Shown here in pieces: positions 1 to 64,000 of a DNA stretch of 64,000 nucleotides. The notes below the pieces were generated by a model. It ran no database searches and had not been told where the DNA came from. It saw only the letters and a list, made by a program, of their open reading frames with translations. Source of the stretch: Erythrobacter sp. ANT-B3C2. Lineage in GTDB: Bacteria; Pseudomonadota; Alphaproteobacteria; Sphingomonadales; Sphingomonadaceae. Every line of letters begins with the position of its first letter. Position 1 is the stretch's first letter. The stretch is from NCBI GenBank assembly GCA_001683845.1, contig LXQI01000021.1:51050-115049 (forward strand), given 5' to 3'. A program made the translations under genes and the position numbers.

Positions 1-549
1 GAGGATGCGCGCGCCATCAGCCGGCAAGAGGTGATTGAGCGAGAAGGGGTCGCTGACGACGCTGCCGCACGGCTGGCGGTGGCGCGCGCCGAGATCCGCG
101 AGGCGCAGGCTGCGGCCGCCGCTGCGCGGGTCACGCTCGATCGGCTCACCATCCGCGCGCCGCTGGCGGCTCAGGTGCTGCAGGTTCGCACCCGCGAAGG
201 TGAATATGCCACCGCCGGCCGGGCGCAGGGCAATAATAGCGAGCCGCTGATGACGCTGGGTGTCACCCGGCCGCTGCATGTCCGCATCGATATCGACGAG
301 AACGAAATCGCGCGCGTGGCGCTGGGCCGGCCGGCGATCGTCAGCGCGCGCGGTGCCGCCGATCGCCGGGTGCGCGCCGGCTTCGTGCGGGCCGAGCCGC
401 TGATCGTGCCCAAGCGATCGCTGACCAATTCGGCGACCGAGCGGGTCGACGTGCGCGTGCTGCAGCTGATCTATGCGCTGCCGGCCGATGCAGGGTTCTT
501 CGTCGGCCAGCAGGTCGACGGCTTCGTGCCGGCCGGCCCTGGGCAATGA
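1..549 (+). CDS. HlyD-family efflux periplasmic adaptor subunit (3' part)
   Basis: Partial gene: the reading frame is open from base 1, so the N-terminus lies outside the window and the listed ATG at 31 is internal. The visible part begins with the end of an alanine/arginine-rich coiled-coil hairpin, followed by the second half of the barrel-sandwich (lipoyl-like) domain (LDRLTIRAPLAAQVLQV) and a beta-barrel region. This order is typical of membrane-fusion proteins that link an inner-membrane pump to an outer-membrane channel. The stop codon overlaps the start of the NodT-like gene (ATGA), so both are one translationally coupled efflux operon. The substrate cannot be deduced. Confidence 0.85.
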   Translation, partial: EDARAISRQEVIEREGVADDAAARLAVARAEIREAQAAAAAARVTLDRLTIRAPLAAQVLQVRTREGEYATAGRAQGNNSEPLMTLGVTRPLHVRIDIDENEIARVALGRPAIVSARGAADRRVRAGFVRAEPLIVPKRSLTNSATERVDVRVLQLIYALPADAGFFVGQQVDGFVPAGPGQ

Positions 550-1943
550 AGCGGGTACTGCTCCTGACGGTGCTGCTTGCGGGCTGTGCCGCAGTCGATC
601 GGGCGCCGCCGGCTGCCGGGGTGGTGCTCCCCGACGCTTTCGCGCTGCTTGATCGTGAGCGGGCGAACGACGGGGCGGTGAGCGATCTGCTGCCGCATGG
701 CGACCCGGCCTTCGCGGCACTCCATGCCCGCGCGCTGGCCGATGCACCGACGCTTGCCGCGGCCGTGGCGCGGATCGACATCGCGCGGGCCGGCCTGCGG
801 GCCAGCCGTGCGGCACGCTTGCCGGCGCTCGACGCAAGCGGCGCGATCGCGCGGCAGCGGGTCAATCCGGCGCAGTTCGGCGGTGCGATCCCCGCCGGCG
901 CTCCGGTCGAGCCGAACCGCACGACCTTCGACCTGGGCCTATCGGCAAGCTGGGACGCCGATCTGTTCGGGCGCCTGCGCGCCAGCGAGCGGGCCGCGGC
1001 GGCGCGGATCGGCGCGGCCGGCGCCGATGCCGCGGCTGTGCGCCTATCGCTGACCGCCGATATTGCCGCCACGGTGATCGATGCGCGCACGCTCGCCGCG
1101 CAGGCCGAGGTGGTGCGCGCCGACATCGCCAGCGCCGCCGATCTCGTGCAGATCACCCAGGTGCGCAGCCGCGCCGGCCTCGTGCCGGGCTTCGACCTGG
1201 TTCGGGCACAATCGCTGGAGGCCGATGCGCGGGCGCGGCTGGAGCCGATTCGGTCCGAGCAGGCGGCGGCCCTGGGTCGCCTCGTCACGCTCACGGCCAT
1301 TCCCGCAACCGAGATCCAGGCGGCGATGGAACTGCCGCCCGCCCCGCCGATGCGCGCGCTCCCCGCGCTGGCAGTGCCTTCGGTTCTGCTGCGTGGGCGA
1401 CCCGACATCATTGCCGCCGAACGTCGCCTGCTCGCTGCCGATGCCGAGATCGCCGCTGCTGCCGCAGAGCGCTTCCCCCGGCTGAGCATCACGGCCACGC
1501 TGGGCCTGTTTGCGCTCGCCTTGGGCGATGTGTTCGACGAAGCGTCGCTGATCGGATCGGTTGGCGCGGGGCTGGCAGGGCCGCTGCTCGATTTCGGGCG
1601 GGTGGGCGCGCGGATCGACCAGCGCCAGGCCGAAGCGCGTGAGGCCTTCGCGCTTTATCGCGGCGCGGTGTTCACCGCGCTGGGCGAGACCGAAGCCGGG
1701 CTGGGCGCGATCAATGCGGCCGACGCCCGGCTGGCGCTGCTCGAACGACAGGCGCTGCTCGACCAGGATGCCACCGCTCTGGCGCGCGAACGCTACCGGC
1801 GCGGGCTTGACACATTCCTGACCGTCCTCGATGCCGAGCGCAGCGCCAACAGCTCCCGCAATGCGGCGATCGAAGCTGCGGGCCAGACGTCGCGTGCCCG
1901 GATCGAACTGTACCGGGCCATCGGTGGTGCCGAACCGAAATGA
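546..1943 (+). CDS. NodT-family efflux outer-membrane lipoprotein
   Basis: 465 aa outer-membrane factor of a tripartite efflux pump. The N-terminus is a lipoprotein signal with lipobox LLAGC (Cys at about residue 14), so the mature protein is probably lipidated. Two long alpha-helical/beta repeats of the TolC/OprM type follow, with the typical alanine/arginine-rich helices and the second-repeat pattern LRGRPDIIAAERRLLAADAEI. Length is normal for the family. The start overlaps the stop of the adaptor gene by 4 nt. The cognate inner-membrane transporter is presumably upstream of the window. Confidence 0.92.
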   Translation: MKRVLLLTVLLAGCAAVDRAPPAAGVVLPDAFALLDRERANDGAVSDLLPHGDPAFAALHARALADAPTLAAAVARIDIARAGLRASRAARLPALDASGAIARQRVNPAQFGGAIPAGAPVEPNRTTFDLGLSASWDADLFGRLRASERAAAARIGAAGADAAAVRLSLTADIAATVIDARTLAAQAEVVRADIASAADLVQITQVRSRAGLVPGFDLVRAQSLEADARARLEPIRSEQAAALGRLVTLTAIPATEIQAAMELPPAPPMRALPALAVPSVLLRGRPDIIAAERRLLAADAEIAAAAAERFPRLSITATLGLFALALGDVFDEASLIGSVGAGLAGPLLDFGRVGARIDQRQAEAREAFALYRGAVFTALGETEAGLGAINAADARLALLERQALLDQDATALARERYRRGLDTFLTVLDAERSANSSRNAAIEAAGQTSRARIELYRAIGGAEPK

Positions 1944-2150
1944 GGAGGCAGGCTCGGGCGGCGGCCTGGGGCCCACCTTGTGGCCGTAGAGAGGAGCGCC
2001 GCTCGATCGCATGACGCACCACTGCGACATTAGCCCCGCAGGCAACACTGGCTGGCGTCTCAGTTTGCAACTAAACCCATTAAGTACTTGCAATCGCTAG
2101 GCGGTTCATACAGCCCCCGACTCCTATTGCCACGCGGCTTGGGATGACGA

Positions 2151-3335
2151 ATGAACAAATCCGCGCGCTACGATGATCTGGAACTGCTTCGGGGAATCGC
2201 CGCACTCGCAGTAGTCGTGTACCATTTCCTGCAAGCCTTCTTGCCCCATCACAAGGCATTGCCCCTTGTGGCTGCCCTGGGCTTGACAGTCGAGCGACCG
2301 TTCTTGCTCGCGCCCGTCAACGGGCCCTTTATGGTCACGATCTTCTTCGTGTTGTCGAGCTACGCGCTCACCCTCAAGCTGGTAGAGAAACGCGCCCCAG
2401 GAGCCGTCCTGACGGCGATCACCAAACGGTTTCCCCGCCTTTTGCCACTCACCCTGATTGGCACGGTCATTCCTGCCGCGCTGTTTGCGATAGGCTGGCT
2501 GTTCAACGATGAAGTTGCGCCACTGACAGGCTCAGAATGGCTTCGACTCCATGGCGGGATTCATCCCAGCGAGAACGCCCCATGGATTGCCGGGGCGCTG
2601 TTCGACAGTGTGCAATTGTTCGACCGTGGCTGGAGCCCATACAACTCGGTTCTTTGGACAATGCGTTACGAGCTGCTTGGCAGCCTGGCGGCTCTGTTCA
2701 CCGCTCTGGTCATTGCGGGCCCGCGGAAGCCGCTGCTAGACTTGGCGATCACCGTCTTGCTCGCGATGGCAGCGCTCAAGGTTCATGCACTGTGCGCAAT
2801 CTGTGTCGCCACGGTGCTGCTGACGAAGTACCTTCGCAACTCGAACGTAACGTTTGCCCCCAGAAGGGCGATGGTGCTGATCGTGTGCGGCCTGCTTATA
2901 GGAAGTACCTATAAGCCCTTTCCGGAATCCATGGCCATGGATCCGGACATTGGTCACCATGTCATTCGGATGGATTGGCTTATCCACGGGGTGGGCGGAA
3001 TTATGATCTTTCTCGGCGTCCACTGCTGGCGTCGTGCCTCGGTACCGGACTGGCCGGCGGCTCGCTTGCTGGGACGGCTATCCTTTGCGGTGTATGTCTT
3101 GCACGTGCCGGTGATAAGCTCGCTAGCGAGCGGAATAGTCTATTGGCTGGGGTATGGTTGGCTGAGCGTCATCGTGGCAGGCCTCGCGACAGCAGCGGCG
3201 ACGGGGGCCTTGGCTTTGGTCGCTTCAGGCTTTGACCTATGGTGGGTGGGTCGCCTGAACTGGGCAGTACGTTCGGTTGTCTCGCGTCAAGCTGCTCACC
3301 GGGGATTGCAGGCCCGTGGGACCGACGCTCCCTGA
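2151..3335 (+). CDS. Acyltransferase 3 family membrane protein
   Basis: 394 aa integral membrane protein of the acyltransferase-3 (OafA/YrhL-like) family, which O-acylates sugars or other surface molecules at the inner membrane. The N-terminus carries the family hallmark LELLRGIAALAVVVYHF, including the Arg and the catalytic-type His in the first membrane segment. About ten hydrophobic segments follow, ending with a C-terminal one near LLGRLSFAVYVLHVPVI, also typical. A 207-bp gap separates it from the efflux genes, so it is probably transcribed separately. The acceptor molecule is unknown. Base composition is slightly less GC-rich than its neighbours. Confidence 0.85.
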   Translation: MNKSARYDDLELLRGIAALAVVVYHFLQAFLPHHKALPLVAALGLTVERPFLLAPVNGPFMVTIFFVLSSYALTLKLVEKRAPGAVLTAITKRFPRLLPLTLIGTVIPAALFAIGWLFNDEVAPLTGSEWLRLHGGIHPSENAPWIAGALFDSVQLFDRGWSPYNSVLWTMRYELLGSLAALFTALVIAGPRKPLLDLAITVLLAMAALKVHALCAICVATVLLTKYLRNSNVTFAPRRAMVLIVCGLLIGSTYKPFPESMAMDPDIGHHVIRMDWLIHGVGGIMIFLGVHCWRRASVPDWPAARLLGRLSFAVYVLHVPVISSLASGIVYWLGYGWLSVIVAGLATAAATGALALVASGFDLWWVGRLNWAVRSVVSRQAAHRGLQARGTDAP

Positions 3336-3715
3336 ACCTAAGCGGCCAGTGCCCTCAAGGATTGCGTGTGTCCACAAGCGCCTCCCCGAAAAGCTTACGG
3401 ATACCGGATTGGTCATCCATTGGATCGGCGCGTCTTGTCGCCGATTCCGTGATCGTCCCGGCACGGCGGGCCCTCTCCTGCACGCCAAGGCACGTCTGGT
3501 GCGGGCCGCTGCGGTGTGAAGAAGCGCCTCGCATCCGCCTTTCGGGCATCACCGCGCCGGAGCCAGACGGCGGTTGCCGCAGTGCGCAGCCTCGCGTCGA
3601 TGTGAACGCGCACGAAGCCTGCCGATCTTAATTCGAACGAATGATTACCTCCTATTTGCTAGCCGAGAAGAACCAGGGCGGCCGAGCGGCAAGGTGCAGC
3701 AAAATTGTTGATTTA
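3336..3715. other. Intergenic region without a supported gene
   Basis: 380 bp between the acyltransferase and tRNA-Lys. Several overlapping ORFs of 60-130 codons occur on both strands, but none has a convincing ribosome-binding site or a recognisable protein, and they contradict each other. The last part before the tRNA is AT-richer. I see no clear terminator or repeat. Confidence 0.5.
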
Positions 3716-3791
3716 TGGTGAGCCCTGCTGGGTTCGAACCAGCGACCTACTGATTAAAAGTCAGTTGCTCTGCCGACTGAGCTAAGGGCCC
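3716..3791 (-). tRNA. tRNA-Lys (anticodon UUU)
   Basis: On the minus strand a full cloverleaf can be drawn: acceptor GGGCCCT pairs with AGGGCTC (one G-U pair), D arm AGCTCAGTCGGCAGAGC, anticodon stem ACTGA/TCAGT enclosing loop CTTTTAA (anticodon TTT), T arm CTGGTTCGAACCCAG, encoded CCA end. 76 nt including CCA. Confidence 0.97.
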
Positions 3792-3816
3792 CACCGCGCC
3801 GCGCGGGCGCGAGCGG

Positions 3817-4347
3817 TCACCTAGGCAGGCGCCCCGGGCGGGTCAAGCGTGCGGCGAGCTGGCGCAGGGTGTGGCCCCGCGTTCGCCCCGGAGCGGGGTC
3901 GCGCCAATGCGGTGCGATCTCGGCGGCCGGGCCGAGCACGAACAGCCGCTCGCGAAACGCCCTGTGCGGCAGCGTCAGCCCGGGCGAGGCCCAGCGTCCG
4001 CCGCTCCACAGCACGATATCGAGATCGAGCACCCGCGCCCCCCAACGCCGTCCACCCTGCCGGCGGCCGAACGCGCTCTCGATCCGCTTCAGCAACGCAA
4101 GCAGCGGAACGGGAGCGAGCGCCGTCTCCACCACTGCCGCCGCATTGGCATAGCGCCGGATAGACGGGCCGAGCGGAGCACTCCCGATCACCGCCGAACG
4201 CGCGCGCACCGCCAGCCCCTCCGCCTCCAGTCGTACGAGCGCCGCCTCCAGCACCCGCATCGGCGGTCCGTAGCGATGGTGCCGCCGATTGGAGCCCAGC
4301 GCAATCAGATAGCGCTGCTGCGCCCCGCCGCTCAGATATCCTCGCAA
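3817..4347 (-). CDS. folK: 2-amino-4-hydroxy-6-hydroxymethyldihydropteridine diphosphokinase (HPPK)
   Basis: Transfers pyrophosphate from ATP to 6-hydroxymethyl-dihydropterin in cytosolic folate synthesis. Family landmarks are present: N-terminal RYLIALGSN, the signature RRWGARVLDLDIVLW with the Mg-binding DLD, then LPHRAFRERLFVLGPAAEIAP. No ATG or GTG precedes RYLIALGSN in this frame near the expected N-terminus. The best candidate is TTG at 4347 (LRGYLSGGAQQRYLIALGSN), which overlaps the 3' end of the amidase gene; a CTG three codons further in is possible. About 176 aa, normal size. The longer ORF in the track is an upstream extension in antisense of aguB. Function is confident; the start is not. 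Confidence 0.88.
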   Translation of the reverse strand: MRGYLSGGAQQRYLIALGSNRRHHRYGPPMRVLEAALVRLEAEGLAVRARSAVIGSAPLGPSIRRYANAAAVVETALAPVPLLALLKRIESAFGRRQGGRRWGARVLDLDIVLWSGGRWASPGLTLPHRAFRERLFVLGPAAEIAPHWRDPAPGRTRGHTLRQLAARLTRPGRLPR

Positions 4348-5183
4348 AGCCGCCCGTAGAGCTGCGGGCGCCGATCGCGGAAAAAGCCCATTCCCGCCCG
4401 GTGCCGCGCCGCCTCGGCAAGGTCCAGCTCCGCGACAAGCGCCCCGGTATCCTCGCGCGCGGCTTCGGCCACCAGATCGCCCCATTCGTTGGTAATGAAG
4501 CTGTGGCCGTAGAAGGTCTGCCCTGCTTCGCAGCCGATGCGGTTGGCAGCGACCACCGGCATGCAGTTGCTCACTGCATGGCCCACCATCGCCCGGCGCC
4601 ACATCCGGCTGGTATCGAAACTGGCGTCGTAGGGCTCGGAGCCGATGGCGGTGGGGTAGAACAGCAGCTCGGCCCCCATCAAAGCCATCGCCCGGGCGGT
4701 TTCGGGATACCATTGGTCCCAGCAAATGCCCACGCCGATGCGCGTTCCCGCGACGTCCCACACCCTGAAGCCGGTATTGCCCGGACGGAAATAATATTTC
4801 TCCTCATAGCCCGGCCCATCGGGAATATGGCTCTTGCGATAGGTGCCGAGCACCTCCCCGTGCTCGTCGATCATCGCCAGCGTGTTATAATAATGGTGGC
4901 CGTCGCGTTCGAAGAAGCTTGTTGGGATTGCCACCCTGAGCCGTGCGGCCAGCTGCTGCATCGCCAGCACCGCCGGATGCTCTGCGGTGGGGCGAGCGAG
5001 GGCAAAGAAGCGCTCATCCTCCTCGCGGCAGAAATAGCCGCCGGAAAACAGCTCTGGCGGCAGCACAATCCGCGCACCCTGCCCTGCTGCCTGCTCCACC
5101 AGCGCGCTGACCGCTGCGATGTTGTCCTGCTCCGCCTCCAGATCGAGCGAAAGCTGCAGCGCGGCGACGGTGATCCTGGTCAT
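4332..5183 (-). CDS. aguB: N-carbamoylputrescine amidase
   Basis: 283 aa carbon-nitrogen hydrolase that cleaves N-carbamoylputrescine to putrescine, CO2 and ammonia. The nitrilase catalytic triad is visible: Glu in PPELFSGGYF, Lys in YRKSHIPDGPGY, Cys in GICWDQWYPE. The stretch HIPDGPGYEEKYYFRPG and the length are typical of AguB rather than other nitrilases. The track ORF starts at 5273, but homology begins at MTRITVAALQL (5183), which I use. It overlaps folK by 16 nt. No agmatine deiminase gene is in the window, but a polyamine cluster lies 13 kb away, so the product putrescine could feed it. Confidence 0.9.
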   Translation of the reverse strand: MTRITVAALQLSLDLEAEQDNIAAVSALVEQAAGQGARIVLPPELFSGGYFCREEDERFFALARPTAEHPAVLAMQQLAARLRVAIPTSFFERDGHHYYNTLAMIDEHGEVLGTYRKSHIPDGPGYEEKYYFRPGNTGFRVWDVAGTRIGVGICWDQWYPETARAMALMGAELLFYPTAIGSEPYDASFDTSRMWRRAMVGHAVSNCMPVVAANRIGCEAGQTFYGHSFITNEWGDLVAEAAREDTGALVAELDLAEAARHRAGMGFFRDRRPQLYGRLCEDI

Positions 5184-5336
5184 GGCCGGGGTGAGGTAGG
5201 TCCACTCCCGGCCGTGAACAAGCGGGAAACCCGCGCAACCTGGTCCGATCGTCGCGTTCGGCGCAGGCGCCACGATGCCGCGCGCGTCGTCACGGGCATA
5301 TCGGGCCCCGCCGCCGAACTGCGGTTGCCCTGCCGA

Positions 5337-6176
5337 TCAGTCGCGCTTGCGGAACAGCAGCGTCATCCGGTCGCTCTCGCCGATGTCGCGCAATTCCGCG
5401 CGCTGGGTGCGCCATGAGGGGGAGACCTCCCACACGCCCTCGGGATGATCGGCACTGTCCTGCGGATTGGCGTTGATCTCGCTCTGGCCAGCCAGTTCGA
5501 AGCCCATCGCTTCGACCAGGCCGATCACGTCCTTCTCGCGCACATAGCCCATCGGGCCGCCCGCATAGCTGGCGGGCGCATCGGCCTTGGCGCGGTGCTG
5601 GACGATGCCGAGCATGCCGCCCGGCTTGAGCAGGTCGCGCATGGCTTTCAACTCGCTATCGGCGAAGTTCCAGCGCATCATGTTGTGCATCATGCGGATG
5701 ACCACGATGCGGTCGAAGGTGCCCTTGTCCGCATCGCTCACCGCATCGAGCGTCAGCCCCGCGGTGCCCGCCTGATCGCGCCCGGTCCATTCTGCGACCT
5801 TGCCCGGGAAATCCTCGGCACCCTTGCGAATGCCGGCCTGCGCCTCCTCGCTGAACGGGCCGTTATCGGGCGTGAAATACAAGCCCACCAACTGGCCCTG
5901 TGGGCTCAGATAGTTACCCAGCACCCGCGAGTACCATCCGCCGCCCGGCGCATATTCGCCCACCTTCATGTCCGGCTCGATGCCGAAGAAGGCGAGCGTT
6001 TCGGCCGGGTGCCGGTGTGCGTCGCGCGGCTGGTCCGCCGCCCGGTTCGGGTTGGCGACCGCGGCCTGCAGCGCGGCCTGCCCCTCGGCGCTGATCGTGT
6101 GATTGTGGGCCGCGGCAGGTGCGGTGGCGGCGAGTGCAAGCCCTGCTGCAGCAAGGGTGGCCAGAATGGTGCGCAT
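5337..6176 (-). CDS. Secreted class I SAM-dependent methyltransferase-like protein
   Basis: 279 aa. An N-terminal signal peptide (MRTILATLAAAGLALAATAPAAAHN, cleavage after AAA) predicts export to the periplasm. The rest resembles a Rossmann-fold methyltransferase: motif I region MKVGEYAPGGGWYSRVLGNYL, acidic segment after strand 4 (FDRIVVIRMMHNMM), and post-motif LLKPGGMLGIVQHRA. Similar predicted periplasmic methyltransferases are common in alphaproteobacteria; the substrate is unknown, and a SAM-dependent reaction in the periplasm is puzzling. Monocistronic; divergent from msrA. Confidence 0.75.
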   Translation of the reverse strand: MRTILATLAAAGLALAATAPAAAHNHTISAEGQAALQAAVANPNRAADQPRDAHRHPAETLAFFGIEPDMKVGEYAPGGGWYSRVLGNYLSPQGQLVGLYFTPDNGPFSEEAQAGIRKGAEDFPGKVAEWTGRDQAGTAGLTLDAVSDADKGTFDRIVVIRMMHNMMRWNFADSELKAMRDLLKPGGMLGIVQHRAKADAPASYAGGPMGYVREKDVIGLVEAMGFELAGQSEINANPQDSADHPEGVWEVSPSWRTQRAELRDIGESDRMTLLFRKRD

Positions 6177-6282
6177 CGTCGATTCTCTCCCAGAGGCAAG
6201 TCAGGCCCAGCCTAGGCGAGCACGCGGAGATGACAAGCGGGGCGGCGCTTCCTATCTGCCCTGCAGCAAGGAGATGCGCATA

Positions 6283-6816
6283 ATGGCAAGCGAAACGGCG
6301 ATCGTGGCGGGCGGCTGCTTTTGGTGCACCGAGGCGGTGTTCCGCATGTGCACAGGGATAGAGGAGGTCGAGAGCGGCTATATCGGCGGCACCGTGGAGC
6401 ACCCCACTTATAAGCAGGTGTGCAGCGGCAGCACCGGCCATGCGGAGGCGGTGCGGCTCACTTTCGACCCCGATGCAATCGGCTATTCCGATCTGCTCGA
6501 CGTTTTCATGGGCACGCACGATCCGACACAGCTGAACCGGCAGGGGGGAGATGTCGGCACGCAGTATCGCAGCGCGATCTTCCCGCTGAGCGACGCCCAG
6601 CGCGCGGAGGCGGAAGCGGCCATCGACCACTGGAATGCCGAGCACGGTGCCAATGCGGTGACCACCATCGAGGGCCCGGCGCAATGGTACCCGGCCGAGG
6701 ATTACCATCAGGAATATTGGGCAGGCGAAGGCCAGCGAAACCCCTATTGCCAGGCGACGATCCCGCCCAAGCTGATGAAGCTGCGCAAGGGTTTTGGCGA
6801 GAAGGTCAAGGCGTAG
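6283..6816 (+). CDS. msrA: Peptide-methionine (S)-S-oxide reductase MsrA
   Basis: 177 aa cytosolic repair enzyme that reduces methionine-S-sulfoxide in proteins. The catalytic GGCFWCTEAVF motif places the active Cys at residue 12, and the family block GDVGTQYRSAIFPL is intact. Start ATG 6283 is preferred because AAGGAG lies 9 nt upstream; an in-frame ATG at 6274 would sit inside that site, and the track start at 6103 falls in the divergent methyltransferase gene. The C-terminus has family-typical Tyr/Cys residues (NPYCQATIPPK). Confidence 0.95.
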   Translation: MASETAIVAGGCFWCTEAVFRMCTGIEEVESGYIGGTVEHPTYKQVCSGSTGHAEAVRLTFDPDAIGYSDLLDVFMGTHDPTQLNRQGGDVGTQYRSAIFPLSDAQRAEAEAAIDHWNAEHGANAVTTIEGPAQWYPAEDYHQEYWAGEGQRNPYCQATIPPKLMKLRKGFGEKVKA

Positions 6817-6876
6817 CTTGACCAAAGAAGGGGTGCCGATAGCGGGCGAATGAGGGCAGCGCTCAGCGTTCCCCAC

Positions 6877-7059
6877 CTAGCGCTTCTTCAAGATCTCGAT
6901 CTTGTTCTTTTTGGCAAAATCCTTGGTTGATTCCTCGCTGCGGCCGAGGGCCTTGGCGATGGCTTGGAGGCCGTGACCCTTGGCGGCGAGGTTGCGCAGT
7001 TTGCCGGCTTCCTCGCTGTTCCACGGCTGCTTATGGCGCTCGAAGAACTCCTTGGCCAT
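6877..7059 (-). CDS. Small helix-turn-helix-like protein downstream of topA
   Basis: 60 aa, basic. The central stretch WNSEEAGKLRNLAAKGHGLQAIAKALGRSEESTKDFAKKNKI has the rhythm of a SANT/Myb-like or homeodomain-like helix-turn-helix (Trp-initiated helix 1, then IAKALGRS as turn and recognition helix). Its ATG overlaps the topA stop by 1 nt (TGATG), implying translational coupling. A DNA-binding role linked to topoisomerase is a guess. Coding status is supported by the overlap and the coherent protein. Confidence 0.7.
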   Translation of the reverse strand: MAKEFFERHKQPWNSEEAGKLRNLAAKGHGLQAIAKALGRSEESTKDFAKKNKIEILKKR

Positions 7060-9644
7060 CAGCTTGCCTCCTTCTTCGCGGCCGCCTTGCTGGCAGGCGC
7101 CTCCTTCTTGGCCGGGACCTTCTTGGCCGCTGTCTTTTTAGCCGGGGCTTTCTTGCGCCCGCCCTTCTTGGCCGGGGCCTTGGCCGCGCGCTCATCGATC
7201 AGGGCAATCGCCTGTTCGTCGGTCATGTCCTCGGGCTTCATGTCCTTGGGAATAGTGGCGTTGGTGGTGCCGTCGGTGACGTAGGCGCCGTAGCGGCCCG
7301 GCATCACGCGCATCTCCGCGCCGCTGGTGGGGTGCACGGCCAACACCTTGATCGGCTCGGCCTTGCCCCGCCCTTCCCCGCTCTTGCGGTTGGCCGCCTC
7401 CGCGAGCAGCGCCACCGCGGCGTTCATGCCGGTTTCGAACACGTCCTGCGTGGAGGAAAGCTTGGCGTACTTGCCGGCGTGTCTCAGGTAGGGCCCGTAG
7501 CGGCCGATGGCGGCCTCGATCGGCTCGCCTGTATCGGGGTGCTGGCCTACGATGCGCGGCAGGCTGAGCAGCCTGAGCGCCCATTCGAGGTTGAAATCCG
7601 GCAGATCCTTGGGGATCGAGGCGCGCTTGGCCTCCTTGCCCTCGCCCAGCTGGATGTAGGGACCGAACCGGCCGACTTTGCGCTCTACCGGCAGGCCGCT
7701 CTCAGGGTCGGTACCCATCGACTCGTCCTCGCCCGCGCCATCCTCGCCGCCCGGCTGGCCGAAGCGACGGCGGAAGGTGCATTCGGGGTAATTGCCGCAA
7801 GCGATAAAGGCTCCGAACTTGCCGCCGCGCAGCGAAAGCCGTCCGCCGTCGCGCCCTTCGGCCACACATTTGGGGCAGGCGCGCGGATCGGCGCCATCGG
7901 CCTGCGGGGGGAACAGGTAGTCCGAGAGGAACTCGTCCAGCACCTCGGTGACCTCGGAGGGCTGGCGCTCCATCACCTCATCGCTCTTGGGCTTGAAATC
8001 GCGCCAGAAGGCTTCGAGCACCGCCTTCCATGCCGCGCGCCCGCCGGAGACATCGTCAAGCTCCTCCTCCATGCCGGCGGTGAAATCGTAGGCGACGTAG
8101 CGCTCGAAGAAGCGTTCGAGGAAAGCAGTCAGCAGGCGCCCCGATTCCTCGGCGAAGAAGCGGTTCTTCTCCATCCGCACATAGGCGCGATCGCGCAGCG
8201 TCTGGATGGTGGAGGCGTAGGTGGAGGGGCGGCCGATTCCCAGCTCCTCCAGCCGCTTGACCAGGCTGGCCTCGGAGAAGCGCGCCGGCGGCTGGGTGAA
8301 ATGCTGCGTGGCGGCAACGCCCAGCTTGGCGGGCGCATCGCCCTTGCGCATCAGCGGAAGCAGACTGTCCTCCTCGTCCTCGTCCTTCTGGTCGCGCCCT
8401 TCCTCGTAGATCGCCAGGAAGCCGGGGAACTTCACCACCTGGCCGGTGGCGCGCAAGCTGTGGCGTCCGGTGGGATCGCGCAGGGTGACGGTGGTGCGCT
8501 CCAGGCTGGCCGCGGCCATCTGGCTCGCCATCGCGCGCTTGAAGATCAGCTCATACAGCCGGCCCTCGTCGCCGCTGCCCGCACGGTCGCGGGTGAACTC
8601 AGTCGGGCGGATCGCCTCGTGCGCTTCCTGCGCGTTCTTGGCCTTGCTCTGGTAAATGCGCGCCTTCTCGGGGAGGTAGTGCCCGTCGTAGCGCTCGGTG
8701 ATGGCCTTGCGGCAGGCGCTAATGGCGCTGCCGTCCATCTGCACGCCATCAGTCCGCATATAGGTGATCGCGCCGGCCTCGTAGAGCGATTGCGCCAGCC
8801 TCATAGTGTGCGCGGCGGAATAGCCGAGCTTGCGCGCGGCCTCCTGCTGCAGCGTGGAGGTGGTGAAGGGCGGCGCGGGGTTGCGCTTGAACGGCTTGGT
8901 CTCGACCTCTTCCACCGTGAAGCGCGAAGCCTCCACCGCGGCGCGCGCACGTTCAGCGGTGGCGCCGTCGCCGATGGAGAGGCGGTCCAGCCTCTCGCCA
9001 TCGAAGCTGACGAGCCGGGCGGCGAACTCGGTGCCGTCCTGCTCCATGCGGGCGACGACCGACCAATATTCCTGCGCGACGAAGGCCTCGATCTCGCGCT
9101 CGCGGCTGACGATCAACCGCAATGCCACCGATTGCACGCGGCCCGCGCTCTTCGCGCCCGGCAGCTTGCGCCACAGCACGGGCGAGAGGGTGAAGCCAAA
9201 CAGATAATCGAGCGCGCGGCGGGCGAGATAGGCGTCGATCAGATCGGTATCGAGCTGGCGGGGTGTCTTCATTGCCTCGGTCACCGCCTGCTTGGTGATG
9301 GCGTTGAAGGTGACCCGGTCCACCTCGGCGGGCAGCGCCTTGCGCTTCTTGAGCAGCTCCAGCACGTGCCAGCTGATCGCCTCGCCCTCCCGATCGGGGT
9401 CGGTGGCGAGGATCAGGCGAGTGGCCTTCTTGGCGCTATCGGCGATGGCTTTCACCTGGTCGCGGTTGCGCTTGTCGGCATAAACCTCCCAATCCATTTC
9501 GAAGCCTTCGTCCGGCCGCACGCTGCCATCCTTGGGCGGCAGATCACGGACGTGGCCGTAGGAGGCGAGGACCTTGAAGTCCTTGCCGAGATAGCCCTCG
9601 ATGGTCTTGGCCTTGGCGGGGGATTCCACGATAACAAGCTGCAT
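7059..9644 (-). CDS. topA: DNA topoisomerase I (type IA)
   Basis: 861 aa enzyme that relaxes negatively supercoiled DNA. N-terminal TOPRIM domain begins QLVIVESPAKAKTIEGYLG, with acidic motif ATDPDREGEAISWH near residues 70-85. The catalytic Tyr is at residue 295 in GAITYMRTDGVQMD. A zinc-ribbon-like segment (CPKC...CGNYPEC) and further topo C-terminal repeats (GRFGPYIQLGEG, GRYGPYLRHAGK, GRYGAYVTDG) follow. The protein ends in a Lys/Ala/Pro-rich tail (about 45 residues, APAKK repeats) like those of other alphaproteobacterial TopA proteins, probably for DNA contact. Length is normal. Confidence 0.97.
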   Translation of the reverse strand: MQLVIVESPAKAKTIEGYLGKDFKVLASYGHVRDLPPKDGSVRPDEGFEMDWEVYADKRNRDQVKAIADSAKKATRLILATDPDREGEAISWHVLELLKKRKALPAEVDRVTFNAITKQAVTEAMKTPRQLDTDLIDAYLARRALDYLFGFTLSPVLWRKLPGAKSAGRVQSVALRLIVSREREIEAFVAQEYWSVVARMEQDGTEFAARLVSFDGERLDRLSIGDGATAERARAAVEASRFTVEEVETKPFKRNPAPPFTTSTLQQEAARKLGYSAAHTMRLAQSLYEAGAITYMRTDGVQMDGSAISACRKAITERYDGHYLPEKARIYQSKAKNAQEAHEAIRPTEFTRDRAGSGDEGRLYELIFKRAMASQMAAASLERTTVTLRDPTGRHSLRATGQVVKFPGFLAIYEEGRDQKDEDEEDSLLPLMRKGDAPAKLGVAATQHFTQPPARFSEASLVKRLEELGIGRPSTYASTIQTLRDRAYVRMEKNRFFAEESGRLLTAFLERFFERYVAYDFTAGMEEELDDVSGGRAAWKAVLEAFWRDFKPKSDEVMERQPSEVTEVLDEFLSDYLFPPQADGADPRACPKCVAEGRDGGRLSLRGGKFGAFIACGNYPECTFRRRFGQPGGEDGAGEDESMGTDPESGLPVERKVGRFGPYIQLGEGKEAKRASIPKDLPDFNLEWALRLLSLPRIVGQHPDTGEPIEAAIGRYGPYLRHAGKYAKLSSTQDVFETGMNAAVALLAEAANRKSGEGRGKAEPIKVLAVHPTSGAEMRVMPGRYGAYVTDGTTNATIPKDMKPEDMTDEQAIALIDERAAKAPAKKGGRKKAPAKKTAAKKVPAKKEAPASKAAAKKEAS

Positions 9645-9801
9645 AGGCGGGTGCGGTGGTCCTTGCGTGTGTGTACGCGCGAGAGTGCTGACGGGGTGGC
9701 GGGTTCGTCAAGCGGCTGTTGCTTGGTTATGCCGATGCCATAAAGGCTGGGGAAGCGCATGGGCCGGCTGCCGCCCGATGCCGGGGTCTCCATGCGCCTT
9801 T

Positions 9802-9831
9802 CTGTCATCAACGGGTGCTACCGCCCGTCAA
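9802..9831 (+). promoter_or_regulatory. Possible Pho-box-like repeats before the alkaline phosphatase
   Basis: CTGTCAT (9802-9808) matches the 7-bp PhoB half-site, and a weaker CCGTCAA follows 23 bp later. Pho boxes normally have units every 11 bp, and the middle unit is poor here, so this is only a candidate. It lies 45-75 bp before the preferred TTG start. Confidence 0.25.
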
Positions 9832-9875
9832 ATCGATTGTTCGAAACCAATCGGAATGAACTGAAGGAACCTCGC

Positions 9876-11369
9876 TTGCCCCATCGCTACATGCTGATCC
9901 TCGCGCTCGGTTCGGCGCTGCTCGGAACCCCGGCGCTGGCCGATCCGGCGCAATCCACCACGCAGCAATATCGCCAGCAGGCGCAAGCGGAGCTGGAAGT
10001 TCGCAAGAATGCCGCCGAGCGGCCGGCCCACGCGCGCAACGTGATCATTTTCATCGGCGACGGCATGGGGATCTCGACGCTGACAGCGGCCCGGATCCTG
10101 GCCGGAGAGGCTGCCGGTGTGGACGGTGAATCCTTCGTCACCGCGATGGACCGGCTGGACCACGCGGCGCTGGTCAAAACCTACTCGCACAACGCCCAGG
10201 TGTCCGACAGCGCATCCACCGCGACCGCGATCCTGGCTGGCGTGAAGACCCGCAGCGGCGTGATCGGCGCCGGCCCTGAAACAATGCTGGACGATTGTGC
10301 CACCATGTTGGCGAACCGGGTCCCCTCACTCTTCGCAATGGCCCAGGAGGCCGGTCTCGCGACCGGGGTGGTCACCACCACCGGCATCACCCACGCCACG
10401 CCGGCGGCGGCCTATGCGCATACGCCGCAACGCAATTGGGAGGCGGACGCCGACATGCCGGCCGAGGCGCTGGCGCAGGGCTGCCAGGATATCGCTCGCC
10501 AGCTGATCGAGGGCCCGGTCGGCTCAAAGCTCGAGGTCATGTTCGGCGGCGGGCGACGCGCGTTCCTGCCGGCCAGTGCGCCGGATCCCGAATATCCCGA
10601 CCAGACCGGCGAGCGAAAGGATGGCCGCGATCTCATCGCCGAATGGCGCGCCGCCAATCCGGGGTCCGCGTTCGTCTGGAATGCGGCGCAGTTCGCCGAA
10701 CTGGACCAGGCAGCCGGCACCCGCCTGTTGGGCTTGTTCGAGCCAGGGCACATGCAATTTGAGGCCGATCGCGCGAAAGACGCGGCCGGCGAACCGTCGC
10801 TGGCGGACATGGTCGCGCTCGCCATTGCCCGCCTGTCGCATGGGGATCAGGGCTATGTCCTGCTGGTGGAAGGCGGACGCATCGATCATGCGCACCACGC
10901 GGGGAATGCCTATCGCGCGCTCACCGACGCCGTGGCGTTCGATGCCGCGATTGCGAGGGCGGTCGAACTGGTGGACCCGGACGAAACGCTGATCGTCAGC
11001 ACCGCCGACCATAGCCATGTGTTGACCATCAGCGGCTATCCCGAGCGCGGCAATCCTATCCTCGGCACGGTCGCTTTCGGCGAAAATCGGCCCGTCCTGG
11101 CGCTCGACGGCAAGGCCTACACAACGCTGGGCTATGCCAACGGCCCCGGGGCCATCGGCGCGGGCGGGCGGCCCGATTTGGCGCCCGAGGAAGCCGTTGC
11201 GCACGATTACCGGCAGCAGGCCACGGTGCCGCTCGGCTCGGAAACGCATGCCGGCGAAGACGTGGTGGTCAAGGCATCGGGCGCCGGCGCCCAGCTGTTT
11301 CGCGGCACCATTGAGCAGCACACGATCTTCTACCTGATGCACGAGGCCCTGTTCGGCGAGAGGCCGTGA
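9876..11369 (+). CDS. Alkaline phosphatase (PhoA-type superfamily), exported
   Basis: About 497 aa periplasmic phosphomonoesterase. Metal and catalytic motifs of the family are visible: IIFIGDGMGISTLTAARI (first Asp), nucleophile Ser in VSDSASTATAILAG, EGGRIDHAHHAGN and TADHSH (zinc ligands). The track ORF begins at 9759, but a clean signal peptide (MLILALGSALLGTPALADP) starts just after TTG 9876, which has AAGGA 7 nt upstream; I choose that start. The longer start would bury the signal peptide behind 40 residues. Candidate Pho-box repeats lie upstream, fitting phosphate-starvation control. Convergent with dprA. Confidence 0.9.
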   Translation: MPHRYMLILALGSALLGTPALADPAQSTTQQYRQQAQAELEVRKNAAERPAHARNVIIFIGDGMGISTLTAARILAGEAAGVDGESFVTAMDRLDHAALVKTYSHNAQVSDSASTATAILAGVKTRSGVIGAGPETMLDDCATMLANRVPSLFAMAQEAGLATGVVTTTGITHATPAAAYAHTPQRNWEADADMPAEALAQGCQDIARQLIEGPVGSKLEVMFGGGRRAFLPASAPDPEYPDQTGERKDGRDLIAEWRAANPGSAFVWNAAQFAELDQAAGTRLLGLFEPGHMQFEADRAKDAAGEPSLADMVALAIARLSHGDQGYVLLVEGGRIDHAHHAGNAYRALTDAVAFDAAIARAVELVDPDETLIVSTADHSHVLTISGYPERGNPILGTVAFGENRPVLALDGKAYTTLGYANGPGAIGAGGRPDLAPEEAVAHDYRQQATVPLGSETHAGEDVVVKASGAGAQLFRGTIEQHTIFYLMHEALFGERP

Positions 11370-11446
11370 GCGCGGCGCCGCTCGGATCGGCCGTCGACCG
11401 AAAAATCCGCCTCCGCGCATGGCCTCCCGACAGCCGTAGCTCGGCT

Positions 11447-12586
11447 TCATCCCGCTAGGCTCACCCGGCCCCCCGCGTGGCGCACCAGCAGCCCAGCGAT
11501 CTCCAGCTCCAGCAGCGCGGTCTGAACCGCGCCCGCAGGCTGGCCGGTCTGCCGGATCAGCTCGTCGACGCCGATGGGCGCGGTGGTCAGCAGGGCGGCG
11601 ATGTCCGCCGGATCGGCGGGCCATTCGTTCTCGGTTGGCCCGTCGCCAAGAGGCAAGACATGCGGGTGGGCCTCGCTGACGGTTGAGCGGGGGTGGCCGG
11701 TGAAGCCTTCCAGCAGCTCGACCACTTCGGCCGGCGACTGGACCAGCACCGCGCCATCGCGGATCAGCTGGTTGCAGCCGTGGCTGCGCGGCTCCAGCGG
11801 GCTGCCGGGAATCGCCATCACCTCGCGCCCCGCCTCACCCGCCAGCCGGGCAGTGATCAGCGAGCCCGATCTGGGCGCCGCCTCGATCACCAGCGTGCCC
11901 AGCGAAAGGCCGGCGATGATCCGGTTACGGCTAGGAAAGTGGCTGGCGCGCGGCTCGGTGCCGGGGGGCTGCTCGGCCAGCAGCAGCGCCTCGCTGGCGA
12001 TGCGCTCCTGCAGGCCGGCGTGCTGCGGTGGATAGGCGATCTCGATGCCGCTGGCGATCACCCCGATCGTGCCGCCCCCACCACCGCCCTTGCCCGCGGA
12101 AAGCGCGCCCTGGTGCACCGCACCGTCGATCCCGCGGGCGAGGCCCGATACGACGACAAAGCCCTGCTCCGCCAGCGCGGCCGCGAACTCGCGCGCTAGT
12201 TTCACCGCCACAGCCGAGGCGTTGCGCGCGCCCACCAGCGCCACGCAAGGGCGGCTCGCCAGCGCGAGGTCGCCGCGGAAGGTGAGCACTGGCGGCGCGC
12301 TTTCGAGCTGGCCAAGCAGTTCGGGATAGTGCGGCGAATCGTGGAACAGGTAGCGCGCGCCGGCTGCCCGTGCAGCGAGGATCTCGCGCTCGATCCGCTC
12401 CACCGGCGCCGCGCTGTAAGGACGGCCGCCGCGCCGGGCAAGATCGGGCAGCGCCTCGATCGCCGCCGAGGCCGTGGCGAAGCGCCGCAGCAGCTGGAAA
12501 TAGGAGATCGGCCCGATGTTGGGCGAGCGCAGCAGGCGGATGCGGGCGAAGGCCTCCTCCTGACTGAGGTGGATCGGCGCGCTCAC
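11447..12586 (-). CDS. dprA: DNA-processing protein DprA
   Basis: 379 aa. DprA protects incoming single-stranded DNA and loads RecA during natural transformation. Present are an N-terminal SAM-like helical region (EEAFARIRLLRSPNIGPISY), the Rossmann-fold core (CVALVGARNASAVAVKLAREFA, VVSGLARGIDGAVHQGAL, GVIASGIEIAYPPQHAGL, FPSRNRIIAGLS) and a C-terminal winged-helix/DML1-like domain. Start is GTG 12586: it overlaps the plsY stop as GTGA, while the track extension to 13039 is antisense or shadow of plsY. The protein carries a Gly run (GKGGGGGGT) in a loop. Confidence 0.95.
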   Translation of the reverse strand: MSAPIHLSQEEAFARIRLLRSPNIGPISYFQLLRRFATASAAIEALPDLARRGGRPYSAAPVERIEREILAARAAGARYLFHDSPHYPELLGQLESAPPVLTFRGDLALASRPCVALVGARNASAVAVKLAREFAAALAEQGFVVVSGLARGIDGAVHQGALSAGKGGGGGGTIGVIASGIEIAYPPQHAGLQERIASEALLLAEQPPGTEPRASHFPSRNRIIAGLSLGTLVIEAAPRSGSLITARLAGEAGREVMAIPGSPLEPRSHGCNQLIRDGAVLVQSPAEVVELLEGFTGHPRSTVSEAHPHVLPLGDGPTENEWPADPADIAALLTTAPIGVDELIRQTGQPAGAVQTALLELEIAGLLVRHAGGRVSLAG

Positions 12587-13200
12587 TTCGTGCGGCCGAG
12601 GCGCGGCTCCGTTCCGCTGGCCAATCGCTGGAGATTGGCGCGGTGCAGCCACACCACCAGCGCTGCGATCACCGCCAGCACGGGCACGTAGGCGCCGTAG
12701 CCCAGCAGCGCCGCCGCAAGGGCTGCCGCGACCACCGCGCTCATCCCGGCCACCGAGCTGATCCGCATCAGCGCTAGCAGCGCCAGCCACACTGCCGCAT
12801 AGGCGAGCCCGATCGGCCAGGCGAGGCCGAAGCTCACCCCCGCGTTGGTCGCCACACCCTTGCCGCCCCTGAAGCCCAGCCACACGGGGAAGCAATGGCC
12901 CAGCACCGCCCCCAGCGCCGCGGCCGGGACCGGGCCGATGGCACTCGCCGCCCCCTCTTGGTCGAACAGCGCGCGCGCGAGCAGCACCGGTGCCAGCCCC
13001 TTCGCCATGTCCAGCAGCAGCGTCGCGGCCGCCAGCCATTTGCTGCCGGTGCGCAGCACGTTGGTGGCGCCGATATTGCCGCTGCCGATGGAGCGGATGT
13101 CACCCTTGCCCGCCGCCGCCGCGAGCAGCAGGCCGAACGGGATCGAGCCGATGGCATAGCCCAGCAGGAGGGCGTAGAGCGCGTCTGGAGCGATGGGCAT
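12583..13200 (-). CDS. plsY: Acyl-phosphate glycerol-3-phosphate acyltransferase PlsY
   Basis: 205 aa inner-membrane enzyme that transfers an acyl chain from acyl-phosphate to glycerol-3-phosphate, the first step of phospholipid synthesis. Signature segments are GYAIGSIPFGLLL, the motif RSIGSGNIGATNVLRTG, and the loop FPVWLGFRGGKGVATNAGV. Five or so membrane helices. I start at MPIAPDALYALLLGYAIGS (13200); the track extension runs through the divergent murI promoter. The stop overlaps dprA by 4 nt, the common plsY-dprA pairing. Confidence 0.95.
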   Translation of the reverse strand: MPIAPDALYALLLGYAIGSIPFGLLLAAAAGKGDIRSIGSGNIGATNVLRTGSKWLAAATLLLDMAKGLAPVLLARALFDQEGAASAIGPVPAAALGAVLGHCFPVWLGFRGGKGVATNAGVSFGLAWPIGLAYAAVWLALLALMRISSVAGMSAVVAAALAAALLGYGAYVPVLAVIAALVVWLHRANLQRLASGTEPRLGRTK

Positions 13201-13273
13201 GTCCTTCCCCTTGGCCCCCGCCATAGCCGCTCGCTTGCATTTCGGGAGGGGGAAAATTAGCGCGAGGGCCACC

Positions 13274-14089
13274 ATGGTTGACGAACCACGGCAGTCCCGT
13301 GCCGCCGCCCCCATCCTGCTGTTCGATTCCGGCATCGGCGGCCTCACCGTGCTGGCCGAGCTGCGCAAGCTGCTGCCGCAAGCGCCGGTGATCTACGCGG
13401 CCGATCATGCGGGGCTGCCCTATGGCGAGAAGAGCGAGGCCGAGATCGCCGCGCGGGTGGCCGGGCTGCTCGGGCTGCTGGCGGAGCGCTACCATCCGCG
13501 GCTCATCTGCATCGCCTGCAACACCGCCTCCACCATCGCGCTGGGCATGGTGCGCGAGGTGCTGCGCGTGCCGGTGGTCGGCACCGTGCCCGCGATCAAG
13601 CCTGCCGCTAAGATGACGCGCAGCGGCACGATCGGCCTGCTCGGCACCGCGGCGACGGTGCGGCAGGCCTATGTCGACCGGCTAGAGGCCGAGTTCGCCA
13701 CCGGCAGGCGGCTGCTGCGCCATGCCGCGCCCGAACTGGTGGGCGCGGCCGAGCGCAAGCTGCGCGGCGAGGCAGTGGCGCCCGAAGCGATTGCCGCGGC
13801 CGCCCGAGGCCTGCGCGACCAGCCGGGCGGCGAAGCGATCGACACAATCGTGCTCGCCTGCACCCATTTCCCGCTGCTCGAGCCCGAACTCGCCGGGGCT
13901 TTCGGCCCGGGCGTGCGCTTCGTCGACGGCGCAGCAGGCATCGCCAGGCGCATCGCCCATCTCACCGCCGGGCAGAATTTCGAGCGCCAAGTGCCTGATT
14001 GTGCGGTGTTCACGGGGTCGCCGGAGAGCACCGCCGCGCTGGCCCCGGCGCTCGCCCACTATGGGCTGGAGCATTGTGGTGCGGTTTGA
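13274..14089 (+). CDS. murI: Glutamate racemase
   Basis: 271 aa cytosolic enzyme making D-glutamate for peptidoglycan. Both catalytic cysteines are present: Cys82 in CIACNTAST and Cys196 in [13 protein letters not shown]. The substrate motif [11 protein letters not shown] is near the N-terminus. Start ATG 13274 is chosen because the earlier ORF start overlaps the divergent plsY gene. Ends 106 bp before the hemA start. Confidence 0.95.
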
Positions 14090-14195
14090 TGCGAATCACT
14101 CGCAAAGTGAGTGCTTTAATCGGAGCAGCGGAGCGATTAAGTGCGCGTCAGACACAGGCCGGGCAATCTGCGCGGCGCCGTTTGGGGCAGGTCCG

Positions 14196-15416
14196 CTGAA
14201 CTACGACCAGATTTTCGACCAGGCGATCGACCGCCTCCATTCCGAGGGGCGATATCGCGTCTTCATCGATATTCTGCGCAACAAGGGCGCCTATCCCAAC
14301 GCGCGCTGTTTTGCCGGGCACAACGGCCCCAAGCCGATCACCGTTTGGTGCTCCAACGATTATCTTGCGATGGGCCAGCACCCCAAGGTGGTCGCGGCGA
14401 TGGAGGAGGCGCTGCATGATGTCGGCGCGGGCAGCGGCGGCACGCGCAATATCGGCGGCAACACGCATTACCATATCCAGCTGGAGCGCGAGCTGGCGGA
14501 TCTGCATGGCAAGGACGGCGCGCTGCTGTTCACCAGCGGCTATGTCTCGAACGACGCCACGCTCTCCACCATCGCCCGCCTGCTGCCGGGTTGCGTGATC
14601 TTCTCGGACGAACTGAACCATGCCAGCATGATCGCCGGCATCCGCAATTCCGGCTGCGAGAAGCGCATCTTCCGCCATAATGATATGGCGCATCTGGAAG
14701 AACTGATCGCCGCCGAGGACCCGCGCCTGCCCAAGCTGATCGCCTTCGAGAGCGTCTATTCGATGGATGGCGACGTGGCCCCGCTGCACGCTCTGTGCGA
14801 CCTCGCCGCCAAGTACAACGCGCTGACCTATTGCGACGAGGTGCACGCCGTGGGCATGTATGGCGCGCGCGGCGGCGGCATTTCCGAGCGGGATGAGGCG
14901 GCGCACCGGATCGACATTATCGAGGGCACGCTGGGCAAGGCCTTCGGCGTGATGGGCGGCTATATCGCGGCAGACCAGCGGATCGTGGATTGCGTGCGCT
15001 CCTATGCGCCGGGCTTCATCTTCACCACCTCACTCTCGCCGGTGCTGGTGGCGGGCGTGCTGGCCGCGGTGCGCCACCTCAAGCAATCGAGCGAGGAGCG
15101 CGAAGCGCAGCAGGCCGCCGCCGCCACGCTGAAGCGCCTGTTCCGGCATGCCGGCCTGCCGGTGATGGATTCGACCACGCATATCGTGCCGCTAATGGTG
15201 GGTGACCCGGTGCGCGCCAAGCGGATCAGCGACATCCTGCTGGCCGAATACGGCGTCTATGTGCAGCCGATCAATTACCCCACCGTGCCGCGCGGCTCCG
15301 AGCGGCTGCGCTTCACCCCTGGCCCGGCCCACACCGAGCCGATGATGGAAGAGCTGACCGGCGCGCTGATCGAAATCTGGGACCGGCTGGAGCTGGAGCT
15401 CAAACAGGCGGCCTGA
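14196..15416 (+). CDS. hemA: 5-aminolevulinate synthase
   Basis: 406 aa PLP enzyme that condenses glycine and succinyl-CoA to 5-aminolevulinate, the C4 route to haem typical of alphaproteobacteria. Homology begins at [22 protein letters not shown], directly preceded by CTG (14196) and not by ATG, GTG or TTG. The next in-frame GTGs lie about 120 bp upstream inside murI. The PLP lysine is K248 in [18 protein letters not shown] blocks [22 protein letters not shown] and [11 protein letters not shown] are intact. A CTG start, or a sequencing/assembly change at the first codon, are the options. Function is certain; the start is unusual. Confidence 0.95.
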
Positions 15417-16006
15417 CCCGCCGCTAGACGGGGCGCTGGATCATCCTTCGCGTCCGTGCTGCTGGTGACCGAGCTGATGCTCGATGCTGCGGAGCGCAGC
15501 GAGCACGGCGTCCCACTCTCGGTCCCTGTCGTCTTCGCGCTCTGTCGGGTGGCGATGCTGGTGCTGATGCCGGTCAGCGACGCGCGAGGCGTGGCTGGCG
15601 TGGCCGCCGTTGATCGCCTTGCTGGTGCCCGGCGAAAAAGGCCACCCTGTTATGCAGGTCTGATCTCGCCAAGCTCTCGATTTTATACGTCCCTAGCGCT
15701 GGGCAGGCGTGCACTCAGCCTCACCGGGCAATCCACGCCTTGCGCTCTCAATGCTGCGACGGTCGGACTAATAGAATCTGCCCGCGGGACGTCGTGCAAA
15801 GCATAGTTGATGCATCTCTCTTTGACCGGTTTTCTCCACGACATGATATAATTCAATTTTGATCTACTTACCTTAGCTTCAAACCACCAACTTAGATCAT
15901 TCATCATCAATTAAGGATCAGGTGATCTTTCTCGGAACACTGCCACTGCCCATCCATTGCTTAAGTGCGGCACCGACGTCGCAAAATCAAAATGGAAAGG
16001 ACGGAA
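15417..16006. other. Intergenic region, AT-rich in its second half
   Basis: About 590 bp. The first 250 bp are GC-rich with no recognisable product on any frame; the ORF at 15456-15806 has a non-coherent composition. From about 15660 the sequence becomes clearly AT-rich, unlike the flanks. The last 70 bp hold a candidate stress promoter and the ribosome-binding site of the next gene. Confidence 0.5.
15934..15958 (+). promoter_or_regulatory. Candidate EcfG-type (general stress) promoter
   Basis: GGAAC at 15934-15938, a 16-nt spacer, then CATT. The alphaproteobacterial EcfG sigma-factor consensus is GGAAC-N16-18-CGTT, so one core base differs. It sits about 50 bp before the start of the 16007 gene, which is followed by stress-type DUF2382 genes. 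Weak evidence. Confidence 0.3.
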
Positions 16007-16465
16007 ATGGCAGAGATTCCCGTTGAAAAACGGTCTTCGAACAACTGGCTCTGGATCCTCCTGGCGCTGCTGCTCGTTGCGCTGCTCGCCTGGTGGCTGC
16101 TGAGTGACGATGATACCGACACGGTGGATTACACCCAAACCGACACAGTGGCCGCCGCCCCGATGGCTGGCGCACTAACCGTGGGCCAGCAAATCGACTT
16201 GGACAATGTGGAGGTCACGTCGCTCGCGGGTGATATGGCATTCTATATCGACATGAACGGCGAGCGCGTGCCCGTGTTCTTCGATCAGGTGCCGACCCCC
16301 GGCACCGCCACTGAAGGCCGGTATGACATCAATCCCGGCTCGGTCGTGAATATTGACGGGGAAGTCCGCGCGGCGACCGATGGGCTGCCGGCAAATGCCG
16401 ACCCCTCGATCCTCGGCCCCTCGCAGAACTATATCTGGGCGGAAAGCCTCGAGATGGTGAACTGA
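16007..16465 (+). CDS. Single-pass membrane protein with periplasmic domain
   Basis: 152 aa, not recognised. Residues about 14-32 (WLWILLALLLVALLAWWLL) form one strong membrane helix; an acidic linker (SDDDTDTVDYTQTD) and a roughly 100-residue beta-rich domain follow (VGQQIDLDNVEVTSLAGDMAFYIDMNGERV, VVNIDGEV), which looks like an OB- or NfeD-like small beta barrel. Start ATG 16007 has AAGGA upstream. 47 bp ahead of the PRC-barrel/DUF2382 gene, so probably one transcript with it. Confidence 0.7.
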   Translation: MAEIPVEKRSSNNWLWILLALLLVALLAWWLLSDDDTDTVDYTQTDTVAAAPMAGALTVGQQIDLDNVEVTSLAGDMAFYIDMNGERVPVFFDQVPTPGTATEGRYDINPGSVVNIDGEVRAATDGLPANADPSILGPSQNYIWAESLEMVN

Positions 16466-16512
16466 GCGAGCCTCGCGGCCTGACAACAACTCTAAAATCT
16501 AAGGATTACATT

Positions 16513-17187
16513 ATGCGAAACGACAAACGATATGACAATCTGGAAACCCTCGGTGACTGGAAGCTGGAAGATGACTCGCAGGATATTCGTGGCCGGCCAC
16601 TGGTGAATGCCAATGGCGAACGCTACGGCATCATCAAGGACCTGCTGGTCGACCAGAAGAAGGGCCGCGTTGCCGCCGTCCGTCTGGAGGACGGCCGCAC
16701 CACCGCAATTGAGCCGCTTGAGATCCACGACAATGCCGTGGTCTATGGCGCAGCCGCTCAGGCCCATGCCCAGGAAGGCGTCAGCCAAGGCCATGTGGTC
16801 GAGGAAGAGGTGGTTCCCGTGGTTGAGGAGCGCGTCGCCATCGGCAAGCGCGTATCCGAGCATGGCCGCGACGTCCGCGTGACCACCGGCGTGGTGTCGG
16901 AGCGCGTCTCGGAAGATGTGCATTTGCGCGACGAGACCGTCAGCGTCGACACCCGGTCGGTCGACCGCAAGGTCAGTTCCGCCGAGGCCGAGAGCCTGCT
17001 AAAGGGTGGTGACCGCACAATCAGCATGACCGAGCGTGACGAGGAAGCCGTTGTCGCCAAGGACGCCGTCGTTACCGACGAGGTGGTGATCCAGAAGTCG
17101 GCCGGCGACCGCGTCGAGCGGGTCGAGGAAACCGTCCGCAAGACCACGGTCGATGTGGACGATGGCACGCGCAATCGCCGCACCTGA
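16513..17187 (+). CDS. PRC-barrel and DUF2382 (YsnF-like) domain protein
   Basis: 224 aa cytosolic protein. Residues about 15-75 form a PRC-barrel (DIRGRPLVNANGERYGIIKDLLVD, GRTTAIEPLEIHDNAVVYG). Residues 95-220 are a DUF2382 domain with its charged beta-strand repeats (VVEEEVVPVVEERVAIGKR, RVTTGVVSERVSEDVHLRDE, EEAVVAKDAVVTDEVVIQK). Such proteins are linked to stress responses, but the biochemical role is unknown. Followed by a strong hairpin terminator and then a second DUF2382 gene. Confidence 0.88.
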   Translation: MRNDKRYDNLETLGDWKLEDDSQDIRGRPLVNANGERYGIIKDLLVDQKKGRVAAVRLEDGRTTAIEPLEIHDNAVVYGAAAQAHAQEGVSQGHVVEEEVVPVVEERVAIGKRVSEHGRDVRVTTGVVSERVSEDVHLRDETVSVDTRSVDRKVSSAEAESLLKGGDRTISMTERDEEAVVAKDAVVTDEVVIQKSAGDRVERVEETVRKTTVDVDDGTRNRRT

Positions 17188-17211
17188 TCTTCACGACAGG
17201 CACAAACGAGA

Positions 17212-17243
17212 CAGGCCGGGGCAGCATGCCTCCGGCCTGTTTC
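17212..17243 (+). terminator. Rho-independent terminator after the PRC-barrel gene
   Basis: CAGGCCGG...CCGGCCTG with an inner GGCA/TGCC extension and a 3-nt loop forms a strong hairpin (17212-17239), followed by TTTCC. It is 24 bp past the stop of the upstream gene and ahead of the start of the next. Confidence 0.7.
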
Positions 17244-17265
17244 CATTCATGCGAGGACAGCACCG

Positions 17266-17658
17266 ATGAACAACCCCAATGACCAGAAACCCGGACAAAT
17301 CGTCGAAGAAGAGGTGATCCCCATCGTCGAGGAGCGCGTCCACCTCGAAAAGCGCGTGCGCGAGGGCCGTACCGTCAGCGTCAGAGCGCACACCGTTGCC
17401 GAAACGGTGAGGCTGGCCGCGCCCTTCGCCCGCGAGCGGGTCACCATCGAGCGGGTGCCTGTCGACCGGCAAGTGAATGGTGTGCCGCCCATGCGTACGG
17501 AGGGTGACCTCACTATCATCCCCGTGGTCGAGGAGCGGCCGCGGATCGTGATGGACCTTGTCCTCATTGAGGAGATCCACTTGCGCCGAACGCGCGAGGA
17601 AGGCGAGAACGAGATCGAGGTTGAGCGGCGCAGGACCGAGATCGACGTCACGGATTAA
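17266..17658 (+). CDS. DUF2382 domain protein
   Basis: 130 aa, essentially one DUF2382 domain: [71 protein letters not shown]. It shares the motif [12 protein letters not shown] with the upstream gene, so the two are likely paralogues by partial duplication, this one lacking the PRC-barrel. Ends about where the decayed dehydrogenase on the other strand begins. Confidence 0.8.
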
Positions 17659-18263
17659 AGGTTGGCGCACCAGCCCGGTCGAGAGCCGGTGCATTAGTTC
17701 GCGCCCCTGCTCGGCGGCCGAGATGCTGGCCAGCGTCGTCTCGGCAATGGCAGCCAACGCCTCCTCGGTCAGGAAGGCCTCGTGGCCCGTGACGAGGACG
17801 TTGGGGAAGGTCATCAGCCGGGCGAACACCTCGTCGTCGATGATCTCGCCCGAAAGGTCGCGGAAGAACAAGTCGCCCTCCTGCTTGTAGACGTCGAGCG
17901 CCACGCCGCGCACCTGCCGGCTCTTGAGCGCGGCGATCAGCGCCGGCGTATCCACCAGCGCGCCGTGTTGACCAGCACCAGCCCCGGCCGCGCCCGTTCG
18001 AGCATCGCGGCATCGATCAGATGGTGAGCCTCGGGCGTCAGCGGGCAGTGCAGCGTCACGATCTCGCTGGTCGCCAGCAGCTCTTCCGGCGGCACGTAGC
18101 GGACTCCCATCGCCGCCACCTCGGGATCAGGCTGCGGGTCGCAGGCGAGCACCTCGCAGCCAAAACCGCAGCGCAGGACCTTCGCCACCAGCGCGCCAAT
18201 CCGCCCGGTGCCGACCACGCCCGCCACCCCCTGGCTCCGAAGACGGGCACGCGCATGGGCCAT
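17659..18263 (-). pseudogene. D-lactate dehydrogenase (D-2-hydroxyacid dehydrogenase) remnant
   Basis: Two frames together give the C-terminal two thirds of an LdhA-like NAD-dependent enzyme. Frame one (18263-17937) has GVAGVVGTGRIGALVAKVL (NAD-binding GxGxxG) and [16 protein letters not shown], and derails after LVNTAR. Frame two (from 17955) continues [41 protein letters not shown] and [16 protein letters not shown]. The catalytic N-terminal domain is missing. At the break, NTARGALVDT would need 7 more bases, consistent with slippage between GCGCGC and GGCGCGC. No stop closes frame two before it runs into the DUF2382 gene. Non-functional. Confidence 0.85.
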
Positions 18264-18310
18264 GCCTCCCCCGCGCGCCGCGCCCCGTCAAGCCATGCCC
18301 CCGCCTGGTC

Positions 18311-19594
18311 TCAGCGCAGGCTCACCACATTGTCGCTGCGGCGCTGGTCCTTGCGCTCGCCGGTGTAAAGGCTCGTCATCGGCTCGTCCCCGGCCACCAC
18401 CGCCACCGCTGCGCCAAAGCCGTTGAAGCCGGTCTTCATCGCCGCGCCGTAGGCGCCCAGCATCCCGATCTCGATATAGTCGCCGGCCTGGATATCGGCC
18501 GGCAGTTCAAACGGGCCCTTCATATAATCGGCATCGTCGCAAGTCGGGCCGTAGAAGGCGAATTCGGCCAGCGGCTTCGTCAGATCGTCCTCCAGCGCAT
18601 TCACCGGGAAGCGCCAGTCGATATGCGCGGCATCGAACAGCGCGCCATAGGCGCCATCGTTGATGTACAATTCCTCGCCGCGGCGCTTTTCCACGCGCAC
18701 GATGACGGACGAATATTCGGCGCACAGAGCACGGCCGGGCTCGGCCCACAACTCCGCGTTGTAGGCGATCGGCAGGGCCTCGAAATGGCGGTGGATGATG
18801 GCGAAATAATCCTCCAGCGGCGGCGGCTCCATGCCGGGGTAGGAGCTGGGAAATCCGCCGCCCACGTCCACGATGTCGACCGTTACCGCCGCCTGCGCGA
18901 TTGCCGCGCGCACCCGGTCGAGCGCCTGAACATAGGCGAACGGCGTCATCGCCTGGCTGCCGACGTGGAAGCAGATCCCCAGCGCATCGCAATGCTGGCG
19001 GGTGGCCTGCAGCAGTGGCGCGGCATCGACCAGATCGACGCCGAACTTGGCCGCCAGCGACAGCTCCGAATGCTCGGACGAGACGCGCAGCCGCACCAGC
19101 AGGTTCAGGTCCACCGCCGATGCCCCGTCAGCCGCCGCAGTGGCCTCGACGATCTTCTTCAGCTCCTCGAGGGTATCGAGGCTGAAGGTGCGCACGCCAT
19201 GGCTGTGATAGGCCTCGGCGATGGCGCGCGGGGTCTTCACCGGGTGCATGAAGCACAGCGTTGCCGCGGGCAGGAGCGAGCGCACCAGCCGCACCTCGGC
19301 AATCGAGGCGACGTCGAAATGGGTGATGCCGTTCTCCCACAAGAGCTGGATCAGCTCCGGCGAGGGATTGGCCTTCACCGCATACATACTGGTCCCGGGG
19401 AAGCGCTGCGCAAAGAATTGCGCAGCCCGCGCCGCGGCATGCGGGCGGTTGATCATCACCGGTTCGTCCGGAACGAGGTCGCGGACTACAGACCGTGCGT
19501 CAGGATAGATGTGCAATTCAAGGGACCCCCAAACGTTTGTTTGAACAAGCTGCCTTGCGGTTAGGAAGTCCCCATGGGGCAGCGGAGGGCGCAT
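18311..19594 (-). CDS. Type III PLP-dependent ornithine decarboxylase-like enzyme
   Basis: 427 aa alanine-racemase-fold decarboxylase, most likely ornithine to putrescine. The PLP lysine is K74 in MYAVKANPSPELIQLL; GGGFPSSYPGMEPP binds the cofactor phosphate; the catalytic-type Cys is in FYGPTCDDADYMKG at the C-terminal end, where eukaryotic-type ODCs have it. Start MRPPLPHGDFL (19594) is my choice; homology clearly begins by VQTNVWGSLELHIYP, so a start up to about 20 codons later is possible. It lies downstream of nspC, separated by 120 bp that contain a 10-bp-stem hairpin. Lysine or DAP decarboxylation cannot be excluded. Confidence 0.88.
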   Translation of the reverse strand: MRPPLPHGDFLTARQLVQTNVWGSLELHIYPDARSVVRDLVPDEPVMINRPHAAARAAQFFAQRFPGTSMYAVKANPSPELIQLLWENGITHFDVASIAEVRLVRSLLPAATLCFMHPVKTPRAIAEAYHSHGVRTFSLDTLEELKKIVEATAAADGASAVDLNLLVRLRVSSEHSELSLAAKFGVDLVDAAPLLQATRQHCDALGICFHVGSQAMTPFAYVQALDRVRAAIAQAAVTVDIVDVGGGFPSSYPGMEPPPLEDYFAIIHRHFEALPIAYNAELWAEPGRALCAEYSSVIVRVEKRRGEELYINDGAYGALFDAAHIDWRFPVNALEDDLTKPLAEFAFYGPTCDDADYMKGPFELPADIQAGDYIEIGMLGAYGAAMKTGFNGFGAAVAVVAGDEPMTSLYTGERKDQRRSDNVVSLR

Positions 19595-19632
19595 ATAGGG
19601 CCCCTGTTCCACAACGCAAGCTGAATTGGGGG

Positions 19633-19670
19633 CAAGCGGCCGGGGGTACGACGAACCGAGCGGCCGCTTG
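19633..19670 (-). promoter_or_regulatory. Hairpin in the leader of the ornithine decarboxylase gene
   Basis: Perfect 10-bp inverted repeat CAAGCGGCCG (19633-19642) / CGGCCGCTTG (19661-19670) around an 18-nt loop. It lies between the nspC stop and the decarboxylase start, 39-76 nt before that start. No U-run follows, so it is not a classical terminator. It could be an RNA leader controlling the decarboxylase or a Rho-dependent end of nspC. Confidence 0.4.
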
Positions 19671-19714
19671 GGCAACCTCTTGAACTCAGGACGTTCCTTC
19701 GCGGGCTGCCGCGA

Positions 19715-20905
19715 TCAGCCCAGCCGGTTGCGGAAGTCTTCGTAATCGAAGCGGCGGATGCATTCCAGCGAGTCCGTCTCCGAATCCCACAGCCAGATCG
19801 AGGGCAGCGGGACGCCGTTGAAAGTGCTGGTCTTGACCATCGAATAATGCGCCTGGTCGAGAAAGGCAAAGCGCTCGCCCGGCCGGCAGGGCACCGGCAG
19901 GCGGTAATCGCCGATCACGTCGCCCGCGAGGCAGGAGGGGCCACCGAGGCGCACCAGCGCGCCGCCGCTTTCAATTGACCCCCGTTCCTCCTCGTGCAGC
20001 ATGGCGGGGCGGTAGGGCGCCTCGATCACATCGGGCATGTGGCATGTGGCCGAAACATCGGTGATCGCCAGCGGCATGCCGTTCCAGTGGCTGTCGAGAA
20101 TGGTGCCGACCAGGATCCCGGCGTCGAGCGCCACCGCCTCGCCGGGCTCGAGGTACAGCTCGGCGCCGGTGTCGTCCTTCGCGTCGCGCAGGAATTCGAC
20201 CAGCTCCTCGCGCTGGTAATCGGCGCGGGTGATGTGGTGGCCACCGCCGAAATTGAGCCATTTGAAGCGGCCGAAATGAGGCTCCAACTGGTCGAACAAC
20301 TGGTCCCAGGTGCGTTGCAACGGGCCCAGATCCTGCTCGCAAAGGGTGTGGAAATGGATGCCGTCGACCAGCTCCAGATGCTCCTCGCGCAGCTGGTCGA
20401 TCGGGAAGCCGAGCCGCGAGTGGGGGGCGCAGGGGTCGTAGCGCGGCACCTCGCCTTCGGGGTGGAGCGGGTTGATCCTGAGGCCAATATCGAAGCTGCC
20501 GCCAGCGGCGCGGGCCTGCTCGATGATCAGGCGGGCGCGTTCGATCTGCGCGGGGGAATTGAAGATCAGATGGTCCGACAGGCGGCAGATCTCGGGCAGG
20601 TCGTCCGGCTTGTAGGCGGCGCAATAGGTGGCGATTTCGCCATCGTAGAACTCGCTCGCCAGCCGCGCTTCCCACAGGCCCGAGGTGCACACGCCGTCGA
20701 GATATTCGCCGATGATGGGCGCGGTGCTCCACATCGAGAAGGCCTTGAGCGCGGCGAGTACCTTGATCCCGGCCGCATCCCGGATGCCGGCGAGCACCTG
20801 CAGATTCGCGCGCAGCTTGGCCGCATCGACCACGAAGGCGGGCGAATCGACGCGATGGAGGTCGAAGCGGGCAAAGGCACCCGGGTCTCCGGCACGGGTT
20901 TCCAT
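19715..20905 (-). CDS. nspC: Carboxynorspermidine decarboxylase
   Basis: 396 aa PLP enzyme that decarboxylates carboxy(nor)spermidine, the last step of the alternative spermidine pathway. The PLP lysine is K54 in LAALKAFSMWS; family blocks DGVCTSGLWEARLASE, RINPLHPEGEVPRYDPCAPHSRLG, FHTLCEQDLGPL, LNFGGGHHITRADY and EPGEAVALDAG are intact. The start METRAGDPGA (20905) overlaps the VOC stop by one base (TGATG), supporting it over the GTG further upstream. Acts with the dehydrogenase encoded at 21306-22517. Confidence 0.93.
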   Translation of the reverse strand: METRAGDPGAFARFDLHRVDSPAFVVDAAKLRANLQVLAGIRDAAGIKVLAALKAFSMWSTAPIIGEYLDGVCTSGLWEARLASEFYDGEIATYCAAYKPDDLPEICRLSDHLIFNSPAQIERARLIIEQARAAGGSFDIGLRINPLHPEGEVPRYDPCAPHSRLGFPIDQLREEHLELVDGIHFHTLCEQDLGPLQRTWDQLFDQLEPHFGRFKWLNFGGGHHITRADYQREELVEFLRDAKDDTGAELYLEPGEAVALDAGILVGTILDSHWNGMPLAITDVSATCHMPDVIEAPYRPAMLHEEERGSIESGGALVRLGGPSCLAGDVIGDYRLPVPCRPGERFAFLDQAHYSMVKTSTFNGVPLPSIWLWDSETDSLECIRRFDYEDFRNRLG

Positions 20906-21294
20906 CAGGCGGCACCCGTCTGCGTGGCGATCCACCAGGTGATGCCGCCGGGATCGCGGAAGCCGCCGCGCCGGTCTTCATCGTCCTTCTGCACCGGTTC
21001 CTGCACCGGCTCTGCGCCCCGTTCCAGCGCGCGGCGATAAACCGCGTCCACATCCTCGACGTAGAGGTGGAAATGGGGCTGGCCGGCGGGCCAGTGGGGC
21101 ATGGCCTGCCCCATCATCAGCACGGCCTCGCCGATGCGAATTTCGGCGTGCATGATGCGGCCGTCTTCCTCCCGCTGGACGCGCAGCCGGTGCCCGCCGA
21201 ACATCCGCTCGATAAAGGCGAGCGATGGCTCCGGATCGCTCAGCACAAGGTAGGGCGAGAGGGACGGATAGCCGGCCGGCTTGTACTCGGGCAT
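20905..21294 (-). CDS. VOC-family (glyoxalase/PhnB-like) protein
   Basis: 129 aa, two beta-alpha-beta-beta-beta modules of the vicinal-oxygen-chelate fold: SPYLVLSDPEPSLAFIERMFGGH at the start and HFHLYVEDVDAVYRRALERGAEP in the second half, ending GGFRDPGGITWWIATQ, the usual C-terminal strand. Metal-ligand-type Glu/His residues are present but the reaction is unknown. It lies inside the polyamine operon, 11 bp downstream of the dehydrogenase and overlapping the decarboxylase start, so co-expression is expected. Confidence 0.85.
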   Translation of the reverse strand: MPEYKPAGYPSLSPYLVLSDPEPSLAFIERMFGGHRLRVQREEDGRIMHAEIRIGEAVLMMGQAMPHWPAGQPHFHLYVEDVDAVYRRALERGAEPVQEPVQKDDEDRRGGFRDPGGITWWIATQTGAA

Positions 21295-21305
21295 CGTGCG
21301 CTCCC

Positions 21306-22517
21306 CTAGAACCCGAGCGGCCCTTCAAGCTCTTCGACGCTCCACGGGAGGCCCTGGCTGTTCAGCATGTCCATGAACGGATCGGGATCGAACTGTTCCA
21401 TGTTGAACACGCCTTTTCCGGTCCACTCGCCGGTCAGCATCATTGCCGCGCCGATCATTGCGGGGACGCCGGTGGTGTAGCTGACCGCCTGGTTGCCGGT
21501 TTCGCCATAGGCCTCTTCGTGATCGCAGATGTTCTTGATGTAGAACGTCTTTTCGCCCGATCCATCCTTGGCCTCGCCCGTGGCGATGACGCCGATGTTG
21601 GTCTTGCCCTTGGTCAGCGAGCCGAGGCTGGAAGGCTCGGGCAGCACGGCCTTGAGGAATTGCAGCGGGACGATCGGGCGTCCTTCGTAGATCACCGGGT
21701 CGATCCGCGTCATGCCGACATTCTGCAGCACGGTCAGGTGCTTGATGTACTCATCGCCGAAGGTCATCCAGAAGCGGGCGCGTTCCAGCTCGGGCACGAA
21801 CTTCGCCAGGCTCTCCAGCTCCTCGTGGTACATCAGGTACATGTTCCGCTCGCCAACGGCCTCGAAATCGAAGTTCTGGCGCACGCTCATCGCCGGGGTC
21901 TCCACCCATTCGCCATTTTCCCAGTGGCGAGCGGGCGCGGTGACTTCGCGGATGTTGATCTCGGGGTTGAAATTGGTGGCGAAGGCCTGGCCGTGATCGC
22001 CGCCGTTGCAATCGAGGATGTCCAGCTGGCGCAGCGTCTCCAGCCGGTGCTTCTTCAGCCACATGGCGAACACGCTGGTGACGCCCGGATCGAAGCCGCT
22101 GCCCAGCAGCGCCATCAGCCCCGCCTCGCGGAAGCGATCGTGATAGGCCCATTGCCAATGATATTCGAACTTGGCCTGATCGCGCGGCTCGTAATTGGCG
22201 GTGTCGAGATAGTCGACGCCCGCTTCGAGGCAGGCGTCCATGATCGGCAGGTCCTGATATGGGAGCGCCAGATTGACCACCAGCTTGGGCTGCACGCGGC
22301 GGATGAGGTTGACCATCGCGGGCACCTCCTCGGCGTCGATCTCGTAAGTGGAGACCGTTTGGCCGGTGCGCTGCTGCACGCTGGCAGCGATGGCATCGCA
22401 TTTGGATTGCGTGCGGCTGGCGAGGTGGATGTTCGAGAAGATGGCGGGGTTCATCGCCATCTTGTGGACCGCGACCGAGCTGACGCCGCCCGCGCCGATC
22501 ACCAGGATTGTGGACAT
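21306..22517 (-). CDS. Carboxynorspermidine dehydrogenase (saccharopine dehydrogenase family)
   Basis: 403 aa NADPH-dependent enzyme that condenses aspartate beta-semialdehyde with putrescine or diaminopropane to carboxy(nor)spermidine. N-terminal Rossmann fold MSTILVIGAGGVSSVAVHKMA, then the block VNLALPYQDLPIMDACLEAGVDYLDTANYEP and a catalytic/substrate domain GSGFDPGVTSVFAMWLKKH. Start at ATG 22517 with a GGGGGAG site just before it; the track extension is antisense upstream sequence. First gene of the polyamine operon (dehydrogenase, VOC, decarboxylase), followed by ornithine decarboxylase that supplies putrescine. Confidence 0.93.
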   Translation of the reverse strand: MSTILVIGAGGVSSVAVHKMAMNPAIFSNIHLASRTQSKCDAIAASVQQRTGQTVSTYEIDAEEVPAMVNLIRRVQPKLVVNLALPYQDLPIMDACLEAGVDYLDTANYEPRDQAKFEYHWQWAYHDRFREAGLMALLGSGFDPGVTSVFAMWLKKHRLETLRQLDILDCNGGDHGQAFATNFNPEINIREVTAPARHWENGEWVETPAMSVRQNFDFEAVGERNMYLMYHEELESLAKFVPELERARFWMTFGDEYIKHLTVLQNVGMTRIDPVIYEGRPIVPLQFLKAVLPEPSSLGSLTKGKTNIGVIATGEAKDGSGEKTFYIKNICDHEEAYGETGNQAVSYTTGVPAMIGAAMMLTGEWTGKGVFNMEQFDPDPFMDMLNSQGLPWSVEELEGPLGF

Positions 22518-22647
22518 GGGGCTCCCCCGTTTTGAATAGCAAACGATCATGCGCTGGCGCATGGCCGGCCGGGTGGCCGGGAATGCGCCCGCTTTAGGCA
22601 AACGCCCAGGAACAACAAGATGACAACAACAAGATGACAGCCCCACG

Positions 22648-23631
22648 ATGACTCAGGGTGAAATGCGCGAACCCACCCGCGAAGGCGTGCTGCGCGCGGC
22701 GGAAAAGATCGCCGCGCTGCTGCCGCCCACGCCGGTGCTGCCGGTGGAGATCGGTGGGCAGATTGTATGGGCCAAGGCCGAGTGTTTGCAGCCCATCGGC
22801 GTGTTCAAGATCCGCGGGGCGTGGCACCGGCTGAGCGATCTGAGCGAGAAGGAGCGGGCGCGCGGGGTGATCGGCGTTTCCAGCGGCAACCATGCGCAAG
22901 GGGTGGCCTGGGCGGCGCGGCGGCTGGGGATCAAGGCCGCGATCGTGATGCCGCGCGATGCGCCGCGCGTAAAGCTCGAGCGGGTGCGCGCGATGGGCGC
23001 CGAGATCGTGCTGTACGAGCGGCCGGGCGAGGACCGCGATGCGATCGCCCGCGCGCTGGCGGAGGAGCGCGGCGCGACACTGGTGCACCCCTATGGCGAC
23101 CCCTGGGTGATCGAGGGACAGGGCAGCGCAGGAATCGAGCTGGCGGCGCAGTTGGAGGTGCTGGAGGGCTTGGGGGCCGGTGGCCCGCCGGAGCGGATCG
23201 TGACCTGCTGCGGCGGTGGCGGGCTGGCGGCCGGGCTGGCGCTCGCCTGCCCCGATGCCGAGCTGATCACGGTGGAGCCCGAGGGGTGGGACGACGTCGC
23301 CCGCAGCCTCGCCAGCGGCACGATCCAAAGCGTCGGCCCCAACCCTCCGCCGACCGCCTGCGATGCGCTGCAAACGCCTGCCACCTGGCCGATCAACTTC
23401 GCGGTGCTGAACGGGCGTGCGCGCGGCGTGGCGGTGAGCGAGGCCGAGGTGCGCGCGGCGCAGCGCTTCGCCTTTGCGCAGCTTCGGCTGGTGCTGGAGC
23501 CGGGCGGCGCGGCGGCTTTGGCGGCGCTGCTGTCGGGCAAGGTGGCGGCGGATGGCCGCACCGCGGTGCTGCTGACCGGCGGCAACACCGATGCGGAGAG
23601 CTATGCCGCGGTGCTGGCCGAGGCGGGTTGA
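22648..23631 (+). CDS. Threonine/serine dehydratase (fold-type II PLP enzyme)
   Basis: 327 aa. The PLP lysine lies in ECLQPIGVFKIRGAWH, the substrate loop is VSSGNHAQGVAWAARRLG, and the phosphate-binding Gly run is CCGGGGLAAGLALA. No C-terminal ACT domain, so this resembles the catabolic/serine racemase-like subgroup rather than biosynthetic IlvA. Divergent from the polyamine operon, with about 130 bp between. The motif AIVMPRDAPRVKLERVRAMGAEIVLY is typical. Exact substrate (threonine, serine, hydroxyaspartate) is unclear. Confidence 0.9.
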   Translation: MTQGEMREPTREGVLRAAEKIAALLPPTPVLPVEIGGQIVWAKAECLQPIGVFKIRGAWHRLSDLSEKERARGVIGVSSGNHAQGVAWAARRLGIKAAIVMPRDAPRVKLERVRAMGAEIVLYERPGEDRDAIARALAEERGATLVHPYGDPWVIEGQGSAGIELAAQLEVLEGLGAGGPPERIVTCCGGGGLAAGLALACPDAELITVEPEGWDDVARSLASGTIQSVGPNPPPTACDALQTPATWPINFAVLNGRARGVAVSEAEVRAAQRFAFAQLRLVLEPGGAAALAALLSGKVAADGRTAVLLTGGNTDAESYAAVLAEAG

Positions 23632-23680
23632 TCTTCGCGTTGGCCGGCGGCACTCTCGGCGGCCTGAGCAGGAGACAAGC

Positions 23681-24121
23681 ATGATCGCCGTCAATCTCGC
23701 GCTGCTGGCGCCCGCGGCCGCTCTGGCGGCATGGTCGCTGGTGGTGCTGGTATGGATGGCGGTGCGGCGGCTGCCCGCCTTCCGCTCGGCCGGGATCAAC
23801 CTCGAGAACGTGCCGGCCGGCGCGCGCGGGCAGGATCTGGAGAAGCTCTCGCCTGGAAAGGCGCACTGGATGGCGCACAATTACGTGCACCTCATGGAGC
23901 AGCCGACGCTGTTCTACCCGCTGGCGGTGGTTCTGGCGCTGGCCGGCGGCGGCACACTCGATGCGATCTTGGCCTGGACCTATGTGGTGCTGCGGGTGGG
24001 CCACTCGCTATGGCAGGGGCTGGTCAACACCGTGCCGGTGCGCGCGGCGCTGTTCGGTTTGGCGACACTGGTGCTGGTGGCGATGGCGGTTCGGGCGCTG
24101 GTGCTGACTCTCGGGGCCTGA
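23681..24121 (+). CDS. MAPEG-family membrane protein
   Basis: 146 aa with four predicted membrane helices and the MAPEG pattern between them (HWMAHNYVHLMEQPTLFYPLAVVLAL, then TYVVLRVGHSLWQ). The family includes microsomal glutathione transferases and eicosanoid enzymes; bacterial members are mostly of unknown function. Start ATG 23681 follows a GGAGACAAGC ribosome site; the track start lies inside the upstream dehydratase. Possibly co-transcribed with it (49-bp gap). Convergent with otsA. Confidence 0.88.
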   Translation: MIAVNLALLAPAAALAAWSLVVLVWMAVRRLPAFRSAGINLENVPAGARGQDLEKLSPGKAHWMAHNYVHLMEQPTLFYPLAVVLALAGGGTLDAILAWTYVVLRVGHSLWQGLVNTVPVRAALFGLATLVLVAMAVRALVLTLGA

Positions 24122-24133
24122 GCGAGCGCGGCG

Positions 24134-25537
24134 CTATTCGGCCGTGCTGGGTTCGGGGAGGATGCCCTCCAGATCATTGATGATGTTCTGCGTCCAGCGC
24201 TGCACATTGTCTTCACGCACGGTGACGATCAGCTTTTCCCAGCGGGCGCGGCGTTCTTCCAGCGGCATGTCGAGCGCCTGGCGGATGTGGTGGGCCACAT
24301 CGTCCGGGCTGTGCGGATTGACCAGCAGCGCATCGGTCAGCTGCAGCGCGGCGCCTGCGAAGCGCGAGAGGATCAGCACGCCGGGATCTTCCGGGTCCTG
24401 CGCGGCGACATACTCCTTGGCCACCAGGTTCATCCCGTCGCGCAAAGGCGTGACGAGGCCGATCTTGGCGGCGCGGTAGAAGCCGAACAGCTCGGCGGTG
24501 TTGTAGCCCTTGTTGACGTAGCGGATGGGCACCAGATCGATATCGGAGCGCTCGCCGTTGATCTGCCCGGTCTTCTGTTCGAGCGCGGCGCGGATGGTCT
24601 GGTAGGAGCCGATATCCGCCCGGCTGGGCGGGGCGATCTGGATGAACACGAGGTCCTTCACCCGCTCGGGATAGGAATCGAAGAACCGTCCGATTCCGTC
24701 CAGCCGCTCGGGGAGGCCCTTGGAATAATCGAGCCGGTCCACGCCCAGCATCGCAGTGCGGTTGCGGGTGCTGCTGGCGAGGCGGCGGAAAGCCTGGCGG
24801 GCCTCCACGCTGTCTCCGTGCGACATGAAGTGATCGTAATCGATGCCGATGGGATAGGCGCGCGCCAGCGTGCGGCGCCCGTCCAGTTCGACCGTGCAGT
24901 TCTCCTCGTCGACCGTGGCGCCGAGTTCCTTGCGGCAATAATGCAGAAAGCTTTCGAGCCATTCCTCGGTCTGGAAGCCCAGTACGTCGTAATGCAGCAG
25001 CGCGCGCACCAGCCGCTCGTGAAACGGCAGCGAGACGAACAGCCGGGTCGGCGGCCAGGGGGTGTGGAGGAAGAAGCCCATGCGGTTCTTGAGGCCGCGC
25101 GAGCGCAGCCGTTCGCCCAGCGGCATGAGGTGGTAATCGTGCACCCAGATGGTGTCTTCGGGCTCGATCAGCGGCATCACGGATTCCGCGAAGCGCTCGT
25201 TCACCCGTTCGTAGCCCTTGCCGAATTCCTGTTCGTATTCGGTGAGGTCGATCCGGTAGTGAAACAGCGGCCACAGCGTCGAATTGGCATAGCCGTTGTA
25301 ATATTCGTCGACGTCCTGCTGTTCGAGATCGATCGTGGCGGTGGTGACGCCCTCGTGCCGGTCGACGTTGAGGCTGCCGGTGAAGCGGGCGGTTTCCTGC
25401 CCGGACCAGCCGAACCAGATGCCGCCATTGGCCTTCAGCGCGGCATTGAGCGCGCCGGCCAGCCCGCCTTGTGCGCCGGCGGCGCCGCGCGCCTTGGGGA
25501 CGGCTACGCGGTTCGAGATGACGATCAGACGGCTCAC
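24134..25537 (-). CDS. otsA: Alpha,alpha-trehalose-phosphate synthase
   Basis: 467 aa GT20 enzyme transferring glucose from UDP-glucose to glucose-6-phosphate. The N-terminus SRLIVISNRVAVPKARGAAGAQGGLAGAL contains the substrate loop; VWVHDYHLMPLGERLR, FLHTPWPP, MLGVDRLDYSKGLPERL and GMNLVAKEYVAAQ are family blocks. Start is GTG 25537, overlapping the GH15 stop as GTGA; the 1016-aa track ORF is an artefact running antisense-in-frame through the GH15 gene. Last gene of the otsB-GH15-otsA operon. Confidence 0.95.
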   Translation of the reverse strand: MSRLIVISNRVAVPKARGAAGAQGGLAGALNAALKANGGIWFGWSGQETARFTGSLNVDRHEGVTTATIDLEQQDVDEYYNGYANSTLWPLFHYRIDLTEYEQEFGKGYERVNERFAESVMPLIEPEDTIWVHDYHLMPLGERLRSRGLKNRMGFFLHTPWPPTRLFVSLPFHERLVRALLHYDVLGFQTEEWLESFLHYCRKELGATVDEENCTVELDGRRTLARAYPIGIDYDHFMSHGDSVEARQAFRRLASSTRNRTAMLGVDRLDYSKGLPERLDGIGRFFDSYPERVKDLVFIQIAPPSRADIGSYQTIRAALEQKTGQINGERSDIDLVPIRYVNKGYNTAELFGFYRAAKIGLVTPLRDGMNLVAKEYVAAQDPEDPGVLILSRFAGAALQLTDALLVNPHSPDDVAHHIRQALDMPLEERRARWEKLIVTVREDNVQRWTQNIINDLEGILPEPSTAE

Positions 25538-27360
25538 CGAACGGTGCTCCAGCTTTTGGACAGCAGGCTTGCACAATTGATCACTCCCACCAGCGAGTAG
25601 GTTTGCGGGAAGTTCCCCCAAAGCTCGCCGGTGGCGATGTCGATATCTTCCGAGAGCAGGCCCGAACGGGTGCGATGGCCGAGCATGGTGCCGAACAGCG
25701 CGCGCGCCTCCTCGTTGCGGCCCATCCGCGCGAGCGCGTCGATTAGCCAGAAGGTGCAAAAGTTGAAGGCGGTTTCGGGCAGGCCGAAATCGTCTTCCGC
25801 AGCGTAGCGCAGCATGTGCTCGCCGCGGCGCAGCGCCTGCTGCACCGCCTCGAAGGTGGCGACGAAGCGCGGATCGTCGGCCTCGCAGAAGCGCAGTTCG
25901 AGCAGCTGGAGCAGGCTGGCATCGAGATAATCGGTTTCGAAGCTGGCCTTGAAGCGGGTGATCGTCCCGCCATCGTCGCCCTCCTCCGCCACCAGCGCCT
26001 CGTGCTCGATGCGGGTACGGATGCGCGCCGCGCGGTCGCGCCAGAAGGCGGCGCGATCGGGCTTGCCCAGATGCTCGGCCACGTTCGCCAGGCGGTCGCA
26101 GGCCGCCCAGCTCATCACTGCCGAATAGGTGTGCACCTCGGCGCGGGTGCGGAACTCCCACAGGCCGGCATCGGGCTGGTCGTGCATTTTCCAGGCCATC
26201 TCGCCCACCTGTTCGAGGCTGGCGAGATCGCCCTCGTCGGCCATGCGCAGCAGTCGCTTGTCGAAGAAGCCCTGCGCGGTGGGCAGCACGATCTGGCCGT
26301 AGCAATCGTGCTGCACTTGGCGGTAGGCGGCATTGCCCACGCGCACCGGGCCCATACCGCGATAGCCGGGGAGATGCGGCGCGGTGCCCTCTTCCAGTTC
26401 GGCCACGCCCATCACCGAATAGAGCGGCTGGATCTGCCCGCCGCGCGCATCGTCGACGATGTTGCGCAAGTACGCGAGATACTTCTCCAGCACGTCGAGC
26501 GCGCCCAGCCGGTTGAGCGCCTGCACCGTATAGTAGGAATCGCGGATCCAGCAGTAGCGATAGTCCCAGTTGCGCATCGAATGGGGCGCTTCGGGGATCG
26601 AGGTGGTCAGCGCGGCGACGATCGCGCCGGTCTCCTCGTGCTGGCACAGCTTGAGCGTGATGGCGCAGCGGATCACCTCCTCCTGCCATTCGAACGGGGT
26701 GGCCAGGCTGCGCACCCACAGCCGCCAGTATTTGCGGGTCTGCGCCTCCATCCGCCGCACTTCGGAGCGCAGATTGCCGGTGAACGGCTCGTCCGGGCCG
26801 AGGAAGAAGTGCTGGTCGCTCTCCACCCGGTAGGTGCGCCGTTCGAGGATGTAGCCGATGGGCGCATCGGTGGAGAGGCGCAGCGCCTGTTCGCCCAGCA
26901 GGTAGCGGATGTGGTTGGTGCCGCGGGTGGTTTCGGCCATGCGCTCGCCGTAATGCACCATCGGCGAGAGCGTTACGGTCAGCCGGGGGACGCCGGCCAC
27001 CGGGCGAACGATGCGGGCAAAGGCGACCGGGCGGTACATCCGCCCCGCCCCCTCGTAGCGCGGACAGAAATCGGTGATCTCCACCGCGCTGCCATCCCCC
27101 GCCTCCAGCCGCGTGACGAGAATCGGCGTGTTGTGCTCGTAATGCTGGCTGGAGCGGACCTGGCCCTCCAGCTCGAAGCGCCACAGACCTTCGTCCGCCC
27201 GATCATGGTTCAGCAGCGCGCAGAAGGTCGGGTCGCCATCGACTCGCGGCACGCAGCCCCACACCAGCGCCGCGCGCTCGTCGACCAGGCCGGACACCTG
27301 ACAGTTGCCGATTGGCCACAGATCGAGGCTGGCGGGCTGAACGGGACTGGCGGGTTGCAC
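25534..27360 (-). CDS. Glycoside hydrolase family 15 protein (trehalase/glucoamylase-like)
   Basis: 608 aa. An N-terminal beta-sandwich is followed by an (alpha/alpha)6 barrel with the GH15 signature MRNWDYRYCWIRDSYYTVQAL; a candidate catalytic Glu lies around LYSVMGVAELEEG. Between otsB and otsA it is probably a trehalase that balances trehalose level, though some homologues act on other alpha-glucosides. Start is GTG 27360, inside a run of 18-bp repeats; an in-frame TAG six codons upstream rules out a longer protein. The first 12 residues (QPASPVQPASL) come from these repeats. Confidence 0.9.
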   Translation of the reverse strand: MQPASPVQPASLDLWPIGNCQVSGLVDERAALVWGCVPRVDGDPTFCALLNHDRADEGLWRFELEGQVRSSQHYEHNTPILVTRLEAGDGSAVEITDFCPRYEGAGRMYRPVAFARIVRPVAGVPRLTVTLSPMVHYGERMAETTRGTNHIRYLLGEQALRLSTDAPIGYILERRTYRVESDQHFFLGPDEPFTGNLRSEVRRMEAQTRKYWRLWVRSLATPFEWQEEVIRCAITLKLCQHEETGAIVAALTTSIPEAPHSMRNWDYRYCWIRDSYYTVQALNRLGALDVLEKYLAYLRNIVDDARGGQIQPLYSVMGVAELEEGTAPHLPGYRGMGPVRVGNAAYRQVQHDCYGQIVLPTAQGFFDKRLLRMADEGDLASLEQVGEMAWKMHDQPDAGLWEFRTRAEVHTYSAVMSWAACDRLANVAEHLGKPDRAAFWRDRAARIRTRIEHEALVAEEGDDGGTITRFKASFETDYLDASLLQLLELRFCEADDPRFVATFEAVQQALRRGEHMLRYAAEDDFGLPETAFNFCTFWLIDALARMGRNEEARALFGTMLGHRTRSGLLSEDIDIATGELWGNFPQTYSLVGVINCASLLSKSWSTVR

Positions 27361-27380
27361 GGGGCTGGCGGGCTATCCGT
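27327..27380. repeat. Three imperfect 18-bp tandem repeats at the GH15 start
   Basis: Units GGCTGGCGGGCTGAACGG (27327-27344), GACTGGCGGGTTGCACGG and GGCTGGCGGGCTATCCGT. They span the GTG start codon and first codons of the GH15 gene on the minus strand, coding Pro-Ala-Ser-Pro-Val-Gln-like residues. Repeat-number change could move the start or the ribosome site. Confidence 0.8.
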
Positions 27381-27425
27381 GCGCCGCTGGAGCGGCGTCC
27401 ACGGGCCCCTGCCCCTCAGAATCGC

Positions 27426-28172
27426 TCAAAGCGCGAGCCAGTCGTGGACGGCGGCGGGGCCCGCCAGCTGGTAGCTTGCGGCGGTGGGGCTGCGCTCGCC
27501 CACCAATATGCCGAAACCGCCCATTGCGGCGGTGGCGGCGAAGCCATCCTCGTCGGTGATGTCGTCGCCCACGAACACCGGGCGCGAGCCGGCGAAGGGT
27601 GGCAGTTCCATGAAGGCGCGCACAGCGCCCGCCTTGCTGGCGCCGGGGCGGACCAGCTCGATGACAGACTTGCCGCGCTTGACCTCCAGCCCATGGGTGC
27701 GCGCCAGCTGCTCGGCAAAGGTGAGGCCGTGCGGCTCCAGCTCAGGCGCGGCGCGGAAGTGCAGCGCGGCGCCGTGCTGCTTTTCCTCCAGCGCGAAGCC
27801 GCGCTCGGCGGCAAAGGCCCGCAGCGCCCCGGCCGCGTCCTCCGGCAGCGCCTCTGCCAGTTCGCCGATTGGCGTACCGTCGGCCAGTTCGCGGGCGATG
27901 CCGTGCGATCCGGCGCGGGCGACGCGCAAGGGTCCCAGGTGCCGCTCGATATCAGGGATGGCTCGGCCGCTGACCAGCGCCAGCCGCCCTTCCATCCGCG
28001 TGGCGAGCGCGAACAGCGCATCGCCCAGTCGTTCGGGCACGGCAATGCCATCGGGCGTGGCGGCGATCTCCACCAGCGTGCCGTCGAAGTCGAGGAACAG
28101 CGAAAGCGGCCCGGCGGCGCACAATTCCTGCAAGGTTGGGGGCGATGCGAGAGAGTGGGTTTTGGCCATCAC
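27426..28172 (-). CDS. otsB: Trehalose-6-phosphate phosphatase
   Basis: 248 aa HAD-superfamily enzyme that dephosphorylates trehalose-6-phosphate. Motif I is FLDFDGTLVEIA with the nucleophile Asp; motif II is the Ser in LALVSGRAI; GASKAGAVRAFM and FVGDDITDEDGFAAT supply the Lys and the terminal acidic pair. First gene of the trehalose operon, 65 bp ahead of the GH15 gene. Two ATG codons in a row (28172, 28169) make the exact first residue open. Confidence 0.94.
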   Translation of the reverse strand: MMAKTHSLASPPTLQELCAAGPLSLFLDFDGTLVEIAATPDGIAVPERLGDALFALATRMEGRLALVSGRAIPDIERHLGPLRVARAGSHGIARELADGTPIGELAEALPEDAAGALRAFAAERGFALEEKQHGAALHFRAAPELEPHGLTFAEQLARTHGLEVKRGKSVIELVRPGASKAGAVRAFMELPPFAGSRPVFVGDDITDEDGFAATAAMGGFGILVGERSPTAASYQLAGPAAVHDWLAL

Positions 28173-28293
28173 GGCGGGATAGCCCGCGCACCACCCCCGT
28201 CAATCGCCAAGGGTGAAGCAAGCGCCGCATGCCGCGGCAGGCACGGGAAGCGGGCTCGCCCTTCGGGAAGGCGAACGCCTTGATCCTCAACCG

Positions 28294-28325
28294 AAAAGGC
28301 CGCCGGCATTGCTACCGACGGCCTT
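28294..28325 (-). terminator. Rho-independent terminator after the 72-aa protein gene
   Basis: On the minus strand AAGGCCG...CGGCCTT (7-bp outer stem with an inner CGG/CCG pairing) is followed by TTTTCGG. It lies about 26 bp after the stop of the small membrane protein gene. Confidence 0.65.
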
Positions 28326-28350
28326 GCCGAAATCTGTGATCAGGACCGCC

Positions 28351-28569
28351 TTACGGGCTGGTCGGCAGATCCTCGTCATTGTCTTCGCTGATCTGCCAGA
28401 TGATCAGGCCGAGGACGATGGCGCCCAGCAGGCCGAGGAAGATGGTGCCGCCGAACAGGCCTTCGGACTGATCGACCGGAGTGGCGGTGCGGGCAACCGG
28501 AGCGGCCTGCGCGACGGTGCCACTGGCAACCAGGGCTGCTGCGGCAGCGCCGACGATGAACTTACGCAT
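28351..28569 (-). CDS. Small exported membrane protein
   Basis: 72 aa, not recognised as a named family. A signal-like N-terminus (MRKFIVGAAAAALVASGTVAQAAP) precedes a second hydrophobic segment (GGTIFLGLLGAIVLGLIIWQI) and an acidic tail (SEDNDEDLPTSP). A GGAGAAG ribosome site precedes the ATG, and a clear terminator follows the stop, so this is a real monocistronic gene. Probably anchored in the inner membrane with a short acidic tail. Confidence 0.75.
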   Translation of the reverse strand: MRKFIVGAAAAALVASGTVAQAAPVARTATPVDQSEGLFGGTIFLGLLGAIVLGLIIWQISEDNDEDLPTSP

Positions 28570-28716
28570 TTGCTTCTCCAGCGGTTGTTACGCCGTTGCC
28601 ACTACCCAATTGCAACGGTGCCACGCAAGAGCCTTTCGCATCTGCTCAAGGATAGTACCTAGTTTTTACCCACATATCCTCCGTTTCGTTGCATCGCTGC
28701 AACGCCCGCCGCCGGA

Positions 28717-29982
28717 CTACAAGCGCGGAACTGGCCCTGACCCATTCTGGTTCACCTCTTCAGCGTCACCCATCCGCGTCACCGGCGCGGACGATTGCTG
28801 CACCATCATTGCCGCGGTTGCCCGCAGCGCGGCCATGAAGGCCTCCTGCAGCGGCGTGGGGTACCAGTCGCGCCGGGTGATCGCGCCGATCGTGCGGCTG
28901 GTATCGGGCACCACAGATCGGATGCGGATCAACGTGCCGGCCGCGATTTCCGCCCCCACCTGGTCGGGCGAGAGCAGGGTGAGGAAATCGCTGCGCACCA
29001 GCAGGCTGCGGATCATCGCCACCGATCCACAGCGGATCGGCGCTTCGGGTCGGGGCACGCCCGCCTCGTCGAACAGGCTCTGCCAGCGTTCGAGCAGGTT
29101 GGAGGCGCGGCGCGCGACGATCCAAGGGTAATCGGCCAGTTGCGCGAAGCTGGCGGTGGCGGCGGCCAGCGGATGGCCGGCGCGGCCGATGACGGTCAGC
29201 CAGTCGGCAAACAGCGGCTCCTGCTGAAGATCGCGCGTCGGATGCTCGCGCAGCGCGCCGACCATCACGTCGATCCGCCCGGAGCGCAGGAACTCGACCA
29301 GTTCGAGGTATGAGCCCTCCACCACGTCCACCTGCGCATCGGGCGCGGCTCGCAGCAGGTCGGCCAGGGTGGCCGGGAGCAGGTGCGAGCGGGACAGCGC
29401 CATCGCCCCCACCGCCAGCCGCCGGCCGCCATGGGTGCTCTCGTCCAGCGCGGTGGTCAGCTCGGCCATGCCCAGCATGAAGCCGCTCGCCAGCCTCGCC
29501 CCGGCACGAGTGAGGCCGACGCCCCGCCCGCGCCGCTCCACCAGCGGCGTGCCGCACAATTGCTCCAGATCACGCACCGAGCGATGCAGCGCGGGCACCG
29601 ATACGCCCGCGAGGCTGGCTGCATGCATGAAGCTGCCCGCTTCGCTCACGCCCAGCAGGCCGCGGACATGCGCACTGGTCAGAGCGCGTTCGGGCGTGCT
29701 TCGGTGTGAGCCGGTGCCGGCCGCTCGCAAGGCGGTTGCGAGCCGTTGCATCGCCCGTGCAATCCGCCGCAGCACGCGGCGCCCGGCCGGCGTGGGGGCG
29801 ACCCCCATCGGCGTGCGCTCGAACAGCTGGAGCGCGAAGGCGACCTCCAGCTTGGCCAGCGCCTGGGTGAGCGCGGGCTGCGAGATCCCCTCCTCCCGCG
29901 CGGCGGTGCTCAGGCTGCCGTGGCCGACAACGGTGCCCAGCAAGCGCAGGTGCCGCAGGTTGAGTTCATAGACCCGGTCCAT
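28717..29982 (-). CDS. LysR-family regulator with two tandem HTH domains
   Basis: 421 aa, about 110-120 residues longer than ordinary LysR proteins. A first winged HTH is at residues 8-67 (LRHLRLLGTVVGHGSLSTAAREEGISQPALTQALAKLE). A second, complete one is at 101-161 (LTSAHVRGLLGVSEAGSFMHAASLAGVSVPALHRSVRDLE). One substrate-binding domain follows from about residue 175 (RRLAVGAMALSRSHLLPATLADLL). Divergent from pckG with 109 bp between, so it may control gluconeogenesis or itself; that is inference. Ligand unknown. Confidence 0.9.
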   Translation of the reverse strand: MDRVYELNLRHLRLLGTVVGHGSLSTAAREEGISQPALTQALAKLEVAFALQLFERTPMGVAPTPAGRRVLRRIARAMQRLATALRAAGTGSHRSTPERALTSAHVRGLLGVSEAGSFMHAASLAGVSVPALHRSVRDLEQLCGTPLVERRGRGVGLTRAGARLASGFMLGMAELTTALDESTHGGRRLAVGAMALSRSHLLPATLADLLRAAPDAQVDVVEGSYLELVEFLRSGRIDVMVGALREHPTRDLQQEPLFADWLTVIGRAGHPLAAATASFAQLADYPWIVARRASNLLERWQSLFDEAGVPRPEAPIRCGSVAMIRSLLVRSDFLTLLSPDQVGAEIAAGTLIRIRSVVPDTSRTIGAITRRDWYPTPLQEAFMAALRATAAMMVQQSSAPVTRMGDAEEVNQNGSGPVPRL

Positions 29983-30091
29983 GCCCCCTGTTTAACATCA
30001 GCTTATGACCTTCCGCTATTCGAAATTGCGCCCAAGCAGGAGCGGGCATAGCGCGATCGTGAGAAGATGCCGTTCCGGGAGAGAACACGAA

Positions 30092-31927
30092 ATGCTCGTC
30101 CAGCCCAATTTGCAGGCCGATGCGCCCGCCCCCACCCGCCATCGCGCGCTGCTCGAATGGGTCGGGCGGATCGCTGAACTGGCTCGCCCCGATGCCGTGC
30201 AATGGTGCGATGGCTCCGAAACCGAGTGGGATGCGCTCAGCGAACAGCTGGTCGCCGCCGGCACGCTGGAGCGGTTGAACCCTGCGCTGCGGCCCAATAG
30301 CTTCTACGCCCGCTCCGAACCCGGCGATGTGGCCCGGGTGGAAAGCCGCACCTTCATCTGCTCGCAAGAAGAGGCGGATGCCGGGCCGACCAACAATTGG
30401 GTCGATCCAGGAGCGATGCGGGAGCGGCTGGAGGGCCTGTTCGCCAGCTGCATGGCGGGGCGCACGATGTATGTCGTGCCTTTTTGCATGGGTCCGCTGG
30501 GTTCGGACAAGAGCGTGATCGGGGTGGAGATCACCGACAGCGCCTATGTGGTGCTTTCCATGCGGATTATGGCGCGGATGGGTACACCCGCGCTCGAAGC
30601 GCTGGGGGAGGACGGCTTTTTCGTGCCTTGCGTCCACTCTGTCGGCATGCCGCTTGCGGCAGGGCAGGCGGATGTGCCGTGGCCGTGCAACTTGGAGAAG
30701 TGGATCGTCCATTTCCCCGAGACGCGCGAGATCTGGTCGTACGGATCGGGCTATGGCGGCAATGCGCTGCTCGGCAAGAAATGCCTCGCCCTGCGCATCG
30801 CGAGCGTGATGGCGCGCGACGATGGCTGGCTGGCCGAGCACATGCTGATCCTCAAGCTGACCAGCCCTAAGGGCGCGGTGCATTATCTCGCCGCAGCCTT
30901 TCCCAGCGCCTGCGGCAAGACCAACCTTGCCATGCTGGAGCCCACCATCACCGGCTGGAAGGCCGAGACGGTGGGGGACGATATCGCCTGGATGCGGTTC
31001 GGCCAGGACGGGCGGCTGTATGCGATCAACCCGGAGGCCGGCTTCTTCGGCGTGGCGCCGGGCACGGGCGTCGACACCAATCGCAATGCGGTGGAGACGC
31101 TGTGGGGCAATGCCATCTTCACCAACACCGCGCTGACCCCCGAGGGCGACGTGTGGTGGGAGGGGCTGAGCACGCCCGCGCCCGAGCGCCTGACCGACTG
31201 GCGCGGCGAGGAGTGGACGCCTGCTTCCGCCACTCCCGCAGCGCACCCCAATGCTCGCTTCGCGGTACCCGCCGCGCAATGCCCCTCGATCGCGCCCGAA
31301 TGGGATTCGCCCGAGGGCGTGCCGATCTCTGCGATCCTGTTCGGCGGGCGCCGCGCCAGCGCAGTGCCGCTGGTGGCCGAGGCGCTCGACTGGGAGCAGG
31401 GCGTGTACCTGGCCGCCAATATCGCCAGCGAGGGCACCGCCGCGGCCGAGACCGCGGTGGGCGAATTGCGCCGCGACCCGTTCGCGATGCTGCCGTTCTG
31501 CGGCTACCACATGGCCGATTATTTCGCCCATTGGCTGCGGATCGGCGCCACCCAGGGCGCTGAATTGCCGGGCCTGTATCTGGTGAACTGGTTCCGCAAG
31601 GATGCAGAGGGGCGCTTCCTGTGGCCGGGCTTCGGCGACAATGCCCGCGTGCTGAAGTGGATCGCCGAGCGGATCGAGGGCGATGCCGATGCGGTCGAAA
31701 CGCCGATCGGCCGGGTGCCCGCACGGGGCGCGCTGGATGTAGAAGGGCTGGCGCTGGAGCAGGCTGCGTTCGACACGCTGCTCTCGGTCGATCCCGTGGT
31801 TTGGACCGACGAGGCGGCGCGCAACCGGGCCTATCTCGAAAGCTTCGGCGAGGCGCTGCCGCCCGCGCTGCTGCGCCAGCAGGAGCGGCTGGAGCACCGG
31901 CTGAGCCAGCATCGGCGGGGCGACTGA
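30092..31927 (+). CDS. pckG: Phosphoenolpyruvate carboxykinase (GTP)
   Basis: 611 aa cytosolic enzyme converting oxaloacetate and GTP to PEP, the entry step of gluconeogenesis. The P-loop is SACGKTN (residues 272-278); the metal/substrate sites [40 protein letters not shown] and the GTP-type C-terminal block are intact. ATP-type PEPCK lacks these blocks. Start at ATG 30092 with GGGAGA upstream; the track ORF start at 30005 is earlier in the divergent promoter. Neighbour of the LysR regulator. Confidence 0.96.
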
Positions 31928-32299
31928 GAGCGGCGCCGGCTGGTAGGCGGAGGCGTCATCCCCATCGGGGGTTGCCTCTGCTCGCGTTCCGCCGATAGAT
32001 CTCCCAGACGGGTCCGTCCAGGCGCGGTGAAACCGCTGCCGTACGCCGCCCGCCTGTTTTGCGCTTCTCCGAGACCATCGGCCGGACGAGGCCTGGCGCC
32101 AAGGCTGGTCGGCGCCGGCATCGCTGGGCCGGCGATCGATCGGCAGCGTGTCGCCGGGCCAAGTGCCGGGCTCGCCGATGCAGGCCTTCATCTCGGGCGC
32201 GGCATTTGATAGGGAGCACCGCACAGCATCGTCGCCCGCAGCCGGCCCGGCCCTTCTGCCCGCAAGTGGCGAAGGCCGGGTCTTCGCAGGCCAGCCAGG
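31928..32299. other. Intergenic region without a supported gene
   Basis: 372 bp between pckG and galT. Frames on the minus strand stay open through it (for example the tail RLDGPVWEIYRRN), but they continue as shadows across galT and show no start or ribosome site of their own. No terminator with a U-run seen. Confidence 0.45.
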
Positions 32300-33346
32300 G
32301 TGAGCCGCTTGACCTTCGACGCATCGAACCATCCCCATCGGCGGCTGAACGCGCTGACCGGGGAGTGGGTGCTCGTCTCGCCGCACCGCGCCCGGCGGCC
32401 GTGGCAGGGGGAAAGCGCTCCGGCGGGCGATGAAACGGCGCCAAGCTACGAGCCGAGCTGCTACCTGTGCCCCGGCAACCAGCGCGCCAACGGAGCGGTG
32501 AATCCGCACTATCGCGCGCCCTTCCTGTTCGCGAACGACTTCGCCGCCCTGATGCCCGACACCCCTGCCCCGCCCGGCGATGACGAATTGCTGGTGCAGA
32601 CGGCGGCCCGGGGGGAGGCGCATGTGCTGTGCTTTTCGCCCGACCACTCGCGCAGCCTGCCGCAGCTGAGCGCGCCCGAGGTGCGCGCGGTCGTCGATGC
32701 ATGGAAGCAGATCTCGCGCGAGCTGTTCGAGAAATACGCTTTCGTGCAGCTGTTCGAGAACAAGGGCGCGATGATGGGCTGCTCCAGCCCGCACCCGCAT
32801 GGCCAGATCTGGGCGACCGATTACTGGCCCACCGAAATTGTCAAGGAAGATGCGCAGCAGGCCGCCTGGCTGGCCCGCACTGGCACGCCGCTGCTGCAAT
32901 CGGTGATCGAGCGCGAGGATGCAACGGGCGAGCGGGTGGTGGACAGCAATGCGCGTTGGCTGGCGATCGTACCGTGGTGGGCGGCCTGGCCGTTCGAAAC
33001 GCTGCTGATCGCGCGCGATCCGGTGAGCCGCATCGACCAGCTGGACGCGGAGGCGAGCGATCTGCTGGCAGAGATCCTGCGCCGCCTTACCGCCCGCTAC
33101 GACAATCTGTTCGCCACGGGCTTTCCCTATTCGATGGGTTGGCACCAGCACCCCGCCGGCAGCGCTTCGCCCGAGGGCTGGCGGCTGCACGCGCATTTCT
33201 ACCCGCCGCTGCTGCGCTCCGCGACGGTGCGCAAGTTCATGGTCGGCTTCGAGCTGCTGGCCGAGCCGCAGCGCGACCTGACCGCCGAACAGGCTGCCCA
33301 GCGGCTGCGAGACATGAGCCCCGAACTGATGGAAGAACTGCGTTGA
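32300..33346 (+). CDS. galT: Galactose-1-phosphate uridylyltransferase
   Basis: 348 aa enzyme of the Leloir pathway, exchanging galactose-1-P with UDP-glucose. The active-site motif is HPHGQ (residues 165-169, His167 nucleophile) within CSSPHPHGQIW; zinc-binding-type CYLCPGN lies near residue 55, and the C-terminal half has GWHQHPAG. Start is GTG 32300 (SRLTFDASNHPHRRLN). The stop overlaps galK by 4 nt (TTGA). Confidence 0.94.
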   Translation: MSRLTFDASNHPHRRLNALTGEWVLVSPHRARRPWQGESAPAGDETAPSYEPSCYLCPGNQRANGAVNPHYRAPFLFANDFAALMPDTPAPPGDDELLVQTAARGEAHVLCFSPDHSRSLPQLSAPEVRAVVDAWKQISRELFEKYAFVQLFENKGAMMGCSSPHPHGQIWATDYWPTEIVKEDAQQAAWLARTGTPLLQSVIEREDATGERVVDSNARWLAIVPWWAAWPFETLLIARDPVSRIDQLDAEASDLLAEILRRLTARYDNLFATGFPYSMGWHQHPAGSASPEGWRLHAHFYPPLLRSATVRKFMVGFELLAEPQRDLTAEQAAQRLRDMSPELMEELR

Positions 33347-34521
33347 CGGACACATTGAACGAGCGCCTGCAGGCAGGCTTCGAGGCTGCATTCGGCGGAT
33401 CGCCCGAGTTGGTGGTGCGTGCCCCGGGGCGGGTGAACCTGATTGGCGAGCACACCGATTACAACGATGGCTTCGCCCTGCCGGTGGCGATCGGGGCGGA
33501 GACGCAGGTCGCCTTCCGTCCCTCGGGCGATAGCCTGCTGGAGGTGGTGGCGCTGGATTTCGAAGCCGAGCGCGACGTGTTCCAACCCGCGGCCAACGTC
33601 GCCCACAGCGAAGCGGGTGGCTGGCGCGATTATGTGCGCGGCACCATCGCGGTGCTGGCCGGGGCGGGCCACGAGATGCCGGGCGGCGAGATGGCGATCG
33701 CGGGTGACATCCCCCGCGGTACCGGCCTTTCCTCCTCGGCCTCGCTGGAGGTGGCGGTGACGACAGCGGTGCTGGCCACGCTCGGCCGCAGTGAGGACCG
33801 GTGGCAGGTGGCGCTGTGGGCGCAGCGGGCGGAGAACGAGTTCGTCGGCGTGAAATGCGGCAATCTCGACCAGCTTTCCGCCGCGGCCACCGTGCGGGGC
33901 CACGCGCTGCTGATCGATTGCCGCAGCCTGGAGCTGCGCCCCGTGCCGCTGCCCGAGGGGACCGCGGTGGTGATCCTGCAATCGGGCGTGGTGCGCGGCT
34001 TGCTCGACGGGGAATACAACAATCGGCGGCGCGAGTGCGAAGAGGCTGCGGCGGTGCTCGGCGTTCCGGCGCTGCGCGATGCCGACCTGCCGATGCTGGA
34101 GGCCGCGCGCGACCGGATGCCCGATGTGGTGTTCCGCCGCGCCCGGCACGTCATCACCGACAATGCGCGCACGCTGCTCGCCACCGAGGCGCTGGAAGCG
34201 GGTGACCTGGCGCTGATGGGGCGGTTGATGGTGGAAAGCCATGCCTCGCAGCGGGACGATTTCGGGATTACCGTGGACGATACCGACCGGCTGGCTGGGC
34301 TTGTGAACCAGGCGATCGCCGACATTGCCGGCGGCGCAGGTGGCGCGCGGCAGACGGGCGGTGGGTTCGGCGGCGCGGTGGTCGCGGTGTTGCCGGAGGA
34401 GAACGTGGAGGCGGTGTGTGCCGCCGTGCTCGATGGCTACCGCACGCCGGCGGGCGCAATGCCCGACATCTACATCGAGACCGCCTGCGACGGTGCTTCG
34501 ATCGTGAGCCGGCGCCCATGA
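33343..34521 (+). CDS. galK: Galactokinase
   Basis: 392 aa GHMP kinase phosphorylating galactose at C1. Signature APGRVNLIGEHTDYNDGFALPVAI at the N-terminus, ATP loop DIPRGTGLSSSASLEVAV, and QTGGGFGGAVVAVL near the C-terminus. Start is TTG 33343, sharing bases with the galT stop (TTGA); the protein then reads TDTLNERLQAGF. The 630-aa track ORF is an upstream frame extension within galT. Stop overlaps galM (ATGA). Confidence 0.94.
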   Translation: MTDTLNERLQAGFEAAFGGSPELVVRAPGRVNLIGEHTDYNDGFALPVAIGAETQVAFRPSGDSLLEVVALDFEAERDVFQPAANVAHSEAGGWRDYVRGTIAVLAGAGHEMPGGEMAIAGDIPRGTGLSSSASLEVAVTTAVLATLGRSEDRWQVALWAQRAENEFVGVKCGNLDQLSAAATVRGHALLIDCRSLELRPVPLPEGTAVVILQSGVVRGLLDGEYNNRRRECEEAAAVLGVPALRDADLPMLEAARDRMPDVVFRRARHVITDNARTLLATEALEAGDLALMGRLMVESHASQRDDFGITVDDTDRLAGLVNQAIADIAGGAGGARQTGGGFGGAVVAVLPEENVEAVCAAVLDGYRTPAGAMPDIYIETACDGASIVSRRP

Positions 34522-35348
34522 CCATCACGCTGCGAGCGGGCGCGTTCGCCTGCGAGGTTGAGCCCGCGCTCGGCGGCTCGCTCCTCTCGCTCACGCAACG
34601 GGGCCAAGACCTGCTGCGTCAGGCGCCGGCCGGGACGACCAATGTGCTGGAGGCGGCCTGCTTTCCGCTGGTGCCCTTCGCCAACCGCATCGCCCATGGC
34701 CGCTTCCGCTTCGAGGGCGAGAACATCGTGCTGCCGCCCGACCCTGCCGCGCTGCCCCATGCCCATCACGGGCAGGGCTGGCGCGGGGCATGGCAGATTG
34801 CCCGGCAAACGGAGGACTGTGCCACGCTGGTCTTCGCGCATGCGCCGGGCGACTGGCCCTGGCGCTACGAGGCGACGCAGACGATCCTGCTGGACGAGAC
34901 CGGCATTTCGCTGACGCTCGAATTAGCCAACCGGGACCATCGCGTGATGCCCGCTGGCCTCGGGCTGCATCCCTTCTTCCCGCGCGGGCTCGAGACTGCG
35001 ATCGTCACCACCGCGCACCGGATGGTGACTACCGGGCCGGACGACATCCCCGATGGCGAAGCCGCATTCGAGCCCGGCCCCCGCTCGTTGGCTGCGCTGG
35101 AGGGGCTCGACAATCTCCTGCTCGGGGGTGGCGACGCGATCGCCTTTGAGGATGGGCCGGGCTCGGTGCGGCTGGCCGCGAGCGGTCCGCTGGCGGGCTG
35201 GCATTGCTACGTGCCGCTGGGCAAGGATTTCTTCTGCATCGAGCCGGTCACCCACCGGCCGGACAGCTTCCGCGATCAGCGCTCCTCGGAGCGGCTGGAG
35301 CCGGGTGGCAGCTGCCGGCTCGCGCTCCGGATAGAACCCTCCGCCTGA
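34518..35348 (+). CDS. galM: Aldose 1-epimerase family protein
   Basis: 276 aa, a shorter galactose-mutarotase-like protein of the galM/YeaD superfamily. Substrate residues in GRFRFEGENIVLP, the His pair PHAHHGQGWRGAW, GLHPFFPRG and the C-terminal Glu in FFCIEPVTHRPDSF support aldose epimerisation. Overlap with galK (ATGA) makes it the third gene of the operon that feeds galactose into central metabolism. Whether it acts on galactose only is open. Confidence 0.88.
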   Translation: MTITLRAGAFACEVEPALGGSLLSLTQRGQDLLRQAPAGTTNVLEAACFPLVPFANRIAHGRFRFEGENIVLPPDPAALPHAHHGQGWRGAWQIARQTEDCATLVFAHAPGDWPWRYEATQTILLDETGISLTLELANRDHRVMPAGLGLHPFFPRGLETAIVTTAHRMVTTGPDDIPDGEAAFEPGPRSLAALEGLDNLLLGGGDAIAFEDGPGSVRLAASGPLAGWHCYVPLGKDFFCIEPVTHRPDSFRDQRSSERLEPGGSCRLALRIEPSA

Positions 35349-35554
35349 GATCACCGGCTACCGTGTCGGCGGAGGAGCTTCGCAGATGGGTCGCTGGTGA
35401 GAGCGGCGACAGATCCACGGCGCGCGAACCTTGTACCATTCTATTGAATACGCTTGGTATGTTCGCACTTTGAACGCCAAGAACCTTCGCATTTGCTTGA
35501 TTTACGCGCCAGACTGTCTGTGGGAGACCAACAGATTAGGGTGGGAGAGTGGGG
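35349..35554. other. Leader region of the caspase-CHAT-STAND operon
   Basis: 206 bp between galM and the caspase gene, less GC-rich around 35430-35540. It should hold the operon promoter; no clear -35/-10 pair can be named. The ribosome site GGGAG precedes ATG 35555. Confidence 0.4.
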
Positions 35555-38500
35555 ATGTCGCGGGTTTATGCGCTCCTGGTCGGCATCAACGACTATGTTG
35601 ACGGTGTCAGCAAGTTGCATGGCTGCCTCAATGACATTGATAATGCTAGCGAATATTTGAACGAACAATGCCGGGACCCGGCTATCCTGGTGCTCAAGGA
35701 TGCCGAGGCGACCCGGGTCAACGTGATCGAGGGCATTCGCCGGCACCTGGCCCAAGCCGGTCCCGGCGACGTGGCCTATCTCCAGTTCTGCGGCCACGGA
35801 GCCCGCTCGCGATCCGCGCCCGAGTTCGGCGAATTCGACCTCGAGCGGCGCGACACCGGCCTAGTCCTCTACGACAGTCGCCGAAGCGACCAGACCTTCG
35901 ACTTGGCGGATAAGGAGCTGGCGCTGCTGATTGACGAGCTGGCGCGGCGTGGCCCGCACATCTCGCTGATGTTCGATTGCTGCCATGCGGGTTCCGGCAC
36001 CCGCAGCGACGAGGCGGACGAGGGCGTCAACGTCCGCACTGCCCGCCCTTCCCAATTCCCGCCCCGCCCGCTCGAGACCTACCTCGAAGGGCAATACAGC
36101 GCCCTGCACGCGCGCGGCGAGCTGGCGATCCCCATTGCGCCGCACATGCTGCTGGCCGCCTGCGACCGCTCCCAAACCGCCAAGGAGAGCGTCGTCGAGC
36201 ATCGCGGCTTCTACACGACCTCGTTCTACGACGTGCTGCGCAAGTCCGGCGGCACGGTGAGCTACGCCGAGCTGTTCGTGCGCGCCCGCGCGGCGGTGCG
36301 GCAGCTGGTGCGCGAACTGGGCAAGAGCGATCAGGACCCGCAATTCGAGGCGATCGGCGGCTTCGATGCCTATGCGGGATTTCTCAGCAGCGACGCAGCG
36401 AAGGCGCGGCGCCGCTACATGCTGGTGGACGCCGGGCAAGGCTGGCGGGTCGAATGCGGCGCGGTGCAGGGCCTTTCCACCGACCCGGCGCGCGCCGCTG
36501 CCTTTGCCATTTCCGCCGAGGGTGACGAGGGCGAACGGCTGGGCACGGCCCGTGTCGTCAGCGTCGGCGCACAGACCAGTGCCGTCGCGCTCGATTTCGC
36601 CGCCGACCCCGCTGTGCGCTACCAGGCGGAGGCGATCAGCATTCCCCAGCCACCGCTGATCGTCGGCTTCGCCGGCGATGAGGCGCTTCGCCCGCCTATC
36701 GAGGCAGCGCTGCGGGCCGATCCGGCCGGCACCGCCATGCTGGGCGACGGGGATGATGCTGATGATGACTTCGTCCTCACCGCCGGCAACGGAGTCGTGC
36801 GGCTGACCGAGCGCGGACGAGACGGGACGATCCGGCAGGTCCCGGTAAGCGAGGACGGTACCGGCTGGGCCGCGCCGCTGATCGCCGCGCTGGCGCATCT
36901 CGCGCAATGGCGGCGCAGCCTGGCGCTGCGCAACCCGCACCCGCAGCTTGATCCCGAACAGGTCGATCTGCTCGTCACCGAGCGGCGGCCCGGCGCCCCG
37001 GACCAGCTTCATGCTGGACCGGCGGTGACGCTGGTGGCCACCGAGACCGGGCCCAAGGGGCCGCAGGTCAAGTCGCGCCTGCAGCTGCGCAACCGCACCG
37101 GGCAGCTGCTGCATTTCGCGCTGTTCCACTTCACTGGCGAGCATGCGGTCAAGCTCCACAACAATGGCCAGATCGTCAGCGGCAAAGAGGCGATGACGAT
37201 CCTGGAGCCGCGCTTCTCGATCCCGCAGGGCACGAGCGCGACCGAGCGGCTGAAATTGATCTGCAGCACCGAGCCGATCGACGATTTCCTGCTGGTCCTG
37301 CCGCCGCTGCGCAATGATCGCGACATGGACGTGGACGAGCCCGGCGAGGCGAAGAAGCCGGTCACCGACGATTGGTTCACCCGCGATCTGACCGTTCAGG
37401 TGGTGCGCGGCGAGACCCGGATCGGCGCTGCGCCGACGACGCTGGCAGGGGGGCGCATCACCATCGCGCCGCACGCTTCGCTGAGCGCGACAGTCGCCCT
37501 GACCAGCACCGCCGGCGGCGGTTCACGCAGCGCGGGCGCCGAGGGTGCCGCCGCGCGGCTGCTGCTCGCCTCCGGCCTCCTGCCGGCTTCGCTCGACGGC
37601 GGCAGCCGAGATACCGAGGGCGCAGCCGTGCTGGTGCTTGGCGATATCGTCCATGCCGAGGCGCTGGAGGACGAGCCGCTGGCGCTGCGGCTCGATGTGC
37701 CGCTGGGCGAGCGGGAGGTGCTGGTTCCGCTGTTCCAGGCCGGTGGGCGGATGATCGTCGCCGGCGAGACCTGGCGCGATGAGGACGGGGCGACTCAGCT
37801 GCGGATCGCGCACCTTCCCAATGGCGGTGACGAGCGCAATCTCGTCCAGACCGCCAAGCTGTTCCTGTTCAAGGCGGTGCTGAATGCCGGCGATGTCGAC
37901 CTGCTGCGGCAGGTGGTGTTTTCGGAAGCGAGCCGACCGGAATGGCGCCGCTCGGGGATCGTCGAGGCGGTCGCCGCTGCCGACCGTGTCCTGCTGCTGC
38001 TCCACGGCATTGCTGGTGGCAGCGAGCCGATGGCCGCGGGAGTCCATGCGGCGGGGCTGGACGGGCAATTCGGCTGCGTGCTGGCCTATGATTACGAGAG
38101 CCTGTCGACGCCGATCGAGGACACCGCGCGATTGCTGAAGGCCGCCCTGGCCGGGGTGGGTCTGCAGGATGGCAGCGGCAAGCGGCTGACGATCCTGGCC
38201 CATTCGACCGGCGGGCTCGTCGCGCGTTGGCTGGTGGAGCGCGAGGGCGGGGCTGCGTTCATCGATCATGTGGTGCTGTGCGGTACGCCCAATGCGGGCT
38301 CGCCGCTCGGCCGGGTGGGGCAGGCGCGCAGCGTCGCGCAGATGCTGGCGACGCTGGGGCTGACGATGGGCATGCCGGTTTGCGGGCCAGTGCTGGCGGT
38401 GCTCGGCTATTCCTCGAAGCTGACGCCGAGCCTGGAGCAGACCGCCGCCAATTCCTCGCTGATGAAGGCTCTTGCGCTGAGCGAACGGCCCGCCGGCACG

Positions 38501-38767
38501 CGCTACACCATCGTGGCCGGCGATGCCTGCGACTACGAGGCGCAATCGGGCAGTGGCCTGAGCGAAGCGCTGCTGGCGGTGGGCCAGGGATCGCTGGTGG
38601 GCAGCCTGTTCAGCGGCGAGGCGAACGACATCGCGGTCGCGCGGGAAAGCGCGCACGGCGCCGGGGCGCGGGCGCTTGCCGGGGCGGAGCGGCGAGACAT
38701 CGCCTGCCATCACCTCGGCTATTTCAGCGCGCCGGAGGCACTGGGGGCGTTGAGGGCCATCGAATGA
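35555..38767 (+). CDS. Caspase-domain protein fused to an alpha/beta-hydrolase
   Basis: About 1070 aa, cytosolic. Residues 1-260 are a peptidase C14 (caspase/metacaspase) domain: MSRVYALLVGINDY, catalytic His81 in QFCGHGARSR, catalytic Cys143 in LMFDCCHAGSG. The middle (about 260-790) is unassigned, with beta-rich segments such as LLHFALFHFTGEHAVKLHNNG. From about 800 an alpha/beta-hydrolase follows: RVLLLLHGIAGG (oxyanion) and nucleophile Ser884 in LAHSTGGLVARW, like a lipase or thioesterase. ATG 35555 is preferred to GTG 35549 because GGGAG is 7 nt upstream. The stop overlaps the CHAT gene (ATGA). Likely a proteolysis-activated or protease effector; target unknown. Confidence 0.88.
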   Translation: MSRVYALLVGINDYVDGVSKLHGCLNDIDNASEYLNEQCRDPAILVLKDAEATRVNVIEGIRRHLAQAGPGDVAYLQFCGHGARSRSAPEFGEFDLERRDTGLVLYDSRRSDQTFDLADKELALLIDELARRGPHISLMFDCCHAGSGTRSDEADEGVNVRTARPSQFPPRPLETYLEGQYSALHARGELAIPIAPHMLLAACDRSQTAKESVVEHRGFYTTSFYDVLRKSGGTVSYAELFVRARAAVRQLVRELGKSDQDPQFEAIGGFDAYAGFLSSDAAKARRRYMLVDAGQGWRVECGAVQGLSTDPARAAAFAISAEGDEGERLGTARVVSVGAQTSAVALDFAADPAVRYQAEAISIPQPPLIVGFAGDEALRPPIEAALRADPAGTAMLGDGDDADDDFVLTAGNGVVRLTERGRDGTIRQVPVSEDGTGWAAPLIAALAHLAQWRRSLALRNPHPQLDPEQVDLLVTERRPGAPDQLHAGPAVTLVATETGPKGPQVKSRLQLRNRTGQLLHFALFHFTGEHAVKLHNNGQIVSGKEAMTILEPRFSIPQGTSATERLKLICSTEPIDDFLLVLPPLRNDRDMDVDEPGEAKKPVTDDWFTRDLTVQVVRGETRIGAAPTTLAGGRITIAPHASLSATVALTSTAGGGSRSAGAEGAAARLLLASGLLPASLDGGSRDTEGAAVLVLGDIVHAEALEDEPLALRLDVPLGEREVLVPLFQAGGRMIVAGETWRDEDGATQLRIAHLPNGGDERNLVQTAKLFLFKAVLNAGDVDLLRQVVFSEASRPEWRRSGIVEAVAAADRVLLLLHGIAGGSEPMAAGVHAAGLDGQFGCVLAYDYESLSTPIEDTARLLKAALAGVGLQDGSGKRLTILAHSTGGLVARWLVEREGGAAFIDHVVLCGTPNAGSPLGRVGQARSVAQMLATLGLTMGMPVCGPVLAVLGYSSKLTPSLEQTAANSSLMKALALSERPAGTRYTIVAGDACDYEAQSGSGLSEALLAVGQGSLVGSLFSGEANDIAVARESAHGAGARALAGAERRDIACHHLGYFSAPEALGALRAIE

Positions 38768-40560
38768 GTGCGGTAAGCGCCTTTGCGCCGGTCGTCCTGC
38801 TGGCCTTTGCCAACGACCAGGGCAGCTATCTCGAGAACCTGGTGCGCGAGCGAAAGGCGATCGCGGAGGGTCTCCAGCAGTTCGAGGACCAGCGCTACCT
38901 GCGCGTCCATGTCGAGCCCAATGCGGGGATCGACGATCTGTTCGCTTTGTTCGGCCGCTTCGCCAACCAGTTGGCGATCTTCCATTATGGCGGCCATGCG
39001 AACGGCTCGGCTCTGCGGCTCGAGGCGAACGGCGGTGCCAATGAGACGGCCCATGCCGGCGGGCTCGCGCAGATCCTCGGGCAATTGCGCGCGCTGAAGC
39101 TGGTGTTCCTCAACGGCTGCGCCACGCGCGACCAGGTGAAACGGCTACTCGAAGCCGGTGTGCCGGCGGTGATCGCCACCTCGGCCAAGATCGACGACAG
39201 CGCAGCCAGCAGCTTTGCCGCGCAGCTTTATGCCCGGCTGGGCGAGGGGCGCACGATCGCCGAGTCCTTCGCCGCCGCCCGCGCGGGGCTTGCCACCCGC
39301 GAGGGCGAGAGGCGCACGATCGACGCCTTTCGCGCGATGGATGTGGACGGCGAGGAATCTGCGCCGGGCAGCGATGCGCTGACCTGGGGCCTCTATACAA
39401 GGCCCGACGATGCGGGCGATGCGGCGCTCGGCTGGACGCTGCCGCAGGTCGCCGAGACAGAAGTGGTGATCGGGGCCACCCACGGCGGATTTGGCGCGCC
39501 GGCGGCCGAGCCCAATGCGGTGCTGCGTCAGACGCTGTTCAACGCGGTTGCCCGCCACAACGAGACGGTGTTCCGGCGGCTGGAGCAGGCGCGCGACAAT
39601 TCCATCGACGACGTGCGCGTGATCCCCGCCTCGATCTACGACAACATCCCCGCGCCCGTGGGCGAGCATATCCGCATGCTGTTCTCGCTAGCCGAACCGG
39701 ACCTGCAGCGGCTGCGGCAGCTGGCCCGCACCTACGAGATCGCGGCCAAATTTCTGGCGTTCGCGCTGGCTTCGCAAATCTGGAATGCGCGACTGGCGCA
39801 GCCCGGCTTCGCGCTGTCGGACATCGCGTGGGAGCAGCTCGACGCGTTCCACGCGCTCGACCCCGCGGCGGAGGCAAGTTTCGATCATCTCGGCCTCGCG
39901 CTGGCGCTGATCGCAGGGCTGGAGGAAAACGGGGTGTTCCCCTTCATGGCCGAAAGCGCCGGCTTGCCGGCCGCACTGCTGGCCCAGGAGCCGGCCGAGG
40001 CGCGTGCTTTTCTGAAGGAACTGCGCGAGCAGCTGGCGGCGGGCGATCCGCCAGTGCATGAGGTGGAGCGGCTGTGTTTCGATGGCGAACGCCACCTCGC
40101 GGCGCTGCTGGCGGAAATGGCCTTCATCGCCGGGTACAAGCTGGCGGTGGTCAAGCAGATCGCCATTACAAAGGCTCGCAACCGGCCCGCAACATACCGC
40201 CAGACGCGGGTGGAGCTCGACCAGATCTCGCTCAACATGTTCGCCGATGTGAGCCGGGAGGCCAGCGGCTTCAGCGACAACCAGGCGGTGCTGCTGTTCC
40301 GCTCGCTCGCCCATCCGGACGTGTTCCTCAACCTCACCCCGTTTCTGCTGGACCCGCTGGCGATCCGCAACCGGCCGGGTGCACAGCTGTTCTTCCTGCG
40401 ATCCTGGAGCGCCGAGCAGCAGGAGGCGACTTACCATCTGGTGGTCGACCCCACGGTCACGCTGGTCGTTTCGGGAACCTCGCCTGATCGGGACTCGGCG
40501 CTGTTCGCGCCGATCCGCGAGCAGCTGAGCGAGTTCCGGCGGGTGGTGGCGCGCCCGTGA
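38764..40560 (+). CDS. CHAT-domain (caspase-like) protease
   Basis: 598 aa. The N-terminal 230 residues are a CHAT domain: His78 in IFHYGGHANG and Cys119 in VFLNGCATRDQV form the catalytic dyad, followed by VPAVIATSAKIDDSAASSFAAQLY. The rest is alpha-helical without an identified domain (QLARTYEIAAKFLAFALASQIW) and could be an adaptor or effector-associated region. It overlaps the caspase gene by 4 nt and the STAND gene by 4 nt, so all three are one operon. CHAT proteases in other systems cut effectors after a sensor NTPase is triggered; that role is inferred here. Confidence 0.9.
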   Translation: MSAVSAFAPVVLLAFANDQGSYLENLVRERKAIAEGLQQFEDQRYLRVHVEPNAGIDDLFALFGRFANQLAIFHYGGHANGSALRLEANGGANETAHAGGLAQILGQLRALKLVFLNGCATRDQVKRLLEAGVPAVIATSAKIDDSAASSFAAQLYARLGEGRTIAESFAAARAGLATREGERRTIDAFRAMDVDGEESAPGSDALTWGLYTRPDDAGDAALGWTLPQVAETEVVIGATHGGFGAPAAEPNAVLRQTLFNAVARHNETVFRRLEQARDNSIDDVRVIPASIYDNIPAPVGEHIRMLFSLAEPDLQRLRQLARTYEIAAKFLAFALASQIWNARLAQPGFALSDIAWEQLDAFHALDPAAEASFDHLGLALALIAGLEENGVFPFMAESAGLPAALLAQEPAEARAFLKELREQLAAGDPPVHEVERLCFDGERHLAALLAEMAFIAGYKLAVVKQIAITKARNRPATYRQTRVELDQISLNMFADVSREASGFSDNQAVLLFRSLAHPDVFLNLTPFLLDPLAIRNRPGAQLFFLRSWSAEQQEATYHLVVDPTVTLVVSGTSPDRDSALFAPIREQLSEFRRVVARP

Positions 40561-41291
40561 ACCGGCCGTTCAAGTTCCTCGATGCGTTCGAGGCCGAGGA
40601 CCGTGACAGCTTCTTCGGCCGCGAACGCGAGGTCGAGGAGCTCTACGCGCTGGTGCTTGAAAGCGAGCTGACGCTGGTGTTCGGCACGTCCGGGACGGGC
40701 AAGACCAGCATCATCCAGTGCGGCCTCGCTAACCGGTTCCCCTCGACCAACTGGCACCCGATCTTCGTACGGCGCGGCGACGATCTCAATGTTGCGCTCG
40801 ACCGCGCGCTGCGCGCGCAGGGCCGCACGCCGATCCCCCCGGACGCCCCGACAAGGGAGGCGCTGCGCTCGCTTTACCTCGACATACAGCGGCCGCTCTA
40901 CCTCGTGCTCGACCAATTCGAGGAAATCTACGTGCTCGGCAGCGAGGCCGAGCAGGAGCGGTTCTACACCACTGTCTCCGAGATCCTGGCGGGGGAGGTG
41001 AGCTGCCGGATCATCATCAGCCTGCGCGAGGAATATCTCGCCGCGCTGACCCCGTTCGAGGCGGTCGTCCCACGGTTGTTCGATGCGCGGCTGCGGGTGG
41101 AGACGATGCGCCCGCGCTGTGTGATCGAGGCGATCATGGGCATGACCGCGGCCGCTGGTATCACGCTCGAACATGGCGAGGCGACCGCGCAGCTGATCGT
41201 CGACCAGCTCGATGATCAGCGCGTCGGCGTTCAGCTGACCTATCTGCAGGTCTATCTCGACGCGCTGTACCGCCGAGCCGCGCATCGATGA
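40557..41291 (+). CDS. STAND-type P-loop ATPase, C-terminally truncated
   Basis: 244 aa as it stands. Residues 1-235 are the N-terminal part of a STAND/AAA-like NTPase: FFGREREVEELY, Walker A GTSGTGKTS (43-51), Walker B LVLDQFEE (116-123), sensor stretch RIIISLREEYLAAL. Family members normally continue with winged-helix and repeat sensor regions; here the frame ends in RRAAHR and TGA at the point where the convergent TIR gene also loses its natural C-terminus. Start GTG 40557 overlaps the CHAT stop. Possibly non-functional. Confidence 0.85.
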   Translation: MNRPFKFLDAFEAEDRDSFFGREREVEELYALVLESELTLVFGTSGTGKTSIIQCGLANRFPSTNWHPIFVRRGDDLNVALDRALRAQGRTPIPPDAPTREALRSLYLDIQRPLYLVLDQFEEIYVLGSEAEQERFYTTVSEILAGEVSCRIIISLREEYLAALTPFEAVVPRLFDARLRVETMRPRCVIEAIMGMTAAAGITLEHGEATAQLIVDQLDDQRVGVQLTYLQVYLDALYRRAAHR

Positions 41292-42972
41292 TGGCGAGGC
41301 CGGTGAGGCCGAACAGGCTGCTCGGCTCGCGCGCGAAGGCCGCGCGCGCGGCCGCCGGTTCGCCCAGCATAAGCTGGCTGGAACCGATGGCGGCATGCAC
41401 GACCGAGAGCTGCGGATTGAGTGCGAGCGCCTGTTCCAGCGGCGGAATCGAAGCGGCATAGGCGCGCGCGGCATATTCGATATCGCCCTTCTGCCGAAAG
41501 ACGCGGGCATTGAGCGGATCGAGCGCGACGGCCTTGGCGATGGCGGAGCGCGCCTCCGTTGCCCGGCCGCAGCGCGCGCTGTAGAGAGCGTAGCGGGCCA
41601 GCACGTCGGCATTCCCTTGCCCAAGATCGCGCGAGCGCTCGAACGGCACGCGGGCCGCCTGTGCGTCGATTGTGCCGTTGAACAGCGCGAAGCCGAGCGC
41701 GGATTGCGTCTCCGCGCTGTCTGCCCGCAGGGCGACAGCGCGACGCGCCGCGGCGATGGCGGTTTCGTAGCGGGCCCGGCGAGTTGCGCCCTGGTCGTAC
41801 TGGTTGCCGATCACCGTCAGCGAACGCGCGCGCGCCGCATGGGCCGCGGCATAGGACGGATCGGCCTCGATCGCGCGATCGAACATCGCGAGCGCCGCCA
41901 TGTCGTCTTCCTGCTCCGCCGCGCGATTGTAGAGGTCCCGGCCGCGCAGGTAGAAATCATAGGCCTGCAGATCATCGGTGCCGACCTGCGGGCCGGCGCC
42001 ATTGTCGACGAGGCTGCGGGTGAGTTCGAGAGTGACGGTGCCGGCGATCTCGCTCTGCACCGCGAAGACATTGTCGACCGGCCGCTCAAAGGTTTGCGAC
42101 CAGCGGCTGAAGCCCGTAGCGCCCTCGATGAGTTCGGCCGAGACGCGCATGCGGTCTCCCGCCCGGCGCACGCTGCCATCGAGCAGGAACCGCACGCCCA
42201 AGGCGCGGGTAATGGTGCGGGCATCCTCGGTGCTGTCGCGGAAGCTGTTGGAGGAGGTTTGCGCGACGACCCTGAGCAGCGGATTGGCCGCGAGTTCGGT
42301 GCGCAGTTCCGCTGCCAGCCCATCGGAGAAATAGGCCTGCTCGGCCGAGCCGCTCAGATTGTCGAACGGCAGGACCGCGAGGCTGTTGTCGGTCTCCGCC
42401 GCCCCGCCCGGCCGGTTCCAGTCCAGCAGGTCCCAGTGCCAGGCACCCGCCGCCCCGGCTGCGCCTACGGCGGCAATTCCGCCGATGAGCGCGGTGCGGC
42501 GGGACAATAATGCGCCCCGCGCCGGTGCTGCTGCTGCGGGGGTCGGCAGGCGCTCCCCATCGTGTAGCGCCGCGACAGCGCGGAGCATGGCCGCGATCGC
42601 CTCCGCGCGGCCGTGCGAGAAATCGATCGTCTGGACTTGGCGGAAGCCGAGCGGCGGCGGGGTGCCATCGAGCGTGAGTGGTACGAGGCGCTGGCTGTCA
42701 CGCGCCACCCCCGCCTCGTCGCGCACCCAGTGCGATGCCACCGCGCTTTTGGACCACAGGACGATGACTGCGCGCGCGCTGGAAAGCGGAGCCTCGATCG
42801 AGCTGGCGAACACCTCGCCCCCGCCGATCATACCATCCCACCAGACCGAATAGCCCGCCCGTTCCAGAGCTTCAAGCAGCGGCGGCAGCGCCTTGCGATC
42901 GGTGCTCGAATAGCTGACGAACACGGTGGGCTCGGTCGAAGGCGCTGGTTGCACTGCCGCCGGCCCGACCAT
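41161..42972 (-). CDS. TIR-domain protein with TolB-like and TPR regions, C-terminus disrupted
   Basis: 603 aa reading frame. TIR domain at about 15-120 (TVFVSYSSTDRKALPPLLEALERAGYSVWW; candidate NADase Glu60 in SSIEAPLSSA). A membrane segment follows at 160-178 (TALIGGIAAVGAAGAAGAW), then a TolB-N/adenylate-cyclase-associated domain (NSLAVLPFDNLSGSAEQAYF, FLLDGSVRRAGDRMRVSAEL) and TPR repeats to about 555. The last about 40 residues (TARRDRPADRSAERRR...) are antisense of the STAND gene, not family sequence, so the true end is lost. Membrane-tethered signalling or defence protein; overlap with the STAND gene is 131 bp, tail to tail. Confidence 0.82.
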   Translation of the reverse strand: MVGPAAVQPAPSTEPTVFVSYSSTDRKALPPLLEALERAGYSVWWDGMIGGGEVFASSIEAPLSSARAVIVLWSKSAVASHWVRDEAGVARDSQRLVPLTLDGTPPPLGFRQVQTIDFSHGRAEAIAAMLRAVAALHDGERLPTPAAAAPARGALLSRRTALIGGIAAVGAAGAAGAWHWDLLDWNRPGGAAETDNSLAVLPFDNLSGSAEQAYFSDGLAAELRTELAANPLLRVVAQTSSNSFRDSTEDARTITRALGVRFLLDGSVRRAGDRMRVSAELIEGATGFSRWSQTFERPVDNVFAVQSEIAGTVTLELTRSLVDNGAGPQVGTDDLQAYDFYLRGRDLYNRAAEQEDDMAALAMFDRAIEADPSYAAAHAARARSLTVIGNQYDQGATRRARYETAIAAARRAVALRADSAETQSALGFALFNGTIDAQAARVPFERSRDLGQGNADVLARYALYSARCGRATEARSAIAKAVALDPLNARVFRQKGDIEYAARAYAASIPPLEQALALNPQLSVVHAAIGSSQLMLGEPAAARAAFAREPSSLFGLTGLAIIDARLGGTARRDRPADRSAERRRADHRAGRRSAARSPRHVRA

Positions 42973-43370
42973 CAGCGAACGCTCCCTTCCCCCGAACTCT
43001 GAAAGGAATATGGCTTTTCGCTCCGGGTCACAAGATCAGCTCCGGATCGCCCCTGCCACTCCCCTCAGTGAAATGGCCGCGACACCCGATCTCTTGCCCC
43101 GCCGATCAGTACAGCTCCGTATGTTTCACCTTTTAATGGACCTCATCCTTCACCCAATTACGGCGGTTTCGTGGGCGTCTCGGGGGGCGGGTTGGGTCTC
43201 TTTTCTCAACTGATCCATAGAATTACGCGAGCAATCGATGCGCCATCGTCCATCTCCCTCCTCGTGATGACAAAGATGGTGTACAAGCGGGGCATTCGTC
43301 TACCAGCATGAGAGTCGATCATGGCGCCAGCTTCCCGAAAGCGGTACGCTAGAAGCACGGGTGTTTCCGT
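42973..43370. other. Divergent intergenic region between the two TIR genes
   Basis: 398 bp, clearly less GC-rich than the flanks, carrying promoters for both divergent TIR-TPR genes. No protein-coding frame with support; no repeat or tRNA seen. Confidence 0.45.
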
Positions 43371-45221
43371 GTGACCGAGCGTTTCTCCGCTTTCATCAGC
43401 TATAGTCACAGCGATGAGCCGATCGCCCGCTGGCTTCATCGCGCGATCGAAACCTACCGCTTTCCTCGCGGCATCGTCGGGCTGGAGGGTCAGTTTGGCG
43501 CAGTTCCCGGACGGCTGCCGCCGGTCTTCCGCGACCGTGAAGAACTGGCGGCCAGCGGTGATCTGGGTGCCGAATTGCGACAGGCGCTGGCGTGCTCGCG
43601 CTTCCTGATCGTGATCTGCAGCCCTCGCTCGGCACAGTCTCACTGGGTTAACGAGGAGATCCTCGCCTTCAAGCGGCAACATGGCGAAAACCGGTGCTTG
43701 GCTCTGATCGCGTCGGGCGAACCGAACGTTGGCGGCGCCCTCGAATGCTTTCCCGAGGCATTGCGGTTTCGGCTCGGCCCCGATGGGGCGCCGTCTGGCG
43801 AGCCGGCGGAACCGATCGCTGCCGACATCAGGCCCGGAAAGGATGGCAAACGGCTCGCGTCCCGAAAACTGCTGGCCGGCCTCTCCGGGGTTCGCCTCGA
43901 TGTCCTCGTGCGGCGCGATACCGTTCGTCGCCAACGGCAACTGATGTTCACGACCGCGGCAGCATCAATGGTTGCCCTGTTCACCCTCGGCCTTGCCGTT
44001 TACGCCGAAGGGCAGCGAAGAGTCGCGGTCGAACAGCGCGATCTGGCGGAGAGCAGTCTCGAGTTTCTAATCGGCACGTTCGAGGTCGCGAACCCGGCGA
44101 CGGAAAACCCGCGAACGATCACCGCCCTAACCTTTCTCGACCGGGCGAGCGAACGGGCCGTTGTCGAGTTCAGGCAGCAACCGCAGGTTGCAGCCCGGCT
44201 CCTGCGAGCCACCGGAGACATCTATTACAATCTCGGGCTGCCGCAGGAATCCGAACGTGCCCTTCTGACTGCCCTGAAGCTGGAGCCTTCCGCTGGAGCG
44301 GGACGCGCGACAACGCTCCTCAAACTGGCATCTGTCGCGAAAAGCCGCGGCGATGTGGACGCCGTGGAAAGCCTTATCGAACAAGCGGTGGCGGCGCACG
44401 ACGGGGAAAATTCGCGAAGTGCTGAGATCGAGGCGATGGTGGCCGAACAGGAAGCGCACATCGCTCATCTGAAAGCGGAGTACCCGCTGGCTGCCGAGCG
44501 CTACGCCGCGGCAGTGGTTCGCTATCAGCAACTGCCGGGCGATCATCGCGGCAAGATCGGCGAGAACCTGATGAACCAGGCCCACTCGCTGGTCCAGGCC
44601 AACGATTTTACCCAAGTCGACAGGCTTTACGAGCAGGCGCGCGACGTCTTCGTCGCCAAGTTCGGCGTGCGCGACGTGCGCACGGCCCGGTCGTTTCACA
44701 ACCAGGCCCTTGCGAACCTGTCCGCCAACCAGCCCGATGCAGCCGTGGCCGAGATGACAAGAGCCTTGAGAATTTACCAACGTGTATTGGAGCCGCGCCA
44801 CCCCAATTTCGCTGCGGCCCACTTGCTGATGGGACGCATATTATCGGGGCAAGGCCGGCACGAAGAGGCTTCGGCAAGTTTCAGCCAGGCGCGGCAGATC
44901 TTCGCGAGCCTGTATGGTGCTGACAATCCGGCCTTGGGAGATGTCGACTTCTACGCGGCCGAGGCGGAAGCAAGGGGCGGACGCTTCGACAAAGCAAAGT
45001 CCCTCGCGGCCAATGTGAAGCGGATCTATGATCTTCATTATGGCGCAGACGATCCGGATCAGGTTGCCCTGCTGTTGCTTCGTTCCCGCATCGATTGGAT
45101 GGCGGGGAATGGGGCGGCAGCCCGGCAGCGGTGCCGCAGCGCCATGGCTCTTCAGCGCAAGATCGAAAACAAACCAAACGTGATCGGTAATTTGGAGAAA
45201 CAATGTAATGAATTGACTTAG
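43371..45221 (+). CDS. TIR-domain protein with membrane helix and TPR repeats
   Basis: 616 aa. TIR domain at residues 3-170 (RFSAFISYSHSDEPIARWLHRAIE, candidate catalytic Glu68 in LGAELRQALACSRF, ICSPRSAQSHWVNEE). One membrane helix at 191-212 (LMFTTAAASMVALFTLGLAVYA). Then tetratricopeptide repeats to the C-terminus (RALLTALKLEP, AVAEMTRALRIYQRVLEPRHPNFAAAHLLMGRI). Start GTG 43371 with a weak ribosome site. Base composition is less GC-rich than the housekeeping genes, suggesting transfer. Likely a membrane-bound sensor or effector; NADase activity is possible but unproven. Confidence 0.87.
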   Translation: MTERFSAFISYSHSDEPIARWLHRAIETYRFPRGIVGLEGQFGAVPGRLPPVFRDREELAASGDLGAELRQALACSRFLIVICSPRSAQSHWVNEEILAFKRQHGENRCLALIASGEPNVGGALECFPEALRFRLGPDGAPSGEPAEPIAADIRPGKDGKRLASRKLLAGLSGVRLDVLVRRDTVRRQRQLMFTTAAASMVALFTLGLAVYAEGQRRVAVEQRDLAESSLEFLIGTFEVANPATENPRTITALTFLDRASERAVVEFRQQPQVAARLLRATGDIYYNLGLPQESERALLTALKLEPSAGAGRATTLLKLASVAKSRGDVDAVESLIEQAVAAHDGENSRSAEIEAMVAEQEAHIAHLKAEYPLAAERYAAAVVRYQQLPGDHRGKIGENLMNQAHSLVQANDFTQVDRLYEQARDVFVAKFGVRDVRTARSFHNQALANLSANQPDAAVAEMTRALRIYQRVLEPRHPNFAAAHLLMGRILSGQGRHEEASASFSQARQIFASLYGADNPALGDVDFYAAEAEARGGRFDKAKSLAANVKRIYDLHYGADDPDQVALLLLRSRIDWMAGNGAAARQRCRSAMALQRKIENKPNVIGNLEKQCNELT

Positions 45222-45296
45222 TTGCTGTATTCTGCACTAGGATAGTGATCCAAATCACCGTTTTTTTGAAGAACGGGAGACGAAAGGACTGAACCG

Positions 45297-46373
45297 ATGC
45301 GCAAATTCGATCTGTTTCAAGGATTTGCTCCTTTCGGGCTGATTTTCTTTTTGGCTCCGTCAACTGCTCTGGGGCAGGTCGTGGAGACTTCAACCATCCA
45401 GAACAGCTTCTGGTACGACCTAGCAGGGCAGCAAGGATCCGGCTTCAACTCTGGCGGGTCGGAGGCTATATTCGAACGGAAAACCACCGAGACCGGCATA
45501 TCCGAAGTGGGCTTATCGCTGACTGGAACACTGGACAACGGCAGCTTTTTCTTCCTTCACAACGGCCAATGTGTCGGCAATTGTTCGCTGACCATTACCA
45601 CGAACATCAACTTCACGCTGTTCAACAGCGGTCCCTCACCGGTGGATCTGCGGTTTGACTCCCAGATCACGCCCGGTCATCTGGCGAATTCTTTCCTTAA
45701 TCCTGGAGGAGGATCGCAGGCGAATTTCGTCTTCTCGATTTTTCAGCCCCCAGGCTTCGGGCAAGGCGCGCTCTATCGGACAAGCGGCAGCGCGGCGCAG
45801 TCTCCTCCGGAGGTGCAAACGAGCGACATGTCTGTCTTCAACGGCTTCAATATTCAGGACAATGCGCCCGAGTGGACGGTGGCCGACTGGAGCGCGACCA
45901 ACATCAGTGTCAACCTCAGGACGCTTGACCCGGGACAGACGACCAGTCTTCTTTATTCTTCGACCTTGCGGATCTCGACCAGCCAGGTGGATTGTGGAAA
46001 CCCGCAACTCTGCGAAAGCTTCCAGGTTGCTTTCGGCGATCCCCGGAACACGGGCGGGGTCATGCAGGCTGCTTCGCTTGCGTCCTTCACATCCTTTCTG
46101 GATGGCCCGCTGACGATTGGGCAGTCGCCCAACCCGGCCGTCGGCTCGATCTACGATCCCTTCCAGGTGTTCTACCGATTTGTCGAAGTTGGCTCCTCCC
46201 CACCGCCATTTCCGACTTCGATCATTCCGCCCATCACCTACGATGTGAACTATGCCGGCCCCACCATTAGCGCCATTCCCGAACCCGAGACCTGGCTCTT
46301 GTTGGTGGTGGGCTTCGGTGTTCTTGGAGGGATGATGCGGCGGCAGCGTGCACCCCGCGCATCATCTGCATAG
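45297..46373 (+). CDS. PEP-CTERM sorted extracellular protein
   Basis: 358 aa. A signal peptide (MRKFDLFQGFAPFGLIFFLAPSTALGQ) and a C-terminal PEP-CTERM sorting tripartite (IPEPETWLLLVVGFGVLGGMMRRQR) predict export and processing by an exosortase/archaeosortase-type enzyme, which is not in the window. The central part (about 30-320) is Ser/Asn/Phe-rich beta sequence of unknown fold, with VDCGNPQLCESFQVAF as a possible disulfide pair. AAAGGA precedes the start. Such proteins are usually tied to exopolysaccharide or biofilm matrix. Confidence 0.85.
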   Translation: MRKFDLFQGFAPFGLIFFLAPSTALGQVVETSTIQNSFWYDLAGQQGSGFNSGGSEAIFERKTTETGISEVGLSLTGTLDNGSFFFLHNGQCVGNCSLTITTNINFTLFNSGPSPVDLRFDSQITPGHLANSFLNPGGGSQANFVFSIFQPPGFGQGALYRTSGSAAQSPPEVQTSDMSVFNGFNIQDNAPEWTVADWSATNISVNLRTLDPGQTTSLLYSSTLRISTSQVDCGNPQLCESFQVAFGDPRNTGGVMQAASLASFTSFLDGPLTIGQSPNPAVGSIYDPFQVFYRFVEVGSSPPPFPTSIIPPITYDVNYAGPTISAIPEPETWLLLVVGFGVLGGMMRRQRAPRASSA

Positions 46374-46770
46374 CCGCTCGCGCCATGCCGATAGGGTACA
46401 ACGGCTGAAAAGCCCGGCTGTCTGCCCGATCCAGGCTCACGCCTGCCGTGCGGTAATCGCTGTTCGCAACTGCAGACCTCAACCGGAATGTTGCCGGTGC
46501 TCGGATGGCCTCGCTCGCTTTCCTCATCTCCCTGTCGCCGCGCCCGGTGAAATGGCATATTGAAGTTCCTCGGTGGGCCGGTGGCCTCACTCGCCCTGTT
46601 TTCACCCTCGGAACCCCTTCGTCGGACTGCCGCTTGCCCGCCCTCGCATCCAATGACAGCCATTCATGGTGGTTGTGTTCTATCAAGGCTCGAATCGCCT
46701 TGCTTGGGCGTCAGCTACGCGGTGGGTTGTGCAGGGCCGACCTGATGCCTTCAATGCTAGGATACTGACC
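46374..46770. other. Intergenic region upstream of fbp
   Basis: 397 bp. Open frames on the plus strand (46348-46563, 46505-46768) overlap each other in different phases and encode nothing recognisable; the track start 46666 for fbp is only an upstream extension. The fbp promoter must lie here. Confidence 0.45.
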
Positions 46771-47790
46771 ATGCAGAACTCACTGACCCAGTTCCTGATC
46801 GAGCAACAGCGCAGCGAGCAGCTGATCGAGCCGGAGCTGCGGCTGCTGGTCGAGCTGGTTGCGCGGGCCTGCAAGCGCATCGGCCATGTGATCAGCAAGG
46901 GTGCTCTTGGCGATGTGCTGGGAAGCCTGGAGAGCGAGAACGTGCAGGGCGAGGTGCAGAAGAAGCTCGACGTCATCGCCAACGAGATTTTTCTCGAGGC
47001 AAATGAATGGGGTGGGCACCTAGCCGCGCTCGCCTCGGAGGAAATGGAAACCATCCACCCTGTTCCCAATCGCTACCCCAAAGGTGAATATCTGATCCTG
47101 TTCGATCCAATCGACGGTTCGAGCAATGTGGACGTGAACCTCTCGGTCGGAACCATCTTCTCGGTGCTCAAGGCCCCTGACGACATTTCGGGGCGCGATG
47201 CATCCGAAGCGGATTTTCTCCAGCCGGGCAATCGCCAGGTTGCTGCCGGCTACGCCATTTATGGCCCCCAGACCCAACTCGTTATCACGCTCGGCAGAGG
47301 CGTGTTCGGCTTCACTCTCGATCGCGAAATGGGCAGCTGGCGGCTGACCCATCCCGACATGCGAGTACCGACCAAGACGACCGAATACGCCATCAATGCC
47401 TCGAACGCCCGGCATTGGGATGAACCGGTTCGCCAATATATCGAGGATTGCCTCGCGGGCACCGACGGCGGGCGCGAATCCGACTTCAACATGCGCTGGA
47501 CGGCATCGATGGTGGCGGATGTGCATCGCATCCTGACCCGCGGCGGGGTCTTCCTCTATCCTTCGGACTCGCGCCCTTCAGTCACCGAGGGCAAGCTTCG
47601 GCTGCTTTACGAAGCGAACCCGATGGCGATGCTGATCGAGCAGGCCGGGGGTGGGGCGATCACGGGGGATCAGCGCATCCTGGACGTCCAGCCTATCGGC
47701 CTGCATCAGCGGGTCAGCGTGATTCTGGGCTCTGCCGACGAGGTCTCGCGGATCAGCAAACTCTACGAGGCCGCACGGATCGATCTGTGA
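46771..47790 (+). CDS. fbp: Class 1 fructose-1,6-bisphosphatase
   Basis: 339 aa cytosolic enzyme hydrolysing fructose-1,6-bisphosphate in gluconeogenesis. Metal and phosphate motif [13 protein letters not shown] (111-123), ASEEME at about 88-93 and the catalytic-site block [37 protein letters not shown] are intact. Start ATG 46771 ([13 protein letters not shown]) is where homology begins. Isolated from other gluconeogenic genes; the Calvin-cycle version is also this class, but no other Calvin gene is in the window. Confidence 0.96.
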
Positions 47791-47970
47791 ACGTGCAGCG
47801 CAGAATGCGACGATCCGTACCCCCGCGAATGAGCGCCTTCGCTACACGGAAGTACATCTTCGATTTGTCGCCAGCAAGCTTCAGAACAACTGAGGCAAAC
47901 GCCGAGAGGCGCGTCGATCCGCCGGCGCGCCGAAGACATTTGTGAACCATAGCTGGGAGGATGTGCGGCA

Positions 47971-48486
47971 GTGAAAATCAGTGACCGAAAAGAGCTTTTC
48001 CAGAAAGCCAAGCCGCTCACCTGCCCTCCATCGCAATCCGTGTTCGACGCGGTCACTGCGATGGCTGAAAAGAACTTCGGCTCGATAATCGTGGTCGACC
48101 AGGCAAATCGCGTCATCGGAATGATGACCGAGCGCGATATATTCCGCCGGCTGATCGCGGCGGAACTCGATCCGAAGACCACCACGGTCGAGCGGATCAT
48201 GACCAAACCGGTGCGAACCGCCAAAGCCGATGACGAACTGGTCGACTGGTTGCGAATGATGTCGAACGAACGCTTCCGGCGGCTCCCCATCGTCGATCAT
48301 GACGGGCAGCTGGTGGCGGTGATGACGCAGGGAGATTTTGTCTCCTACACCTGGCCCGAATTGCTGGGGCGCTTCCGCGAACTGGCACAGGCCAGCCTGC
48401 CGGAGCGGGTCAATCCGGTGTTCCTGATTATCGCGATCCTGCTCTACACGGTGATCCTCGTCGTGGCGATCACGCAACTGGCCTAG
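47971..48486 (+). CDS. CBS-domain pair protein with C-terminal membrane helix
   Basis: 171 aa. Two CBS motifs: QSVFDAVTAMAEKNFGSIIVVDQANRVIGMMTERDIFRRL (20-70) and DDELVDWLRMMSNERFRRLPIVDHDGQLVAVMTQGDFV (88-128). A membrane helix closes the protein (PVFLIIAILLYTVILVVAITQLA). CBS pairs bind adenosyl nucleotides; the helix suggests docking to a membrane partner. Start GTG 47971. Separated from fbp by 180 bp. Confidence 0.88.
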   Translation: MKISDRKELFQKAKPLTCPPSQSVFDAVTAMAEKNFGSIIVVDQANRVIGMMTERDIFRRLIAAELDPKTTTVERIMTKPVRTAKADDELVDWLRMMSNERFRRLPIVDHDGQLVAVMTQGDFVSYTWPELLGRFRELAQASLPERVNPVFLIIAILLYTVILVVAITQLA

Positions 48487-48739
48487 CGCGGCAGGTGCAG
48501 CAGAAGGAACGCCCGCTTTGTCGCAGGGAGTTTGGCCTGGGGCGACGGCTCGACCGGCGTGGGGCAGTCCATTTCGTCGATATGGCCGACAGCCGATCCC
48601 AGTGGCCAAGGAATCATTGCGAGTTGCTCGCGCGCTTTCATGCGCGGGAGAACGGCGTGGTCCTGCCAGGCGCCGCCGCCCTCCCCGCGATGTGGCGGGC
48701 GACTCGATGCTGCAGCCGCTCGGCTCGATCGCACGCCTG

Positions 48740-48967
48740 CTAGTCGCTCTCGCTGCGCTTTCCGGACAGAAGAGCGTAAACGGCCATAGCGTGGCCATGA
48801 CCAAGAGAGTACTCGCCCTTCAACCAGTCTGTAACCTGCCCAGCCTTGATCCCGGGCTTCAAGCGGCCTTGCTCCGAGTATCCCTTTGCATCCGACGCAG
48901 CCTTAAGGCCGGATCCATCCAGCCCAGTCTGCCGTTCGATGGTTTTCAGATAAGCTTGAAACGACAT
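48740..48967 (-). CDS. DUF4287 domain protein
   Basis: 75 aa. The family pattern is clear: MSFQAYLKTIERQTG at the start, then LKPGIKAGQVTDWLKGEYSLGHGHAMAVYALL at the end. DUF4287 proteins are small, cytosolic and of unknown function. Start MSFQ (48967) fits the family; an ATG five codons upstream (48982) also exists. Monocistronic on the minus strand between fbp/CBS and the E1-like gene. Confidence 0.85.
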   Translation of the reverse strand: MSFQAYLKTIERQTGLDGSGLKAASDAKGYSEQGRLKPGIKAGQVTDWLKGEYSLGHGHAMAVYALLSGKRSESD

Positions 48968-49543
48968 TCTCAGTTTCCCCATCCACTCGCGTCAGATGTT
49001 AGACGGCGCTGGGCGGCCAGAGTGGGTGGAGCCGACACAATGCCGGATCGCGAAGCCAATGCGCCCCCCCTGACGTGCTCTCCTGAAGTTCCGCCATTCT
49101 GAGCTAGAGCCCTGCAAAATCATGTGGCTTCGTGTCAATGTCGTGGACGCCAAACGGTGCCTCCGCCGCGTTGGCCATTGCGATGGCGGTGAAAGCCATT
49201 ACCCTCTGAAAGGGTGTGTTTGGGCTAAAATCCGCAATCGCAAATTTGAAAGTACCGATCGGGCGGCGCAACCTGCTGGCTGGCGTACATTTCAACACCG
49301 CTTGCTCGTTCCTGTGGCTGATGGGTAGTCTCGTTGAAGAAGAAGCTGAATTGTGCGCTTGTCCCGCAATGGCGCAAGCTCGGGGCGACCTTACTCCTAC
49401 AAGGGTCCGACCACGTGTTCCTGCGAAACGGCGCGCGCGCCGCGAGGGCGGAGGCCGGATTTCATGGCTGATCGACGCGGTGGGCAGGGTCAGCGGTCCC
49501 GCGGACTCACCTCTAATGGCAACTCACATGGGGCGCTGAGCCA
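48968..49543. other. Intergenic region without a supported gene
   Basis: 576 bp between the DUF4287 gene and the E1-like gene. Frames such as 49216-49539 (+) and 49104-49298 (-) are open but incoherent and mutually overlapping. A short hairpin ACCCT/AGGGT lies near 49200. It might hold decayed sequence, but I recognise nothing. Confidence 0.45.
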
Positions 49544-51904
49544 ATGACCTCGCGCACCAGAACCTCCAAGGCGGAAAGTCCGCAGGCGATCCAGTCCGAT
49601 CGGCTGGCGCTGCTGGAGACGATCGACGCGCGGCTGCGATGGTTGGCCTCGTGGACGATCCACAACGCCAATCATCTGCGCGAAAGCCGCGATGGGCTCA
49701 AGGTCGGCGGTCATCAGGCGTCGTGCGCCTCGATTTCCACGATCATGACGGCATTGTACTTCGAGGCAATCGGCCCCAACGATCGCATTGCCGTGAAGCC
49801 CCACGCCGGGCCGATCCTGCACGCGATCCATTACCTGCTGGGCACCCAGAGCCTGGAACAGCTCAAGGCGTTCCGCGGGTTCAACGGCATGCAGAGCTAT
49901 CCCAGCCGGACCAAGGACCTTATCCCGGTCGACTTCTCGACGGGCTCGGTCGGTCTTGGAGTTGCGGTCACGGCGTTTGCCTCGCTCGTGCAGGAGTACC
50001 TTGTCGCACACAACATGCTGGCGCCCGAAGACACCGGGCGGATGATCGCCTTGTTGGGCGATGCCGAGCTCGACGAGGGCAATATCTACGAATGCCTCAT
50101 CGAGGCCTACAAGCACGACATCCGCAATTGCTGGTGGATCGTCGATTACAATCGCCAAAGTCTCGACGCGACGACCGCAGACAGGATGTTCGACCGGTTC
50201 GGCGACATTTTCGAAACCTGCGGCTGGCGGGTGCTGACGCTGAAGCACGGTAAACTGCAACGGGCAGCGTTCCAACAGCCCGGCGGTTCGAGCCTGCAGG
50301 ATTGGATCGACAGATGTCCCAATGCCGACTTCGCCGCGCTGACATATAGCGGGGGAGCGGCCTGGCGCGAACGATTGACGCGCGACATCGGCAACCGCGA
50401 CGGTGTGTCCGATCTGCTCGCAGGCCACGACGATGCAGCGCTCGCTCGCCTGATGACCAACCTCGGCGGTCATTGCATCGAAACGCTGCTGGATGCCTTC
50501 GCGGAGGCCGACGACGACCGGCCAACCTGCTTCATTGTCTATACGATCAAGGGCTACGGCCTGCCCTTTGCCGGGCACAAGGACAATCACGCGGGCCTGA
50601 TGAATCCCAGCCAGATCGAGGCGCTGCGGGACCAGATGGGAATTGCCCCTGGTGATGAATGGAAGCCCTGGGCCGGGCTGGGCGCCAATAAAGAGGCGAG
50701 GCTTGCGGCATACGTCGATGGCTCGCGGCTCAAGCGAAAGCTGGGCGATCGCGATTGCACAATGGTCCCGATCCCGGACCAACTCCCGGTCCCCGAAGGA
50801 TCCGAGCAATCGACCCAGACCGCATTCGGCAAGATCCTCCTCGATCTCGCCAAGTCGAACCATCCACTTGCCGCCCACCTCGTGACCACCTCGCCCGACG
50901 TCACGGTCTCCACCAACCTTGGTGCATGGGTCAACCAGCGTGGGCTCTATCGGCGGCAGGACACAGTGGACGTCTTCGCCGCCGCACGCATACCCTCGGC
51001 CCAGAAGTGGGCGGCTCGCCCCGCCGGCCAGCACATCGAACTGGGAATTGCCGAGAGCAACCTCTTCCTCCTGCTCGCGGCCGCGGGGATCGCCGGACCT
51101 CTGTTCGGCACGCGCCTGTTTCCCGTGGGCACGGTCTACGACCCGTTCATCGCCCGAGGCCTCGATGCGCTCAACTACGGCTGCTACATGGACAGTCGGT
51201 TCCTCCTCGTCGCCACGCCTTCGGGTCTCACGCTGGGTCCGGAGGGCGGCGCCCATCAATCGATCAATTCCCCGCTGATCGGTATCGGCCAACCCGGGCT
51301 CACCTATTACGAGCCGGCTTACGCCGACGAGCTTGCGCTTCTAATGCAGCACTCTTTCAACCACATCCAGGCACCCGGGGGAGGTTCCGTCTACCTGCGG
51401 CTGTCGACGCGGAGCATTGAGCAAATTGAGCGCGAAGGCGATCATTGGCAGAGCGGCGCCGTCAAGGGCGGTTACTGGCTGAAGCAGCCCGCTCCGGGAT
51501 CAGAAGCCGCAATTGTGGTAACCGGCGCAATTCTCCCCGAGGCACTTGAGGCGTGGGAGCAATTGCAGGATGATATTCCTGGGATGGGCCTGATGGCAGT
51601 CACCTCGCCCGATCTGCTCCATCGGGGGTGGTCCGACGCGCGTGCCGCCCGTTGGAACGAGGGGCCGGGCGAACCGGCCCAGATCGCAACCCTCCTCGGC
51701 TCGCTGTCACCGACAGCCGGCCTCGTAACGGTGATCGACGGCAGTCCCGCGACGCTCTCATGGATCGGAGGGGTGCGCGGGAACCGTGTGTCTCCCCTGG
51801 GCACCGACCGATTTGGACAGACAGGCGATCTTCCCGATCTCTACCGGGAGTACCGACTGGACGCCCGCGCCATCCTGGACGCCGCCGCGGAGCTGTTTTT
51901 GTGA
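49544..51904 (+). CDS. AceE-type homodimeric 2-oxoacid dehydrogenase E1 / transketolase-like enzyme
   Basis: 786 aa thiamine-diphosphate enzyme of the single-chain (AceE) E1 type, often annotated as transketolase. Residues 40-330 form the PP domain with TPP motif GDAELDEGNIYE (172-183) and CWWIVDYNRQSLDA. The Pyr domain follows (IELGIAESNLFLLLAAAGIAGP, SGLTLGPEGGAHQSINSPLIGI, GLTYYEPAYADELALLMQHSF), then a C-terminal domain. No E2 or E3 gene is in the window, so it may act alone. Its stop overlaps the interrupted dehydratase start (GTGA). Confidence 0.85.
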   Translation: MTSRTRTSKAESPQAIQSDRLALLETIDARLRWLASWTIHNANHLRESRDGLKVGGHQASCASISTIMTALYFEAIGPNDRIAVKPHAGPILHAIHYLLGTQSLEQLKAFRGFNGMQSYPSRTKDLIPVDFSTGSVGLGVAVTAFASLVQEYLVAHNMLAPEDTGRMIALLGDAELDEGNIYECLIEAYKHDIRNCWWIVDYNRQSLDATTADRMFDRFGDIFETCGWRVLTLKHGKLQRAAFQQPGGSSLQDWIDRCPNADFAALTYSGGAAWRERLTRDIGNRDGVSDLLAGHDDAALARLMTNLGGHCIETLLDAFAEADDDRPTCFIVYTIKGYGLPFAGHKDNHAGLMNPSQIEALRDQMGIAPGDEWKPWAGLGANKEARLAAYVDGSRLKRKLGDRDCTMVPIPDQLPVPEGSEQSTQTAFGKILLDLAKSNHPLAAHLVTTSPDVTVSTNLGAWVNQRGLYRRQDTVDVFAAARIPSAQKWAARPAGQHIELGIAESNLFLLLAAAGIAGPLFGTRLFPVGTVYDPFIARGLDALNYGCYMDSRFLLVATPSGLTLGPEGGAHQSINSPLIGIGQPGLTYYEPAYADELALLMQHSFNHIQAPGGGSVYLRLSTRSIEQIEREGDHWQSGAVKGGYWLKQPAPGSEAAIVVTGAILPEALEAWEQLQDDIPGMGLMAVTSPDLLHRGWSDARAARWNEGPGEPAQIATLLGSLSPTAGLVTVIDGSPATLSWIGGVRGNRVSPLGTDRFGQTGDLPDLYREYRLDARAILDAAAELFL

Positions 51905-52011
51905 CTCCCGATTTGATCACCATCGACGACGTGCGCGCCGCCGCGGCTGCTTTCGACCGCAGGATCGACGATACCCGTTTGTGCATTCGCCAACACTGTC
52001 GAACCTGAAAC
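51901..52011 (+). pseudogene. 5' fragment of a threonine dehydratase gene, frameshifted and cut at tRNA-Arg
   Basis: GTG 51901 overlaps the E1 stop. The first 23 residues (LITIDDVRAAAAAFDRRIDDT) look like the start of a threonine/serine dehydratase. The frame then ends at LCIRQHCRT, but two bases over the sequence reads PFVHSPTLSNLKL, matching the expected TPFVHSPTLSNL of that family. Homology stops where tRNA-Arg begins (52012). So the gene has a frameshift and is severed at the tRNA 3' end. It is a remnant, not a functional gene. Confidence 0.6.
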
Positions 52012-52088
52012 TGGTGCGCCCTGGTGGACTCGAACCACCGGCCTCAGGATTAGAAGTCCCGTGCTCTATCCAGCTGAGCTAAGGGCGC
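52012..52088 (-). tRNA. tRNA-Arg (anticodon UCU)
   Basis: Cloverleaf on the minus strand: acceptor GCGCCCT/AGGGCGC, D arm AGCTCAGCTGGATAGAGC, anticodon stem CGGGA/TCCTG with loop CTTCTAA (anticodon TCT), T arm CCGGTGGTTCGAGTCCACC, encoded CCA. 77 nt. Its 3' end abuts the severed dehydratase fragment, making it a possible integration site. Confidence 0.97.
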
Positions 52089-52146
52089 GCCGCGGCGCGA
52101 CATAGCGCGCTTTACCCGAACCGCAAATCGACGCTAAACACGAGGC

Positions 52147-52905
52147 ATGACGGGCGAACCGGCACGGCTGGACGGCGCCCAGGGCGCGGGCATGCGCTTT
52201 CGCTATCTCGATTATCTGATGGCCGCCTTCGTCGCCATCCTGCTGCTCTCCAACATCATCGGCGCGGCCAAGCCCAGCTACATCGTGCTGCCCTCGGGCG
52301 CCGAATGGTCGTTCGGCGCGGGGGTGCTGTTCTTCCCGATCAGCTACATCATCGGCGACGTGCTGACCGAGGTGTATGGCTATGCGCAGGCGCGGCGGGT
52401 GATCTGGACGGGCTTTGCCGCGCTCATCTTCATGGGTTTCATGGCCGCGGTGGTGGTCGCGCTGCCCCCGGCCGAGGGCTGGCCGGGCCAGGAGGCCTAT
52501 GAATTCGTGTTCGGCAACAGCTGGCGGATCGTCGGCGCCTCAATCCTGGCCTTCTGGGTCGGCGAATTCGTCAACGCCTTCGTCCTCGCAAGGCTGAAGG
52601 TGGCGACCAACGGCCGGTTCCTGTGGCTGCGCACGATTGGCTCCACCTTCGTTGGCCAGGGGCTCGACAGCGCGATCTTCTACCCGCTGGCCTTTTGGGG
52701 GCTCGCCGGTTGGCCGCCCGAGCTGATGCTGCAGGTGGTCCTCTCGCAATGGCTGATCAAGACCGCGTGGGAGGCGCTGCTCACCCCCGTCACCTACGGC
52801 GTCGTGGGCTTCCTCAAGCGGCGCGAGGGGGTCGAGGTGTTCGACGCGGATACGGATTTCTCGCCCTTCGCCCGCTCCAACGGCGGTGCCCCGGCCGGCG
52901 AGTAA
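52147..52905 (+). CDS. Queuosine precursor transporter (VUT/YhhQ family)
   Basis: 252 aa inner-membrane importer for preQ0/queuine-type bases used in tRNA modification. About six membrane helices; family blocks LSNIIGAAKPSYIVL, FPISYIIGDVLTEVYGYAQARRVIW, WVGEFVNAFVLARLKV, RTIGSTFVGQGLDSAIFYPLAFWG and QWLIKTAWEALLTPVTY. Start ATG 52147; homology begins near MRFRYLDYLMAAF, so the first 15 residues may not be conserved. Convergent with pspC. Confidence 0.92.
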   Translation: MTGEPARLDGAQGAGMRFRYLDYLMAAFVAILLLSNIIGAAKPSYIVLPSGAEWSFGAGVLFFPISYIIGDVLTEVYGYAQARRVIWTGFAALIFMGFMAAVVVALPPAEGWPGQEAYEFVFGNSWRIVGASILAFWVGEFVNAFVLARLKVATNGRFLWLRTIGSTFVGQGLDSAIFYPLAFWGLAGWPPELMLQVVLSQWLIKTAWEALLTPVTYGVVGFLKRREGVEVFDADTDFSPFARSNGGAPAGE

Positions 52906-52930
52906 GGGGGCGCGACCGCGCGCCGGCGGA

Positions 52931-53158
52931 TCAATCCGCCAGCAGCGCGATCGCGAGATAGAGGAGAATGAAGCTGCCGATGCCCAGCACCGCGCCGAGC
53001 ACGAAGACGATCCGCACGGTCAGCGGGTCCCAGCCGAAGTGCCGCGCCATCCCCGAGCAGACGCCCAGCAGCTTGCCGTTGGGCTTGTCCAGCCGGAACT
53101 TGCCCGGCGCCTCGTCCGCTGGCCGGACGAGGTCGCTCCGGCGGTTATGATCGCTCAT
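52931..53158 (-). CDS. PspC-domain envelope stress protein
   Basis: 75 aa. PspC domain: KFRLDKPNGKLLGVCSGMARHFGWDPLTVRIVFVLGAVLGIGSFILLYLAIALL, with one or two membrane segments. Part of phage-shock-type envelope stress responses, but PspA/B are not in the window. Its ATG overlaps the stop of a 43-codon upstream ORF (ATGA), so the two are translated together. Confidence 0.88.
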   Translation of the reverse strand: MSDHNRRSDLVRPADEAPGKFRLDKPNGKLLGVCSGMARHFGWDPLTVRIVFVLGAVLGIGSFILLYLAIALLAD

Positions 53159-53286
53159 GCGATCAGCCCGGAAACGGCGCTCATCTGCGGGCCGGTGGAG
53201 AAGCTCGCAATCAGCAGCGTGGCGGTGAGGGCGGCGGCGCTCAGGCCGGCGAACGCGTGACGGACGAAGTGCGAAATGTTGCTCAT
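53155..53286 (-). CDS. Small hydrophobic protein upstream of pspC
   Basis: 43 aa: MSNISHFVRHAFAGLSAAALTATLLIASFSTGPQMSAVSGLIA, one hydrophobic segment, possibly a signal or membrane anchor. It has GGGAACACC upstream and a 4-nt overlap with pspC. No family recognised; the overlap is the main evidence that it is a gene rather than a leader peptide. Confidence 0.6.
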   Translation of the reverse strand: MSNISHFVRHAFAGLSAAALTATLLIASFSTGPQMSAVSGLIA

Positions 53287-53528
53287 GATGGTGTTCCCTT
53301 CTTGCCGGGCAGCCTGTCCGCCCGGATGTCCAATGTGTTGCAGGGGGCGTGCCAGTTTGCGAAAGGCCAAGTTAATCAGGGGTTTAGCCAAAACAGCTCG
53401 TCGCGCGCCGCGCACGCTTCGCCGAGACTTGGCAAGATCCGCCAACCTGTGGCATCCACCTTTGCGCTTTGCCGCCGGCTGGCCGATCGCCTAAACCGGC
53501 ACGCTTCGCACTCCCCGCTTCAGGACCC

Positions 53529-54632
53529 ATGACGCTCGACCGGATCACCCTTGCCAGCTTCCGCAATCATGGTTCAACCACGCTAGAAGGCGCCGGCCGG
53601 CTGAACCTGCTGGTGGGCGAAAACGGCGCGGGCAAGACCAACGTGCTGGAGGCGCTCTCGCTGTTTGCCCCCGGGCGGGGCCTGCGTCGCGCGCAACTGG
53701 CCGAGATTGCGCTGGCGGAGCCCGCCGAGCGCCCGGAGAGCAGCGCCGGTTTCGCGATCAGCGCACGGCTTGATCCCGGCGATGGCGGCGAGCCGGTGGT
53801 GCTGGGTACCGGCACCGCGCCCGAGCGGCCGGGCCGCCGGCTGGTGCAGGTCAACGGCGCCGAGGCGAGCGCCGCCAGCCTCGCCGAATGGCTGGCGATC
53901 GGCTGGCTGACTCCGGCGATGGACGGCCTGTTCACCGATAGTGCGGGCGCACGGCGGCGCTATCTCGACCGTTTGGCGGTAGCGCTGTTTCCCGATCATG
54001 CCACCATCGCCGCGCGCTTCGAGCGGGCGCTGCGCGAGCGCAATCGCCTACTAGCCGAGCCCGGCACCGATGCCGCCTGGTTCCTCTCGGGCGAGAAGCA
54101 GTTGGCCGAAGCGGGAGCGGCGCTGGCTCAGCGGCGCGCGGCGCTGGTGGAGCGCCTCTCCGCCGCCCTAGCTTCCGAGCCGGAGCAACCCTTCGCCCGC
54201 CCGCTGCTCACCTCTCGTCCCGGCGGCCCCGCCACGGCCGAGGCGCTGGCCGAGACGCTCGCCGCCAGCCGCACGCGTGATCGCGAGGCCGGCCGGACGC
54301 TGACCGGCCCGCACCGCGACGAACTGGCGGTGGTGATGGCCGGCAAGCACCAGCCCGCCGCCGCCTGCTCCACCGGCGAGCAGAAAGCGATGCTGATCGC
54401 CCTCACCCTCGCCCATGCCGCGCTGGCCAGCGCCGGGCGCCCGAGCGTGCTGCTGCTCGACGAGGTGGCCGCGCATCTCGATCCGCTGCGGCGCGAAGCG
54501 CTGTTCGAGCGGCTGCGCGCCGGCGCCGCGCAAGTCTGGCTGACCGGCACCGAACCGACTCCTTTCGCCGCCATCACCGGAGAGGCAGCGGTCTGGCGGG
54601 TGGCCGGCGGCACGGTGGAACGGGTGGGCTGA
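53529..54632 (+). CDS. recF: DNA replication/repair protein RecF
   Basis: 367 aa SMC-like ATPase that loads RecA at gaps. Walker A GENGAGKTN near residue 33, the RecF signature around TGPHRDELAVVMAGKHQ and Walker B LLLDEVAAHLD near the C-terminus. N-terminus LDRITLASFRNH is characteristic; start ATG 53529. The dnaA-dnaN-recF cluster of some bacteria is not seen here; recF stands alone. Confidence 0.95.
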   Translation: MTLDRITLASFRNHGSTTLEGAGRLNLLVGENGAGKTNVLEALSLFAPGRGLRRAQLAEIALAEPAERPESSAGFAISARLDPGDGGEPVVLGTGTAPERPGRRLVQVNGAEASAASLAEWLAIGWLTPAMDGLFTDSAGARRRYLDRLAVALFPDHATIAARFERALRERNRLLAEPGTDAAWFLSGEKQLAEAGAALAQRRAALVERLSAALASEPEQPFARPLLTSRPGGPATAEALAETLAASRTRDREAGRTLTGPHRDELAVVMAGKHQPAAACSTGEQKAMLIALTLAHAALASAGRPSVLLLDEVAAHLDPLRREALFERLRAGAAQVWLTGTEPTPFAAITGEAAVWRVAGGTVERVG

Positions 54633-54692
54633 TACGCGCTCCTTGGCGGATTTCGGATCAGGCGCCGCCGCCTCTGTTGCAGAAGATGCGCC

Positions 54693-55403
54693 TCAGCCCT
54701 CGTCCTCGGGCAGCGCTTCCGCCACCGCATCCACGGTCGCCGCCACCATTGCCTCGATACCTTGCGCGGTCGGGTGGATGCGGTCGGGTTGGACGAGGCC
54801 GGGTCGGATCAGCACCGGCTCCATGAAGAACGGCACCAGCGCCGCGTCGTAGCGTTCGGCCAGCGCGGAGTAGATCGAATCGAACGCCCGCACATATTCC
54901 ACGCCCAGATTGGGCGGCGCGCGTATCCCCATCAGCAGCACCGGAATGCCCCGCGCCTCCAGTTCGGCCAGCATCGCATCAAGATTCTCGCGGGTCTGCT
55001 CGGGCGGCAGCCCGCGGAGCAAATCGTTGCCGCCCAGCTCCACGATCACAAGGTCCGGCACGCGCTTCTCATTGTCGAGCACGAAGCCCAGCCGCTGGCG
55101 CCCGGCGGCGGTGGTATCGCCCGAAACGCCGGCATTGCTCACCCGCGCATTCACGCCGCGCTCGCGCAACACCGCCTCCAGCCGCGCCGGATAGCTCTCG
55201 CCCTCCTCCAGCCCATAGCCCGCGAACAGGCTGTCGCCAAACGCGAGGATGCGCCGCTCGGGCCCGCTCATCTCGGCCCGCGAGCCGACAGCAGCCGCAG
55301 CGCCATCGCCCCCGGCCGCGCGGCGCTCCGGCGCCTCTGCCACCGGCTCCGCACCGCAACCGGCGAGCGCCAGCACCGCCACCATCAAACCAACCACGCG
55401 CAT
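54693..55403 (-). CDS. tesA: Lipid-anchored SGNH arylesterase/lysophospholipase
   Basis: 236 aa GDSL hydrolase. A lipoprotein signal with lipobox LALAGC; catalytic Ser in LAFGDSLFAGYG, Gly block SNAGVSGDTTAA, Asn in VELGGNDLLRG, and the Asp-His pair in PDRIHPTAQG. Divergent from the ybbA/ybbP ABC genes, the arrangement found for tesA in E. coli. Envelope esterase/thioesterase activity is expected. Confidence 0.92.
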   Translation of the reverse strand: MRVVGLMVAVLALAGCGAEPVAEAPERRAAGGDGAAAAVGSRAEMSGPERRILAFGDSLFAGYGLEEGESYPARLEAVLRERGVNARVSNAGVSGDTTAAGRQRLGFVLDNEKRVPDLVIVELGGNDLLRGLPPEQTRENLDAMLAELEARGIPVLLMGIRAPPNLGVEYVRAFDSIYSALAERYDAALVPFFMEPVLIRPGLVQPDRIHPTAQGIEAMVAATVDAVAEALPEDEG

Positions 55404-55448
55404 GCTCGCCTCCTTGTCCGCGCGGGTTAGCTATGCCATCGCACCCGC

Positions 55449-56216
55449 GTGACAAGTCCCCCGGCCATCGCGGCGCGCGATCTTCGCCTCACCCTTGGCG
55501 AAGGCTCCGCCGCCGTCCCCATCCTCAAGGGCATCGACCTCACCGTGCAAACGGGCGAGACGCTGGCGCTGCTCGGCCCCTCGGGCTCCGGCAAAAGCTC
55601 GCTGATGGCGGTGCTGACCGGGCTGGAACGCGCCAGCGGCGGCACGCTGCAAGTCGCCGGCGCCGATTTCGCCGCGCTGGACGAGGATGCGCTGGCGCTC
55701 GCCCGGCGCGGGCGAATCGGCATTGTGCTGCAGGCCTTCCACCTGCTGCCCACGATGAACGCGCAGGAAAACGTCGCCACCCCGCTCGAACTCGCCGGCA
55801 TGCCCGATGCGTGGGATCGCGCGGCACGGGAGCTGGGGGCGGTGGGCCTCGGCCATCGTCTCACCCACTATCCGGCGCAGCTTTCGGGCGGCGAGCAGCA
55901 GCGCGTCGCCATCGCCCGCGCGCTCGCCCCGCGCCCGCCGCTGGTCTTTGCCGACGAGCCGACCGGCAACCTCGATGCGGTTACCGGCGGCGAGATCGTC
56001 GAGCTGCTGTTCGCCCGCCGCGCCGAGACTGGCGCCACGCTGATCATCATCACGCATGACGAAGCGCTCGCCACCCGCTGCGAGCGCGTCATCACTCTGG
56101 CCGACGGGCAAATCGCCAGCGACACCGCCAGCGACCCAGACAGCGACCCAGACAGCGACACCGCCAACGCCTCGGCCAACTCCGCCGACATCCCGCTCGA
56201 CACCGCCGCGCAATGA
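55449..56216 (+). CDS. ybbA: ABC transporter ATP-binding protein (YbbA/LolD type)
   Basis: 255 aa cytosolic ATPase of the MacB/LolD group. Walker A GPSGSGKSSL, signature LSGGEQQRVAIARALA, Walker B LVFADEPTGNLD, H-loop IITHDEALA. The C-terminal 30 residues are an unusual Asp/Ser/Ala tail (SDPDSDPDSDTANASANS) built from 12-bp tandem repeats. Overlaps the permease gene by 4 nt. Together with tesA this is the ybbA-ybbP-tesA set. Confidence 0.92.
   Translation: MTSPPAIAARDLRLTLGEGSAAVPILKGIDLTVQTGETLALLGPSGSGKSSLMAVLTGLERASGGTLQVAGADFAALDEDALALARRGRIGIVLQAFHLLPTMNAQENVATPLELAGMPDAWDRAARELGAVGLGHRLTHYPAQLSGGEQQRVAIARALAPRPPLVFADEPTGNLDAVTGGEIVELLFARRAETGATLIIITHDEALATRCERVITLADGQIASDTASDPDSDPDSDTANASANSADIPLDTAAQ
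56130..56153. repeat. 12-bp tandem repeat inside ybbA 3' end
   Basis: AGCGACCCAGAC occurs twice directly in tandem, followed by a partial third AGCGACAC. It adds Ser-Asp-Pro-Asp units to the C-terminal tail in frame, a likely site of copy-number variation. Confidence 0.85.
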
Positions 56217-58744
56217 GCGCGCCGCTCCGCGCACTCGGCTGGGCGGCCGCCTGGCGCATCGCCCGGCGCGATCTGCACCGCCGCTTCCGCGGCCTGCGCC
56301 TGCTGCTCGTCTGCCTGTTCCTCGGCGTGGGCGCGCTAGCGGCGATCGGCACACTCACCGCGGCGATCCGCGGCGAACTGTCCACCCAGGGCCAGGTGCT
56401 GCTCGGCGGCGATATCGAGGTCGAGGTATGGCAGCGTCCGCTCTCGGACGAAGAGACCGCGCTGCTCGAAAGCTACGGCACGGTCTCGCAAGGCCTGCGG
56501 CTGCAGGCGATGGCCAGCACCGAAAGCGCCGCGACCCCGGTGGAGCTCAAGGCGGTCGATGCCAACTGGCCGCTCTACGGCTCGCTGGTGCTCGATGGCG
56601 GGAGCCGCATGGGCGCCCCGCCCCCCGGACAGGCGTGGCTGGCGGAGGGCGCGGCCGAGCGGCTGAACGTGCGCCCGGGCGACCTCATCCGCATCGGCAG
56701 CGAGAGCCTGCGCGTGGCGGGCATCATCGCCGACGAGCCCGACCGACTGAGCGAGGGCTTCCAGCTCGGCCAGACGGTGATCGTCCCGTTCGATTTCCCC
56801 CGCGCCGCCGGCCTCATCGCGCCCGGCTCGATGTACGAGACCAAGACTCGCCTGCGCTTCGCCTCCGAGCAGGACCCGGACGAGGTGGCCGAAGCCATCG
56901 AGAGCCGCTTCCCCGGGGCCGGGCTCGATCTGCGCACCCGCAATCGCGCCTCGCCCGGTGCCGAACGCTTCGTGGGCCGAATGGGCGAATTCCTCACGCT
57001 GGTGGGCCTTGCCGCGCTGGTGATCGCCGGCATTGGCATCGGCGGCGGCGTCGCCTCGTATCTGGAGGCGCGCCGGGCGAGCATCGCCACGCTCAAGATC
57101 CTGGGCGCCACCAGCGGAGACATCGCGCGGATCTATTCGCTGCAGGTCGGCGTGGCGGCGCTGGCGGGCTCCCTCGCCGGGCTGGCGGTGGGAGTGCTGG
57201 TGACGCCGCTACTGGCCGCCGCACTGGGCGAGCTGCTTCCGGTGGACACGGGGCTGGTGATCGACCCGCCCTCGCTGCTGCGCGCCGCGCTGTTCGGCCT
57301 GCTGGTGGTGCTGGTGTTCGCCGCCCCGCCGCTGATCCGCGCGCGCGATTTCCCCGCCATGGCGCTGATGCGCGCGCGCGTCTCGCCGCTGGCACAGGCC
57401 TGGCGCGGAGCGGCAAAACCGGTCGGCCTCGGGCTGCTGGGAATCGTCCTACTGGCGGTGCTGGGCTCCCCCCAGCCCTGGCTCAATGCGCTGTTCCTCG
57501 CCGGAGCGGCAGCGCTGCTGGCGCTGCTCGCCGGGCTCGGAATGCTGATCCGCCGCTTCGCCGCCCGCGCGCCGCGACCGTCCAATCCCATCGCCCGCGC
57601 GGCGCTGGCCAATCTCCACCGGCCCGGCGCCTCCACCTCTTCGCTGGTCACCGCGCTCGGCTTCGGCCTCTCCGCCTTCGTGCTGCTGGCGGCGGTGGAA
57701 ACCAGCCTCGATGCCAATATCCAGCGCAGCGTTCCGGAGCGCGCGCCCGATTATTTCATGCTCGATATCCCGCGCGACCGGCTCACCGAGTTCGAGACGC
57801 TGGTTGAACAGCGCGCCCCCGGCGCCGTGGTCGAGACGGTGCCCACCCTGCGCGGCGCGATCCTCGCCTACGGTCCGCCGGACGAGCAGATCATTGTCTC
57901 CCAACTGGAAGAACTGCCCGAAGGCGCCTGGGCGCTGCGCGGCGAGCGCGGGCTCACCTATGCGCCCAGCCTGCCGCAGGGCAATTCGCTGGTCGCGGGC
58001 GAATGGTGGCCACGGGATTACCGCGGAACCCCGCTGGTCAGCGTGGACGAGGAGTTGGCCAAAGCGGCTGGCCTCGCCATCGGCGATACGCTCACCGTCG
58101 GCCTGCTCGGCGTGGAGCGCACCGCGCGCATCGCCAATCTGCGCCGGATCGATTGGGAGAGCCTGGGCTTCAACTACGTGCTGGTGTTCTCCCCCAACAC
58201 CTTCGACGATGCGCCGCACAATCTTGCCGCCACCATCGCCCTGCCCCCAGGCGAGCGCGCCAGCGGCCTGCTGGGCGACATGGTGCGCACCTTCCCCTCC
58301 AGCCAGGTGATCGAGGTCGGCCCGCTGCTGGTGCAGGCCCGCGCCATTCTCGAACAGGTGGCGCTGGCGATCCTCGCCGCCTCGGGCGTGGCGGTGCTGG
58401 CGGGCCTCGCGGTGCTGCTGGGCGCGATCGCCTCGGCCCGTGCGCAGCGCACTTACGATAGCGTGATCCTGCGCGTGCTCGGCGCCAGCAGCCGCCAGCT
58501 GCTGCTGCTCCAACTGGCGGAATTCGCCATGCTCGCGGCGGTGCTGGGGGTAGTGGCGCTGCTGTTGGGCAGCGCCCTCGCCTGGGGAATCGTCACCCAG
58601 CTGTTCGAGTTCGACTGGCTGCCCGATTGGAACCGCGTGCTGGCGGTGCTGGGCGGCGGCGTGGGGCTGGTACTGGTATTCGCGCTGGCCGCATCGCTCC
58701 CGGTGCTGCGCGCCCGCCCCTCGCAGAGCCTGCGCACTCTGTAA
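56213..58744 (+). CDS. ybbP: ABC transporter permease (YbbP/FtsX family)
   Basis: 843 aa inner-membrane protein with the duplicated FtsX/MacB permease plan. An N-terminal helix (LRLLLVCLFLGVGALAAIGTL) is followed by a periplasmic domain, FtsX block one at about 255-380 (LTLVGLAALVIAGIGIGGGVASYL), a central pair of helices and a second periplasmic domain. FtsX block two closes the protein (ILAASGVAVLAGLAVLLGAIASARAQRTYDSVILRVLGAS). Works with the ATPase YbbA; substrate unknown, possibly a lipid or lipoprotein precursor. Confidence 0.92.
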   Translation: MSAPLRALGWAAAWRIARRDLHRRFRGLRLLLVCLFLGVGALAAIGTLTAAIRGELSTQGQVLLGGDIEVEVWQRPLSDEETALLESYGTVSQGLRLQAMASTESAATPVELKAVDANWPLYGSLVLDGGSRMGAPPPGQAWLAEGAAERLNVRPGDLIRIGSESLRVAGIIADEPDRLSEGFQLGQTVIVPFDFPRAAGLIAPGSMYETKTRLRFASEQDPDEVAEAIESRFPGAGLDLRTRNRASPGAERFVGRMGEFLTLVGLAALVIAGIGIGGGVASYLEARRASIATLKILGATSGDIARIYSLQVGVAALAGSLAGLAVGVLVTPLLAAALGELLPVDTGLVIDPPSLLRAALFGLLVVLVFAAPPLIRARDFPAMALMRARVSPLAQAWRGAAKPVGLGLLGIVLLAVLGSPQPWLNALFLAGAAALLALLAGLGMLIRRFAARAPRPSNPIARAALANLHRPGASTSSLVTALGFGLSAFVLLAAVETSLDANIQRSVPERAPDYFMLDIPRDRLTEFETLVEQRAPGAVVETVPTLRGAILAYGPPDEQIIVSQLEELPEGAWALRGERGLTYAPSLPQGNSLVAGEWWPRDYRGTPLVSVDEELAKAAGLAIGDTLTVGLLGVERTARIANLRRIDWESLGFNYVLVFSPNTFDDAPHNLAATIALPPGERASGLLGDMVRTFPSSQVIEVGPLLVQARAILEQVALAILAASGVAVLAGLAVLLGAIASARAQRTYDSVILRVLGASSRQLLLLQLAEFAMLAAVLGVVALLLGSALAWGIVTQLFEFDWLPDWNRVLAVLGGGVGLVLVFALAASLPVLRARPSQSLRTL

Positions 58745-58747
58745 CCC

Positions 58748-59758
58748 TTATCGCCGCCGCGAGAGCGCCCAGGCGAGCCCGCCCGCTACCAGCGTCGCGC
58801 CGAGGCTCAACGCCGCCTCCGCGCGATGCGTGGTCAGCCACAGCTGGCTCGAACGCCGGTGCGCAATCGCGTCGAACCGCCCATGCGCCCCGCGATCGCC
58901 CGGCACCGGCTCGTGGAGATTGTCGCGCCGATCCGGCGCCACCCGCTCCTCATCCTGCTGCCCCTCGATCCCGGTCGCCGCGAGATAGCGGTCCACCAGC
59001 CCGGAGGCGAACCAATCGCCCCAGATCGCCTGCAGGCTCGGCCAGCCCAGCGTGATCTCCTTGCGCCGGTGATAGGCGGCATAATGGATCGCCTCTGCCG
59101 CGATCTCCGGCTGATAGGGTGGGCTCGCTGGCTTGGGCTTCTTCGGCATGGTGGTGCGGATCCAGTCGAACTGCGGCGTGTTGACACCGGGCAGCTGCAC
59201 CATGCTCACATGCACCTTCGATCCGGCCGAGAACAGTTCGCTGCGAACCGAATCCTGAAAGCCCTGAACCGCATGCTTGGCCCCGCAATAGGCCGATTGC
59301 AGCGGAATCCCGCGATAGGCCAGCGCACTGCCCACCAGCACGATCGAGCCGCGATTGCGCCTCATCATCCGCTTCAGCGCCGCGCGCGTACCGTTCACCT
59401 GCCCCATGTAGGTGACATCGGTGACCCGGGCATAATCCTCGACGCTCACCTCCATGAACGGCGCGAGGATCCCGGCAAAGGCGGCGTTGATCCAGATGTC
59501 GATCGGCCCGAGTTCGTTCTCGAAGGTCTCGGCGGCAGCTTCCATTTCGGCAGCATCGGCCACGTCGCAGGGGTAGATCAGCGCCTCGCCGCCGGCCGCC
59601 TCGACCTCAAACCGCGTCGCCTCCAACCCCTCGATGCCGCGGGCGATCAGCCCGATTTTCGCACCATCCCGGGCAAAGCGCTGTACCACCGCCCGGCCAA
59701 CCCCGGCGGAGGCACCGGTGATTACGACAACGGGCGGATGGGGAAGATCGATGGCCAT
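58748..59758 (-). CDS. SDR-family oxidoreductase with C-terminal membrane segment
   Basis: 336 aa short-chain dehydrogenase. NAD(P) motif TGASAGVGRAVVQRF, NxxG region INAAFAGILAPF, catalytic Ser in LVGSALAY and YxxxK in YCGAKHA. The C-terminal extension of about 90 residues ends in a hydrophobic helix (AALSLGATLVAGGLAWAL) that may anchor it to the membrane. Substrate unknown. Convergent with ybbP, only 3 bp between the stop codons. Confidence 0.9.
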   Translation of the reverse strand: MAIDLPHPPVVVITGASAGVGRAVVQRFARDGAKIGLIARGIEGLEATRFEVEAAGGEALIYPCDVADAAEMEAAAETFENELGPIDIWINAAFAGILAPFMEVSVEDYARVTDVTYMGQVNGTRAALKRMMRRNRGSIVLVGSALAYRGIPLQSAYCGAKHAVQGFQDSVRSELFSAGSKVHVSMVQLPGVNTPQFDWIRTTMPKKPKPASPPYQPEIAAEAIHYAAYHRRKEITLGWPSLQAIWGDWFASGLVDRYLAATGIEGQQDEERVAPDRRDNLHEPVPGDRGAHGRFDAIAHRRSSQLWLTTHRAEAALSLGATLVAGGLAWALSRRR

Positions 59759-59831
59759 GGCGTTCTAAAGCGCACCCGCCGCTCAGGTTCCGCGGTTCGA
59801 AAGCTCTCGAGGAGCTTCCATGCCCAAACGA

Positions 59832-59867
59832 GAAAACGCCGCCCGGACCAGCCGAGCGGCGCTTTTC
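59832..59867 (-). terminator. Rho-independent, probably bidirectional terminator
   Basis: GAAAACGCCGC...GCGGCGCTTTTC forms a stem with one bulged base and an A/T-rich base on both sides. On the minus strand it ends in TTTTC, 48 bp after the stop of the small lipoprotein gene; it could also insulate the SDR gene. Confidence 0.75.
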
Positions 59868-59914
59868 TCAGCCGGCAACCGGCCCGCAATCGGACCAGCC
59901 GCCGGTGCCTGCGA

Positions 59915-60160
59915 TCAGACGCAGTTGAAGGTAATGGTCGAGCGGCCGCCGCCGGTGGGCGTGACAGTCCGAAGCTCGGCGTTACGGTTGCGAGCCCGGC
60001 AATAATCCCGCGCGGCACTCTCAGCCTTGGATTGATCCTCGGGCTTCACTTGGTAAGTGATGCCCTGATTGTTAGCCGATACCACCCGCGGCATGCTCGA
60101 AGCACACCCGGCCACGGCCATCAGGGCAACGGCGCCGAATAGGGTCTTGATGTAAATCAT
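59915..60160 (-). CDS. Small hypothetical lipoprotein
   Basis: 81 aa. Signal peptide with lipobox AVAGC (Cys about residue 19), then a short domain YQVKPEDQSKAESAARDYCRARNRNAELRTVTPTGGGRSTITFNCV with two cysteines that could form a disulfide. Likely outer-membrane or periplasmic lipid-anchored. AGGA upstream of the ATG and a strong terminator after the stop support a real gene. Family not recognised. Confidence 0.75.
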   Translation of the reverse strand: MIYIKTLFGAVALMAVAGCASSMPRVVSANNQGITYQVKPEDQSKAESAARDYCRARNRNAELRTVTPTGGGRSTITFNCV

Positions 60161-60355
60161 GTAAAAATCCTCTTGGTCCGACGAATCGGTGATGTCTGGT
60201 TAACGAAGCCGTTGGCGTCATGTTCCGCATCGCCCCGGATCAGCGGCGAGCGGACGGCATTTTTGGTGAACAGTGGCCCACAAGACGCATTCGGTCTTCT
60301 GGCTTTCCCATTGGCTCTGGTGCCAGACCCTCCATCGTTGCATGGCCGCACGCGC

Positions 60356-61939
60356 ATGGCCGACGAACAGCAGCACGCCTGGTGGCAAAGCGGGGTGATC
60401 TACCAGATCTACCCGCGTTCCTTCGCCGACAGCGATGGTGACGGCGTGGGCGACCTCGCCGGCATCGAGGCGCGGCTGGATCATGTCGCCAGCCTCGGAG
60501 TGGATGCCATCTGGCTCTCGCCCGTGTTCCCCTCGCCGATGGCCGATTTCGGCTACGACGTGGCCGATTATTGCGCCATCGACCCCCTGTTCGGCGATCT
60601 GCCCGCCTTCGATCGCCTGCTCGCCGCGGCCCACGCCCGCGGGCTGAAGCTGCTGCTCGATTACGTGCCCAACCACTCGTCGGATCAGCACCCCTGGTTC
60701 GTCGAGAGCCGATCCAGCCGCACCAACGCCAAGCGGGACTGGTACATCTGGCGCGATCCCGCGCTAGATGGCGGCCCGCCCAACAACTGGATCAGCGATT
60801 TCGGCGGCCCAGCCTGGGAGTGGGACGAGCCCACCGGCCAATTTTACCTCCACGCCTTCCTGCCCCAGCAGCCCGATCTCAACTGGCGCAACCCCCAGAT
60901 GAAAGCGGCCATGCTCAACGTGCTGCGCTTCTGGCTGGATCGCGGCGTGGACGGCTTCCGCATCGACGTGCTGTGGCACATCGTAAAGGCCGAGGCCCTG
61001 CCCGACAATCCGCCCAACCCCGCCTGGACCCGCGCCCAGACCGAACGCGACCGCCTCATCCAGCGCCACTCGACAGACCAGCCCGAAGCCCACGCCCTCT
61101 CCGCCGAGTTCCGCGCGCTGGCGGAGCAATACACCGGCGCCACCGGCCGCGAACGCGTGCTGATCGGCGAGATCTTCCTCCCCAACGAGCGCCTCGCCCG
61201 CTGGTACGGCCCGCCCGAACGCCCGCAGGTCCACCTGCCGTTCAACTTCCAGCTGATCGAGAACGAGTGGGACGCGGCCACCCTCGCCCGCGTCGTCGCC
61301 GATTACCTCGCCTCCCTGCCCCCACACGGCTGGCCCAACTGGGTGCTCGGCAGCCACGATGCCCCGCGCATTGCCGCACGCATCGGCGGGGCGCAGGCGC
61401 GCGTGGCGATGATGCTGCTGCTCACCCTGCGCGGCACCCCCACGCTCTACCAGGGCGACGAACTGGCCATCGGCCATGTCCCGATCCCGCCCGACCGCAT
61501 CCGCGACCCGCAACACCACCGCCAGCCCCACCTTGACATCGGCCGCGACCGCTCCCGCACCCCGATGCCATGGAACAGCTCACCCCATGCCGGCTTCAGC
61601 ACCGCCGAACCCTGGCTCCCGCTCAACCGGGACTGGCCCACCCGCAACGTCGCCACGCAAGCGCAAGATCCCGCCTCGATGCTCGCCCTCACCCACGCCC
61701 TGCTGGCACTCCGGCGAGCGGAACCAGCGCTCTCCGTCGGCGCCATCCAGCTGCTCGATGCACCCGCCGGCCTGCTCGCCTACCAGCGCACCCACGGCAC
61801 CCGCCAGCTCACCATCCTGCTCAACCTCACCGCGCAAGGTATCGACACCGAGTGGCGGGGCACCCCCCTCCTCTCCACGCTCGTCGGCCCGCCGCAGCCC
61901 GGCACCCTCCGCGCCAACGAGGGCATCGTCTTGGCATGA
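60356..61939 (+). CDS. GH13 alpha-glucosidase
   Basis: 527 aa alpha-amylase superfamily enzyme of the oligo-1,6-glucosidase/alpha-glucosidase subgroup. Conserved regions: WWQSGVIYQIYPRSFADSDGDGVGDL, DYVPNHSSDQHPWF, GVDGFRIDVLWHI (nucleophile Asp), LIGEIFLPNERL (acid/base Glu), VLGSHDAPRIAAR (transition-state Asp in the SHD variant). No signal peptide, so cytosolic. Start at ATG 60356 (MADEQQHAWW); the track ORF extends 61 codons into the promoter. Overlaps the next gene by 4 nt. Confidence 0.93.
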   Translation: MADEQQHAWWQSGVIYQIYPRSFADSDGDGVGDLAGIEARLDHVASLGVDAIWLSPVFPSPMADFGYDVADYCAIDPLFGDLPAFDRLLAAAHARGLKLLLDYVPNHSSDQHPWFVESRSSRTNAKRDWYIWRDPALDGGPPNNWISDFGGPAWEWDEPTGQFYLHAFLPQQPDLNWRNPQMKAAMLNVLRFWLDRGVDGFRIDVLWHIVKAEALPDNPPNPAWTRAQTERDRLIQRHSTDQPEAHALSAEFRALAEQYTGATGRERVLIGEIFLPNERLARWYGPPERPQVHLPFNFQLIENEWDAATLARVVADYLASLPPHGWPNWVLGSHDAPRIAARIGGAQARVAMMLLLTLRGTPTLYQGDELAIGHVPIPPDRIRDPQHHRQPHLDIGRDRSRTPMPWNSSPHAGFSTAEPWLPLNRDWPTRNVATQAQDPASMLALTHALLALRRAEPALSVGAIQLLDAPAGLLAYQRTHGTRQLTILLNLTAQGIDTEWRGTPLLSTLVGPPQPGTLRANEGIVLA

Positions 61940-62940
61940 GGATCGCCATGCTGGCCCCCATCGCCTGGCGCACCCCGCCGCGTCATTATGGCCCGTGGGA
62001 ACTGGTCACCAGCCTGCTGACCGAGGCGCTGGTGGCCAAAGGCTTGGACGTCACCTTGTTCGCCACGCAGGACAGCCTCACCGCCGCCACGCTCGCCGGC
62101 GTGGTCCCCGCACCCTACAGCGAAGACCCGTCCATCGACGCCAAGGTGTGGGAGCACCGCCACCTCGCCCATCTGTTCGAGCGCGCCGGCGAGTTCGACC
62201 TGATCCACAACCAGGCCGATTTCCCCGCCCACGCCTTCGCCAATCTCGTGTCCACGCCGATGGTCACGACGATCCACGGCTTCTCGTCGGACCGCATCCT
62301 CCCGATGTACGCGCCCTACGACACGCGCGTGCACTACGTCGCCATCAGCGCGTCCGACCGCCACCCGGCACTTCGCTACGCCGCCACCATCCACCACGGC
62401 ATCCGCATGGACGAGTTCCCGCTCGATCCGCACGGCGCCGAAAGCCTGCTGTTCTTCGGCCGCATCCACCCGGACAAGGGCCCCGCCGCCGCCATCGCCG
62501 CTGCCCACGCCGCCGGCCGCCCGCTCGATCTCTACGGCATCGTGCAGGACCAGGACTGCTTCGAGCGCGACGTCGCTCCCGCGCTCAGCGACAGCGTGCG
62601 CTACCACGGCCCCGTCGGCGGGGCGGAGCGGGTGCAGGCACTCGGCCGCGCCCGCGCGCTGCTGCACCTGATCGATTTCGACGAGCCCTTCGGCCTGTCG
62701 GTGGTGGAGGCGATGGCCTGCGGCACCCCGGTGATCGCCACCCGCCGCGGCTCGATGCCCGAACTGATCGAGCACGGCATCACCGGCTTCCTGGTCGACA
62801 GCCCGCAAGAGGCAGTCGAGGCAATCCACCATGCCGGAGAACTCGATCGCACCACCATCCGCCGCCACGCCGCCGCCCGCTTCGGCATCGAGCGCATGGC
62901 CGACGAATACATCGCCCTGTACCGCCGCATCCTCGGCTGA
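61936..62940 (+). CDS. Glycosyltransferase family 4 protein
   Basis: 334 aa GT-B enzyme. The N-terminus MRIAMLAPIAWRTPPRHYGPWELVTSLLTEAL is the acceptor domain, VTTIHGF is the family core, and the C-terminal donor-sugar motif is LIDFDEPFGLSVVEAMACGTPVIATRRGSMPELI. ATGA overlap with the GH13 gene implies one operon, so it may build or modify an alpha-glucoside that the glucosidase degrades; donor and acceptor are unknown. Confidence 0.9.
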   Translation: MRIAMLAPIAWRTPPRHYGPWELVTSLLTEALVAKGLDVTLFATQDSLTAATLAGVVPAPYSEDPSIDAKVWEHRHLAHLFERAGEFDLIHNQADFPAHAFANLVSTPMVTTIHGFSSDRILPMYAPYDTRVHYVAISASDRHPALRYAATIHHGIRMDEFPLDPHGAESLLFFGRIHPDKGPAAAIAAAHAAGRPLDLYGIVQDQDCFERDVAPALSDSVRYHGPVGGAERVQALGRARALLHLIDFDEPFGLSVVEAMACGTPVIATRRGSMPELIEHGITGFLVDSPQEAVEAIHHAGELDRTTIRRHAAARFGIERMADEYIALYRRILG

Positions 62941-63033
62941 GCGCGCGAATGGATTGCAGGTCCGCAAGTGTCCCCCCGCTAAAGCTGCCTGTCGGGGGGC
63001 GGCCCATGAGCGGACATTCGAAAGCGCGGTAGA

Positions 63034-63444
63034 CTAGGCGTTTTTCGGACGAACCAGCGGGTAGGTCAAAGCCCCGGACACCATGGCCACGGCCATGCCG
63101 ATCAACGCAGCAAAGGCGAGGCTCAGGAGAATAGGAGCACTCACGGCGACTCCCCCCTCGGCGCCTAGGGACTTAGCGACCGGCTCGAAGCTGGGCTGGC
63201 CAAGGATAAACAGCGCCGCAGCGGTCGCTACAAAAAAGAACGCCGCAGCAGCGAAGCCCACCTTTGCAGATGCCGAAAGGCCCTTCCAGAAGCTCTGCGC
63301 ACCACCTCGCTGTGACACCAGATAAACTGCCGCTACGCCTCCCAAAAGTGGCCACACCAATGGCCACGCGTGGCTGAATGGGATCATTGCGTGGGCAAAG
63401 AAAAGAAAACCTGATAGCAGTCCAATCTTGGTGATCGATGTCAT
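63034..63444 (-). CDS. Four-helix membrane protein of unknown function
   Basis: 136 aa with four hydrophobic segments (IGLLSGFLFFAHAMIPF, WPLVWPLLGGVAAVYLV, VGFAAAAFFFVATAAALFIL, ILLSLAFAALIGMAVAMVSGAL). A strong AGAGGAGAAG ribosome site sits before ATG 63444, so the track extension to 63570 is not used. Family not identified. Possibly in the same unit as the upstream SMR gene (154-bp gap). Confidence 0.75.
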   Translation of the reverse strand: MTSITKIGLLSGFLFFAHAMIPFSHAWPLVWPLLGGVAAVYLVSQRGGAQSFWKGLSASAKVGFAAAAFFFVATAAALFILGQPSFEPVAKSLGAEGGVAVSAPILLSLAFAALIGMAVAMVSGALTYPLVRPKNA

Positions 63445-63597
63445 GGTCTTCTCCTCTTTAGAAAAGAACCGCATCATGCAGCCAGGTTCCAATGGCAGAT
63501 TACCACCCGGTCTTGCTCTTCCCACCGAAACTCGCGAGAGGTAAAAGCCAACGGGTCGCCGGCGCCTCAATTTCCATACAGCCTAAGCCGTTGTCGT

Positions 63598-63906
63598 CTA
63601 CAGCTTCATCATGATGAGACCGCTGACGATCAGCACGGCAGCGAAAACCCGCATAGGGCTCAAGGCCTCGCCGAAATAGGCTATGCCGACAATGAAAGCT
63701 CCGACGGCTCCAATACCGGTCCAGATTGTGTAGGCAGTGCCAAGTGGCAGCACCTTCATCGACCAGGCCAGCAAGCCAAAGCTGAGCAGCATTGCGACTG
63801 CCATCACGATGGTCGGCAAGGGCCGGGTGAAGCCTTCCGACTGCTTCATGGCAGTCGCCCAGACGATCTCGAACAAACCGGCCAAAACAAGCGCAATCCA
63901 CGCCAC
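63598..63906 (-). CDS. SMR-family exporter, SugE/Gdx-like
   Basis: 102 aa, four membrane helices, proton-coupled exporter working as a dimer. Glu13 in the first helix (AGLFEIVWATAMKQS) is the essential carboxylate, and KVLPLGTAYTIWTGIGAVG is the SMR signature. The sequence is closer to SugE (guanidinium exporters) than to EmrE. Start GTG 63906 with AAGGAGG 6 nt upstream. A possible guanidine-II-type hairpin lies just before the ribosome site. Confidence 0.88.
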   Translation of the reverse strand: MAWIALVLAGLFEIVWATAMKQSEGFTRPLPTIVMAVAMLLSFGLLAWSMKVLPLGTAYTIWTGIGAVGAFIVGIAYFGEALSPMRVFAAVLIVSGLIMMKL

Positions 63907-64000
63907 AGCAACCCTCCTTAATCCGCCGGACCGTCCCGTTCTTGAAAGCCAAAACGGCGCGGGAACGTGGTGGCCGCGCGGCTCAAATAAGCAGGTTAGG
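63907..64000 (-). promoter_or_regulatory. Leader of the SMR gene with a possible guanidine-II (mini-ykkC) hairpin
   Basis: On the minus strand CGGG-ACGG-TCCG forms a small hairpin with an ACGR loop 10-15 nt before AAGGAGG, as in the second hairpin of mini-ykkC RNAs upstream of sugE. The required first ACGR hairpin is not clear in the remaining bases (only ACGT is seen), and the window ends here, so this is tentative. Confidence 0.25.

Follow-up and report, generated by a model that had tools for sequence, protein, structure and literature searches.

Gene content of the locus

The window, a stretch of 64,000 nucleotides from Erythrobacter sp. ANT-B3C2, contains four genes in the order caspase, CHAT and nSTAND1, all on the forward strand, facing a TIR-TPR gene on the reverse strand. 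The STAND and TIR-TPR genes are incomplete, both being cut at a single junction. The first gene (35549..38767, +) encodes a protein of 1072 amino acids with a caspase domain (Peptidase C14, Pfam E 7.5e-16) and an alpha/beta-hydrolase-like domain (DUF7379, E 6e-12); the His (FCGHGA) and Cys (DCCHAG) motifs can both be read from its sequence, and its full-length alignment to relatives gives 40-48%. The second gene (38713..40560, +) codes for a CHAT-domain protein of 615 amino acids (Pfam CHAT E 5.9e-10), which carries the HYGGH and NGC motifs and aligns over nearly its full length in relatives. Both are still open frames and apparently complete. PADLOC assigned a caspase model (E 3.4e-32) and, weakly, TIR models, and returned no match for the CHAT protein or for the truncated STAND of the window.

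A second TIR-TPR gene (43371..45221, +; 616 amino acids, complete frame; TIR_2 E 6.7e-11, TPR_12 E 5.3e-23) adjoins the damaged cassette. It lies outside the conserved cassette and has no counterpart at the relatives' cassettes that were compared. A TIR-TPR paralogue with 36% identity is located elsewhere in the same genome (G000:C13:1672-3108).

Truncated STAND and TIR-TPR genes

The STAND gene (40557-41291, +) encodes 244 amino acids with a clear nSTAND1 match (Pfam E 1.5e-36). Its retained part (40557..41282, +), 242 family residues long, comprises the nucleotide-binding and helical domains of the NTPase core, and the Walker A (GTSGTGKTS) and Walker B (LVLDQFEE) motifs identify it as a P-loop NTPase. 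The match covers positions 1-240 of the 379 positions of the nSTAND1 profile, while intact relatives reach 342-343. Family similarity ends at residue 242, the second alanine of LYRRAA (41282), and is followed by two non-family codons (H and R) and a TGA stop (41283..41291, +). A winged helix and C-terminal sensor region are encoded neither in this protein nor in the next gene. The original prediction that family sequence ceases after LYRRA and is followed by a stop therefore agrees with both the profile and seven homologous gene pairs, and the sensor region is missing as claimed, since the profile is matched no further than position 240 of 379 and the lost part is absent from the assembly.

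The TIR-TPR gene (41161-42972, -) has a frame of 603 amino acids, of which 563 residues (41284..42972, -; TIR_2 E 6.7e-21, with TPR matches) form the retained TIR, TolB-like and TPR part. The TolB-like label, given without a Pfam match, is suggested by the string LAVLPFDNLSG...YFSDGLAAEL. Compared with relatives, family similarity extends up to ...GLTGLAIIDARLG, with none beyond, and the C-terminal 85 residues of the family are gone. In their place stands a non-family tail of 40 codons, antisense to the STAND gene, and a stop (41161..41283, -), and the 3' ends of the two frames share 131 bp. Such antisense read-through is unremarkable: long spurious frames on the antisense strand are numerous in this GC-rich window. 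The predicted model of the window protein is good to about residue 565 and poor afterwards; the last ~38 residues have low confidence, with pLDDT < 50 for the greater part of 568-603. Similarity searches and model confidence thus bear out the earlier description of this frame as coherent and then running into about 40 residues of antisense STAND sequence.

Comparison with intact cassettes

STAND searches covered 100 relatives and a family sample of 400 genomes, with close matches in few of them. The four-gene cassette with both facing genes at full length was found in Pacificimonas pallii (G009), Allopontixanthobacter sediminis (G118) and two Erythrobacter-type MAGs (G277 and G312), and a scan of GTDB genomes, yielding 78 loci, added three further MAG loci with the convergent pair (L051, L052 and L054). 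The same domains in the same order and orientation as in the window are thus present in P. pallii WHA3 (L026/L055), A. sediminis (L037/L059), the Erythrobacter-type MAGs (L060 and L061) and the three additional MAGs, with protein identities of about 36-62% from gene to gene. Six of the seven loci also have caspase and CHAT genes in complete form; the exception, L054, is a short contig on which CHAT and TIR-TPR are partial and caspase is absent. A different arrangement occurs in Polymorphobacter arshaanensis (G007, L027), which has two CHAT-STAND units whose STANDs are long and WD40-type (1391 and 1273 amino acids), a caspase gene accompanying the first unit, and no convergent TIR-TPR gene in the stretch examined.

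At the seven pair loci the STAND proteins measure 653-706 amino acids from the start of the match, and all seven TIR-TPR proteins continue exactly 85 residues further than the break in the window. Relative to these loci the window lacks 1742-1913 bp, a block that comprises the winged helix and C-terminal region of STAND, the 85 terminal residues of TIR-TPR and the space between the two genes. Aligned with intact homologues on both sides, the window is therefore the intact arrangement minus one block of 1.74-1.91 kb. The proposal that one deletion took both 3' ends stands; its further suggestion, that anything between them was lost as well, probably amounts to nothing, the intergenic space in relatives being 210-378 bp. 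In the P. pallii protein the lost STAND part includes a predicted membrane segment, RRRFILWGGVVAAICTILFFIMTTAAAFLL, read from the sequence.

An intact copy was found neither in the same species nor elsewhere in the genus, where four genomes gave no STAND or TIR match; we therefore infer the ancestral form from relatives at 50-62% protein identity in STAND and TIR-TPR. The silence of these four genomes, which gave no cassette to compare, leaves some room for the short STAND and the present TIR end to be a native, long-standing arrangement of the lineage. This is nevertheless very improbable: none of the relatives has the TIR end of the window, every STAND linked to such a TIR gene (7/7) is full length, the TIR end consists of antisense sequence foreign to the family, and the two genes break off at a single point.

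Probable deletion junction

STAND similarity stops at about 41282 and TIR similarity starts at 41272-41284; it extends at least as far as LAII-D (41284) and may reach RLG (41272). The two ends coincide within ~12 bp, inside the interval 41,270-41,285 where both breaks had been predicted. The bases GCCGAGCCGCGC (41272..41283) are assignable to either side, so that any microhomology would not exceed about 12 bp. Such a junction is what a deletion between presumed short direct repeats could leave. The junction 20-mer has a single exact occurrence in the genome, and the 12-mer shows no enrichment in the window (7.5 matches expected and 11 found, allowing up to one mismatch). The junction also has a weak DNA match on contig C32; this was attributed to chance, since the gene concerned is unrelated and resembles a methyltransferase in sequence. 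A search around the junction for terminator-like sites was negative, which says little.

The missing STAND C-terminus was not recovered in a six-frame search of the genome assembly (G000), while the same query, taken from P. pallii, detects it in the control genomes G118, G277, G312 and G007; a frameshift in the STAND gene was rejected on the same search. A query with the TIR C-terminus gave only weak matches in the own genome (best E 0.013), which were taken as unrelated TPR-type sequences and not as the lost end.

Very probably, then, one deletion of about 1.8 kb turned a four-gene cassette into the allele seen at this locus. The deletion probably took place between direct repeats of at most ~12 bp and would have fused the middle of the STAND gene to the end of the TIR-TPR gene. 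The alternative, also raised in the original prediction, is that the pair is intact in the organism and that the intervening block was lost in assembly or through a chimeric read. The genome is a 43-contig assembly, 91% complete, and chimeric reads or a strain mixture are a possible source of the junction. Repeats of 12 bp or less, however, are shorter than usual assembly k-mers, so that the few shared bases at the join make repeat collapse unlikely and favour a real microhomology-type deletion. Gene order, orientation and neighbours match those of relatives, which excludes a join of unrelated loci, and no leftover of the missing STAND part lies on another contig. An assembly artefact is accordingly rather improbable, and less likely than the deletion.

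Natively split STAND genes

Four Bacteroidota loci, L062, L074 (Flavilitoribacter nigricans), L088 and L125, have an ORF of its own for the STAND ATPase core; it is 246-251 amino acids long and ends at the same boundary as the 244 residues of the window. The split genes are located at L062:4461-6435, L074:8995-12568, L088:760-4320 and L125:8067-10054, and no convergent TIR-TPR match was found at any of them. In contrast to the window, their winged helix and sensor are encoded in an adjacent or overlapping ORF, which starts at or overlaps the stop of the core in differing relative frames. A second recurrent split, at about 350-360 amino acids near a YEL-HD-type motif, is seen at L066, L069, L075, L078, L080, L085, L086, L093 and L096, where the next ORF often begins with M(R/K)YEL. 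Native splitting was set aside as a refutation of the deletion, because the remainder is always encoded next door at such loci, whereas the window has no other half and its TIR gene breaks off where its STAND gene does. The shared boundary does make it plausible that the remnant folds as an ATPase core. That the cut falls on a boundary used elsewhere as a native gene split would also be an odd coincidence for a random deletion, and to this extent counts against one.

When the full-length Pacificimonas STAND is modelled (mean pLDDT 73, pTM 0.51), the cut falls at residue ~243, in the last turns of a helix spanning 228-245, past the NTPase and helical domains and ahead of the winged-helix region. 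Foldseek searches with this model retrieved ORC/Cdc6-type ATPases as the best matches, followed by the antiviral STAND proteins Avs4 (8dgf, E 2.7e-6) and Avs5 (9jap, E 2.1e-5) and the plant NLR Sr35 (7xe0, E 2.5e-4), all with low TM-scores; the sensor and effector parts of the latter three are not common to the intact STAND.

Probable functional consequences of the proposed deletion

The truncated STAND lacks the winged helix and the C-terminal region that would hold it off and sense a trigger. By analogy with STAND proteins generally, the loss of these parts would most likely leave dead, or remove altogether, the switch meant to control the caspase and CHAT proteases; constitutive activity would be a less likely outcome. 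The TIR-TPR protein, without its last TPR-like helices, has probably lost normal regulation too.

Sites that are otherwise invariant deviate in 14% of cases in STAND and 12% in TIR, against 24% in CHAT and 21% in caspase. The remnants are thus no more decayed than the intact genes, which is compatible with either recent loss or retained constraint. Retained constraint would fit a real deletion after which the 244-residue ATPase works as a stand-alone subunit or an unregulated switch. The four Bacteroidota cores with the same boundary agree with this, as do the position of the cut at a helix end ahead of the winged-helix region, the lack of excess decay, and the conservation of all invariant alignment columns, Walker motifs included, these columns having been computed with the window included. 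Yet split loci always have the other half as the next gene, which is absent here, and a recent deletion would likewise show no decay, so that residual function appears unlikely. Only a slim chance is given to the more specific idea that the stand-alone ATPase core drives caspase and CHAT without winged helix or sensor as a minimal working form; if true, the deletion would reproduce the split architecture native to Bacteroidota. The most likely reading of the deletion is a loss-of-function scar of the ordinary kind, even if its cut sits neatly on a domain boundary.

Conflict systems related to this cassette, with caspase, CHAT, STAND and TIR domains, are described in the available text of PMC7159879 and PMC10907252. 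Among them, the NTP-dependent systems that Kaur et al. 2020 (PMC7159879) describe combine caspase, alpha/beta-hydrolase, TIR and STAND parts and so resemble the window cassette in their kinds of effector and switch domains. In a limited search, the exact four-gene arrangement was found neither in the accessible portions of these two papers nor in other open papers, and the four-gene unit of the intact cassette thus appears not to have been described in the open literature so searched.

The 244-residue STAND and the present TIR-TPR end should therefore not be annotated as native, and for phage-defence tests the intact cassette of relatives is a more useful object than that of the window. As a natural lesion that parts the STAND ATPase core from the regulatory half and leaves the protease genes open, the allele of Erythrobacter sp. 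ANT-B3C2 would show which losses the cell tolerates.
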